Shown here in pieces: positions 1 to 36,841 of a stretch of 36,841 nt of DNA. Position numbers and translations under genes: made by a program. This DNA is from a virus. The DNA lies in the IMG/VR virus record IMGVR_UViG_3300045131_002132, positions 1 through 36,841 of that record; one strand, 5' to 3'. A model generated the notes under the pieces. It made no database searches and had not been told where the DNA came from. It saw only the letters and a list, made by a program, of their open reading frames with translations. Every line of letters starts with the position of its first letter. The stretch's first letter is position 1.

Positions 1-8
1 CTGATGTT

Positions 9-134
9 CAATATTTGCCGGTCGTTCCTGGTAGCTTAGGCAGGGAACGGTCCAAAGTCGAGAGATTGGCGCCGACACTTCCAAGTTATTGGATGTGCCG
101 GCGCTTTTGTTTTTAACCCTCGGGGCGTGCTTAT
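9..134. repeat. Terminal direct repeat, left copy
   Basis: This segment is identical over 126 bases to the last 126 bases of the window. The eight bases before it match the eight bases that precede the right copy after a two-base AA insertion. The simplest reading is a circular molecule opened at an arbitrary point, with the junction sequence reported twice. A true terminal redundancy is possible but less likely at this length. The repeat holds the leader and terminator of the late operon and the first bases of its first gene. Confidence 0.9.
69..114 (+). terminator. Intrinsic terminator in the late-operon leader (left copy)
   Basis: A hairpin begins with GCGCCG (69-74) and closes with CGGCGC (99-104). 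Inside it CAC pairs with GTG and TCCAA with TTGGA around a GTTA tetraloop, with one A-C and one T-T mismatch. It is followed by TTTTGTTTTT (105-114). Stem plus U-tract is the textbook layout of a rho-independent terminator. It sits about 20 bases upstream of the first structural/lysis gene, so transcripts from the promoter at the other end of the window must read through it. Confidence 0.85.
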
Positions 135-543
135 GAAACTTCTTTTTACATCGCGTAAATTCTGGGCAGCAGCAATCGCCCTGGTCGTCATCATCGTGGC
201 ATCCTTCGTGCCTGACTTCGCCATTGACCAGGAGCGGGCGGTCAGCCTGGCGGTAATCATGGTCACCTACCTGGTAGGCACGGCCATCGATCCCGGCCCT
301 GGTAACTGGAAGGGGGTGATCCTCTCTCGCAAGTTCTGGGCAGCCGTTATCGGGCTGATCGTTATCTTCCTGGATGCGTTTCACGTTGTACTCCCCGTTG
401 AACTGACAACCGAACAGCTTATTTCTGTGGTCGTGATCATCTCGGGCTACATCGCAGGGGTGGCCGTCGAGCAGCCCAAACAGCTCGCGCAGCCAGCCAC
501 ACCGCCCTTTGTCGCTGATGAAACGGAATGGGCCGAGGGATGA
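133..543 (+). CDS. Holin-like membrane protein with duplicated hairpin
   Basis: The protein has about 136 residues and four hydrophobic segments arranged as an internal duplication. Both halves begin with SRKFWAA, continue with a membrane segment, a short acidic linker and a second membrane segment. The position directly upstream of a coiled-coil membrane protein and a glycosidase-like endolysin suggests a holin or other lysis membrane protein; this is inference from context, since I do not recognise a named holin family. The ATG at 133 is preferred; a GTG at 127 in the same frame is an alternative, and neither has a strong ribosome-binding site. The C-terminus is rich in Pro, Gln and Ala. 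Confidence 0.75.
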   Translation: MKLLFTSRKFWAAAIALVVIIVASFVPDFAIDQERAVSLAVIMVTYLVGTAIDPGPGNWKGVILSRKFWAAVIGLIVIFLDAFHVVLPVELTTEQLISVVVIISGYIAGVAVEQPKQLAQPATPPFVADETEWAEG

Positions 544-971
544 CACCACCCATACCGTCAACTGAAGTCTGGCTGCAATTTCCGCTTGTGGCCGTGATCG
601 TGCTTTGTTTCGTCCTGGCCGGCGCTGGTATATTTTTCTTCACGAAGTGGATCTGGGGAGAATACAAGATTGAGCGCCAAAAAGATTTAGACTGGCGAGC
701 GGCGCAGAACAAACAGCGCGAAGAGGCTGTTGCCGATCAGAACCTGCTATGGCGGCAAGCGATGGCTGAGCGCGATATTCGGTACGAGACCTATGACCGT
801 GAACGGCAGAGCACGCTTAAAGAGTTAGCAGCCTCAATGGCCGGGATTGCGAACCAGCTTAAAGAGCACGACCAGCAGGCTAAAGATATTGCGGCCGTTG
901 TTAACCGGGTGGATGAACACACACGCCCAGTACCTGAGCCTGGCCGGCGCAGCAGAAAGGCCACTGAATGA
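540..971 (+). CDS. Membrane-anchored coiled-coil protein of the lysis cassette
   Basis: The start at 540 overlaps the previous stop (ATGA) and follows GAGG, so translation is probably coupled. About residues 12-38 form one transmembrane segment; the rest is charged and predicted coiled coil (many Arg, Glu, Gln), ending in a basic tail. One membrane anchor plus a coiled coil between a holin-like gene and an endolysin gene resembles spanin-type or accessory lysis proteins, but there is no lipobox and no diagnostic motif. The function is therefore only suggested by neighbours. It overlaps the next gene by four bases. Confidence 0.75.
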   Translation: MTPPIPSTEVWLQFPLVAVIVLCFVLAGAGIFFFTKWIWGEYKIERQKDLDWRAAQNKQREEAVADQNLLWRQAMAERDIRYETYDRERQSTLKELAASMAGIANQLKEHDQQAKDIAAVVNRVDEHTRPVPEPGRRSRKATE

Positions 972-1939
972 TCACAGGCAAGGGCTATTTTATCTGGCAG
1001 CTCGATGATGATCAGATCCCGCAGCAAGATGCCCTGGCGCGCATGCTGACCGGCGCAGGCTTCTCGCACGTCATCATCAAGGTGGCAGATGGGCCCTATG
1101 CCTACAATGCTGATCTGCTGCCCACATACGTCGAAGCCCTGCAGCGCGCCGGCATACAGGTGTGGGGCTTCCAGTACATTTACCTCGATGACCCGATCAA
1201 TGAGGCGCGCAAGGGCATCCGCCAGGTGCTTGACCTGGGCCTGGCCGGCCTGATCATCGACGCCGAGGGCGAGTGCAAGGGCAAAGCCGCGGCGGCTGAG
1301 CGCTACATGAAAGACCTCCGCGCAGGCCTGCCGGGCGTGCTGTTGGGGCTCAGTTCCTACCGCTGGCCATCCCTGCACCCAGAGTTCCCCTGGCGTGAGA
1401 TGCTGGCCAAGGTCGATTTTGTTATGCCCCAGGTGTACTGGGTTGGGGCGGATAACCCGGCCGGGCAGCTCGACAAAAGCATGCGTGAGTATGCCGGCCT
1501 GGCGCCTGCCAAGCCCTACATCCCAACAGGCGCGGCCTATCAGGAGCGTGGCTGGGAGCCCACGCCCGCACAGATCGTCGTGTTTTTCCAGGCAGTCAAG
1601 GCAGCCAGACTGCTGGGCTGCAACTTCTGGGAGCTGGCCAACAGCCTGCGCTATGGGCTGTATAGCACTGTTGCAGGGCTGAATTGGGACGGTACGACAC
1701 CACCTATCCCTGAGCCTGATACCAAGACGATCCTGCTCAGCAACCCATACAGTGACCGGATGAACTTTCGCATCGCGCCTGCCGTTTCTACGGAAACGGT
1801 CCAGGGTCAGCTGCTGGATGGGACTCTGCTCGAGGTATTGGAAGAGGTTGTGGATGGCCAGGACATCTGGCTGCGTGTGCGTGCTGAGGGCTGGATTGTC
1901 AAGCGCTATCAAGGGCGTGTGTATGTGGAGGATAAGTAG
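968..1939 (+). CDS. TIM-barrel glycoside-hydrolase-like endolysin with C-terminal SH3-like domain
   Basis: The protein has 323 residues. Residues 1-235 look like a (beta/alpha)8 barrel of the kind found in lysozyme-like glycosidases: GYFIWQL at the N-terminus, VIIKVADG, LIIDAEGE with acidic residues at a strand end, SSYRWPSLHPEFPW, FVMPQVYW and GCNFWEL. After a Pro-rich linker, residues 250-323 fit an SH3b-type domain (MNFRIAP, W-L-R-V, GWIVKRY) that could bind cell-wall material. The likely role is cell-wall or envelope degradation at lysis, supported by the holin-like genes upstream. The exact glycosidase family is not certain. A parS-like palindrome at 1783-1798 lies in the linker/SH3 boundary and is translated as VSTET. 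Confidence 0.75.
   Translation: MITGKGYFIWQLDDDQIPQQDALARMLTGAGFSHVIIKVADGPYAYNADLLPTYVEALQRAGIQVWGFQYIYLDDPINEARKGIRQVLDLGLAGLIIDAEGECKGKAAAAERYMKDLRAGLPGVLLGLSSYRWPSLHPEFPWREMLAKVDFVMPQVYWVGADNPAGQLDKSMREYAGLAPAKPYIPTGAAYQERGWEPTPAQIVVFFQAVKAARLLGCNFWELANSLRYGLYSTVAGLNWDGTTPPIPEPDTKTILLSNPYSDRMNFRIAPAVSTETVQGQLLDGTLLEVLEEVVDGQDIWLRVRAEGWIVKRYQGRVYVEDK
1783..1798. repeat. parS-like palindrome, site 1
   Basis: CGTTTCTACGGAAACG has perfect six-base arms around the four-base centre TACG, and the symmetry extends one base further on each side. It lies inside the endolysin gene and reads as VSTET. It is one of seven dispersed copies of a GTTTC-N4-GAAAC site, and the only one in which the centre deviates from TNNA. 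Confidence 0.75.
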
Positions 1940-1940
1940 C

Positions 1941-2285
1941 ATGCCGATGTCTGCTCTCAGACCCTGCACATATCCTGGCTGCATTGCTCTTGTGCGTAAT
2001 GGGCGCTGTGCTCAGCACGCGCGTCAGGCCCAGCAGATGTACCACGATCCTGTTGTGCAGCGCTTGTATAAGACAATCCGATGGCAGATCATTCGGCGCA
2101 TACAGTTGGCCAAAGAGTCATGGTGTGCAGAGTGTCTGCGTGCAAACATCTATACCCAGGCCACCGATGTGGATCATATCAAACCGCATCGTGGCAATCA
2201 GCAGGAGTTCTTTCGAGGTCCGTTTCAATCGTTGTGCCATGCCTGCCACAGCAGCAAGACGGCCAGTGAGGTGCTGAACCGATGA
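1941..2285 (+). CDS. HNH endonuclease
   Basis: The protein has 114 residues. The C-terminal half carries the HNH signature: CAEC (62-65), VDHIKPHRG (77-85) and SLCHACHSSKT (98-106), where the two Cys pairs bind a structural zinc and the DH and later His residues form the catalytic metal site. An N-terminal C-X4-C and C-X2-H set may bind another zinc. HNH nucleases directly upstream of terminase are typical of HK97-type cos phages, where they assist the terminase in cutting cos. The start at 1941 follows a GGAG within the end of the previous gene. Confidence 0.9.
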   Translation: MPMSALRPCTYPGCIALVRNGRCAQHARQAQQMYHDPVVQRLYKTIRWQIIRRIQLAKESWCAECLRANIYTQATDVDHIKPHRGNQQEFFRGPFQSLCHACHSSKTASEVLNR

Positions 2286-2373
2286 CCCATACCCCCTCAG
2301 AAAGTTTTCAACTGGGGGCATCGGAGCGCGTGGGGGTCGCGCGCAAGAAATATTCCCCGATCAGGTTTTTATA
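2286..2373. other. Non-coding gap before terminase, candidate cos region
   Basis: This 88-base gap holds two inverted repeats. The first runs from about 2293 to 2318 (CCCC and CAG pairing with CTG and GGGG); the second is GCGCG (2326-2330) pairing with CGCGC (2338-2342) around a G-rich loop. Its position between an HNH nuclease and the small terminase gene is where cos sites lie in related phages. No cut site can be identified by eye, so the cos assignment is inference. Confidence 0.35.
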
Positions 2374-2853
2374 ATGCCGACGCCGATCAAATCCAGCAAA
2401 AACATGAGCATAGGCGGCCGCGACGGTGGCAAACACCTGACGCGGGCCGAACTGGAGTCGCGCCAGGCTGCAGAGTCAGGGCACACGCGCCGGCGGGTGC
2501 TGCTGAAGCCGCCGGATTGGCTGAAGGAGTCTGAGGATGCGATGAAGGTGTGGAAGAGCATCCTAAAGAAGCTCAAGGGCATCGAGCTGCTCGACGATCT
2601 AGACAGCGAGCTGCTGGCCATCTACTGCGATGCCCTGGTCAATTACCGGCTGTGCAGCCGCGGCATGAAATTGGTTGGCGAAGATGGCGAGATGCTCGCC
2701 AACGATGAACGCATGAAGACGACGCAAGCCTGGGCGCGCATCGTCACGTCCTACGCCGACAAGCTGGGCCTGACGCCCGGCGGCCGAGCACGCCTGGCCA
2801 AACGCAAGGCCGAACAGGTCTTCGATCCGTTTGCTACTGAGTTTGGAGGCTGA
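2374..2853 (+). CDS. Small terminase subunit, P27-like
   Basis: The protein has 159 residues. It has a charged N-terminus (GGRDGGKHLTRAELESRQ), a WLKESEDAMKVWKSI helix, and the C-terminal LTPGGRARLAKRK element that is characteristic of P27-family small terminases. It would recognise phage DNA and load the large subunit for packaging. The large terminase gene follows two bases after its stop. No strong ribosome-binding site is seen before the ATG at 2374, and the upstream gap may carry other signals. Confidence 0.85.
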   Translation: MPTPIKSSKNMSIGGRDGGKHLTRAELESRQAAESGHTRRRVLLKPPDWLKESEDAMKVWKSILKKLKGIELLDDLDSELLAIYCDALVNYRLCSRGMKLVGEDGEMLANDERMKTTQAWARIVTSYADKLGLTPGGRARLAKRKAEQVFDPFATEFGG

Positions 2854-2855
2854 TC

Positions 2856-4568
2856 GTGACGCATCCTACCACCCAATACGCGCTTGATGTGGTCGAGGGA
2901 CGCCGGGTTGCCGGCAAGCCCGAGATCCAGGCATGCCAGCGGCACCTGGATGACCTCACGCGCCAGGGTGGCGAAGACTTCCCGTGGATCTTCGATGAGG
3001 CCAAGGCCAATAAGATCATCACCTGGTTCGGCTACTGCAAGCACGTCAAGGGCCCGCTGGCCGGGCAGCCGATCGAGCTGGAGCCCTTCCAGCAGTTCGA
3101 CCTGGGCTGCATCTTCGGCTGGGTGCATCCTGAGACCGGCCTGAGACGGTTTGAGAAGGCCTACATCCAGGAAGCACGCAAGAATGCCAAGTCCACGATC
3201 ATGTCGGGTATTGCGCTGTACCTGATGGCTGGCGATCAGGAAGAGAGCCCCGAGGTGTACTGCGCCGCGGTCGATAAAGAACAGGCCCGCATTATCTACA
3301 AGGATGCCAAGGCCATGGCGCAGAAGTCGCTCGATATCTCGAAGCGGCTCAAGATTCGCGATTACATGATCAGCCACGTCTCGCGCGGCGGCGAGCTGAA
3401 GGCGCTCTCGAAAGAGACCAAGAACAAAGACGGTCTCAACCCCAGCGGCGCCATCATCGATGAGTACCACGCGCACGATACCAGCGAGATCTACGACCTG
3501 CTGTGGTCCGCCTGGGGCCAGCGTGCCCAGGCCCTGATGGCTATCATCACCACGGCCGGGTTCGAGACCAACGAGAACCCGTGCCATAAGGAATACGAAT
3601 ACTGCAAGCAGATCATCGCGCGCCTGGTGACCAACGAGCGCTATTTTGTGATCATCCGCGAGCTGGATCCAGGCGATGATGAGCACAATCCGGCTGTCTG
3701 GATCAAGGCCAACCCGCTGCGCGCGGCCACCCCGGCCGGGCTGAAGAAGATTAAAGAGCAGCACGACGAGGCCTTTAGTTCGAAAGACTCGGCCAAGATC
3801 CGTAACTTCCGCGTCAAAAACCTCAATATCTGGGTGGATGAAGCGGAGGATAGTTACATCGGCGATCTGTTGCCGCGCTGGAATGAGCTGGCCATCAGCC
3901 GTGAGGAATTCGCTACGCTGACCCGCGGCATGAAATGCCTGGTGGGTGGTGACCTTTCGAAGAAGATCGACCTGACGGCCGACGCCTTTCTATTTGCGCT
4001 GCCAGACGGGCGCGTGGCAATCACTGCGCATGGCTTTATGCCATCAGAGTCGGTTATCAAGCACGAAAAAACCGACAAGATCCAATACCGCGATTGGATC
4101 AAAGCCGGCTGGGCGACGGTCACAGAGGGCGACGCCACCGACTATCATGCCATCGAAACCCACATCCACGACTGCGAGCTGGAGCATGGGTGGAAGGTGC
4201 ACGAGTTTGCCTTTGACCCGTATAACGCCACCCATTTCGCCAATGACCTGGCCAACCAGGGCTACACCACGGTTGAGATCCGCCAGGGCGTGCAGACTCT
4301 GAGCGAACCGACCAAGCTCTTCCGCGAGATGATTGCCCAGCGCAAGATCGTGCACGATGGCTCGCCGCTGTTGACCTGGTGCCTGGCCAACGCAGTGACG
4401 GCCCAGGACAGCAATGAGAACATCAAGCTCTCGAAGAAAAACGCCAGCGATACCAAGCGCATCGACCTGCTGGCTGCCGGCATCAACGCTATGGTGCGTA
4501 TCGAAGCGCTGCGCGAGACATCGCGCGATCTGAATTCCGAAATTCTTTCGGAAGATTGGGGCATGTGA
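2856..4568 (+). CDS. Large terminase subunit
   Basis: The protein has 570 residues and a GTG start. The N-terminal ATPase has an atypical Walker A at about 107-114 (ARKNAKST) and a Walker B at 198-204 (GAIIDEY). The C-terminal RNase H-like nuclease begins near 362 with VGGDLSKKIDLTA, whose Asp is a likely metal ligand, and continues with FDPYNATHF near 450. Length and motif order fit the Terminase_1 family of HK97-like phages. It powers DNA entry into proheads and cuts the concatemer. Its stop overlaps the next start. Confidence 0.95.
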   Translation: MTHPTTQYALDVVEGRRVAGKPEIQACQRHLDDLTRQGGEDFPWIFDEAKANKIITWFGYCKHVKGPLAGQPIELEPFQQFDLGCIFGWVHPETGLRRFEKAYIQEARKNAKSTIMSGIALYLMAGDQEESPEVYCAAVDKEQARIIYKDAKAMAQKSLDISKRLKIRDYMISHVSRGGELKALSKETKNKDGLNPSGAIIDEYHAHDTSEIYDLLWSAWGQRAQALMAIITTAGFETNENPCHKEYEYCKQIIARLVTNERYFVIIRELDPGDDEHNPAVWIKANPLRAATPAGLKKIKEQHDEAFSSKDSAKIRNFRVKNLNIWVDEAEDSYIGDLLPRWNELAISREEFATLTRGMKCLVGGDLSKKIDLTADAFLFALPDGRVAITAHGFMPSESVIKHEKTDKIQYRDWIKAGWATVTEGDATDYHAIETHIHDCELEHGWKVHEFAFDPYNATHFANDLANQGYTTVEIRQGVQTLSEPTKLFREMIAQRKIVHDGSPLLTWCLANAVTAQDSNENIKLSKKNASDTKRIDLLAAGINAMVRIEALRETSRDLNSEILSEDWGM

Positions 4569-4741
4569 TGAAACATTTGCGAGCGTTTCTACAGAAACAC
4601 TCAGACGACATCCTGATCATGGCGGGCTGCGGGCTGATTTTGTACGGTATTTCGCTGGTCAGCATCCCCTGGACGTGGGTGGTTGCCGGCATTATGTGCC
4701 TGGTTCTGGCTGTTTTGATAGGCTTTGGAGGAAGACAGTGA
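4568..4741 (+). CDS. Small two-helix membrane protein
   Basis: The protein has 57 residues, starting at the ATG that overlaps the terminase stop (TGATG). Residues 18-33 and 36-54 are hydrophobic, giving two membrane segments with a short WTW turn. Its role is unknown; small membrane proteins between terminase and portal are seen in some phages. The DNA of codons 6-11 contains a parS-like palindrome at 4584-4599. The gene ends by overlapping the portal start (GTGA) and carries the portal gene's ribosome-binding site. Confidence 0.7.
   Translation: MKHLRAFLQKHSDDILIMAGCGLILYGISLVSIPWTWVVAGIMCLVLAVLIGFGGRQ
4584..4599. repeat. parS-like palindrome, site 2
   Basis: CGTTTCTACAGAAACA carries the core GTTTCTACAGAAAC; the outermost pair is mismatched, but the flanks GAG and CTC are again complementary. 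It lies inside the small membrane-protein gene 16 bases after its start codon, read in a different frame from the VSTET sites. Confidence 0.75.
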
Positions 4742-5946
4742 TCATTCGTAATTTAGTCAGGCCCAGTAATGCCACACATGAGCCGATGACTTTGCCGGAG
4801 GTAGTAGAGGCGCATGGTTTGATCAATGCCTCCGGGCAAACGGTAACGCCCGAAACATCCCGGCGAGTAGCCACCGGTTACCGCTGCATTAACGTGCTCA
4901 GTGATGACGTGGCCAAGATGCCGCTGCAGCAGTTTATCAGCCGCAGCAGCGGCCAGATTGAGCGGGTGAGGCCAGATAACCGCATTCAAAACACGGCCTG
5001 GCTGATGGAAGTTTCTCCCAACCGCTGGATGACGCCGTTTCTCTTCAAGAAGGCGCTGGCGATGTGGGCCATTACCTGGGGCGCGGGTTATGCCTGGCAG
5101 CCGCCGCGCATGCCCGGCGCCAGGCGTGAGCTGTTTATTCTCAACAGCGCCGCAACCATCCCGGTCTTCGATATCCAGGGCAACCTGTTTTACCAGACTA
5201 CGTTTTCCACCGGTGAGACGGAGTACATCCCGGATGTTGAGGTTTTTGCGCTGCTGATCAACTCGATGGATGGCATCACCGGCCGGTCCGTGCTGACCTA
5301 TGCGCGCGAAACGATCGGCCGCCAGCTGGGCGCTTATGAGACCCAGGGCAAGTTCTACAGCCAGGGCCTCAACCCGGGCGGGATTGTGTACGTGGGCGGT
5401 GATCTGGACAAGACGGCGCGCGATAAGATCCGCAATTCTTACGGCGAAGCCATGTCGGGCAGCTCCAACGCCTACCGGCTGGCAGTGATGGACTCGAAGA
5501 TCACCAAATTCGAAGCCATCACCATGAAGCCGGTCGATGCCCAGTTCCTGGAGTCTATCCAGGCCACCGACGTGGAGATTGCCAACTTCTTCGGCGTGCC
5601 GCTCTACAAGCTCAACTCGGGCAAGCAAAGCTACAACTCCAACGAGCAGCAGAACCTGGACTACCTGACCACCACGCTCGACCCGTACCTGGTGCAGTGG
5701 GAGCAGGCGGCCGCACTGCGCTGGCTGACTGAGCTGGAACAAAACTACACCTATTTCCGCTTCAACCGCGATGTGTTGCTGCGCACAGATGCCAAGACGC
5801 GCGCTGAAACACTGGAGAAGCGCATTATATCTGGCCAAATGAGCCCGAATGAAGCGCGCGAAATTGAGGATATGCCCGCGTACCCCGGCGGTGAAAGTTT
5901 CTACATGCCGGCCAATATCAACAAGATCGGAGGAGGGAATGCCTAA
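4738..5946 (+). CDS. Portal protein, HK97 family
   Basis: The protein has 402 residues. The GTG at 4738 is chosen because GGAGG lies six bases upstream and the codon overlaps the previous stop. The family is recognised from RVATGYRCINVLSDDVAKMPL in the N-terminus (read as separate short motifs), the central GRSVLTYARETIG, and the C-terminal FFGVPLYKLNSG followed by EQQNLDYLTTTLDPYLVQWE. Twelve copies form the ring through which DNA enters and leaves the head and to which the connectors attach. The end overlaps the protease start by eight bases. Confidence 0.95.
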   Translation: MIIRNLVRPSNATHEPMTLPEVVEAHGLINASGQTVTPETSRRVATGYRCINVLSDDVAKMPLQQFISRSSGQIERVRPDNRIQNTAWLMEVSPNRWMTPFLFKKALAMWAITWGAGYAWQPPRMPGARRELFILNSAATIPVFDIQGNLFYQTTFSTGETEYIPDVEVFALLINSMDGITGRSVLTYARETIGRQLGAYETQGKFYSQGLNPGGIVYVGGDLDKTARDKIRNSYGEAMSGSSNAYRLAVMDSKITKFEAITMKPVDAQFLESIQATDVEIANFFGVPLYKLNSGKQSYNSNEQQNLDYLTTTLDPYLVQWEQAAALRWLTELEQNYTYFRFNRDVLLRTDAKTRAETLEKRIISGQMSPNEAREIEDMPAYPGGESFYMPANINKIGGGNA

Positions 5947-6706
5947 GCAACCTGTACGTATTTTTGAAGGGGAAACCAGGCCGCATGAGCCGTTCTGGCG
6001 CTGGCGCAATGCTGTGGAGCAAGACGGTGCTGAGCCTGAGCTGGAATTCTACGGGTTTATCTCGGAATACAGTTGGTGGGATGATGACATCACCCCGCAG
6101 CTGTTCAAGGACCAGCTCTATTCAAATGGCCAGGGCGGCCCGGTGACCATCCGCATGAACAGCGGCGGCGGGGATATGATCGCGGCGTCTGTGATTCGCT
6201 CGACGATTATGGAATATCCGGGCAAGGTGACGGTGCGCATCGACGGCCTGGCAGCGAGCGCGGCCACCTATGTGGCCATGGCCGGCGACCTGGTGCGCAT
6301 GCAGGATACCGCATACTTCATGATCCATGACCCGTGGACCATCGCGATCGGCAACGTCGACGATCTCAAGCAGGTGATCGACATGCTGAAGAGTCTGAAG
6401 AGCGGCATTGTCGACGCCTACGCATCCAAAACCAAGCTGCCTGCTGAGAAGCTGGCCAAACTGATGAACGATGAAACCTGGATGAGCGCCAACGAGGCAA
6501 AGACACTGGGGTTTGTCGATGAAGTCATCACTGCCAGCTCTAAAAAGAGCGCGCCACAGGCGACTTATGTCAACGCGCTCCCCCAATACTATGTGAACGT
6601 TCCGGCGGCCTTACTGAAGCGCGAGCCGGTTAATCCTATCGAAGCGGAATCGCCTGACGTGGTCAAGCTCCGCGCCGAAGTTTGTCTATTGAAAGGGACA
6701 AAATGA
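5939..6706 (+). CDS. ClpP-like prohead maturation protease
   Basis: The protein has 255 residues, starting at the ATG after GGAGGG. It has the ClpP/S14 fold signature: IRMNSGGGD (71-79), GLAASAATYVAM with nucleophile Ser107, MIHDPW with His130, and NDETWMSANEA with a probable Asp178. These form the Ser-His-Asp triad. In HK97-type phages this enzyme removes the scaffold part of the capsid protein inside the prohead. It sits between portal and capsid genes as expected, and its stop overlaps the capsid start (ATGA). Confidence 0.93.
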   Translation: MPKQPVRIFEGETRPHEPFWRWRNAVEQDGAEPELEFYGFISEYSWWDDDITPQLFKDQLYSNGQGGPVTIRMNSGGGDMIAASVIRSTIMEYPGKVTVRIDGLAASAATYVAMAGDLVRMQDTAYFMIHDPWTIAIGNVDDLKQVIDMLKSLKSGIVDAYASKTKLPAEKLAKLMNDETWMSANEAKTLGFVDEVITASSKKSAPQATYVNALPQYYVNVPAALLKREPVNPIEAESPDVVKLRAEVCLLKGTK

Positions 6707-7941
6707 ACCTCAAGAAGTTTTTTGACGCGGCCAATATGGCCGAGGCGCGGGTGCAGTCGATTGCCGCGCAGATCAATGACCTGTTCGACAAAGGTCAGAC
6801 CGAGGATGCTCTCAAGCTCCGCCCCCAACTGGATGCCGCCAAGGCTGAGGCCAAGGAAGCGCACCAGCTCTATCTGTCGATGGCAGCCGCTACCACGCCG
6901 GATGGCGACCCGGCTACCCGCTTCGTGCCAGCCGGCGCCAAACCCGAGTCGCAGGAAGTTAAAGAAATGCGCGGCTCCAACGAGTACATGACGGCCTTCT
7001 TTGATGCGCTGCGCGGCGGTGTGTCGCCCAAGACCATCAAGGCCGGCCAGCACCGCGCTGAGCCTTACCAGGTGCTGATGGCCACCCTGACCGAAACCGG
7101 GGGAAGCCCGGCAGGTGAAGATGGCGGCTTCCTGCTGCCGATTGATTTTGACAACAAAATCAAAGAGCTGATGCGCCAGTATCCTGACATGTCCCCCTAC
7201 GTCAACGTTGAAAACGTGACCGCTTACAGCGGTTGGCGCGTGGTCGAGCAGGCCGCGGCCGCCCTGCCGTTTGCGGCGATCACGGAAGACCAGTCGCTGG
7301 CCGAGATGGAGCAGCCCAAGTTTGACAAGATCACCTATACCATGGTCGATTACGGCGGTTACCTGCCGGTATCCAACGACCTGATGGCGGATACCCCGGT
7401 CAATATCATGAACTACCTGGCCAAGTGGGCTGCCAAGAAGGCCGCGCTGACCAATACCAGCCGGATCCTGGCCCTGATCAATGCCCTGACCCCCACGGCC
7501 GTGGCCACCACAGATGACCAGTACGCAGCGATCAAGACCGCCCTGAACATCACCCTCGATCCGGCCATCTCCGCCGGCGCGACCATTTTCACCAACCAGA
7601 AGGGCTTCGACATTCTGGACCAGATCCTGGACGGCGATGGCCGCCCACTGCTGCAGCCCGATCCCAGCATGCCGACTTCCTATCGGGTCATCGGACGCCC
7701 GCTGGTGGTTATTGCCACCCGCGTGTGGGCTAACATGACCTCGACCGATCGCGCGCGCCTGGCGATTGGCGATGGCAAGGAATTCATGACCCTCTTCCGC
7801 CGCAACCCGCTTGAGATGGCTTCGACCAACATCGGCGGCGATGCCTGGCGCAAGAACAACACCGAAGTGCGCGCCATTATGCGCCTGGATGAGGCTGTGA
7901 TGGATGCCACCGCAATGGAGCTCCTGACCCTGGCTTTCTAA
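6703..7941 (+). CDS. Major capsid protein, HK97 fold
   Basis: The protein has 412 residues, start chosen at 6703 because it overlaps the protease stop and follows AAAGGGA. The first 75 residues or so are charged and helical, typical of the delta/scaffold domain that the protease removes. The mature part shows GEDGGFLLP, the E-loop and P-domain region around YTMVDYGGYLPVSNDLM, and the C-terminal RRNPLEMAS and DAVMDATAMELLTL-type end common in this family. It forms the icosahedral shell. Confidence 0.95.
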   Translation: MNLKKFFDAANMAEARVQSIAAQINDLFDKGQTEDALKLRPQLDAAKAEAKEAHQLYLSMAAATTPDGDPATRFVPAGAKPESQEVKEMRGSNEYMTAFFDALRGGVSPKTIKAGQHRAEPYQVLMATLTETGGSPAGEDGGFLLPIDFDNKIKELMRQYPDMSPYVNVENVTAYSGWRVVEQAAAALPFAAITEDQSLAEMEQPKFDKITYTMVDYGGYLPVSNDLMADTPVNIMNYLAKWAAKKAALTNTSRILALINALTPTAVATTDDQYAAIKTALNITLDPAISAGATIFTNQKGFDILDQILDGDGRPLLQPDPSMPTSYRVIGRPLVVIATRVWANMTSTDRARLAIGDGKEFMTLFRRNPLEMASTNIGGDAWRKNNTEVRAIMRLDEAVMDATAMELLTLAF

Positions 7942-7972
7942 GCTGGCTTCCTGAGCCTGAACCATAAGACAG

Positions 7973-7996
7973 CAGGGGGCTGGTGACAGCCCCCTG
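7973..7996 (+). terminator. Strong hairpin after the capsid gene
   Basis: CAGGGGGCT (7973-7981) pairs perfectly with AGCCCCCTG (7988-7996) around a six-base loop. No T-tract follows, so it may be a transcript-stabilising or attenuating hairpin, not a full terminator. It would let the highly expressed capsid gene be transcribed or kept stable separately from the genes after it. Confidence 0.6.
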
Positions 7997-8022
7997 AAGA
8001 GAGAAGTGAAAGGAATAAAGCA

Positions 8023-8691
8023 ATGGCTCGAACGAAGGTTTATCACAAGAGAGGCGGGGCTGAACTGATTGTGGCCAGCGGCGGAACCATTACCGTCGAG
8101 AGTGGCGGCACGTTAACGGCGGCTGCCGGATCGACAATCACCGGCGTGGATGGCGCCGCGACGTTTGCCTCAGAGGCTGAAGCCCAGGCGGGCACGGTCA
8201 CTGATAAGAACATCTCGCCAGCAACCCTGGCCGCGGTGACCGCTACTGCCACGCGGGCTGGCGTGGTGGAGCTGGCCACCGATGCTGAGGTGCAGACCGG
8301 TTCTGATACCGCGCGGGCTGTGACACCAGCTGGCCTGACTGCAAGGACATCCACAGCTACCCGCGCCGGGGTGGTCGAACTGGCTACCGCTGCTGAAGCG
8401 CTGGCCGGCACGGATACCGCTCGCGCTGTAACGCCAGCGGGCCTGCAGGGCTCGATCGACAGTGTTGAACTGATCTCCTTTGCTGGTGCAGCTGCGCCTG
8501 GCGCTTGCACGGCAACTGGTCTGAAACTTGGTGACGTAATCCTATCGGTGACTGGGATCGCTGCCGGAACCAAGGGCGACCAGAGCGCCAAGTTCGAAAG
8601 CACGGTCACCGTGGCCGACCAGATCCAACAGTCGGACGCCGGCAACCTCAGCGCTAATATCTACCTGGCGCTGGTCCACCGCAAGAGTTAA
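8023..8691 (+). CDS. Repeat-containing head decoration or head-fibre protein
   Basis: The protein has 222 residues and AAAGGA before its ATG. Residues 15-50 are Gly/Thr/Ser-rich and beta-like. Residues 75-145 contain two near-identical 30-residue repeats beginning TATRAGVVELAT and ending ARAVTPAGL, with a weaker copy just before (EAQAGTVTDKNISPATL). This repeat is the tail-fibre type known from many phage adhesins. The C-terminal 75 residues look like a compact beta domain. Its place directly after the capsid gene argues for a head-surface fibre or decoration protein; the role is inferred from position and repeats. Confidence 0.7.
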   Translation: MARTKVYHKRGGAELIVASGGTITVESGGTLTAAAGSTITGVDGAATFASEAEAQAGTVTDKNISPATLAAVTATATRAGVVELATDAEVQTGSDTARAVTPAGLTARTSTATRAGVVELATAAEALAGTDTARAVTPAGLQGSIDSVELISFAGAAAPGACTATGLKLGDVILSVTGIAAGTKGDQSAKFESTVTVADQIQQSDAGNLSANIYLALVHRKS

Positions 8692-8704
8692 GAGGAGTCA
8701 ACCT

Positions 8705-9307
8705 GTGGCCAACATTCTATCTGCTGCTGAAGGCTCTACCGTTCTGCGCTGTGATGTCGCGGACGCCAATATGCTCGCGCTGCTGCCACAGGTTGACGCC
8801 TATGTAAAAAACGCCACCGGTCGGGATTGGACACTGGACGCTACAGTCCGACCGGAGGCGAAGGCAGCCGCACGCATGCTGCTGGTGCGCTGGCATGAGG
8901 ACCCGGGTGGGATGGCGGCCGGCAGCGCGCTGGGCTTTGGCCTGAGCGCTATCCTGATACAGCTTGAAGCCCTGGCCCTGCAGCTGGCAGCGGCCGGCGT
9001 GCCGGAGGACGCCCTGGCGCTGGCTGCCACCAACCTGGTCAACAGCATGGCCGTGGATGCCAGCCTGGTGCTGATCTTCAACCATCCGATGGCATCCAGC
9101 GCGACCAGCGCGGTCAGCCTGGCGGATGCGGCCGGGAATGCGGTGGCGGTAACCAACAGCCTGGACGTAACGGGGAAGATCCTAACGGTCAACCCCGACG
9201 CAAGCCTGACGGCCGCCACCACCTACCACCTGACCATTGACGCCGCGGCGAATGCCTACGGGCAAACGCTGTCGGATGAACTGATTTTCACAACGGCGGG
9301 CCTATGA
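8705..9307 (+). CDS. Head-tail connector with fused Ig-like (Big_5-type) domain
   Basis: The protein has 200 residues, starting at a GTG after GAGGAG. The N-terminal 100 residues, mostly helical with WTLDATVRPEAKAAARMLL, resemble gp6-type head-tail connectors. Residues 115-200 are a separate beta domain with LVLIFNHPM, DVTGKILTVNP and YGQTL, matching the SbsA-type Ig-like domains usually found on cell-surface proteins. The same domain is on the major tail protein in this genome. The connector part would extend the portal ring; the Ig part may be displayed outside. The stop overlaps the next start. Confidence 0.75.
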   Translation: MANILSAAEGSTVLRCDVADANMLALLPQVDAYVKNATGRDWTLDATVRPEAKAAARMLLVRWHEDPGGMAAGSALGFGLSAILIQLEALALQLAAAGVPEDALALAATNLVNSMAVDASLVLIFNHPMASSATSAVSLADAAGNAVAVTNSLDVTGKILTVNPDASLTAATTYHLTIDAAANAYGQTLSDELIFTTAGL

Positions 9308-9645
9308 TCCTCAACGGCAAGCCGATCAATCCTGGCGAGCTGCGCACAAAAGTGACGCTGGAGTCGCGCACCGTTTCTACAGAAACGGGCTTCCAGTCGC
9401 CGGCCTGGGCCACGATCGCTGACGTATGGGCCAGATGGACCAACGCGCACGGCGGCGAGGTCTGGCAGGCGGAGGCAGTGGGCGCTGAACAGCCGGCGAC
9501 TCTGTTGATGCGCTACCGCAGCGGCGTCGATACAACCTGTGCGGTCAGCCTGGGCGGGGTGCGCTTTGAGATTGTCTCGATCGATGATATCCAGGAGCGC
9601 CATGAGTATATGGAAATCAAAGTGCGCCGGATGAAGGAGGGCTGA
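9304..9645 (+). CDS. Head-tail joining protein (stopper)
   Basis: The protein has 113 residues and the pattern of the head-tail joining family: a short N-terminal PGELRTKVTLESR, then a beta-rich body with WARWTNAHGGEVWQAEA, RYRSGV and a C-terminal EIVSIDDIQERHEYMEIKVRRM. In related phages this protein forms the ring that closes the connector after packaging. It starts with an ATGA overlap. A parS-like palindrome at 9372-9387 lies in codons 23-28 and is read as VSTET. Confidence 0.85.
   Translation: MILNGKPINPGELRTKVTLESRTVSTETGFQSPAWATIADVWARWTNAHGGEVWQAEAVGAEQPATLLMRYRSGVDTTCAVSLGGVRFEIVSIDDIQERHEYMEIKVRRMKEG
9372..9387. repeat. parS-like palindrome, site 3
   Basis: CGTTTCTACAGAAACG has six-base arms CGTTTC and GAAACG around TACA, and symmetry extends one more base each side. 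It lies within the head-tail joining gene and reads as VSTET, as at sites 1 and 6. Confidence 0.8.
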
Positions 9646-9648
9646 GAT

Positions 9649-10041
9649 ATGCCTGTGCGCGGAAAACTCAACCTGAAAGGCATGGAGAAATACCTGGAGG
9701 ACCTGGCGGCTGCCGGGCGCGACGTGGATGCAGCTGCTGGCCGCGCGCTGGCTGCCGGCGGAGAAGTCGCCCTGCAGGGCATGCAGCGGCGCGTTCCGCA
9801 AGACACAAAGAATCTGGCGGAGCACCTGGCCACCAGTCAGCCGAAGAAAAACGGCAATTTTGTGTATGTGGATGTGGGCATCCTGCAGGCGGATGCCGAC
9901 ACAGCACGCTATGGCAACGCTCAGGAGTTTGGCACCAGCTCGATGCCCGCGCAGCCGTATATCAGGCCGACGTTGGCTGAGGACAAAGGCGCGATCTCCA
10001 AGGCCATGCGCGACAGCTTGAAAGAGGAGGGCCTGGCGTGA
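9649..10041 (+). CDS. HK97 gp10-like tail-completion protein
   Basis: The protein has 130 residues. The N-terminal LKGMEKYLEDLAA helix, RALAAGGEVALQGMQRRVPQDT and the C-terminal YGNAQEFGTSSMPAQPYIRP are the hallmarks of the gp10-like family of head-tail and neck proteins. It acts at the head-tail interface. GGAGG lies upstream of the ATG. It overlaps the next gene by four bases. Confidence 0.88.
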   Translation: MPVRGKLNLKGMEKYLEDLAAAGRDVDAAAGRALAAGGEVALQGMQRRVPQDTKNLAEHLATSQPKKNGNFVYVDVGILQADADTARYGNAQEFGTSSMPAQPYIRPTLAEDKGAISKAMRDSLKEEGLA

Positions 10042-10379
10042 TCAATATCTGGACGGTGGTCGAAGACGCCCTCACGCCGCTCAACGTGCCGATGGCGGCC
10101 GGCGTGTACGTGGCGGCCACCGGTGAGGAACGGCCTGAGCTATTCCTGGTCTATAGCCTGCCCACCGAGACGCCCGGGCAGCATGCCGATAACAGTGAGA
10201 CCCTGCGAGCCTACCGGGTGCAGGTCAATATTTACAGCCGGACCGGGTTGAGCGACCTGCCCAACGTGGACGGCGCCATGACCGCGGCCGGCTTCCGGCT
10301 GGGCCCCGGTCGCCAAATACCTTACAACCCGGCTACCCGTCATCACGGGCTGTCCAGGGACTATATCTACCTCGGATAG
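10038..10379 (+). CDS. Tail terminator-like protein
   Basis: The protein has 113 residues with a GTG start following GAGGAGG. It is a small alpha/beta protein with ELFLVYSLPTETPGQHADN, YRVQVNIYSR and a C-terminal GLSRDYIYLG, a pattern seen in DUF3168-like tail terminator or completion proteins. Its position between gp10-like and major tail protein genes is where the tail terminator lies in HK97-type phages. It would cap the tail tube. The family assignment is moderate. Confidence 0.75.
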   Translation: MINIWTVVEDALTPLNVPMAAGVYVAATGEERPELFLVYSLPTETPGQHADNSETLRAYRVQVNIYSRTGLSDLPNVDGAMTAAGFRLGPGRQIPYNPATRHHGLSRDYIYLG

Positions 10380-10392
10380 AGGAGAGGATCCT

Positions 10393-11313
10393 ATGACCCC
10401 AGTAAGTGCAAACGCAGGTGAATATAAGTCGGTTGTCGGCCTGGACAGCATCTATGTGGCTGTCGTAACCCAGGACGACTCGGCTGCTTATGTGGCGGAT
10501 ACGCCGCAATATTTTGCGCCGGCGGCTGAAGCGACCGCTGAGCCAACCACCAACAGCGAGACCCAGTACGCTGACAATCAGCCCTACGACACCATGGTCA
10601 GTGAAGGTGAAACGGCTGTGGCTTTGACCGTGACCGGCATCCCGCTCGAGATGCTGGCGCTGGTGCTGGGTAAAGTTTTCGATGCTGCCAGCGGGCGCAT
10701 GTGGGACAATGGCAGTATTCCACCGGATGTGGCGCTGGGCTTCCGCGCCGAGAAATCTAACGGCAGCCATCGCTATCAGTGGTTTTTGAAAGGTAAATTC
10801 AGCGCCCCGAGCGAAGAGGCCGCCACCAAGACTGATACACCGGATCCAAAGACCCAGCAGCTGACCTTTACTGCCATCCGTACCTCTCACAAGTGGGCCC
10901 TAACCGGCAGCATAACCGATTCGGTCAAGCGCGTGGTAGGCGATACCGACACGGATAACTTCAGCGCGACAGACTTCTTCGCCTCGGTGCAGACGCCGGC
11001 CAGTACATCGGTCTCGGCCCTGGCGCTTTCTACCGCACTCCCGGCGGATGGCGCGTCGAGCGTGGCGGTCACTGCGAATACCGTGCTGACCTTTAACAAC
11101 GCATTGCAGGCCGGCGCAATCAATGGTGTGGTAGTCGTCAAAGCCGACGGCACTGCGGTGGCCTGCGTCAATACGCTGGATGTCACCAAGAAGATACTCA
11201 CGGTCAATCCGTCGGCCAGCCTGGACGCCTCCTCGACTTACATCGTGGCGATCGGCGTGACTGACATCTACGGGCAGACGCTCAACACTGCCATCAACTT
11301 TGGCACGGCCTAA
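10393..11313 (+). CDS. Major tail (tube) protein with C-terminal Ig-like domain
   Basis: The protein has 306 residues with GAGGAG before the ATG. The first 190 or so form the tube domain (GLDSIYVAVVTQDDSAAY, ETAVALTVTGIPLEML, FRAEKSNGSHRYQWFLKGKF, LTFTAIRTSHKWALTGSI). Residues 212-306 form an Ig-like domain with TVLTFNNAL, DVTKKILTVNP and YGQTL, strongly similar to the C-terminus of the connector at 8705. Ig-like domains on tube proteins often project from the tail surface and may bind host or polysaccharide. The position before the tail chaperones supports the call. Confidence 0.88.
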   Translation: MTPVSANAGEYKSVVGLDSIYVAVVTQDDSAAYVADTPQYFAPAAEATAEPTTNSETQYADNQPYDTMVSEGETAVALTVTGIPLEMLALVLGKVFDAASGRMWDNGSIPPDVALGFRAEKSNGSHRYQWFLKGKFSAPSEEAATKTDTPDPKTQQLTFTAIRTSHKWALTGSITDSVKRVVGDTDTDNFSATDFFASVQTPASTSVSALALSTALPADGASSVAVTANTVLTFNNALQAGAINGVVVVKADGTAVACVNTLDVTKKILTVNPSASLDASSTYIVAIGVTDIYGQTLNTAINFGTA

Positions 11314-11323
11314 CAGGTAACCC

Positions 11324-11668
11324 ATGGTAGAACCCGAACCGACAACCAAACCGGCGAAGAATACCCCCTTGCAGATCACCATCTACGGCAAGGATGACGA
11401 AGTGAAGTCGACGCACAGCATCAGCCGTGTGCCCTGGCGCATTCTCAAAGCCGCGGTACGTATGGCCAAGAGTATCAATGTCAATAATCTCGATGAAGAC
11501 GATATTGATGCCCTGGCCGGGCTGGTGGTAGAGGCGTTTGACAATCAGTTTTCCGTGGCCGACCTGGAGAATTCGGATATCGGGGAGATGGCCACCGTGC
11601 TGACGCAGATTATCGCCAAAGCGGGCACGCTTATGCCGCGCGGCGCAAACCCTACCCGGCCGGGGTAG
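11324..11668 (+). CDS. Tail assembly chaperone (G-type, unshifted product)
   Basis: The protein has 114 residues, mostly acidic and helical in the second half (LDEDDIDALAGLVVEAFDNQFSV read as short motifs). The position between major tail protein and tape measure is that of the lambda G protein. The frame ends with a TAG at 11666-11668, just after a slippery heptamer. The unshifted product would coat the tape measure before tube polymerisation. The ribosome-binding site is weak. Confidence 0.85.
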   Translation: MVEPEPTTKPAKNTPLQITIYGKDDEVKSTHSISRVPWRILKAAVRMAKSINVNNLDEDDIDALAGLVVEAFDNQFSVADLENSDIGEMATVLTQIIAKAGTLMPRGANPTRPG

Positions 11669-11874
11669 AAGCCCCGGCGGATGCCAACGAGATCGACTGG
11701 CTCGTCGATTTGGAAATTACGCTGGTCAAGGCCTTTCACTGGAGCCTGCGCGATATCGATGAGACTGACATTTACAGCCTGCTGCCGTTCGTCTTCCGCA
11801 TCAATCACGGTAAGACGGGCGGCACAGGCTCCCGAAAACGTAAAACGTATATTGACCAGGCGGGTTTTTTATAG
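11324..11874 (+). CDS. Tail assembly chaperone, GT-type frameshift product
   Basis: A -1 shift at AAACCCT (11647-11653) joins the first 110 codons of the upstream frame to 73 further codons that end with TAG at 11872-11874. The extension begins YPAGVEAPADANEIDW and contains ITLVKAFHWSLRDID and LLPFVFRINHG, followed by a basic tail. There is no good start codon for the second frame alone. This reproduces the lambda G/GT arrangement, in which the minor fusion protein carries the tape-measure and tube contacts. The frameshift itself is inferred from sequence. Confidence 0.8.
11647..11653 (+). promoter_or_regulatory. -1 programmed frameshift heptamer AAACCCT
   Basis: In the zero frame the heptamer reads A-AAC-CCT and fits the X-XXY-YYZ rule, so both tRNAs can re-pair on AAA and CCC. 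It lies 13 bases before the zero-frame stop codon. GC-rich sequence follows directly (CCCGGCCGGGG), which could form a stimulatory structure. Confidence 0.8.
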
Positions 11875-11883
11875 GAGTGAATT

Positions 11884-14322
11884 ATGGCCGGTGAGGTCGA
11901 AAACTTAAGCGGAAAACTCGGCCTGGATACGACCGATTTTAAGACAGCCATCGCGGCCGCCAACCGCGAGCTGCGCGTGATCGAGTCGGGCTTCCGCGCG
12001 TCGGCCGCTGCGTTGGATGACTGGGCTAAGGATGCCACTGGCCTGGAGATGCGCGTTAAAAGCCTGGGCGAGGCAATGGATATCCAGGGCGCAAAAGTGG
12101 CCGCGCTTCGCGCTGAGTATGAACGCATCGCAGCCGAACAAGGCTCCAGCAGCCGCGCGGCACAGGACCTGGAGATCAAGCTCAACAAAGAGACCGAATC
12201 GCTCAACAACATGCAGCGTGAACTGGGCACCAGTACCCAGGCGCTCAATGAGCTGCAAAACGGATCATCGGAGGCCGGCAGCGCGGTCGATGAGCTGGGT
12301 CAGCAGTCAAACGAAACAGCCGGCCAGATGGGTGGACTGCAAACGGCCATGGGCGCCATTGGCAGCGTCGCAACCGGCATCGCCACCGCTGTGGCCGGTC
12401 TGGCAGCTGCCGTGGCTGGCGTAGGCGCGTCGGTTGCTGCGCTGGTGCTGGATGCCACAGACGCGGCCGGCGAGCTGGTAGATTTGTCGACCAAAACGGG
12501 CATCACTACCACGCGCCTGCAAGAACTGGCCTATGCCGGCGGCCAGCTGGGCACCTCGCAAGATACGATTGTGGGCGCGCTCAGCAGGCTAACGCGCTCG
12601 ATGGGCGGCGCCGGCGACCAGTGGCAGGAGTACCATGCCGCCCTGGCCAAAGCTCGCGAGGGCGGGGGAAGCCTGGTCGAGATCCAGGAGCGCATGGCGG
12701 CGGTACAAAAAGGGCCGCTGGCTTCCGCTTTTTCAGAACTTGGCGTCAGGGTGACCGATGCAAGCGGTAACCTGCGCGATAACGAGGCCGTCTTTGCGGA
12801 TGCCCTGACGGCCCTGGGCGGGATCGCCAACGAGAGCCAGCGCGATGCCCTGGCTATGTCGATCTTTGGCAAATCGGCCCAAGAACTCAACCCGCTGATC
12901 AAGGCGGGTGCGGATGAGATCGCGCGCCTATCATCCGAAGCGCACGAGATGGGCGCGGTGGTCAGCGAAGAGAATGTGGCCGGACTCGAGTCGTTCGGCG
13001 ACCAGCTTGCCAGTATCCAGGCCGGGCTGAAAGGCGCGGGCGGAACTCTGGCAGCGGCATTCACTCCCGCACTGGCAGCCGGCGCGGGTCAGGTGCAAGA
13101 ATATGTTAAATCACTGGCGGGGATTGTCAGCGGCGCCGGCGGCGACTTTGGTAAGATGGCCGATGGGATTGCGGGACTGCTGGGCCAGGTGATTGGTGAT
13201 GCGGCTGCCCAGGGCCCCCAATTGCTGCAGGCCGGGTTATCCATCCTGCAGGGCATTATCAATGCCATTGTGACCAATCTGCCCATCCTGGTGACAGCTG
13301 CAGTGACCATGATCACCACACTGGTTGACTTTCTGGTACAGAACCTGCCGATGTTGATCCAGGCCGGAGTTGACCTGGTGATGGCATTGGTCAATGGCAT
13401 CCTGCCGCAGCTGCCGGCGCTGGTGATGGCGGCGGTGGAGATGATCGTCACGCTGGCAAACGGCATCGCGGATGCCATCCCCCAGCTGCTGCCGGTCATC
13501 GCTGAGATTATCCCGCAAGTGGTGATCGCCCTGATCGGGGCGCTGCCGGCCCTGATCGATGCGGCGATACAAATCATCGTGGCGCTGGTCAACGGCCTGA
13601 TCGTTGCGCTGCCCATCCTGATCGCGTATGTACCGCAGATCCTGACCGCACTCTATAACGCATTGAAGGCGGCGGATGCGGTCCTAATGGAGAGCGCGCG
13701 TCAGATCCTTATATCCATGGTAGCCGGAATACAAGCGAACCTGCCGATGATGATCGATGGCGCGCGACAGATCCTTATATCCGTGGTGTCAGGTATACAA
13801 GCGAACTTGCCGATGTTGATCGATGGAGCGAACAAAATCATAACAACCATCGTGGAGCGCATCACGGCGCTGCGTAGTCAGATCCTCGGGATTGGCAAGG
13901 CTATCATGCAAGGCGTATGGGATGGTATTTCAGGCAGTATCGAATGGTTATTAACTAAGGTGATGGGCTTCTTCGGCGGCTTGGTTCAAAAAATCAAGAA
14001 CCTGCTGGGCATCAAGTCACCCAGCACGGTCTTCGCAAGTATCGGTGAAAACATGGCTATGGGCCTGGGTGCCGGATTTGCTGGCGCCTTCGCTGACATT
14101 GAAAATCAGATTGGCGGCGCTGTGAACGGGCTAACGAATGACTTATCGAGCAATGTATCTACCAATGCGCCGACAGCCGGTCAGCCGGCGGCGGCTGTTG
14201 CGGCTGCGCCATCTGGCCCAATTTATCTAACCATCTCGGCTGATCAGATCGCCAGCAATCTCGACCTGCGCGTTCTGGCGCGCATGGTGGCTGAGGAGAT
14301 CGTCTGGAGCGCACAGGCATGA
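11884..14322 (+). CDS. Tape measure protein
   Basis: The protein has 812 residues with AGGAG upstream. The N-terminal 120 residues are coiled coil (FKTAIAAANRELRVIESGF, LEIKLNKETESLNNMQREL). Residues 140-200 are Ala/Gly-rich and hydrophobic, and a long central region around 440-600 contains repeated hydrophobic helices rich in NLPMLI, QLPALV and LPILI words. Near 605-650 a 22-residue unit is repeated. The end resembles other tape measures (LLGIKSPSTVFASIGENMA and GLGAGF). It sets tail length and enters the cell envelope during DNA delivery. The length implies a mid-sized siphovirus tail. Confidence 0.95.
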   Translation: MAGEVENLSGKLGLDTTDFKTAIAAANRELRVIESGFRASAAALDDWAKDATGLEMRVKSLGEAMDIQGAKVAALRAEYERIAAEQGSSSRAAQDLEIKLNKETESLNNMQRELGTSTQALNELQNGSSEAGSAVDELGQQSNETAGQMGGLQTAMGAIGSVATGIATAVAGLAAAVAGVGASVAALVLDATDAAGELVDLSTKTGITTTRLQELAYAGGQLGTSQDTIVGALSRLTRSMGGAGDQWQEYHAALAKAREGGGSLVEIQERMAAVQKGPLASAFSELGVRVTDASGNLRDNEAVFADALTALGGIANESQRDALAMSIFGKSAQELNPLIKAGADEIARLSSEAHEMGAVVSEENVAGLESFGDQLASIQAGLKGAGGTLAAAFTPALAAGAGQVQEYVKSLAGIVSGAGGDFGKMADGIAGLLGQVIGDAAAQGPQLLQAGLSILQGIINAIVTNLPILVTAAVTMITTLVDFLVQNLPMLIQAGVDLVMALVNGILPQLPALVMAAVEMIVTLANGIADAIPQLLPVIAEIIPQVVIALIGALPALIDAAIQIIVALVNGLIVALPILIAYVPQILTALYNALKAADAVLMESARQILISMVAGIQANLPMMIDGARQILISVVSGIQANLPMLIDGANKIITTIVERITALRSQILGIGKAIMQGVWDGISGSIEWLLTKVMGFFGGLVQKIKNLLGIKSPSTVFASIGENMAMGLGAGFAGAFADIENQIGGAVNGLTNDLSSNVSTNAPTAGQPAAAVAAAPSGPIYLTISADQIASNLDLRVLARMVAEEIVWSAQA
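13696..13827 (+). repeat. Tandem 66-bp repeat inside the tape measure gene
   Basis: Two adjacent 66-base units (13696-13761 and 13762-13827) differ at only about eight positions by eye. Each encodes a 22-residue unit of the form ARQILIS-V-GIQANLPM-IDG. A degenerate third unit follows in protein sequence (ANKIITTIV). The units contain AT-rich words such as CCTTATATCC. This looks like a fairly recent in-frame duplication that lengthened the tape measure. Confidence 0.8.
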
Positions 14323-15644
14323 CAATCCAGCTCTATATCACCTACGGATCAACAACCCTGGACCTGCAGGACGATGGTTACCAGGTCCTGGACGGGTTCT
14401 ACCCGCTGACAGCATCTGATATCGATCAGACGGTCAGCGATCGCGCGGACGTGTGGGTTAAGGCGTCCGATCTAAGCAGCATGGTAGCCGCGATCGATAA
14501 GGCATTTGCATACGCTCGCGAGCACGCCAACCGCCTGGATCATGCCTGGCTGTGGTTCGCTATCGATGAGACCAGTCCGGTGTATCGCACACGGCTGCTG
14601 GATGGTCTATGTTTGCAAGACAGCCAGATCCTCAGGCGGTACGCTGCCGCGCGCGGTAACCTCCATTTGACATTCGAGCGGGCCGGGTATTGGGAAGGGC
14701 CGGAAGCGGCCATCACACTCAGCAACCCCAGCGGCAGCGGCACGACCGGCGTGACGGTCTATAACCGCTGGGATGATGATGAGGTCAATTATGTCGAGAT
14801 GGCGGATGATCAGATCACTGGCAATTTACCGACACCGCTGCGGCTGCAGATCACAAACAACTTCAATGATGCAGCCGGTGTTGGATCTGTGTGGGTGGGC
14901 CATAATGCGCAGAGCGGCCCTGAAACCTTTATGCCCACGCTGGAGGCAGAAGATTCGACCGGTGGAACGCCAGGCGCGGATGTGTTCTGCTCGAACGGAT
15001 CAAAATCAGACTACACCCTGGCCAGCGATGGCGAGACGCTCATGTTTACCTGGACTCTAACGGCGGCACAGATGCAGGCCTGCAATGGCCGTTACTTTAA
15101 GGTTTTGATGCGCTTCGCCGCCAGCGCAGGGGTTACCAGCGTGGGGTTTCGACCGTACATCTATTACGGCTCGATCGTTCCCCTATGGCGCGGGCCGCTG
15201 GTGCGCTTTGGATCCAGCTATGCGCGCGTCATCCGCGACCTGGCTGTGCTCCAGCTGCCGCCCTGGCTGGACACGTTTACCGATCTCTCTGATCTGACGC
15301 TGCGCCTATACGGTAAACGCCCGGCCGGCATCAGCACTACCATCAGCCTGGATTATCTGTACCTGCTGCCTGTAGAGTCTTACCGCATGTTTGAGATCAA
15401 TGGAGCGGTCGAATATCTGTCTGCCATCGTTGATGACGGACCGCTCGGCCAGGTGTACAGCCAGAACGGCAGCGCGGCGGCACGCAAGGCAGATATCGTG
15501 GCCTATGGTTCGCCGATTATGGTCCAACCGGGCTTGCTGCAGCGCCTATATTTCATCGCTCACTCAGAGATGGGTAATTTATCCGAGATTAGCCGCACGC
15601 TCTCGATCAAAGCCTGGTACCGCCCGCGGAGGCTGAGCGTATGA
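14319..15644 (+). CDS. Distal tail-like protein
   Basis: The protein has 441 residues, with an ATGA overlap with the tape measure gene. It is beta-rich throughout, with an N-terminal ITYGSTTLDLQDDGYQVLDG and HLTFERAGYWEGPE, a central carbohydrate-binding-like stretch, and a C-terminal YGSPIMVQPGLLQRLYF. A gene directly after the tape measure typically encodes the distal tail protein that starts the baseplate hub. No enzymatic motif is visible. The central insertion could bind polysaccharide; that is speculative. Confidence 0.7.
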   Translation: MTIQLYITYGSTTLDLQDDGYQVLDGFYPLTASDIDQTVSDRADVWVKASDLSSMVAAIDKAFAYAREHANRLDHAWLWFAIDETSPVYRTRLLDGLCLQDSQILRRYAAARGNLHLTFERAGYWEGPEAAITLSNPSGSGTTGVTVYNRWDDDEVNYVEMADDQITGNLPTPLRLQITNNFNDAAGVGSVWVGHNAQSGPETFMPTLEAEDSTGGTPGADVFCSNGSKSDYTLASDGETLMFTWTLTAAQMQACNGRYFKVLMRFAASAGVTSVGFRPYIYYGSIVPLWRGPLVRFGSSYARVIRDLAVLQLPPWLDTFTDLSDLTLRLYGKRPAGISTTISLDYLYLLPVESYRMFEINGAVEYLSAIVDDGPLGQVYSQNGSAAARKADIVAYGSPIMVQPGLLQRLYFIAHSEMGNLSEISRTLSIKAWYRPRRLSV

Positions 15645-17215
15645 AAATTGTTTTTCAGGAGCGTGATTTCTCGAGGGATCTAAAGCCGCTGCCGCTGGCC
15701 TACAAGGTTGAGTTGTATTCGCACAGCGTTTATGGTGGCCCCAAAGAGGCCGTGATTAAAGCCAGCGGTGAAAAATTGGCACTTTGGGAATTGTTTGAAT
15801 ATGTGCGCAGACCGATCACCATCTGGAATGATGTCGGAGAGATCGTATGGTGGGGCTTCGTCGCCCAGGTCGACCTGCAGGTTGGGACGGTCAAGGCCAG
15901 CGTGGGCATCGACAGCATGTATAACAGCATCTCCGTAGCCTATACTGCCGACAACGGTCGGCAGACCACAGGCTTTGCCATTGATGCCGACAGTGTGGCA
16001 GAGTACGGCACGCGCCAGCTGCTGCTGACCGTCAGTGGGTCGAGTGCGGAGCATGCGCTGGCCGCGCGCGCCATGGCCATCGCCCAAAAGCGCTATCCAA
16101 TCCCAACGATCCAGCCTGGGCAGTCGAACGCCACCCGCAACCAGGTCAGCCTGCGCTGCCGCGGCTGGTGGTCTACCCTGGACTGGTGCTACTACAGCCA
16201 ATCGGCCGGCTTTGAGGCAAATCTAGTATCAGGTGACGGCGAGCAGGACGTGGGTCGCACAAGCGGAAACACAAAAGTTGCGCAGGCTTTTCGGCTGAGC
16301 GTTCCGTGGGTGGTAAAGACGGTTGACCTGTTTGTTAAGCAGGTCGGCACACCAGCTGATAACCTGACGGTGCATATCTATGCTGATAGTTCGGGCTCTC
16401 CTGGTACGCTGCTATCGGTAGGGTGGTCGGAAAGCACGACCGATATTACCACCAGCATGGCACAACAAAGCATTAACGCGCTGCCTGGGTCCGAGGTGCT
16501 GCTTGCGGCTGATACAACGTATTGGTTGGTTGTGTCACGCAGCGGAGCAATCGATGGCACAAATTATTTTGTGGTTGACCTGACAGAGGGCCTGGAATAC
16601 ACCGACGGCGCGCTAAAAATATATAACGGTTCGGCCTGGGTTGCGCGTACACCTGACGCGGATTTGAATTTCGTGCTTGGATCATCCAGCGACACGGCGA
16701 TACAAGCCGCCGATATCGCGAGAATCGCGGGGCAGTTCTTCAGCGCGGTCAACCAGGACACTACCAGCGGCATCTTGACTAGCACATACCGCGATGGCGA
16801 TGGAAAAGCCATGTTTGAGGCGCTGGAACTGCTGCAGATGGGCACTTCCAATTACCGGCGCATGCTGGCGCGCGTGGACCCCAACCGGATCCTGACGATT
16901 TACGAAGAGCCCGAATACAGCCCGGCCTCGGATGCCAATCTGATGATCGACAGCAGCGGCACGCTGTACGATCGTTTCCGCAACCCGCTGCGCAAAGACA
17001 GCTGCCCGGTGGGGGAGTGGGTGCGCCTGGTCGATATCGTGCCGGGCTCGGTTGACTCCAGCCGGCTGGCTGACCCAGGGCTGGCGTTTATCGATGAGGC
17101 GGAGTACAAGATCCTGGCTTATGACGATCAGGGCCGGGTGAAGAGCGATGCCTTAATCTACCGCGCGCGCGACGTAGAAAACCCGTGGAATGTAGGGAGG
17201 CCTAAGGATGGGTGA
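15641..17215 (+). CDS. Baseplate/tail-associated protein with inserted jelly-roll-like domain
   Basis: The protein has 524 residues with an ATGA overlap upstream. The N-terminal 190 and C-terminal 150 residues look like the two halves of a tail-hub or baseplate protein (WNDVGEIVWWGFVAQVDLQ near the start; RMLARVDPNRILTIYEEPEY near 400). Between them, at about residues 205-350, is a domain with FRLSVPWVVKTVDLFVKQ, IYADSSGSPG and AADTTYWLVV, a pattern typical of surface beta-sandwich (choice-of-anchor-like) modules. The insertion may be a host-binding module. It overlaps the fibre gene by eight bases. Confidence 0.7.
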   Translation: MKIVFQERDFSRDLKPLPLAYKVELYSHSVYGGPKEAVIKASGEKLALWELFEYVRRPITIWNDVGEIVWWGFVAQVDLQVGTVKASVGIDSMYNSISVAYTADNGRQTTGFAIDADSVAEYGTRQLLLTVSGSSAEHALAARAMAIAQKRYPIPTIQPGQSNATRNQVSLRCRGWWSTLDWCYYSQSAGFEANLVSGDGEQDVGRTSGNTKVAQAFRLSVPWVVKTVDLFVKQVGTPADNLTVHIYADSSGSPGTLLSVGWSESTTDITTSMAQQSINALPGSEVLLAADTTYWLVVSRSGAIDGTNYFVVDLTEGLEYTDGALKIYNGSAWVARTPDADLNFVLGSSSDTAIQAADIARIAGQFFSAVNQDTTSGILTSTYRDGDGKAMFEALELLQMGTSNYRRMLARVDPNRILTIYEEPEYSPASDANLMIDSSGTLYDRFRNPLRKDSCPVGEWVRLVDIVPGSVDSSRLADPGLAFIDEAEYKILAYDDQGRVKSDALIYRARDVENPWNVGRPKDG

Positions 17216-20132
17216 ACAGGATCTGACGACGCTGGCCAAGCGGATGCGTCCGCTGCTGGTGGGGCTGACTGAGAATATGATCAATGCAAGCGAGGGGCCA
17301 GGGATTGACATTGCCGCCAGGATGATCGGCGTTGGTCTGGACTCAATTCTCGTTCAGCACGACAACAACGATCCCGCGAGTGAGTATCCCGCTTCTGATG
17401 CTGGCTTCGCCGCAGCTTTGGCCGCTGTTGTTGATTATGACATTCTTATTCTACCTTCCGTTGTTTTGGCTAACGACTACACCATACCAGCAAAGACAAC
17501 TATTCTTGGTTATGGATTGTCTGCTACGTTCAGCGGTGAAATAACCCTATCGGCTGATGTGTTCGTTTACAACGTGAGTTTTATTCGGACGGATACCGTT
17601 GACTTAAACTGCGTAGTCGGACCTGGTACGGGCACGGCAGAGCTGATCTCTTGCCGGTTATCCGCAACGAGTACAGCAGGAACCGCGGCCTGTGTATTGA
17701 TCAAAGATGGGTCTGTAATTCTGCGAGAGTGCATATTGCATTGCTCGTCAACTGGAACTGACACTGAACCAATTCTCAACCGCATAACATCATTCCTTAT
17801 AGACAGTCAAACGGATACTCCTCCTGCTGGTGTCACCGTAGGAACCATTACCGCAGGATGGACTGGCGACGGATCGGATAGGGTTGTGGGGTGGGGTGGT
17901 GGGCCTGTTGCTTCTTATAACCTTCTGTTCGATCCTCCAGTGATGATCCAGGCGTGCAGTTGTGTGTACTATCACAGCCACGGATATTCGTCAGGAGAAT
18001 TGATCTATTATCTCGATGGGGTGGCAATCAACACGGTATCCTATAGTTCTCCCGCTACGATGACCGGCCCTTCGAATATGATGATCGACAGAGTGTATTT
18101 TGGAGCTTACCCACCATCTGGTGTTAATGTATACCTCGATGACTTCACCATAGAATTCTTAGGCGGTACTGGTACTGCCAGCTTGATAAACTGCCAATAT
18201 GATGTTGTAACAGGCATCCCGTTGCTGGGCGACAGATCAGCCTACGACGCTGATACTTATCCCGATGTTCATGCCAACGACCTCGATACTTCCACGGGAA
18301 TTCACCACACGCTCGGAACCACAGCTGCCCAGGCGGCATCTGGTGATCATACTCATGCGTATGTTCCAACATCCCTTACCATAACTGCTGGTGATGGTCT
18401 TACTGGCGGTGGTGATCTTACCGAGAATAGAACGATCTCCTTAGGAATTCCGTCGGCAGTATCAGCCACCACAACCGATAGCGCGAGCGGCACGACCCAT
18501 AGCCATAGCGTGACTGCCTCAAGTGCTCCTGGGGCAGCCGAGAGCCTGCTGAAGACAAGTGCAACGGGTGGATTGACGCTCGCTGGTAAACTCAGCCCAT
18601 CTGGTGGGATAACATCTCCGTACACAAGATATCTGGTTGTTGACGCTGGCGGGAAGGGTGATTACGCAACGATCAAGGAAGCGTGTGATTATGTAGCAAC
18701 TCAGACGCGTGCTATAGCAACTCAATGGGTTATTCATGTCATGCCTGGGCATTATGATGAGTATCCATTCACCATTCCAACATACACAACTGTCACAGCG
18801 ATCTCGGAAGAGTTCAGTCAGCGAACTGTTTCTATCACGTCTGCTGCCGCGAAAGGTTGGGCGAGTGGTGGATTGATTACACTTGCTGGGGCCAGCTCTA
18901 CGCTATCGTACATAGATGTTACTGCTGCCGGAGCTACTGCAACAGCCAGCAAGAGTGCCGTACTATGCGCTGGATCTACTGGCTTGATTATCGGATGCAG
19001 AATTCGTAATCCGGCAGCAAGTACCACATATAGCGTGTACAATGTGGACGTTGCGACAGGTGGAAATGTCCACTTAAGAAACTGCTACTTGTGGACGTTC
19101 AACATGGCTGTCAGAGCAGCTCACATTCACACATCTGGAACCGGAACATTCGTTGCGTTCAATGTGTGGTTCACTACAAGCGTAAACACAGAAAAGATCA
19201 TCTTTAATGAGAGCAGTGGGTCGTCTACGCTATCGTTTTGTAGACTTTTCAACACTGCCGCCGAAGCCACAAACGACATTGACACTTCAGCTGGAACCAT
19301 CGTTATAAATAACTCTAGCTATTTCAAAAAGACTGGTGCCGGAGCGATAAATCAGCGCGACAGATGGTTCAATTCTATTTCTGGCGTAAGGGAAGCCCCA
19401 CTTGCCACAGATGTTCCATTGACCATCAAGGGTGCGACATCACACACGGCCAACTTAACAGAGTGGCAGAGCAGCGCTGGAACCGTATGGCATTCCATTA
19501 GTTTGACCGGAGCAGTGTTCAACGAGAACGGGGACGCTTCCTCCGACTTCCGTGTAGAGAGCGACACTGAATCTAATATGATCCTGGTGGATGCCAACGC
19601 CGACACAGACGGAGCGATCTATCTGGGAGGAACGACCAACGGCATCAAGATCAGCAAGGGTGGTGATGTCAAATTCATCGGCGCTGGTGCCGGTCTTCAG
19701 TACGGATCGATGTATTGCGAAGATACTACGATAAATACGACGGCAACTCTAGCTGGAGCTTACTACGGCCTGGCAAGCGGAATGACCGGTGGCCTAGAGA
19801 ACGGTTGCACCTTCCAGAACTCGTGCGAGATCAAGATACTTACCGCTGGAGTATATCAAGTGAACTGGTCTATGTCTATCAGCGTAAATGCCAGTGACCA
19901 GACGATCGAAGGTATAGTCATGGCGGGGGCGGCAGGAACCACTGCTCAGGTTCAGACTGGTAACGCTGCTCGCGCAAAGGAAAATGGGGTTGTGTATTCT
20001 GTGTCCGGTACTGGATTGATCACCTGTGCAGTGAACGATCTAATCAGGCTGGGCGTAGAGAACGAAACCAGTGCCGGTAAGGTAATCACAACCAATCACG
20101 CCAATCTTGTTGTGAAGCAAATAGGCTCTTAA
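17208..20132 (+). CDS. Tail fibre/spike with right-handed beta-helix
   Basis: The protein has 974 residues; GGGAGG lies seven bases before the ATG. The first 45 residues are a conserved attachment region. A middle part contains HHTLGTTAAQAASGDHTHAY and GDGLTGGGDLTENRTISLG, the collar elements common in phage fibres. Residues about 480-660 begin VVDAGGKGDYATIKEA and look like a pectin-lyase-type beta-helix, often a polysaccharide-binding or cleaving fold. The C-terminal 120 residues resemble a C1q/TNF-like trimerising head. From about 17350 onward the DNA is visibly more AT-rich than its neighbours, suggesting acquisition by transfer. Confidence 0.85.
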   Translation: MGEQDLTTLAKRMRPLLVGLTENMINASEGPGIDIAARMIGVGLDSILVQHDNNDPASEYPASDAGFAAALAAVVDYDILILPSVVLANDYTIPAKTTILGYGLSATFSGEITLSADVFVYNVSFIRTDTVDLNCVVGPGTGTAELISCRLSATSTAGTAACVLIKDGSVILRECILHCSSTGTDTEPILNRITSFLIDSQTDTPPAGVTVGTITAGWTGDGSDRVVGWGGGPVASYNLLFDPPVMIQACSCVYYHSHGYSSGELIYYLDGVAINTVSYSSPATMTGPSNMMIDRVYFGAYPPSGVNVYLDDFTIEFLGGTGTASLINCQYDVVTGIPLLGDRSAYDADTYPDVHANDLDTSTGIHHTLGTTAAQAASGDHTHAYVPTSLTITAGDGLTGGGDLTENRTISLGIPSAVSATTTDSASGTTHSHSVTASSAPGAAESLLKTSATGGLTLAGKLSPSGGITSPYTRYLVVDAGGKGDYATIKEACDYVATQTRAIATQWVIHVMPGHYDEYPFTIPTYTTVTAISEEFSQRTVSITSAAAKGWASGGLITLAGASSTLSYIDVTAAGATATASKSAVLCAGSTGLIIGCRIRNPAASTTYSVYNVDVATGGNVHLRNCYLWTFNMAVRAAHIHTSGTGTFVAFNVWFTTSVNTEKIIFNESSGSSTLSFCRLFNTAAEATNDIDTSAGTIVINNSSYFKKTGAGAINQRDRWFNSISGVREAPLATDVPLTIKGATSHTANLTEWQSSAGTVWHSISLTGAVFNENGDASSDFRVESDTESNMILVDANADTDGAIYLGGTTNGIKISKGGDVKFIGAGAGLQYGSMYCEDTTINTTATLAGAYYGLASGMTGGLENGCTFQNSCEIKILTAGVYQVNWSMSISVNASDQTIEGIVMAGAAGTTAQVQTGNAARAKENGVVYSVSGTGLITCAVNDLIRLGVENETSAGKVITTNHANLVVKQIGS

Positions 20133-20141
20133 GGAGAACTC

Positions 20142-20453
20142 ATGGCTGGAACATTTGTTGTTGACGGCTCAAATCTGAAAATTATATTTACATTCACAGG
20201 CCCAACGACTGTGATAACGGATATCGCTACAAAAGCGAGCCACAATCTGTACGATCGCGGCCTGGGGGATTTCGTTGACGCGAATGGCAATCGCAAGCCG
20301 TTTGACAGCCTGACGAGCGCGCAGAAACTCTCGCTTCTCGATATGTATATCTCGAGTGTCTGCGTAAATCTCGCGAAGGATTATCATATAGCGGCTGCTG
20401 TGGCTGCCACGACAATCGTTTCCGCCACAGAGGCGGCTGAATTAAAGTTGTAG
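20142..20453 (+). CDS. Conserved phage protein after the tail fibre, function unknown
   Basis: The protein has 103 residues with AAGGAG before the ATG. It is a small mixed protein: an N-terminal beta part (TFVVDGSNLKIIFTF), a helical middle (LTSAQKLSLLDMYISSVCVNLAKDY) and an Ala-rich end. It is the last gene of the late operon. A chaperone or accessory role for the fibre is possible from position only. A leftward terminator and a parS-like site follow. Confidence 0.75.
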   Translation: MAGTFVVDGSNLKIIFTFTGPTTVITDIATKASHNLYDRGLGDFVDANGNRKPFDSLTSAQKLSLLDMYISSVCVNLAKDYHIAAAVAATTIVSATEAAELKL

Positions 20454-20600
20454 AGAGGCCATCTTGCTACTGATAACATGTTGATGATAGTTGCTGTTAT
20501 CAAAACCATGAAACCAGAACAGCCTTTTTACCCCTCCCCCACTCGTGCTTTTTGATTTATTGGCACCCAACAATTTAGAATTAATGTTCCCCATAAATAA

Positions 20601-20627
20601 AACAGCCCGGGATCATCCCGGGCTGTT
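20601..20627 (-). terminator. Terminator of the leftward operon
   Basis: AACAGCCCGGGAT (20601-20613) and ATCCCGGGCTGTT (20615-20627) form a perfect inverted repeat. On the minus strand it is followed by TTTTATTTAT, a good U-tract, so it terminates transcription arriving from the gene that ends at 20648. On the plus strand no T-tract follows, but the stem may still slow late transcripts. It separates the two convergent operons. Confidence 0.85.
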
Positions 20628-20629
20628 AC

Positions 20630-20645
20630 CGTTTCTATAGAAACG
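20630..20645. repeat. parS-like palindrome, site 4
   Basis: CGTTTCTATAGAAACG is a perfect 16-base palindrome. It lies between the terminator stem and the stop codon of the leftward gene. Its flanks (TTAC on the left, CTC on the right) match those of site 7 in inverted orientation. Confidence 0.85.
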
Positions 20646-20647
20646 CT

Positions 20648-21469
20648 CTACTGCAATTCCCTCAGCAGCTCAGCGGCGCCGTTCTGCCTTCCTTCCTCTA
20701 TATAGCGCTCGATCTGCCGTTTTGACCGGCCCAGGTCGCTCGCGGCCTGATTTTTGTCAAGCGCCAGGCCCTGCGCCTTTAGATGCGACAGGTATTCGAC
20801 AAAGCCTGCATAGCCACGGGCGAACTGCGACATTGTCGGCGCTTCTGCGACATTTGTCGCGACATGTCGCGCGTCATTCCGCAGGCGCGCGACTTCGATT
20901 TTGCGGTCTTCGGTGGCCAGTGCGCGTGCCTTTTCGATCTCGACCTGCGCGGCGATGCGCTCGCGCTCCAGCAGCAGCTGCTGGCTGCGCTCTTCCTGCT
21001 CGCGGCGCGCCTGGGCAACCTGGTCGGCCTGCTGCTGCTGCCAGGCCTGCCGGCCGGCTGACCACTGCTCGACGCGCTGGTCATGCTGGGCCAGCTCGTG
21101 GCCGATGGTGAGGGCCAGGAACAGCAGCGCGCTGAGCGGGCCGACGGCCAGGGTGCCCAGCTGCCACCAGTTGGTGAGGCCGTGCGCGGCGCCGGCATGC
21201 TGGGCCTGAATGTAATTATAGGTGACGCTGACGATCAGCGAGACGACCACGCCAGCGATGGCCCAGCGGTTGCGGCGGATGATGGCCATGGCTTCGAGCA
21301 CCATGACGGCCTCGATCAGCACGGAGGCCGCCAGGGCCTGCACCCAGCCGGCGACCTGGATAAAGGCGGTATAGGCAGCGATGCCCAGTGCCAGCAGGCC
21401 GACAGCGGCCAGGCCGATCAGGCCGTAGACAAGGGGCGATAGGCGGGGCTTAGGGGTTGGAAAGTTCAT
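20648..21469 (-). CDS. Membrane protein with coiled coil and C-terminal helix-turn-helix
   Basis: The protein has 273 residues. Four hydrophobic segments lie in residues 10-125 (LVYGLIGLAAVGLLALGI first, LSALLFLALTIGHELAQH last). Residues 125-205 are a Gln/Glu/Arg-rich coiled coil. Residues 245-265 (NQAASDLGRSKRQIERYIEE) look like a helix-turn-helix. The layout resembles DUF2637/SpdB-type membrane proteins of actinomycete plasmids, which act with FtsK-like transfer proteins, but the similarity is only architectural. It shares an operon with an FtsK-like translocase. A membrane-tethered DNA-binding role is inference. No clear ribosome-binding site; the start overlaps the upstream gene. Confidence 0.75.
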   Translation of the reverse strand: MNFPTPKPRLSPLVYGLIGLAAVGLLALGIAAYTAFIQVAGWVQALAASVLIEAVMVLEAMAIIRRNRWAIAGVVVSLIVSVTYNYIQAQHAGAAHGLTNWWQLGTLAVGPLSALLFLALTIGHELAQHDQRVEQWSAGRQAWQQQQADQVAQARREQEERSQQLLLERERIAAQVEIEKARALATEDRKIEVARLRNDARHVATNVAEAPTMSQFARGYAGFVEYLSHLKAQGLALDKNQAASDLGRSKRQIERYIEEGRQNGAAELLRELQ

Positions 21470-21722
21470 CGGGGCTCACTTCCGGTTCTGGTTTTTTATC
21501 TTCTTCGTAGCGTGGATCTTCTGGTGTATTGCAGATGCATATTGACGTCGGCCGGCCGCATACCATGCAATAGCCGTAGTCATCGGGACTCGAGTCGAAG
21601 TCGTCATCATCGTCATCTATAGCGAGATCTTCGCAGTCGCAAAGACAGCCTGGATAGTTATTGAACCAGGTATCTTCGCCATCACAGTCACAGGCCTGGC
21701 CGCAGTTCGGGCAATCGTGCAT
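21450..21722 (-). CDS. Small Cys-rich zinc-binding acidic protein
   Basis: The protein has 90 residues with AAGGAG before its ATG. It has CPNCGQACDCDG at the N-terminus, a CLCDCED cluster, a run of Asp, and CMVCGRPTSICIC, giving at least two possible zinc sites. The acidic middle resembles DNA-mimic or protein-binding segments, but no function is known. It lies between exonuclease and membrane-HTH genes and overlaps the latter by 20 bases. Confidence 0.7.
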   Translation of the reverse strand: MHDCPNCGQACDCDGEDTWFNNYPGCLCDCEDLAIDDDDDDFDSSPDDYGYCMVCGRPTSICICNTPEDPRYEEDKKPEPEVSPDELSNP

Positions 21723-21723
21723 T

Positions 21724-22722
21724 CTATTCTCCTTCCGTGCTCAGCCTTGCGGCTGCCATATCTTTGATCAGGCGCAGGGTGGCCTGGCAGTCGCCCAGGG
21801 CGCTGTGATCGCCGCCCTGCAGGCGCTGCCAGCGCCAGTTGTTGTGGTAGTCGCTCCATTCGCCAAAGTAGGCCGAATATTCGAGCATGGCGCACTGCCA
21901 GTTCTTTGGCGTGGGCACGTACCAGGATATAGACGGATCAGCCTGGCGCTGGCCATTGGTAATGACCTGGTGGTCGAAGTCGACGTTGTAAGCGATCACG
22001 CGGCCGGCCAGCAGCGGCCGCAGCTGGTCCCAGACCTGCGGGAACGATGGCGCATCACTGACCATTTCTTCGGTGATGCCGTGTACAGCGATGGCGCCTT
22101 CCTCGATCGGCTTGGGTGGTTTGATGAGATTATCAAACAGCACCCTGCCATTCATATCGATGACAGCGATCTGTACGGCATACGGATAATCCAGACCGGT
22201 GGTTTCGGTGTCAATGATCACGCAGTACAGGTGCGCCATGCATTCGCGTGCCCACTGGATGGCCGCGTCGCGGTCATGGCGCCACATTTCTGCCAGGTCG
22301 CGCTCTTTCTCGCGCAGCTCACAGGCCGGGCACTGGCCCTTGCGATGTAAAAAACGGATATCGGCATATTCACCGCACACCCGGCACTTGCGTTCGCCGG
22401 TATGCTTGCGTCCTTCGGCCAGGGCGGCCGCCTGCTTCTCGCTGACCGGGCGAATCGCTACGGCTTCGGTGCGGTCGTACAGATCATAATACCCATCCCG
22501 GCCGCGCACCTTTGCGCGTACTGGGCCGCCTGGCTTGAGCCGGTCGGCGCGCAGCTGCGTGCGGGTTGCCAGGTTGGCCGGCACTGCTGACCATTTTTTA
22601 TACCATTCGATCTCTACTTTCGCCGCCGGCGCACTGGCCAGTGCTTTGGCCTCAGCCGCTTCGAGCTGCTTGTGGATCTCGTGCATCACTTGGATCGGGT
22701 CGCGGTCTGGGATTTCTGGCAT
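21724..22722 (-). CDS. DnaQ-like 3'-5' exonuclease with N-terminal zinc ribbon
   Basis: The protein has 332 residues. Residues 165-325 carry the three exonuclease motifs of the DEDDh class: ExoI IIDTETTG with Asp171 and Glu173, ExoII AYNVDFD with Asp248, and ExoIII HSALGD with His306 and Asp311. Residues 113-134 hold CRVC and CPAC, a probable zinc ribbon. The N-terminal 100 residues are helical and unrecognised. It could proofread replication, trim DNA ends or degrade nucleic acid; no polymerase gene is present in the window, so it would serve the host polymerase or act alone. GGGGAG lies upstream of the start. Confidence 0.9.
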   Translation of the reverse strand: MPEIPDRDPIQVMHEIHKQLEAAEAKALASAPAAKVEIEWYKKWSAVPANLATRTQLRADRLKPGGPVRAKVRGRDGYYDLYDRTEAVAIRPVSEKQAAALAEGRKHTGERKCRVCGEYADIRFLHRKGQCPACELREKERDLAEMWRHDRDAAIQWARECMAHLYCVIIDTETTGLDYPYAVQIAVIDMNGRVLFDNLIKPPKPIEEGAIAVHGITEEMVSDAPSFPQVWDQLRPLLAGRVIAYNVDFDHQVITNGQRQADPSISWYVPTPKNWQCAMLEYSAYFGEWSDYHNNWRWQRLQGGDHSALGDCQATLRLIKDMAAARLSTEGE

Positions 22723-23075
22723 GGGTCAACTCTCCCCTTAGTTCGTTTGATTTCGGCCTGCATTGCTTTAAGATCGGTTTCGAATTTCGCCCACCGCCGG
22801 CGTTCGGCTGCCCGGCCGGCGCGCATTGCTTTGTCTGACTCTGATCGCAAGAAGCGTTGAATGATTTCGGAGTACCCCAGGGTGGCGATTTCTTCCCAGG
22901 ATTTAACTTCTCTCTTCAGCTGCTCCACCTGGTGCACCATTAGTTCGTGCTGCTGTTCCAGCCAGTAAAGCCTTTCCGTTCGAATTTCGAGCAGCTGGGC
23001 ATATTCTTCTGACATGATTCGGCAGTCTTCGCAAACAGCCTGTGCGCAAGCATCATGGAAAAATGTGTCTTTCAA
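22686..23075 (-). CDS. Coiled-coil protein with Cys motif, function unknown
   Basis: The protein has about 129 residues if it begins at the TTG at 23075, which is preceded by GGAGG. An ATG at 23015 is an alternative but lacks a ribosome-binding site and would lose the CAQAVCEDC motif. Most of the protein is charged helix (LEQQHELMVHQVEQLKREV, RAAERRRWAKFETDLK). It overlaps the exonuclease gene by 37 bases. A parS-like site lies just upstream of the ribosome-binding site. Confidence 0.65.
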   Translation of the reverse strand: MKDTFFHDACAQAVCEDCRIMSEEYAQLLEIRTERLYWLEQQHELMVHQVEQLKREVKSWEEIATLGYSEIIQRFLRSESDKAMRAGRAAERRRWAKFETDLKAMQAEIKRTKGRVDPCQKSQTATRSK

Positions 23076-23083
23076 ATCCCCTC

Positions 23084-23099
23084 CGTTTCTGTAGAAACG
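23084..23099. repeat. parS-like palindrome, site 5
   Basis: CGTTTCTGTAGAAACG has six-base arms around TGTA, with CTC flanks on both sides. It lies in the short gap between the FtsK-like gene and the coiled-coil gene, a few bases upstream of the latter's ribosome-binding site, so protein bound here could also affect expression. Confidence 0.8.
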
Positions 23100-23106
23100 C
23101 TCAGTA

Positions 23107-25110
23107 CTACGCCGCTGAGGGCGCAATATTTTGATTTACGGCAGTATCGATACCAGTATCAGTACCAGTACTGCGGAGTAGTACTGCCTTGACGGCGCTG
23201 TATGCCTGGCCACCGGTGAAGCCAAACACCTGGCGCTGGATCTCGTTGAGGCTGGCGCCGCCGGAATGCAGCTCGATGATCTTGCGCGCGCGCTCTTCCT
23301 CCGGGGCCCCCTGCTCTTCCGGCTCGATCGGGGCGAACAGCCATTCGGGAGCCGGGTAGGCCGGGGCCATGCGGCGGTTGATGAATTCGCGGATCTGGCC
23401 ATCATCCGGGGCGAAGGCGACGCCCGAGACCAGCCCGCCGGCTGTGGTCATGAAGCGATGCGGAGCCAGGCTCTCGGCGCCGCCGGCATTGAGGATCAAG
23501 CGGCTCGCGGCGGCATCCTGAACGCGGAAGGCGATGCAGGTGCAGTTGCGGCGGATGCGCAGGTCCATGCTTTTATAGGTCGGGTCCTGCAGGGCCAGGG
23601 CCAGCAGGATGCCGGCTTTGCGACCCTCGGCCGCTACGATGCGCGCGCGGCGCCACAGTTCGGCGCGCTCTTCGGGCTGGGCATCGTCGGCCAGGTTGGA
23701 GAATTCATCGATGACGATCAGCACGCGCGGCTTCTGGTTGTTCGAGCGGCCCCAGGTGCTCGCGCCGGCCGCTGCCAGGCTGCGCAGGCGGGTGATCAGC
23801 TCGCGGTAAGCGCGCTCTAAAATGCTGCCTACCTCGCCCGGCTCATCCACGCGCACCAGGTGGGCATTGGGATGATCGGCAAACACCTGAAAGTCAACGC
23901 CTGAGCGGTCCAGGATGATCACCTGCCAGCGATCGGCGAGGGCTTCGGCGATCAGCGGGCGCAGGCCGTAGCGCGTCTTGCCGCTGCCGGTGGTGCCGGC
24001 ATACAGCAAGTGGGCGGCCATGCCCTCGGGGTCGTGCTGGACCGGCCCACCGTCGGTGATGCCCAGGGGCAGCTTGCCGCCCGGCCACTGGTCCAGGAGG
24101 GCCCAGGGCGCGATCTCGGGCAGCAGCGCCACAGTAGTGGCGGGCACATCGGGCGCGGCGGCCGGCGCGCTGAGCTGCTCGGTAGCCTTGGCCGGCAGCG
24201 CGGCGCGCGGTTGGGTTGGATGCCCGCGGGTGGCCAGGTCAACCATCTGGTCGCGCATGGTAACGGCCGCCTGGATCATATCGGATGTGACGACGATCAC
24301 GCGCGGGTTCTTGCGCTCCAGCCGGGCCAGCGGGCCGGGGTTGCGGTCGGCGTCGTAAACATTGCCGTGGCGATCGGAGATCAGCGGGTAGCGCCCGGCG
24401 GCGTCGGGCTGGCGGTCGTAGGCGCGGCTGACCATGGCGGGCACGGTCAGGGCCAGGATCCAGACGGCGATGATCACCAGCAGCCCGATGACTACGTAAG
24501 GGCCCAGGGCCAGCATGGTATTGGTCAGTTCCTCGCGCTGGCGGGCGCGCTCCAGGCTGCCAACCAGGTAGGCGTCGAGGGTTGACTGCGCGCGGGCTGT
24601 GGCGGCTGCGTTGGCCACGTCGGCAGTCACAGTCAGGCTTTGCATGGTCCAGGCCTGCGCGGTGGCTGTGCCGGCCTGCTGGGCCTGGCTGGTGGCCTGC
24701 ACCACGTCGGCTGTGGCCGTCCAGCCGATGATCTGCCAGGCCTGCGCGGTGGCCTGATCGGCTGCCTGGCGGGTCTGTTCGGCGTTGGCTTCGGCGGTCA
24801 GGCGCGCGGCGGCCTCAGCCTGCTGGGTGGACCACATCGATTCGGCGGTCTGTTGGGCGTAGTAGTTAAAGGCGTCGTCTGTTTGCTGCGCGCGAATTGC
24901 GTCGGCGGTGACCACCACGGCCTGGTTGGTGCCCTGTGCCTGGATGCCGCGCAGGTTGCCGGCAACGTTGGTGGCTGCCAGCTGCGCGGCAGCGGATGGC
25001 ACCACGGTGCCGACCAGGTCAGTGGTCTGCTGCGCGAGGCTGGGATTGGCCATCATGGCCAGGCCCACGCATACCGCTACGAACAATACGAACACAACAA
25101 GTTTACCCAT
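23107..25110 (-). CDS. Membrane-anchored FtsK/HerA-type DNA translocase
   Basis: The protein has 667 residues with GGAGG before its ATG. Residues 1-26 are a signal-peptide-like or anchor segment (ending NPSLAQQ). Residues 27-195 are an Ala/Thr/Gln-rich, probably coiled, extracytoplasmic region with recurring TAQAW and TATADV words. Residues 200-224 form a second membrane helix. The cytoplasmic motor has Walker A GTTGSGKT (372-379), Walker B VLIVIDEF (463-470) and an ILLALALQDPTY sensor-like strand. The last 60 residues (ARKIIELHSGGASLNEIQRQ) look like a helix-turn-helix, by analogy with FtsK-gamma. It would move double-stranded DNA at the membrane. Plasmid-like segregation, transfer or DNA uptake are all possible. 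Confidence 0.88.
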   Translation of the reverse strand: MGKLVVFVLFVAVCVGLAMMANPSLAQQTTDLVGTVVPSAAAQLAATNVAGNLRGIQAQGTNQAVVVTADAIRAQQTDDAFNYYAQQTAESMWSTQQAEAAARLTAEANAEQTRQAADQATAQAWQIIGWTATADVVQATSQAQQAGTATAQAWTMQSLTVTADVANAAATARAQSTLDAYLVGSLERARQREELTNTMLALGPYVVIGLLVIIAVWILALTVPAMVSRAYDRQPDAAGRYPLISDRHGNVYDADRNPGPLARLERKNPRVIVVTSDMIQAAVTMRDQMVDLATRGHPTQPRAALPAKATEQLSAPAAAPDVPATTVALLPEIAPWALLDQWPGGKLPLGITDGGPVQHDPEGMAAHLLYAGTTGSGKTRYGLRPLIAEALADRWQVIILDRSGVDFQVFADHPNAHLVRVDEPGEVGSILERAYRELITRLRSLAAAGASTWGRSNNQKPRVLIVIDEFSNLADDAQPEERAELWRRARIVAAEGRKAGILLALALQDPTYKSMDLRIRRNCTCIAFRVQDAAASRLILNAGGAESLAPHRFMTTAGGLVSGVAFAPDDGQIREFINRRMAPAYPAPEWLFAPIEPEEQGAPEEERARKIIELHSGGASLNEIQRQVFGFTGGQAYSAVKAVLLRSTGTDTGIDTAVNQNIAPSAA

Positions 25111-25113
25111 GAT

Positions 25114-25602
25114 CTACCTCCAGAAATTTGGATCGTTTGGATCGGGAAGCTGCGCCTGGCGCTGGGGCTGCTGGTTTTGCTGCAGCTGCTGTGCCACCAT
25201 CAGCGCCACCAGCGCATCGAGCGGGCTGGCCGGCGGCTGGAGCGCGGGCTGCTGCTGGCCAGGGCCCACCCTGCCCCAATTGGCGTTGGGCCCAGACAGC
25301 CACTTGCCGGCGGGCTGCTGATTGCCGGCGCTCATCTGGGCCATGGCCTGTTCCATGCGGCGCATGCGGAAAAACATATAACCCACCAGCGCAGCGGCGC
25401 CGATGATCACAATCACCAGCAGCACGGTCAGGATGGTCGACTGCACAGTGGCAGCCGTCTGGCCGGCGCTGGCGATTTGGGCGGCCCGGGCGGCTTCGAT
25501 GGCGGCCTGGGCCTGGTTGGCGGTGGCGGCTGAGGAGGCCATGCTGGCGACCAGCGCCAGGATGACGATCAGGGCCAGGACGATGATGATCAGGATTATC
25601 AC
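25114..25602 (-). CDS. Two-helix membrane protein, probable translocase partner
   Basis: The protein has 162 residues, beginning at a GTG that overlaps the previous stop (GTGA) and follows GGAGG. The hydrophobic N-terminus (VIILIIIVLALIVILALVA) and a second segment near 60-82 flank an Ala/Gln-rich region similar in composition to the extracytoplasmic part of the translocase. The C-terminal 75 residues are Pro/Gln-rich and end NDPNFWR. It is directly upstream of the translocase gene, three bases apart, so a joint membrane complex is plausible. No known family recognised. Confidence 0.75.
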   Translation of the reverse strand: MIILIIIVLALIVILALVASMASSAATANQAQAAIEAARAAQIASAGQTAATVQSTILTVLLVIVIIGAAALVGYMFFRMRRMEQAMAQMSAGNQQPAGKWLSGPNANWGRVGPGQQQPALQPPASPLDALVALMVAQQLQQNQQPQRQAQLPDPNDPNFWR

Positions 25603-25988
25603 GCGTCCTCCTTCGGAGGTTCGGGCAGTGGCCGCCAAAACTCAGCGCCACGAAATGAGTTATCTTCGGTAATCCATAAGCCAGTATGAGGATAGTAATA
25701 CCCAACTTCAAACCCGCCAGCCGCGTAAAACAGAACCGTTGTTCGTTCCTCTGGCAATTTATCGCCCACGCGTATCCACCCGCCCCGCGCCTGTTGCAGT
25801 TCAGCCTTTGCCCGCAGCAGCTCCGCCTGCATCTCATCGCGGGATGTCCAGGCGGCGGCGTATTCGCCCTTCAACCTCTCAATTTCAGCGGCCATATCTC
25901 GCATCTGTGCAGCCTGTTCTCTTTCGTGTTGGCGCATCGACTGAATAAGTTTCATCTGCTCGCTGTTGAAACCTAAAACCGTACCCAT
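25599..25988 (-). CDS. DUF551 domain protein with N-terminal coiled coil
   Basis: The protein has 129 residues. Residues 15-68 are coiled coil. Residues 70-125 show the DUF551 pattern: GWIRVGDKLPEE, TTVLFYAAGG, and a C-terminal EFWRPLPEPP. DUF551 proteins are common in phages and their function is not known. GGAGG precedes the start, and the stop overlaps the next start. Confidence 0.85.
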   Translation of the reverse strand: MGTVLGFNSEQMKLIQSMRQHEREQAAQMRDMAAEIERLKGEYAAAWTSRDEMQAELLRAKAELQQARGGWIRVGDKLPEERTTVLFYAAGGFEVGYYYPHTGLWITEDNSFRGAEFWRPLPEPPKEDA

Positions 25989-25991
25989 CCC

Positions 25992-26270
25992 TCATCCTCC
26001 TTCGGCGGGCTTTTTGTCCGGCCTATATGTGTACTCCCGGTCAGCCGGGATGTTTATAAATTCAATCACATGGGCCAACGGGGTAAAGTAATCGGGCGTT
26101 CCCATCGGCTGTCCCTCGCTGTTCACCCACGGAACGACGTTGTTGGGTATGCACATCCCGACCTCATAAAGCCGCTCATCGGGCCAATCGTAGCGCATCA
26201 ATACCATCATGGGCTTTGGGACCATGCCCCTGATACCCTTTGTGGGCCACCATGTTATTTTTCTCGGCAT
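25992..26270 (-). CDS. Hypothetical protein with Trp/Pro-rich sequence
   Basis: The protein has 92 residues and AAGGAGG before its ATG. It begins MPRKITWWPTKGIRGMVPKP and ends with a charged tail; no motif is recognised. It could be a small beta-rich protein. The gene ends four bases before the next start and belongs to the leftward operon. Confidence 0.7.
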   Translation of the reverse strand: MPRKITWWPTKGIRGMVPKPMMVLMRYDWPDERLYEVGMCIPNNVVPWVNSEGQPMGTPDYFTPLAHVIEFINIPADREYTYRPDKKPAEGG

Positions 26271-26309
26271 ACAATCCTCCTTCGGCGGGCCTCGCGACCA
26301 GCCATTATG

Positions 26310-26507
26310 CTATTCCTCAGTCAGCCCGGATTCTGGGTTCCACGGTTTGCCATGTTCGCTGGTGACGTGGCCGTTTTCATCGCGCACGGTTTCGCCGCAG
26401 GTATCGCATTCGTCGCGGTCGTGTGTCCAGCAGTATGAGCCGTTTTTGCCGTAGATCATTGTGCAGCCACAAACGGCGCACGTTTTGTAAACTGGTTTGT
26501 ATTTCAT
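26310..26507 (-). CDS. Small zinc-finger-like protein
   Basis: The protein has 65 residues. The ATG at 26507 is chosen because GGAG lies seven bases upstream; the ATG two codons earlier is too close to it. CAVCGC, CWTH and CDTCGE form two paired metal-binding sites. Function unknown. Confidence 0.65.
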   Translation of the reverse strand: MKYKPVYKTCAVCGCTMIYGKNGSYCWTHDRDECDTCGETVRDENGHVTSEHGKPWNPESGLTEE

Positions 26508-26519
26508 TGTCATACTCCT

Positions 26520-26789
26520 CTACTGATCGCTTGGATCTTTGGTGTTGTGGATCACGATCACCATAAACACAACTATGACAATTCCCAGGATGACCACCGG
26601 GGTGATGTCCACCTGCCGTTCCAGGTTTACGCTGGCATTCTCCATGTACACCAGCGGGATGCCCACGCCCAATGAGATCACAGCCATGACGATCAGCTGC
26701 CACAGGGGGAGTTCATTCTTCTTTTCGTTGCGGATGGGTTCCATACTGATCCTTTTTGAACTGTTCGAGATTTTCGAAGGGTTGATCAT
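26520..26789 (-). CDS. Small two-helix membrane protein
   Basis: The protein has 89 residues from the ATG at 26789, which overlaps the upstream stop (ATGA) and has GGAG six bases before it. A second ATG at 26744 also has a weak site (AAGGA) and would give 74 residues. Two membrane segments are present (LWQLIVMAVISLGVGIPLVY and the TPVVILGIVIVVFMVIVI stretch), joined by a polar loop. Function unknown. Confidence 0.65.
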   Translation of the reverse strand: MINPSKISNSSKRISMEPIRNEKKNELPLWQLIVMAVISLGVGIPLVYMENASVNLERQVDITPVVILGIVIVVFMVIVIHNTKDPSDQ

Positions 26790-27166
26790 GCTGATCTCCC
26801 CAATGAGGCATACAGCCTGTCCAATCTCTGACCGTTGCGGCGTGGCATGCTGCGCCACCAGTCACGCGATGGCCTGGGTTGGTATGGGTTGGTAACTGCC
26901 GGCAGCGGTTCTACAGGTAGCTCTTCGGTGCCGAACACGGGCTCTTCCACGGTCTCGCCCAGCGCCAGGTGCATGACGAACCAGTCCGAACAGGCCTTGC
27001 AGTGCTTCAGATGGGCGCGCAGGCGGTGCTGGATCTCGCGAAAGCCGGGCGTGCCGTATTCGGTTTGGTGCGCCTGGAAAGCCAGGCGGTAGTATTCTTG
27101 GCAGCGGTCCGGCTCGGTGCTGGTTAGCAGCTGGCCGTTGGGGTCGAGGAAGTAGCGGGTGCTCAT
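26786..27166 (-). CDS. Hypothetical protein with a C-X2-C pair
   Basis: The protein has 126 residues; the ATG at 27166 follows AAGGAGC. It has a helical middle (REIQHRLRAHLKHCKACSDWF) in which His and two Cys resemble anti-sigma-factor-type zinc sites (H-X3-C-X2-C). The C-terminus is Pro- and Arg-rich. A ZAS-like regulatory role is possible but not shown. The gene lies nine bases after the replication initiator. Confidence 0.65.
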   Translation of the reverse strand: MSTRYFLDPNGQLLTSTEPDRCQEYYRLAFQAHQTEYGTPGFREIQHRLRAHLKHCKACSDWFVMHLALGETVEEPVFGTEELPVEPLPAVTNPYQPRPSRDWWRSMPRRNGQRLDRLYASLGRSA

Positions 27167-27174
27167 TTTGCTCC

Positions 27175-28092
27175 TTAGGTGGATATCTCCAGATCCACGG
27201 GCTGGCTGTAGACGCCGTATTCCAGCAGCTGGCTGATCTTGATGCCCAGCCGGCTGGTAACCAGCTTCGCGCAGTTCTGATCTGGCGCTTTGAGTTTGAA
27301 ATGGATGCGGTTGCCAGCCGGCTGGGCGCTGATCGGCGTCAGTGCTTTGATATGCGCCAGCAAGAGCGTTCCGCGCATATCTGGTTCGAGCTGACCGCGA
27401 ACCATGGCCCATGCTTCCGCTGCCGGTTGGAGTTTCTTACCCCCTTCCCCACCCAGATGGGGACCGAAATTTGCGCCAGACTCTTTAATCTCTGTAGTAA
27501 TTTCGGAGTACTCTCTGATTCCTTTTAACATCGGATCAAAGTGACCCGATGGGGGGGTCAAAGTGATCCGATGGAGGGGGTCACTTTGATCCGATGGGAG
27601 GCCCATTGGATCACTTTGATCCGATGGGGATTTCTTCAAATCCTCGTTGCAAACGCCCTCTTTCAGGATCTCTTCAAAGCGCTCATAACAGATCGTGTAC
27701 CAGTTGGTTTGGTCTGGCGCTTCGTCCTCGCGCCTGGATTTATCCAGGTGTTTGCAGGTTTCGACCAGCCCCAGGCCTCGACGGATAACCTTCTGACCAG
27801 CCACACTGGCATTATATTCGCCTGCTATCAGCCGGCGGATGATGCGCTTGAGGGTAGGCTCAGACCAGAACGGAAATTCGTAGCGGTGCCAGTTGGGGAT
27901 GCTGTTGTAGTAATACGGCCGGCCTTCGTGGATCTTGCCGACTTCCCGGCCATTGCTTTTGAGTACCTGATAAAGTTTGAAGTGCAGCTGCTGCATAAAG
28001 ATCGCCTCGTCTAAGCCGATCAGAACAGCCAGACCGGGCAATACTTGAAGCGGTGATTCGTCCATCAGCAGCTTTGTGTATTGGTGAGCCAT
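27175..28092 (-). CDS. Replication initiator with N-terminal winged helix
   Basis: The protein has 305 residues. The N-terminal 150 residues match phage replication proteins with a winged-helix fold: GLDEAIFMQQLHFKL, YYYNSIPNWHRYEFPFWSE, TLKRIIRRLIAGEY and TNWYTICYERFEE. Residues 170-195 are low complexity (PSDQSDP twice) and are encoded by an iteron-like DNA cluster. The C-terminal 85 residues (AWAMVRGQLEPDMRGTLL, IHFKLKAP) resemble a DnaA N-terminal domain, which could contact host DnaA or helicase; this part is inference. The origin probably lies within the gene, as with lambda O. Confidence 0.8.
   Translation of the reverse strand: MAHQYTKLLMDESPLQVLPGLAVLIGLDEAIFMQQLHFKLYQVLKSNGREVGKIHEGRPYYYNSIPNWHRYEFPFWSEPTLKRIIRRLIAGEYNASVAGQKVIRRGLGLVETCKHLDKSRREDEAPDQTNWYTICYERFEEILKEGVCNEDLKKSPSDQSDPMGLPSDQSDPLHRITLTPPSGHFDPMLKGIREYSEITTEIKESGANFGPHLGGEGGKKLQPAAEAWAMVRGQLEPDMRGTLLLAHIKALTPISAQPAGNRIHFKLKAPDQNCAKLVTSRLGIKISQLLEYGVYSQPVDLEIST
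27536..27629. repeat. Iteron-like direct repeats, candidate replication origin
   Basis: Four copies of a unit with the form TCAnnnTGAYCCGATGG begin at 27536, 27558, 27581 and 27611, so spacing is 22, 23 and 30 bases. The first two have AAG in the centre and the last two CTT, so TCAAAGTGA is inverted to TCACTTTGA. GGATCACTTTGATCC (27608-27622) is a perfect palindrome around one base. G-runs separate the units. The cluster lies in the middle of the replication initiator gene, which is the usual place for a phage origin of the lambda type. Confidence 0.7.
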
Positions 28093-28097
28093 CTAAT

Positions 28098-28559
28098 TTA
28101 ATCTCCCCAGATTTTGACGGCGCCGGGTCGCGCCGCGCGGTTTTGGGTATTTCCCGACCGGTATGAATAAGGCCCGGGCCGGCCGGCAGCGAGGATACGC
28201 TGTTGGTCTGGTAAACGCTGTTCGATGTAGCGAACAAGCTCTGTCAATATTTGGATGTGGGGGATGGCCTGGCGGATCTCGTGCTCCAGGTCCAGATTGA
28301 CGGCCGTCAGGTCCTCGATCATGTCGGTAACCGGGTGGGTATGACGGCGCTGGCGAACGCGCTCAATTTCAGCGGCGAGCTGCTCGCGCTGGTGTTCCAG
28401 CCGGGCGGCCTCTTCGCGCGCTTCGCTGGCTGCCAGCAGCGCGGCGTGGCGCTCGTGTTGGGCAGCGGCCAGGGCTAACTGCGCCTGGCGTAGTGAGCGT
28501 ATGCCGTGCAGGCCGAGAGCTGCGCCGGCCAGAACACATAGGATGGACGCGATGACCAC
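28098..28559 (-). CDS. Membrane-anchored coiled-coil protein
   Basis: The protein has 153 residues, beginning at a GTG with GGAGG seven bases upstream. One N-terminal membrane segment (VVIASILCVLAGAALGL) is followed by about 60 residues of Ala/Glu/Arg coiled coil and a second helical part (IEDLTAVNLDLEHEIRQAI), ending in a basic tail. Function unknown. The gene lies six bases before the replication initiator. Confidence 0.7.
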   Translation of the reverse strand: MVIASILCVLAGAALGLHGIRSLRQAQLALAAAQHERHAALLAASEAREEAARLEHQREQLAAEIERVRQRRHTHPVTDMIEDLTAVNLDLEHEIRQAIPHIQILTELVRYIEQRLPDQQRILAAGRPGPYSYRSGNTQNRAARPGAVKIWGD

Positions 28560-28663
28560 AACCCCACCTCCTTGCTGGCCAGCATGAGTACCATACAGGC
28601 CAGGATAAAAATGATGATCACCAGGGCGACGATCACGATCGTCACAGTGCGAAATGGCTCCAT
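28475..28663 (-). CDS. Small membrane protein, first gene of the leftward operon
   Basis: The protein has 62 residues, with AAGGAA before the ATG. It has one clear membrane segment (TIVIVALVIIIFILACMVLM). The last third overlaps the next gene by 85 bases in another frame, which is long for this phage, so the C-terminal part may be less constrained. Function unknown. Confidence 0.5.
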   Translation of the reverse strand: MEPFRTVTIVIVALVIIIFILACMVLMLASKEVGLWSSRPSYVFWPAQLSACTAYAHYARRS

Positions 28664-28674
28664 AAGTTCCTTCT

Positions 28675-28710
28675 CCCCCGCGTGGGGGATGCCGGGTTAA
28701 CCGGGTGATG
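28675..28710. repeat. Dispersed G/C-stem element, copy A
   Basis: CCCCC-GCGT-GGGGG (28675-28688) is followed by a GGGTTAACC palindrome and GTGA. A similar arrangement occurs at 30356-30390. Both lie on the 5' side of leftward genes. The rest of the 28664-28836 gap has an A-run near 28765 and an inverted repeat CCAGCA/TGCTGG around 28777-28800. I do not see a convincing promoter pair in this divergent gap, although one is expected. Confidence 0.5.
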
Positions 28711-28836
28711 TTTGAGAAATACATACCGCGGGTAATATCGCTGCTGCAGGCTGCCGGGTACGATAAAAAACAGACTCCAGCAATTGATTGATTTATGCTG
28801 GTTTTGCTGGGATCTCGAAATCACTCGGAGGGCAGA

Positions 28837-29733
28837 ATGCAGGACTATATTGACGCGTTTTTAGGCGGCTCAGCGTATGCCGAGACGACTAAAGCAAACT
28901 ATCGTTATGCACTCTTGCGGCTGGACGAATGGCTGAAGGGGCGGGGATTGACGATCGATGGGCTGACCGGGCCGCTGTATACGGAGTGGATCAACAGCTA
29001 CGGATGGGGCAACAACAGCCGGCGCAATTACGCCTATGCTGTGCGCGCCTTTGTGGTCTGGATGGGTTACGGAAAGCACCATCCGGTCTATTCGGTGGCG
29101 CCGGCCAGGGATAACAGCGCGCCTGGCCGCTCGTTGGATGCGGCCGACTTGCAAACCCTGCTGAAATCGTTCGACCTCAACACGGCCATTGGCTGGCGCA
29201 ACCTGGCGATCGTGGCGCTGATGGCCGAAACCGGGCTGCGCTCTTCGGAAGTCTGTCACCTGGAGGTTGGAAAGCTGGACCTGCGCCGCCGGCAGTTTAT
29301 GGTGCTGGTCAAGCGCTCGCGCTGGCAAAACAAGATCATCAGCGTTGAGACTGCGCGCATCCTGGATGTCTGGCTGGAGCATCGCGAGAAACACGCGGCG
29401 CCAGGCGTTAAGACGGTGTTCATCAGCCTGGGCGGGCTGACCCGCGGCAACCCGATGACGCGCGATGGGCTAAAAGGTGAGTTCTCGAAATTTGGGAAGC
29501 GGTCTGGGATTGGCCACATCTCGCCGCACGACATGCGGCGCACGATGGCCGTGCTGATGACTGAGGCCGGCGCGCCGACGCGCCTGGTGCAGGTGCTGGG
29601 GGGCTGGGATAGCATTAAGATGGTCGAGCGGTATACCCGTAATTTGAAGCCCCAGCAAATTGATAAGTACTCGCCGGTGGGCCGGCTGTTCGGCCAAAGT
29701 CCCGAGGCTGAGGGCGCGCCGGTCTCTGCGTAG
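28837..29733 (+). CDS. Tyrosine recombinase/integrase
   Basis: The protein has 298 residues; the ATG at 28837 follows GGAGG, so earlier in-frame starts are rejected. Residues 1-90 are the SAM-like core-binding domain. The catalytic domain holds Arg135 in ETGLRSSEV, a Lys in the KRSRWQNK hairpin, HDMRR with His231 and Arg234, LGGWDS with Trp257 in place of the second His, and Tyr266 in ERYTR. All positions of the XerC/D family are present. It would integrate the phage, and the tRNA-like sequence just after its stop is a good attP candidate. It could also resolve dimers if the phage lives as a plasmid. Confidence 0.93.
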   Translation: MQDYIDAFLGGSAYAETTKANYRYALLRLDEWLKGRGLTIDGLTGPLYTEWINSYGWGNNSRRNYAYAVRAFVVWMGYGKHHPVYSVAPARDNSAPGRSLDAADLQTLLKSFDLNTAIGWRNLAIVALMAETGLRSSEVCHLEVGKLDLRRRQFMVLVKRSRWQNKIISVETARILDVWLEHREKHAAPGVKTVFISLGGLTRGNPMTRDGLKGEFSKFGKRSGIGHISPHDMRRTMAVLMTEAGAPTRLVQVLGGWDSIKMVERYTRNLKPQQIDKYSPVGRLFGQSPEAEGAPVSA

Positions 29734-29750
29734 GACTCCAGCGCCTGGTT

Positions 29751-29775
29751 ATGGGTTCGAGTCCCCTCGAGGTCA
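29751..29775 (+). other. Candidate attP core resembling a tRNA 3' end
   Basis: GGGTTCGAGTCCC contains the T-loop TTCGAGT (29756-29762) with paired arms. It is followed by CCT and CGAGGTC (29768-29774), which would be the 3' strand of an acceptor stem, and A (29775) as the discriminator base. The matching 5' half GACCTCG and a full cloverleaf are absent, so this is not a tRNA gene. Many phages carry exactly such a fragment at attP, beside the integrase gene, so that integration restores the host tRNA. The host tRNA cannot be named. Confidence 0.65.
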
Positions 29776-29777
29776 CT

Positions 29778-29811
29778 CTACATCAGCGGTCCATAAAACC
29801 GCTGTTTGTAG
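29778..29811 (+). terminator. Hairpin downstream of the integrase/attP
   Basis: CTACA and CAGCGGT (29778-29790) pair with ACCGCTG and TGTAG (29798-29811) around CCATAAA, with a small internal loop. Only a short T-run is inside, so it may be a weak terminator or a recombinase binding structure next to attP. Confidence 0.5.
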
Positions 29812-29826
29812 TTAAGGGAGATCTGC

Positions 29827-30060
29827 ATGGCGAATACCAATCACGCGATTGTGATGACCTGGTTGACCTCGAAAGGTGTTTCAACCAAATGCGCTGAGTG
29901 TATTGCCGGTCAGTATGAAGTTGGCCTGGTTATTCAGCCGGCTGCACCGAATATCCCATCAGGGACAGAAATGCATATGGTGACGCTGATCTGTCAGAAC
30001 TGCGGACATGTGAAGATTTTCAGCTTTGACCTGATGGTTCGGGAGACGCGTCAAAAATAG
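29827..30060 (+). CDS. Zinc-ribbon protein
   Basis: The protein has 77 residues with AAGGGAG before the ATG. CAEC (residues 22-25) and CQNCGH near residue 60 form a zinc-ribbon, separated by a loop. The final 12 residues are polar. Function unknown. It lies between attP and the convergent small gene, whose 3' end overlaps it by 41 bases. Confidence 0.75.
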   Translation: MANTNHAIVMTWLTSKGVSTKCAECIAGQYEVGLVIQPAAPNIPSGTEMHMVTLICQNCGHVKIFSFDLMVRETRQK

Positions 30061-30232
30061 GGATCATGTTCATTGGCGCGATCACCGAGACGCTCAGCGC
30101 CATTTGAAAGACGGCCTGAAATTCATCACCATCGAATTTTTCTTTCACCATCATGGCCACCTCGAGAACCTTCTGAACATTGTGGCGCTGCTTTTCGGAA
30201 AGATAAGATTGTTGAGCTGGTGCTTGCGACAT
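30020..30232 (-). CDS. Small helical protein, function unknown
   Basis: The protein has 70 residues. The ATG at 30232 is chosen because AAAGGAG lies four bases upstream; the longer in-frame extension runs through non-coding structured DNA. It begins MSQAPAQQSYLSEKQRHNVQ and has one helical segment (VQKVLEVAMMVKEKFDGDEF). It converges on the zinc-ribbon gene and is probably expressed in lysogeny with the repressor. No family recognised. Confidence 0.6.
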   Translation of the reverse strand: MSQAPAQQSYLSEKQRHNVQKVLEVAMMVKEKFDGDEFQAVFQMALSVSVIAPMNMIPIFDASPEPSGQS

Positions 30233-30355
30233 AAGACTCCTTTGGAGATTGAAACTCCACTCGCCCAGCCGCAAGAGTGCATAACACTTACACGAACTAT
30301 TCGCTGTTGTTAAAGTTCTGATGTGATTATGATGCGGCTGTGATGCGTTTGGAAT

Positions 30356-30416
30356 CCCCTTGCGGGGGGAAAGATGGGTTAGCCCGGTGAAAAAGGTGAT
30401 CCCCCAGGCGGGGGAT
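30356..30416. repeat. Dispersed G/C-stem elements, copies B and C, in a 340-base non-coding gap
   Basis: In the gap 30233-30572, CCCC-TTGC-GGGG (30356-30367) is followed by GGGTTAGCCC and GGTGA, similar to copy A at 28675. ATCCCCC-AGGC-GGGGGAT (30399-30416) is a third hairpin of the same design. Further on, GTTTCG and CGAAAC form a distant inverted pair around 30483-30512. No gene is visible in the gap. A small RNA or regulatory leader is possible. Confidence 0.5.
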
Positions 30417-30537
30417 AAAAGATACAAGATAGGTTTGAGCAGGTAAAGTTTAATCAGTCAGTACATTTGTCCTTTCTCCCTCGTTTCGATCGGCTTGGCG
30501 GCGTGAGCGAAACGGTACGGGAATAAGAAGAGATGGC

Positions 30538-30564
30538 GGCCCTGGGTCTTTCAGACCTGGGGCC
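30538..30564. terminator. Probable bidirectional terminator after the repressor gene
   Basis: GGCCC and GGTCT (30538-30549) pair with AGACC and GGGCC (30553-30564), with TG/TG internal mismatches and a three-base loop. Pyrimidine-rich, T-containing sequence follows in both directions (TTCGTCTTT on plus; TCTCTTCTTATT on minus). It would end the repressor transcript and any plus-strand transcript of the gap. Confidence 0.65.
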
Positions 30565-30572
30565 GTTCGTCT

Positions 30573-30809
30573 TTAATCCACCGATTCTTGAATGTATTCA
30601 AACATCGCGCCGGGCTGCACATCCAGCGCGTCGCAAATACGCGCGATGGTAGCCAGATCAATTCTGGTGTACACGCCGCGGCGGATAGCTAACGCCTGAT
30701 TGTATGTAAGCCCAGCCCGCTGCGCAAAATCAGCGGTTGATATATTGCGTTCATCCAAAATTTCGGGGACCTTTAAGCGAACGGTCCCAGGTGTCATAGT
30801 TTCTTCCAT
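30573..30809 (-). CDS. Cro/CI-type helix-turn-helix repressor
   Basis: The protein has 78 residues; the ATG at 30809 follows AAGGAGG, so the longer frame is rejected. It is a single XRE-family domain: ISTADFAQRAGLTYNQALAI is the helix-turn-helix, and LATIARICDALDVQPGAMFE is the conserved end of the fold. No protease or dimer domain follows, so it is Cro-sized. It is transcribed from the leftward promoter of a divergent pair and probably controls both promoters, making it the main lysogeny switch candidate. Confidence 0.88.
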   Translation of the reverse strand: MEETMTPGTVRLKVPEILDERNISTADFAQRAGLTYNQALAIRRGVYTRIDLATIARICDALDVQPGAMFEYIQESVD

Positions 30810-30830
30810 AGGCCTCCTTCCTTGTTCTGA

Positions 30831-30859
30831 ATTGTACGACTTTCTTCCTGGAATGTCAA
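30831..30859 (-). promoter_or_regulatory. Leftward promoter for the repressor gene
   Basis: On the minus strand TTGACA (30859-30854) and TACAAT (30836-30831) are separated by 17 bases. This is close to the sigma70 consensus. The start point would fall about 15 bases before the ribosome-binding site of the repressor gene. The -35 box touches the palindromic operator. Confidence 0.85.
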
Positions 30860-30874
30860 CAAGATAATATCTTG
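30860..30874. promoter_or_regulatory. Palindromic operator between the divergent promoters
   Basis: CAAGATAATATCTTG is a perfect inverted repeat around one central base. It lies exactly between the two -35 boxes and overlaps the first bases of the rightward one. The outer bases AATGTC and GACATT continue the symmetry with a three-base offset. A dimer bound here would block both promoters. Confidence 0.75.
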
Positions 30875-30900
30875 ACATTTGCCTTGAGTAGCCTTACAAT
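30872..30900 (+). promoter_or_regulatory. Rightward early promoter
   Basis: TTGACA (30872-30877) and TACAAT (30895-30900) are 17 bases apart, the same boxes and spacing as the leftward promoter. It would drive the operon from 30949, including the GIY-YIG, zinc-ribbon and ParB-like genes. Confidence 0.88.
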
Positions 30901-30923
30901 ATCAATTAGATATCTACTTGATA
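30900..30923. promoter_or_regulatory. Second operator at the rightward start point
   Basis: TATCAA and TTGATA flank the palindrome TAGATATCTA (30907-30916). It covers the expected start of the rightward transcript. Its AGATA/TATCT core is shared with the first operator, so the same repressor probably binds both. Confidence 0.7.
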
Positions 30924-30948
30924 TAAAGCGAATAAGGAACCCCACCCC

Positions 30949-31044
30949 ATGAAACTCTCCGCCCCTCAAATCCTCCTCATCATCCTGCTGGCCGTCATCG
31001 TCGGCATGATCCTGGGTATCCTCACGCGCCTGGCGGTGGGGTAA
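30949..31044 (+). CDS. 31-residue membrane peptide
   Basis: The reading frame begins MKLSAPQILLIILLAVIVGM and ends LTRLAVG. It is almost wholly one transmembrane helix. It is the first gene after the rightward promoter and is followed two bases later by the GIY-YIG gene. Only a weak GGAA precedes it. It could be an early membrane peptide or a leader peptide. Confidence 0.55.
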   Translation: MKLSAPQILLIILLAVIVGMILGILTRLAVG

Positions 31045-31046
31045 CC

Positions 31047-31382
31047 ATGGCCGTCGTCTACCTCCTCCACTTCTCCAGCCCGCTGGCCCACGCCTGCCAT
31101 TACATCGGCACCGCGCGCGACCTGGACCACCGGCTGGAACAGCATCACAAAGGCACTGGCGCGCGCCTGACGGCTGTGCTGAACGAAAAGGGCATCGACT
31201 ACACCCTGGTGCGCACCTGGGCCGGTGGCCGCAAGTTGGAGCGCCAGCTCAAGGGCTACAAGAAAGCCCGCCTGCTGTGCCCGGTCTGCAACCCGCGACA
31301 CTGGATCACCAACGGCGTGGCGCACGAGCTGGCGCTGGTCGACACGCCCGATCTGGATAAGCTGCTGGAAGGTGAACTATAG
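31047..31382 (+). CDS. GIY-YIG domain nuclease-like protein
   Basis: The protein has 111 residues. It has VYLLHF (4-9) in place of GIY, HYIG (18-21) for YIG, Arg29 in DLDHRLEQH, GARLT, and Glu65 in KLERQLKG as the likely metal ligand. CPVC at 78-81 follows. This small GIY-YIG type is common in phages and plasmids. It may cut DNA, but homing or restriction roles cannot be told apart here. Confidence 0.88.
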   Translation: MAVVYLLHFSSPLAHACHYIGTARDLDHRLEQHHKGTGARLTAVLNEKGIDYTLVRTWAGGRKLERQLKGYKKARLLCPVCNPRHWITNGVAHELALVDTPDLDKLLEGEL

Positions 31383-31397
31383 AAAATAAATTCAGAA

Positions 31398-31541
31398 CAA
31401 ACATTCAAACGAACGGACAAACTAGGGCAAACGTCCTACACTGTAACTAGCATCACTCGTTTTACAAACAAATCAGGGATAAGTGGGGGAGGACCCCCAG
31501 GCACGCCGGCACCCAGCCCGCCGGCTGGCGCGGTCCTCCCC
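31398..31541. other. Non-coding region with CAAAC repeats and a large GC hairpin
   Basis: The gap 31383-31558 has four CAAAC words at 31398, 31406, 31418 and 31428. They are followed by a strong inverted repeat, GGGGAGGACC (31486-31495) with GGTCCTCCCC (31532-31541), which encloses two GCCGGC words. No T-tract follows. It may be a transcript-processing hairpin, an attenuator or a second origin-like site; the sequence does not decide. Confidence 0.5.
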
Positions 31542-31558
31542 TAATAGGGAAAACGAAA

Positions 31559-31837
31559 ATGTGCAACCAACACCAATTCCGAACCATCAACTTTGAAGCA
31601 GGCTTGCAGGCTTGCGCCGTGTGCGGCGAAACCCGCACCGTTTCTACAGAAACGCTGCTGGGCATGACGCCCGATGTTGAGATCAGCCTGGCCCACACCC
31701 AGCTCGATACCGCCGGCGTCCCGCGCGAGATCGCCGGCGGGGTGGCCAGCCTGCCCGTGCGCATCGCCTACCTGGCTGGCAGGCTCGAGCTGCTGCAGCG
31801 CGCGCAAACCAACCGCTTCGACCGCCACGGCCGCTAA
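31559..31837 (+). CDS. Small Cys-containing protein
   Basis: The protein has 92 residues. C-X2-H near the start and CAVCGE at 19-24 could form one zinc site. The rest is helical with no known motif. A parS-like palindrome at 31639-31654 is in codons 28-32 and reads as VSTET. It belongs to the early rightward operon. Confidence 0.65.
   Translation: MCNQHQFRTINFEAGLQACAVCGETRTVSTETLLGMTPDVEISLAHTQLDTAGVPREIAGGVASLPVRIAYLAGRLELLQRAQTNRFDRHGR
31639..31654. repeat. parS-like palindrome, site 6
   Basis: CGTTTCTACAGAAACG has six-base arms CGTTTC and GAAACG around TACA. It lies in a small early gene and encodes VSTET in the same reading frame as sites 1 and 3. It is about 1.4 kb upstream of the ParB-like gene. 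Confidence 0.8.
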
Positions 31838-31846
31838 GGAGCAAAG

Positions 31847-32059
31847 ATGACAACCCGCACCTGTGGAAAAGTCGTTTTCGATCCCCATACCGCTGACCGC
31901 GACCTGATGGCCGCGATCGATGAGTCAATCGCCAACGTGAGCTCATGCCGGCGCTGCGGCGGCCCTGTGCACGTCGAAACCACCCAACTTAACCAGCCGT
32001 ATCAGTCCTGGCTGGTCTGTGATACCCCCGGCTGCGGCCGGTCCTTCCCGATGGAGTAA
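31847..32059 (+). CDS. Zinc-ribbon protein
   Basis: The protein has 70 residues with AAGGAG before its ATG. CRRCGGP at 34-40 and CDTPGCGRSF at 58-67 form a C-X2-C / C-X4-C zinc ribbon similar to those of RNA polymerase-associated or DksA-like proteins. Function unknown. Confidence 0.75.
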   Translation: MTTRTCGKVVFDPHTADRDLMAAIDESIANVSSCRRCGGPVHVETTQLNQPYQSWLVCDTPGCGRSFPME

Positions 32060-32062
32060 AGC

Positions 32063-33046
32063 ATGAAAATTTATCTTGTCCCCCAAATGGTGCAGGTCAA
32101 GAACCTGATCAACAGCCTGGGCGCGCTGGCGCTGGCTGACGTGCAAGAAGCGCTGGTTCTGGATATTACAGATGTCGAGAGCGCTGGCGCAGTTACCCGC
32201 CTGTTTGAGGCCATTGACCAGCCGTTTGATATCATCCATCCGCCGGCCCCGGCCCTGCTGCGCGAGCAGGTGGCCCCCGATTGGGCACCCGAGTCCAACT
32301 TCCACATGGTGGACCTGCGCCCGGACGAGGTTGCCCAGGCCCGCTTGAAGCCCTACCACACGCCCGAGCTGCGTGTGATCGATGATCTGCGCCACGACCT
32401 GGAAGCGGCCCAGCCGGTTGAGCCGGTGGACAGCGCGATGGTGGAAGATATGCCGGCTGTGATGCCGGTGATCACGGAACCAAAGCCGGGCAAGCTGGTG
32501 CTCAAAGAAGTGCTGACCGGCATCGAAATAGTATGCACGCACTGCGGCGATACCTGGCGCGCCAGGCGCAAAGATATGCGCTACTGCCCGAAGCCCGAAT
32601 GCCAGGCAGTCAAGAAAGAAACCTATAAAAAAGCGTGGCGCGAGCGCTATCACAACTCCCTCAATAAAACCGGCCTGATGAGCGATGTAATTATTCCCGA
32701 GATGCACGAGGAGCAGCCCCAGCCCCTGCCCGAAGAACCGGAAAAGGTAATTCCGCTGATATCCAACGAAACGGAAGTGTCGCCAGATGTTGTTACCACA
32801 CCGGCTACCGTTGAGCTTAAGCATTGGATCTTCGATAACGGTAAAGGTGTCGATTTTTTAAGCACTTCGCAGGTAAAAAGCATGCTGGCAGATGGCGTGC
32901 TTAGGGTTGGTCAAAAGCTGCGTCACACACGCATCGGTGACTGCAAGGTAGTTAAACGGACACAGGGCAAGGGTTTAGCTCTCTTGCGCTGGTACGGAAC
33001 CGAAAGCCCAATGATGGTGGATTTTAGCGATCCAATTTACGCCTAA
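32063..33046 (+). CDS. Hypothetical protein with central zinc motif
   Basis: The protein has 327 residues; GGAG in the end of the previous gene serves as ribosome-binding site. Residues 1-90 look like a compact alpha/beta domain (KIYLVPQMVQVKNLI). Near 155-180 is CTHCGDTWRARR followed by YCPKPECQAVKKETYKKAWR, a zinc site with basic helix seen in DNA-binding proteins. A Pro/Glu-rich linker leads to a C-terminal domain ending in MMVDFSDPIYA. It is directly upstream of the ParB-like gene and could assist it; no family is recognised. Confidence 0.7.
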   Translation: MKIYLVPQMVQVKNLINSLGALALADVQEALVLDITDVESAGAVTRLFEAIDQPFDIIHPPAPALLREQVAPDWAPESNFHMVDLRPDEVAQARLKPYHTPELRVIDDLRHDLEAAQPVEPVDSAMVEDMPAVMPVITEPKPGKLVLKEVLTGIEIVCTHCGDTWRARRKDMRYCPKPECQAVKKETYKKAWRERYHNSLNKTGLMSDVIIPEMHEEQPQPLPEEPEKVIPLISNETEVSPDVVTTPATVELKHWIFDNGKGVDFLSTSQVKSMLADGVLRVGQKLRHTRIGDCKVVKRTQGKGLALLRWYGTESPMMVDFSDPIYA

Positions 33047-33065
33047 TAACTCGCAGGAGATAAAA

Positions 33066-34907
33066 ATGCCACCATCAACCGAAGTAAAGTTAGAATTTAT
33101 CCGCTTCTCGCGCTACCAGACCCGCGATACCGAAGACCGCCAGCACATTGAGCAGCTGGCCGTCAGCATTGCCACCGCCGGCATGCAGCAGATCCCGGCC
33201 GGCCGCCTGATATCCGGCGCCACCGATGAGCCCATCACCATCGCCGAAATGAACAAGGGCTATGGCCGCTACGAAGCTGCCTTCCGCGCCAACGTGCGCG
33301 TTGAGCTGGCTTATGGCCACAGCCGCTATTCGGCCTATGTGCTGCTGGATGCGGTCCAGAAGTGCATCCGTGAAAAGCTGGACTTTGACCCCAGCATGCC
33401 GTTGGATGTGATAGAAGCCGCCGGCAATGCCTGGCACCAGGGCATCTACTTCGAGCGCTTCCCGGTGGTAATTCGCGACCTGGTCGATCTGGAGATGTTT
33501 GAGCTGGGCGTGCGCGAAAACCACGACCGCAAGCAGCTCAGCGGGCTGGAGGTGGCCAGGGCGATGGAGGTATACCGCGAGCAGTTTGGGAAAACATCCG
33601 TGCAGATTGGCCAGCTCTTCCGCATGTCAGACTCTACCGTGCGCGGCAAGCTGCGCCTGCTGGGCCTGCCGGAAGCGGTGCAGGCTCAACTGGCCGGCGT
33701 GCCCGAGCAGGTGCTGCGCGAGATCCTGGTGATGCTCGACTTGCCCGAGGATTATCGCAAGCGGGCAGAAACCACACACGAAACGTACATTAACCCAACC
33801 GTTATCATCGACATGGCTGCCAACGGCGCCACCGCTGAGGTGATCGCTGAACGTGTGACCAGATTAATCAAAAACTGGGGCAAGGATCTGAGCCAGGCGC
33901 CGTGGAAGCACGACCGGGAAGACTGGGCCGGCGACATCAACGTGCGCGGGGCGTGCAAGGGCTGCCCAATGCGTTTCCAGCGTGAGAAAATCAGCTATTG
34001 CCTCGAATCGGCCTGTTATGCCGCGAAAAAGCACATCTGGGAAACTGAGTACCTGCAGCAGGCTTCGTTTGTCAGCGGGCTGCAGGTGATGGATGACAAG
34101 GGTAATTTTTTCAGCCCGACTGATTTCAATTACGGAAGCGATCAGATTGTGCTCGAAACGGCGCGCGCGTCTGGCTGCTCTAACCTGGTGCTGGTGTTCG
34201 AAGATCCAAAAGCATGGCATGACGACAAATTCGCGCGGATCGACGGCTTCGATAAGGCAAAGATCATCTGCAAAAAGCGCAACGGCTACTGCACTTGCGG
34301 AGCGGCCGTCAAAGCCGGCGTGACGGTTGCCCAGCCGGCCGCACAGCCCGCGGCCAGCACGATCGAAGCAGACGGCAGCGATCAGCCGGCAGCAAAGCCA
34401 ACCCTGACCGCTGACGACCTGAAGGACGTGGCGCGCGAGGTGCGCCAGCAGAAGAAACAGAATACGGCTGATGTGCGCTTCCTGGCCAGCAAGATGGCCG
34501 GCATCTTCGCCCAGGCGCTTAAGAGCAATAACCCGGCCGTGTGGTTTGAGGTCTGGCGCGGCATGACCTACCAGGCCAAAGAGGGCAGCTCATTTGACGA
34601 AATCGCGGTGGCCATTGCCCGGCTGCTGGTCGAGCGCATTTACAACGCTGAGACATCCTACAGCGAGCCCACGCCAGCCCTGGCCGTGAAGGCCTACAAC
34701 GGCTTCCTGCGCAGGGCCGGCCTGCCCGAGCTGGACGGCGTGCCTGGGGTGGAGTCTGAGCCGCCGGCGCCAGCAAAGCCGCAGGGAAAGAGCCTGTCTG
34801 AGGTTTTTGAGGATTCCCAACGGGAGATCGACAACATCAAAAGCAACATTCTGGAAGGCGAGACGCTGGCTGAATATTTCAAGCGAACCGAGCTGGTGGA
34901 GGCGTAA
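33066..34907 (+). CDS. ParB-like CTPase/DNA-binding protein with Cys domain
   Basis: The protein has 613 residues with AGGAG before its ATG. The N-terminal ParB/Srx fold shows YGHSRYSA (83-90) at the place of the G-x-R-R CTP-binding motif and ENHDRKQLS (151-159) at the place of ENxxR. A helix-turn-helix follows at about 175-200 (QIGQLFRMSDSTVRGKLRLL). Cys297, Cys300, Cys312 and Cys317 (CKGC and CLESAC) form a probable zinc site, as in some plasmid ParB relatives. A Pro/Ala linker leads to a helical C-terminal region. No ParA is visible. Seven parS-like sites in this genome are the obvious candidate targets, but binding is inferred. Confidence 0.85.
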   Translation: MPPSTEVKLEFIRFSRYQTRDTEDRQHIEQLAVSIATAGMQQIPAGRLISGATDEPITIAEMNKGYGRYEAAFRANVRVELAYGHSRYSAYVLLDAVQKCIREKLDFDPSMPLDVIEAAGNAWHQGIYFERFPVVIRDLVDLEMFELGVRENHDRKQLSGLEVARAMEVYREQFGKTSVQIGQLFRMSDSTVRGKLRLLGLPEAVQAQLAGVPEQVLREILVMLDLPEDYRKRAETTHETYINPTVIIDMAANGATAEVIAERVTRLIKNWGKDLSQAPWKHDREDWAGDINVRGACKGCPMRFQREKISYCLESACYAAKKHIWETEYLQQASFVSGLQVMDDKGNFFSPTDFNYGSDQIVLETARASGCSNLVLVFEDPKAWHDDKFARIDGFDKAKIICKKRNGYCTCGAAVKAGVTVAQPAAQPAASTIEADGSDQPAAKPTLTADDLKDVAREVRQQKKQNTADVRFLASKMAGIFAQALKSNNPAVWFEVWRGMTYQAKEGSSFDEIAVAIARLLVERIYNAETSYSEPTPALAVKAYNGFLRRAGLPELDGVPGVESEPPAPAKPQGKSLSEVFEDSQREIDNIKSNILEGETLAEYFKRTELVEA

Positions 34908-35884
34908 TGGGAAAAACAGCGATTGAATGGGCAACCGATGTATGGAACCCGGTTACTGGCTGCCATAAGGTAAGCGAAGGCTGCCGCAACTGCTATGCCA
35001 AAGTGCTGCACGACATGCGGCACAAAGCCTATCTGGATGCGCGCATGGTGCCGCTGCAGTACGCTGAGCCATTCGAGAAAATTCAGATGCACCCGAAACG
35101 GCTGGCACTGCCAGAAGGCTGGCGCAAGCCTCGGCGCATCTTTGTCAACAGCATGAGCGACCTGTTTCATAAGGACGTGACTGACGAGTTCATAGATCAG
35201 GTCTTTGCCGCAATGTTCGACGCTGGCAGACACACCTTTATGATTCTGACCAAGCGTGCAGAGCGTATGGCCTGGTACTTATCACCAGATAACCCGCGCT
35301 ATTCCGCCAGAAAAGTATTCGACATTACCAAAGGGCCTGCCGGCAAGTTCGACTGCGATATGTATTGGCCGCTTGACAATGTCTGGTTGGGCACGAGCGT
35401 GGAGAACCAGCAGGCAGCCGATGAGCGCATTCCCTGGCTATTAAAGACCCCGGCGGCGGTGCGGTTTGTGAGCTGCGAGCCGCTACTCGGGCCGGTGGAT
35501 CTCAAGCCGGCTGAAATAGCACAATGGCCAAATATGACCGATGCCTGGATGCCAAACAAAGAAGAGCCGGACGATTGGAAATATTGGATGCACAAGTGGA
35601 ACGGCATTTCGTGGGTCATTGCCGGCGGCGAGAGTGGCCCAGGCGCCAGGCCTATGCACCCCGATTGGGCGCGCGGCTTGCGCGATCAATGCCAGGCGGC
35701 GGGCGTGCCGTTCTTCTTCAAGCAGTGGGGGGAGTGGACTTCGGAATTTCCACAGCATAAGAACCTTACTAATACTCAAATGACATACCAGCACAACGAG
35801 ACCTTTTACCGAATTGGCAAGAAGTTGGCCGGCCGGCTTCTCGATGGGCAGGAATGGAACCAATTTCCAGAGATAAAAAAATAA
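34907..35884 (+). CDS. Phage Gp37/Gp68-family (DUF5131) protein
   Basis: The protein has 325 residues. MGKTAIEWATDVWNPVTGC, Cys19-x6-Cys26-x2-Cys29, FVNSMSDLFH, LTKRAERM, VWLGTSVENQ, RFVSCEPLLGP, VIAGGESGPGARP and FFFKQWGEW are the conserved blocks of this family. The three Cys and the fold suggest a radical-SAM-like iron-sulfur protein, but its reaction is not established. The start overlaps the ParB stop (TAATG), so the two are likely made together. Confidence 0.9.
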   Translation: MGKTAIEWATDVWNPVTGCHKVSEGCRNCYAKVLHDMRHKAYLDARMVPLQYAEPFEKIQMHPKRLALPEGWRKPRRIFVNSMSDLFHKDVTDEFIDQVFAAMFDAGRHTFMILTKRAERMAWYLSPDNPRYSARKVFDITKGPAGKFDCDMYWPLDNVWLGTSVENQQAADERIPWLLKTPAAVRFVSCEPLLGPVDLKPAEIAQWPNMTDAWMPNKEEPDDWKYWMHKWNGISWVIAGGESGPGARPMHPDWARGLRDQCQAAGVPFFFKQWGEWTSEFPQHKNLTNTQMTYQHNETFYRIGKKLAGRLLDGQEWNQFPEIKK

Positions 35885-36002
35885 ATAACACCCTGGGCCG
35901 CGCGTGACTGCCTATGGCCTAATATCACTATTTTTGAAACCGTTGATCGTTGGGGAGAAAGAGCCTCTTGACGGCGGCCTGGGGTGATTTGAAAGGATAA
36001 AA

Positions 36003-36326
36003 ATGATACCTGATTGGATAATCGGCTTTTTTATTGGCTTTGTTCTGGCGGCCCTGCTGGTCAGCTACTTCACCTCGCGCACCATCCGCGACATGGACCG
36101 CTTTATGATCCAGCCCCTGGCTGACCAGATCCGCGCCATCAAGCCGCACAGCCAGCCACAGGCCGGCCTGAGCGCTGCCAACGCAGATGCAGAGCGCCTG
36201 GCGCACGCGCTCGAGTGCGGCATCCGGGCCGGCTGGCCGTTCAGCCCGCTGAGCGTGCGGGCATTGGACCATCATTACCAGCGCGTCGGCCGGCGTGAAG
36301 TCGAGCCGTCGCCGAAGCTAAACTAG
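36003..36326 (+). CDS. Single-pass membrane protein
   Basis: The protein has 107 residues with AAAGG before the ATG. The N-terminus (PDWIIGFFIGFVLAALLVSY) is one membrane segment; the rest is soluble and helical, with no known motif. The 118-base gap before it has no recognised signal. Function unknown. Confidence 0.7.
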   Translation: MIPDWIIGFFIGFVLAALLVSYFTSRTIRDMDRFMIQPLADQIRAIKPHSQPQAGLSAANADAERLAHALECGIRAGWPFSPLSVRALDHHYQRVGRREVEPSPKLN

Positions 36327-36329
36327 GAG

Positions 36330-36345
36330 CGTTTCTGCAGAAACG
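36330..36345. repeat. parS-like palindrome, site 7
   Basis: CGTTTCTGCAGAAACG is a perfect 16-base palindrome. It starts four bases after the previous stop and ends about ten bases before a small reading frame. Its outer flanks (GAG and GGTAA) match those of site 4 when inverted. Confidence 0.85.
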
Positions 36346-36354
36346 GTAAAAAAC

Positions 36355-36444
36355 ATGAATGAATGGGAAGAATGGAAAAAGCAAACGATCGACAATAATC
36401 AAGACCTGGTGCTGCCGTTGATGTATAAAATGTTCTGCCAATAA
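36355..36444 (+). CDS. 29-residue peptide
   Basis: The reading frame begins MNEWEEWKKQTIDNNQD and ends in TAA that overlaps the next ATG (TAATG). No strong ribosome-binding site is seen; a parS-like site occupies the upstream region. The coupling to the next gene is the main support for translation. Confidence 0.4.
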   Translation: MNEWEEWKKQTIDNNQDLVLPLMYKMFCQ

Positions 36445-36692
36445 TGAGCGAATTCTGTATGGATAAAATTCGACGGTGGGTAAAACGGGCACGGCCTTAT
36501 CTGGTAACACGCGCGCGCCGGCTGCCCTGGCTGCGCTGCCGGCATTGTGGCCGCCGGCTGGTGGAAATTGATGTAATCGATGGGCACACCTGCATTCGTA
36601 TCGGGGCCGGGACCAGCCGGCATGTATACATCGAATGCCGGCGCTGCGGCGAAGAGCGCGAGTTCGTCGGAATGCGCATTGATTTACGGTGA
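36444..36692 (+). CDS. Com-like zinc-ribbon protein
   Basis: The protein has 82 residues. CRHCGRRL at 32-39 and CRRCGEER near 67-74 form a zinc ribbon, with a strongly basic N-terminus (RRWVKRARPYL). Size and layout recall phage Mu Com-type proteins that bind RNA, and it lies directly upstream of the late promoter, so a role in late-gene control is possible but unproven. The last 14 bases overlap the -35 region of the late promoter. Confidence 0.7.
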   Translation: MSEFCMDKIRRWVKRARPYLVTRARRLPWLRCRHCGRRLVEIDVIDGHTCIRIGAGTSRHVYIECRRCGEEREFVGMRIDLR

Positions 36693-36707
36693 AAATGTTG
36701 CTATACT
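36679..36707 (+). promoter_or_regulatory. Late-operon promoter
   Basis: TTGATT (36679-36684) and TATACT (36702-36707) are separated by 17 bases, a good sigma70-type promoter. The start would be near 36714. Transcription runs across the circular junction into the leader and terminator and then the lysis and structural genes. Confidence 0.75.
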
Positions 36708-36713
36708 GATGTT

Positions 36714-36821
36714 AACAATATTTGCCGGTCGTTCCTGGTAGCTTAGGCAGGGAACGGTCCAAAGTCGAGAGATTGGCGCCGACACTTCCAAGTTATTGGA
36801 TGTGCCGGCGCTTTTGTTTTT
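36714..36821 (+). ncRNA. Structured leader of the late operon (right copy)
   Basis: From the expected start to the terminator is about 108 bases. A first stem pairs GGTCGTTCC (36727-36735) with GGAACGGTC (36751-36759), with two wobble pairs. The second is the terminator described below. GCCGG near 36724 is complementary to CCGGC in the terminator's 3' arm, so an alternative antiterminator fold is conceivable. It may be a cis-acting antitermination leader or a short terminated RNA. No known riboswitch consensus was recognised. Confidence 0.5.
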
Positions 36822-36841
36822 AACCCTCGGGGCGTGCTTAT
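36716..36841. repeat. Terminal direct repeat, right copy
   Basis: This is identical to bases 9-134. The only difference at the edge is AA at 36714-36715, absent from the left copy. It contains the second copy of the leader and ends two bases into the first late gene. Confidence 0.9.
36776..36821 (+). terminator. Intrinsic terminator in the late leader (right copy)
   Basis: GCGCCG (36776-36781) pairs with CGGCGC (36806-36811) through a 14-pair stem with two mismatches and a GTTA loop, followed by TTTTGTTTTT. It lies about 60-105 bases after the late promoter's expected start. Confidence 0.85.

Follow-up and report, generated by a model that had tools for sequence, protein, structure and literature searches.

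The head of the late operon

The window, as we call the whole stretch of 36,841 nucleotides analysed here, is the virus record IMGVR_UViG_3300045131_002132, whose ends overlap, positions 36706-36841 being equal to positions 1-134 apart from a 2-nt indel. As the ends overlap, a promoter-terminator unit at the end of the record runs on into a holin gene (ATG at 133), the lysis genes, terS and terL, and the promoter-leader-terminator unit, seen on the circular map, opens the late operon. The features of the locus are the following, with the basis of each in brackets.

36444-36692, plus strand: 82-aa zinc-ribbon protein with two CxxC motifs (CRHC, CRRC), the candidate trans-acting partner of the leader, its gene ending within the promoter (homologue in L040; position)
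36679-36707, plus strand: late promoter with -35 box TTGATT (36679-36684), 17-nt spacer and extended -10 box TGCTATACT ending at 36707 (sequence; -10 position kept in relatives)
36727-36760, plus strand: P1, a hairpin in the leader RNA (fold; corresponds to family helix 1, where 4/6 pairs show double changes)
36764-36767, plus strand: linker GTCG, which pairs with CGAC at 36780-36783 to give the predicted hairpin P2alt (family covariation and the four-scan test described below)
36775-36812, plus strand: terminator hairpin, whose 5' arm at 36780-36783 is common to P2alt (fold)
36812-36821, plus strand: U-tract TTTTGTTTTT (sequence; about 40 of the 46 members of the family have a U-rich tail)
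1-134, plus strand: 36706-36841 repeated at the opposite record end (ends overlapping by 134-136 bases, with the 2-nt indel, as in a circular map)
133-543, plus strand: holin-like membrane protein, the first gene past the putative switch and the start of the late operon (PHROG holin matches)
2374-4568, plus strand: small (2374-2853) and large (2856-4568) terminase subunits further on in the late operon (Pfam/PHROG scan)

Further lysis genes lie between the holin-like gene and the terminase. An integrase gene and one resembling a repressor gene are also present, and the phage's terminase has relatives in Anaerolineae genome bins. Ahead of the late promoter and on its strand, positions 33066-34907 encode a ParB-like protein of 613 aa that carries a ParB domain at its N-terminus and an HTH. 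Positions 34907-35884 encode a DUF5131 protein that is also present in six other records bearing the element described below. The overlap sequence is not quite the same at the two ends: a 2-nt difference (TTCAATA versus TTAACAATA) falls exactly at the expected transcription start and is either assembly noise or a sign of real variants.

The promoter matches the consensus at 9/12 positions, and a consensus scan returned three promoter-like sites against 1.2 expected, so the window promoter is not significant alone. It is taken as real beyond chance because of the comparative evidence, namely the RNA models and the position of the -10 box, which is present (at least 5/6 matches) at the expected place in 25 of 43 related elements compared with 5.3 ± 2.0 in shuffles. 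On the same grounds, the pairing of this promoter with a terminator, as proposed in an earlier note made from the sequence alone, holds up, and the spacing given there agrees with ours, the terminator lying 68-105 nt past the -10 box.

Folding of the 117-nt leader gives -41.5 kcal/mol, which corresponds to z = -3.3 relative to dinucleotide shuffles. The terminator core at 36776-36811 accounts for -22 kcal/mol and contains a single internal A-C mismatch, the A of which is taken in by the linker pairing; the terminator is absent from the list of a simple consensus scan. In the nascent RNA of the window, the fold with P1 and P2alt lies 1.2 kcal/mol above the best fold. A pairing of the 5' end with the U-tract, hinted at by the window's own fold, was dropped since its signal is absent across the family members, and leader peptide attenuation was likewise rejected, as the short reading frame at 36709 (MLTIFAGRSW) is by inspection not kept in relatives.

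A search of the leader against Rfam 15 returned no match at gathering score, a weak match to MCS4 (E 1.5) being due to chance, and a tRNA search found nothing. Among annotated phages there was neither a nucleotide match to the leader nor a protein match to the 82-aa protein, the exact leader pattern gave no match in IMG/VR, and the open-access literature searched does not describe this leader for phages.

The leader family and its alternative pairing

To find similar units, TerL and holin relatives of the window were scanned for terminators, and a degenerate linker/arm pattern added further members from all of IMG/VR. The unit found in IMG/VR relatives and Anaerolineae prophages consists of a -10 box, about 10 nt, hairpin P1, a short linker and a strong terminator followed by a gene. 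It occurs in one or two copies, usually ahead of holin/lysis genes or between terL and portal, and the phages bearing it, prophages included, fall in at least two terminase groups. The metagenomic records among them are fragments and several are near-duplicates, so that the counts given here are not counts of independent events. The gene past the element encodes a hydrophobic product, mostly holin-like or otherwise another membrane protein, in 33 of 44 members.

Two RNA models, R1 from 6 and R2 from 28 sequences, were built with the window left out, and both recover the window element at E values of 5e-4 to 7e-3. In the 5.3-Mb genome G027, R2 has just two matches, which are the two elements of its prophage, and across the class it matches one of 298 genomes. 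Judged by these comparisons of sequence, the promoter and terminator of the window belong to a conserved, previously undescribed family of leader RNAs. The layout of late promoter, structured leader, terminator and late operon, which the earlier note had read from the window, is thus right and is conserved in relatives.

Because the family linker (e.g. GTCGG) can base-pair with the terminator's 5' arm (CCGAC), P2alt and the terminator are mutually exclusive. The covariance search in relatives that had been suggested for this locus came out in favour of both helices: in an alignment of 40 sequences, double changes occur at 4/6 pairs of P1 and 4/5 pairs of P2alt with 98.8% of cells paired, whereas controls with slid register drop to at most 56%. 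As this alignment had been fitted to the model, an independent test was made by exact scans of 2.9 million viral contigs (IMG/VR) for the four combinations of two linker and two arm variants, a match being counted as an element only if it came with P1 and a terminator hairpin, a criterion independent of linker pairing. TCGG/CCCG gave 16 elements and TCAG/CCTG 7, while TCAG/CCCG and TCGG/CCTG gave none (Fisher 4e-6, not corrected for phylogeny), and yet one of the crossed combinations would need merely a G-U pair. A third variant, TCCG/CCGG, was found in two elements, L016 and L281, which look real on inspection. In L014, L052 and L170 the linker is altered along with the 5' arm and the corresponding letter of the 3' arm is unchanged; as the linker follows the 5' arm and not the 3' arm, the linker pairing itself is under selection.

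Folding of the nascent RNA up to the 3' arm gives P1 together with P2alt in 31 of 40 members, and stepwise folding of one member during transcription predicts the same two hairpins until the 3' arm appears, whereupon the terminator forms. From these predictions and the covariation, the view that the leader RNA is a switch between the terminator and a rival hairpin is strongly supported. That we are dealing with an ordinary promoter ahead of an unrelated terminator, for which the unremarkable score of the promoter by itself might speak, is extremely improbable and is contradicted by every comparative result, i.e. the RNA models, the four-scan test, the -10 position and the covariation.

Since P2alt is less stable than the terminator, something has to keep it in place. 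The linker is a near-copy of the terminator's 3' arm, often with weaker G-U pairs, and such a copy would brake terminator closure unaided. It could therefore simply slow closure to set a fixed level of read-through; with the sign reversed, a zinc protein could stabilise the terminator and so delay lysis, and the genes downstream are indeed mostly holin-like. We regard this pair of explanations as unlikely, since a fixed level would need neither a conserved adjoining P1 nor a co-inherited protein.

The U-tract is absent in 6 of 46 members (L044, L045, L054, L105, L161 and L182), where termination may have been lost or may depend on a factor. Some members have lost the U-tract while keeping P1, P2alt and the hairpin, and run on into a ribosome-binding site, which would fit a leader that acts after transcription, either as a 5' stabiliser of the late mRNA or as a small RNA transcribed from the late promoter. 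Such a role seems quite improbable, given the U-rich tail directly past a strong hairpin in about 40 of 46 members and the selection on the linker:5'-arm pairing, which competition with the terminator explains best.

Several further features of the family were observed. The subgroup of L044, L045, L054, L105, L161 and L182 keeps P1, the linker and the hairpin, the sequence past the hairpin being for example TCGCCGTTTAAGG, and past the hairpin many members have a CGTTTAA-like motif. The P1 loops of L012, L020, L024 and L052 carry CGCTCTTG or CGCTCTTT, which are boxA-like (CGCTCTTA) and missing from the other subgroup. In L038, a further promoter-like site with a strongly structured stretch lies upstream of the element at 250-450 (GAGCAACCACTCTAAGAC...CTGAGTTGGTTGCTC). 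The TerL relatives L005 (at 3208), L018 (at 3404) and L021 (at 2917) have a promoter and a strong terminator before lysis genes with no clear P1/P2alt and possibly represent a different type of leader.

The zinc-ribbon protein gene

A first look at BLAST-clustered proteins suggested that no upstream protein is shared by the relatives, a result overturned by a two-CxxC pattern and a profile search. In most relatives, similar small two-CxxC proteins are encoded upstream of the element, and the search revealed a protein family that occurs in both terminase groups. This zinc-ribbon family, termed A8, has the signature W[KR]C-x2/3-[CH], LG.V, R.L.L.R, V.C..C...RTW.PG and matches no Pfam or PHROG profile. 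Its predicted fold is confident (pLDDT 82); a fold search returned no relative in the PDB, a LicT chain at E 2.9 being meaningless, and a single unnamed viral protein at E 6e-6.

A8 is present in nearly all element-bearing virus records with enough upstream DNA and missing from G002, G020 and G021, TerL/holin relatives in which no convincing element was found. Several element-bearing records end too soon upstream to be judged, and those with short upstream DNA and no A8 match are G007, G018, G024, G026, G327, G331, G332 and G334. The exceptions despite upstream DNA are L281/G333, with no zinc protein in the 8 kb upstream of the element in L281, and the window itself. Among the 298 genomes of the class, the A8 protein model independently matches the same single genome as the R2 RNA model.

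Contig C7 of G027 holds a second, orphan A8 match with no R2 element near. In the 20 kb around it there is exactly one strong terminator on either strand, 2.5 kb downstream of the protein gene, and ahead of it lie a P1-like hairpin and the linker GACGG, which pairs with CCGTC. Going by its sequence, this is a divergent element that was missed by the RNA model and found via the protein.

The A8 profile does not match the 82-aa protein of the window. This protein is 45% identical over 56 aa (E 2e-14) to a protein of L040, whose gene stops 28 nt ahead of L040's own element and whose phage has a TerL 71% identical to that of the window. By homology, the window protein and its L040 counterpart form a separate subtype of zinc protein, and since this homologue sits at the same place, we treat the window protein as having the same role. 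Probably, rather than demonstrably, it shares both role and superfamily with A8. The zinc-protein gene adjoins the element in the window, L017, L040, L041, L062, L066 and L097 and lies 1-6 kb away in many other relatives.

The earlier note had suggested the Com-like upstream protein or the leader RNA as the antiterminator. This idea has gained from the selected anti-terminator pairing and the near-constant presence of a zinc-ribbon gene; a kinship to Mu Com proper is not supported, all matches being below threshold. The window protein has no Pfam Com match and reaches E 0.013 with phrog_6417 (translational regulator) and E 8e-4 with phrog_5602 (unknown function), and the A8 members tested do not match Com profiles. 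The RNA and the gene for a small zinc-binding protein probably make up a previously undescribed switch for late gene expression.

Proposed mechanism and comparison with known systems

Our best reading, which we hold to be probable, is an attenuation switch of two parts, with the zinc protein promoting P1 and P2alt and thereby read-through into the late genes. At the level of sequence, the promoter, P1, the selected linker:5'-arm pairing, the position ahead of the late genes and the association with a zinc-ribbon gene are established. The leader would be a conserved attenuator RNA that separates the late operon from its promoter. During its synthesis by RNA polymerase, P1 would fold first, and the linker would next pair with the terminator's 5' arm to form the second small hairpin P2alt beside P1. 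Left to itself, the emerging 3' arm would displace the linker, the terminator would close and transcription would stop. Once the small phage zinc-ribbon protein has been made from the preceding genes, it would bind P1/P2alt, or the polymerase carrying them, and keep the linker on the 5' arm, whereby transcription would enter the holin, lysis and packaging genes. What we infer here is that the zinc protein acts as the effector, does so on RNA, and increases read-through instead of blocking it.

Antitermination may in addition be processive. A possible, on balance rather unlikely, form of this, which would be a new class of antitermination machine in phages, is a protein-RNA hybrid of put and Q, in which the zinc-ribbon protein would capture P1/P2alt on the nascent transcript, ride RNA polymerase and resist terminators across the late operon, the dedicated terminator serving as an on/off test.

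What is understood of late-gene activation comes largely from phages of the well-studied host groups, and the phages of Anaerolineae have hardly been studied. A compact cis-acting RNA with a small zinc protein offers a testable late switch; it would bring one RNA family and one protein family to the databases, serve as a marker of late-operon starts in metagenomic phages and be a new case of a terminator/antiterminator choice, controlled by a zinc ribbon.

A late promoter followed by a terminator and the late operon is the logic of lambda Q, and this order of promoter and terminator before the late operon is found in the window. The likeness to lambda Q with pR'-tR' (and to Q21 and Q82) extends to the small regulator gene just upstream, which in the window even overlaps the late promoter. 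The zinc protein might accordingly bind DNA at the late promoter, load onto paused RNA polymerase and let it ignore the terminator, the RNA structure being incidental. This is unlikely, if slightly less so than the other alternatives weighed here apart from the hybrid, because the pairs of both P1 and the linker:5'-arm helix covary, which a DNA site would not need, and because the protein gene is 1-6 kb distant in many relatives. Q works from a site in the DNA and a pause close to the promoter, whereas here RNA base pairing is conserved, and no Q-family protein was found among the part of the window's genes that was scanned with Pfam and PHROGs; the suggested kinship to Q is therefore not supported.

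HK022 put comprises about 70 nt with two stem-loops (PMC9378689). The present element likewise is a phage leader RNA with two tandem hairpins just past the promoter, proposed to counter termination, P1 and P2alt being borne out by the nascent folds and the covariation. If it worked like put, P1 and P2alt would form a factor-independent antiterminator on the zinc-binding domain of the polymerase with the zinc-ribbon gene as a mere neighbour, and the two element copies per genome in several phages would fit. That reading, too, we consider unlikely. Put works alone via the beta' zinc-binding domain on distant terminators, whereas here one strand of the second hairpin is also part of the terminator, P1 varies and is short, and the strong co-occurrence of the zinc-ribbon gene argues against such independence of protein. 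A kinship to put, also raised at the outset, is accordingly not supported.

A precedent is Com of Mu, a zinc protein that attaches to an RNA hairpin and opens a neighbouring inhibitory structure (PMC6483171). Com and the protein considered here are both small zinc proteins encoded just upstream of their target, but Com controls the translation of mom, while the structure here is a terminator before a late operon. Bipartite antitermination by a small protein and an RNA is described for conAn1/conAn2 of Gram-positive conjugative plasmids, as cited in PMC11658703. That system, compared by description only, is alike in its two parts and differs in serving conjugation operons.

In mechanism the element is closest to LicT/RAT, an attenuator with a protein-held antiterminator, and it belongs to none of the known families tested. 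As in the BglG/LicT-RAT systems of the bgl, lic and sac operons, the antiterminator hairpin takes in the 5' portion of an intrinsic terminator, an arrangement found in the leader family, and a protein is proposed to hold it so that the downstream operon is read. The protein here is a small zinc ribbon instead of a CAT RNA-binding domain with PRDs, a domain for which the zinc proteins gave no Pfam match, and the element controls a phage late operon, carries the second conserved hairpin P1 and involves no sugar signal.
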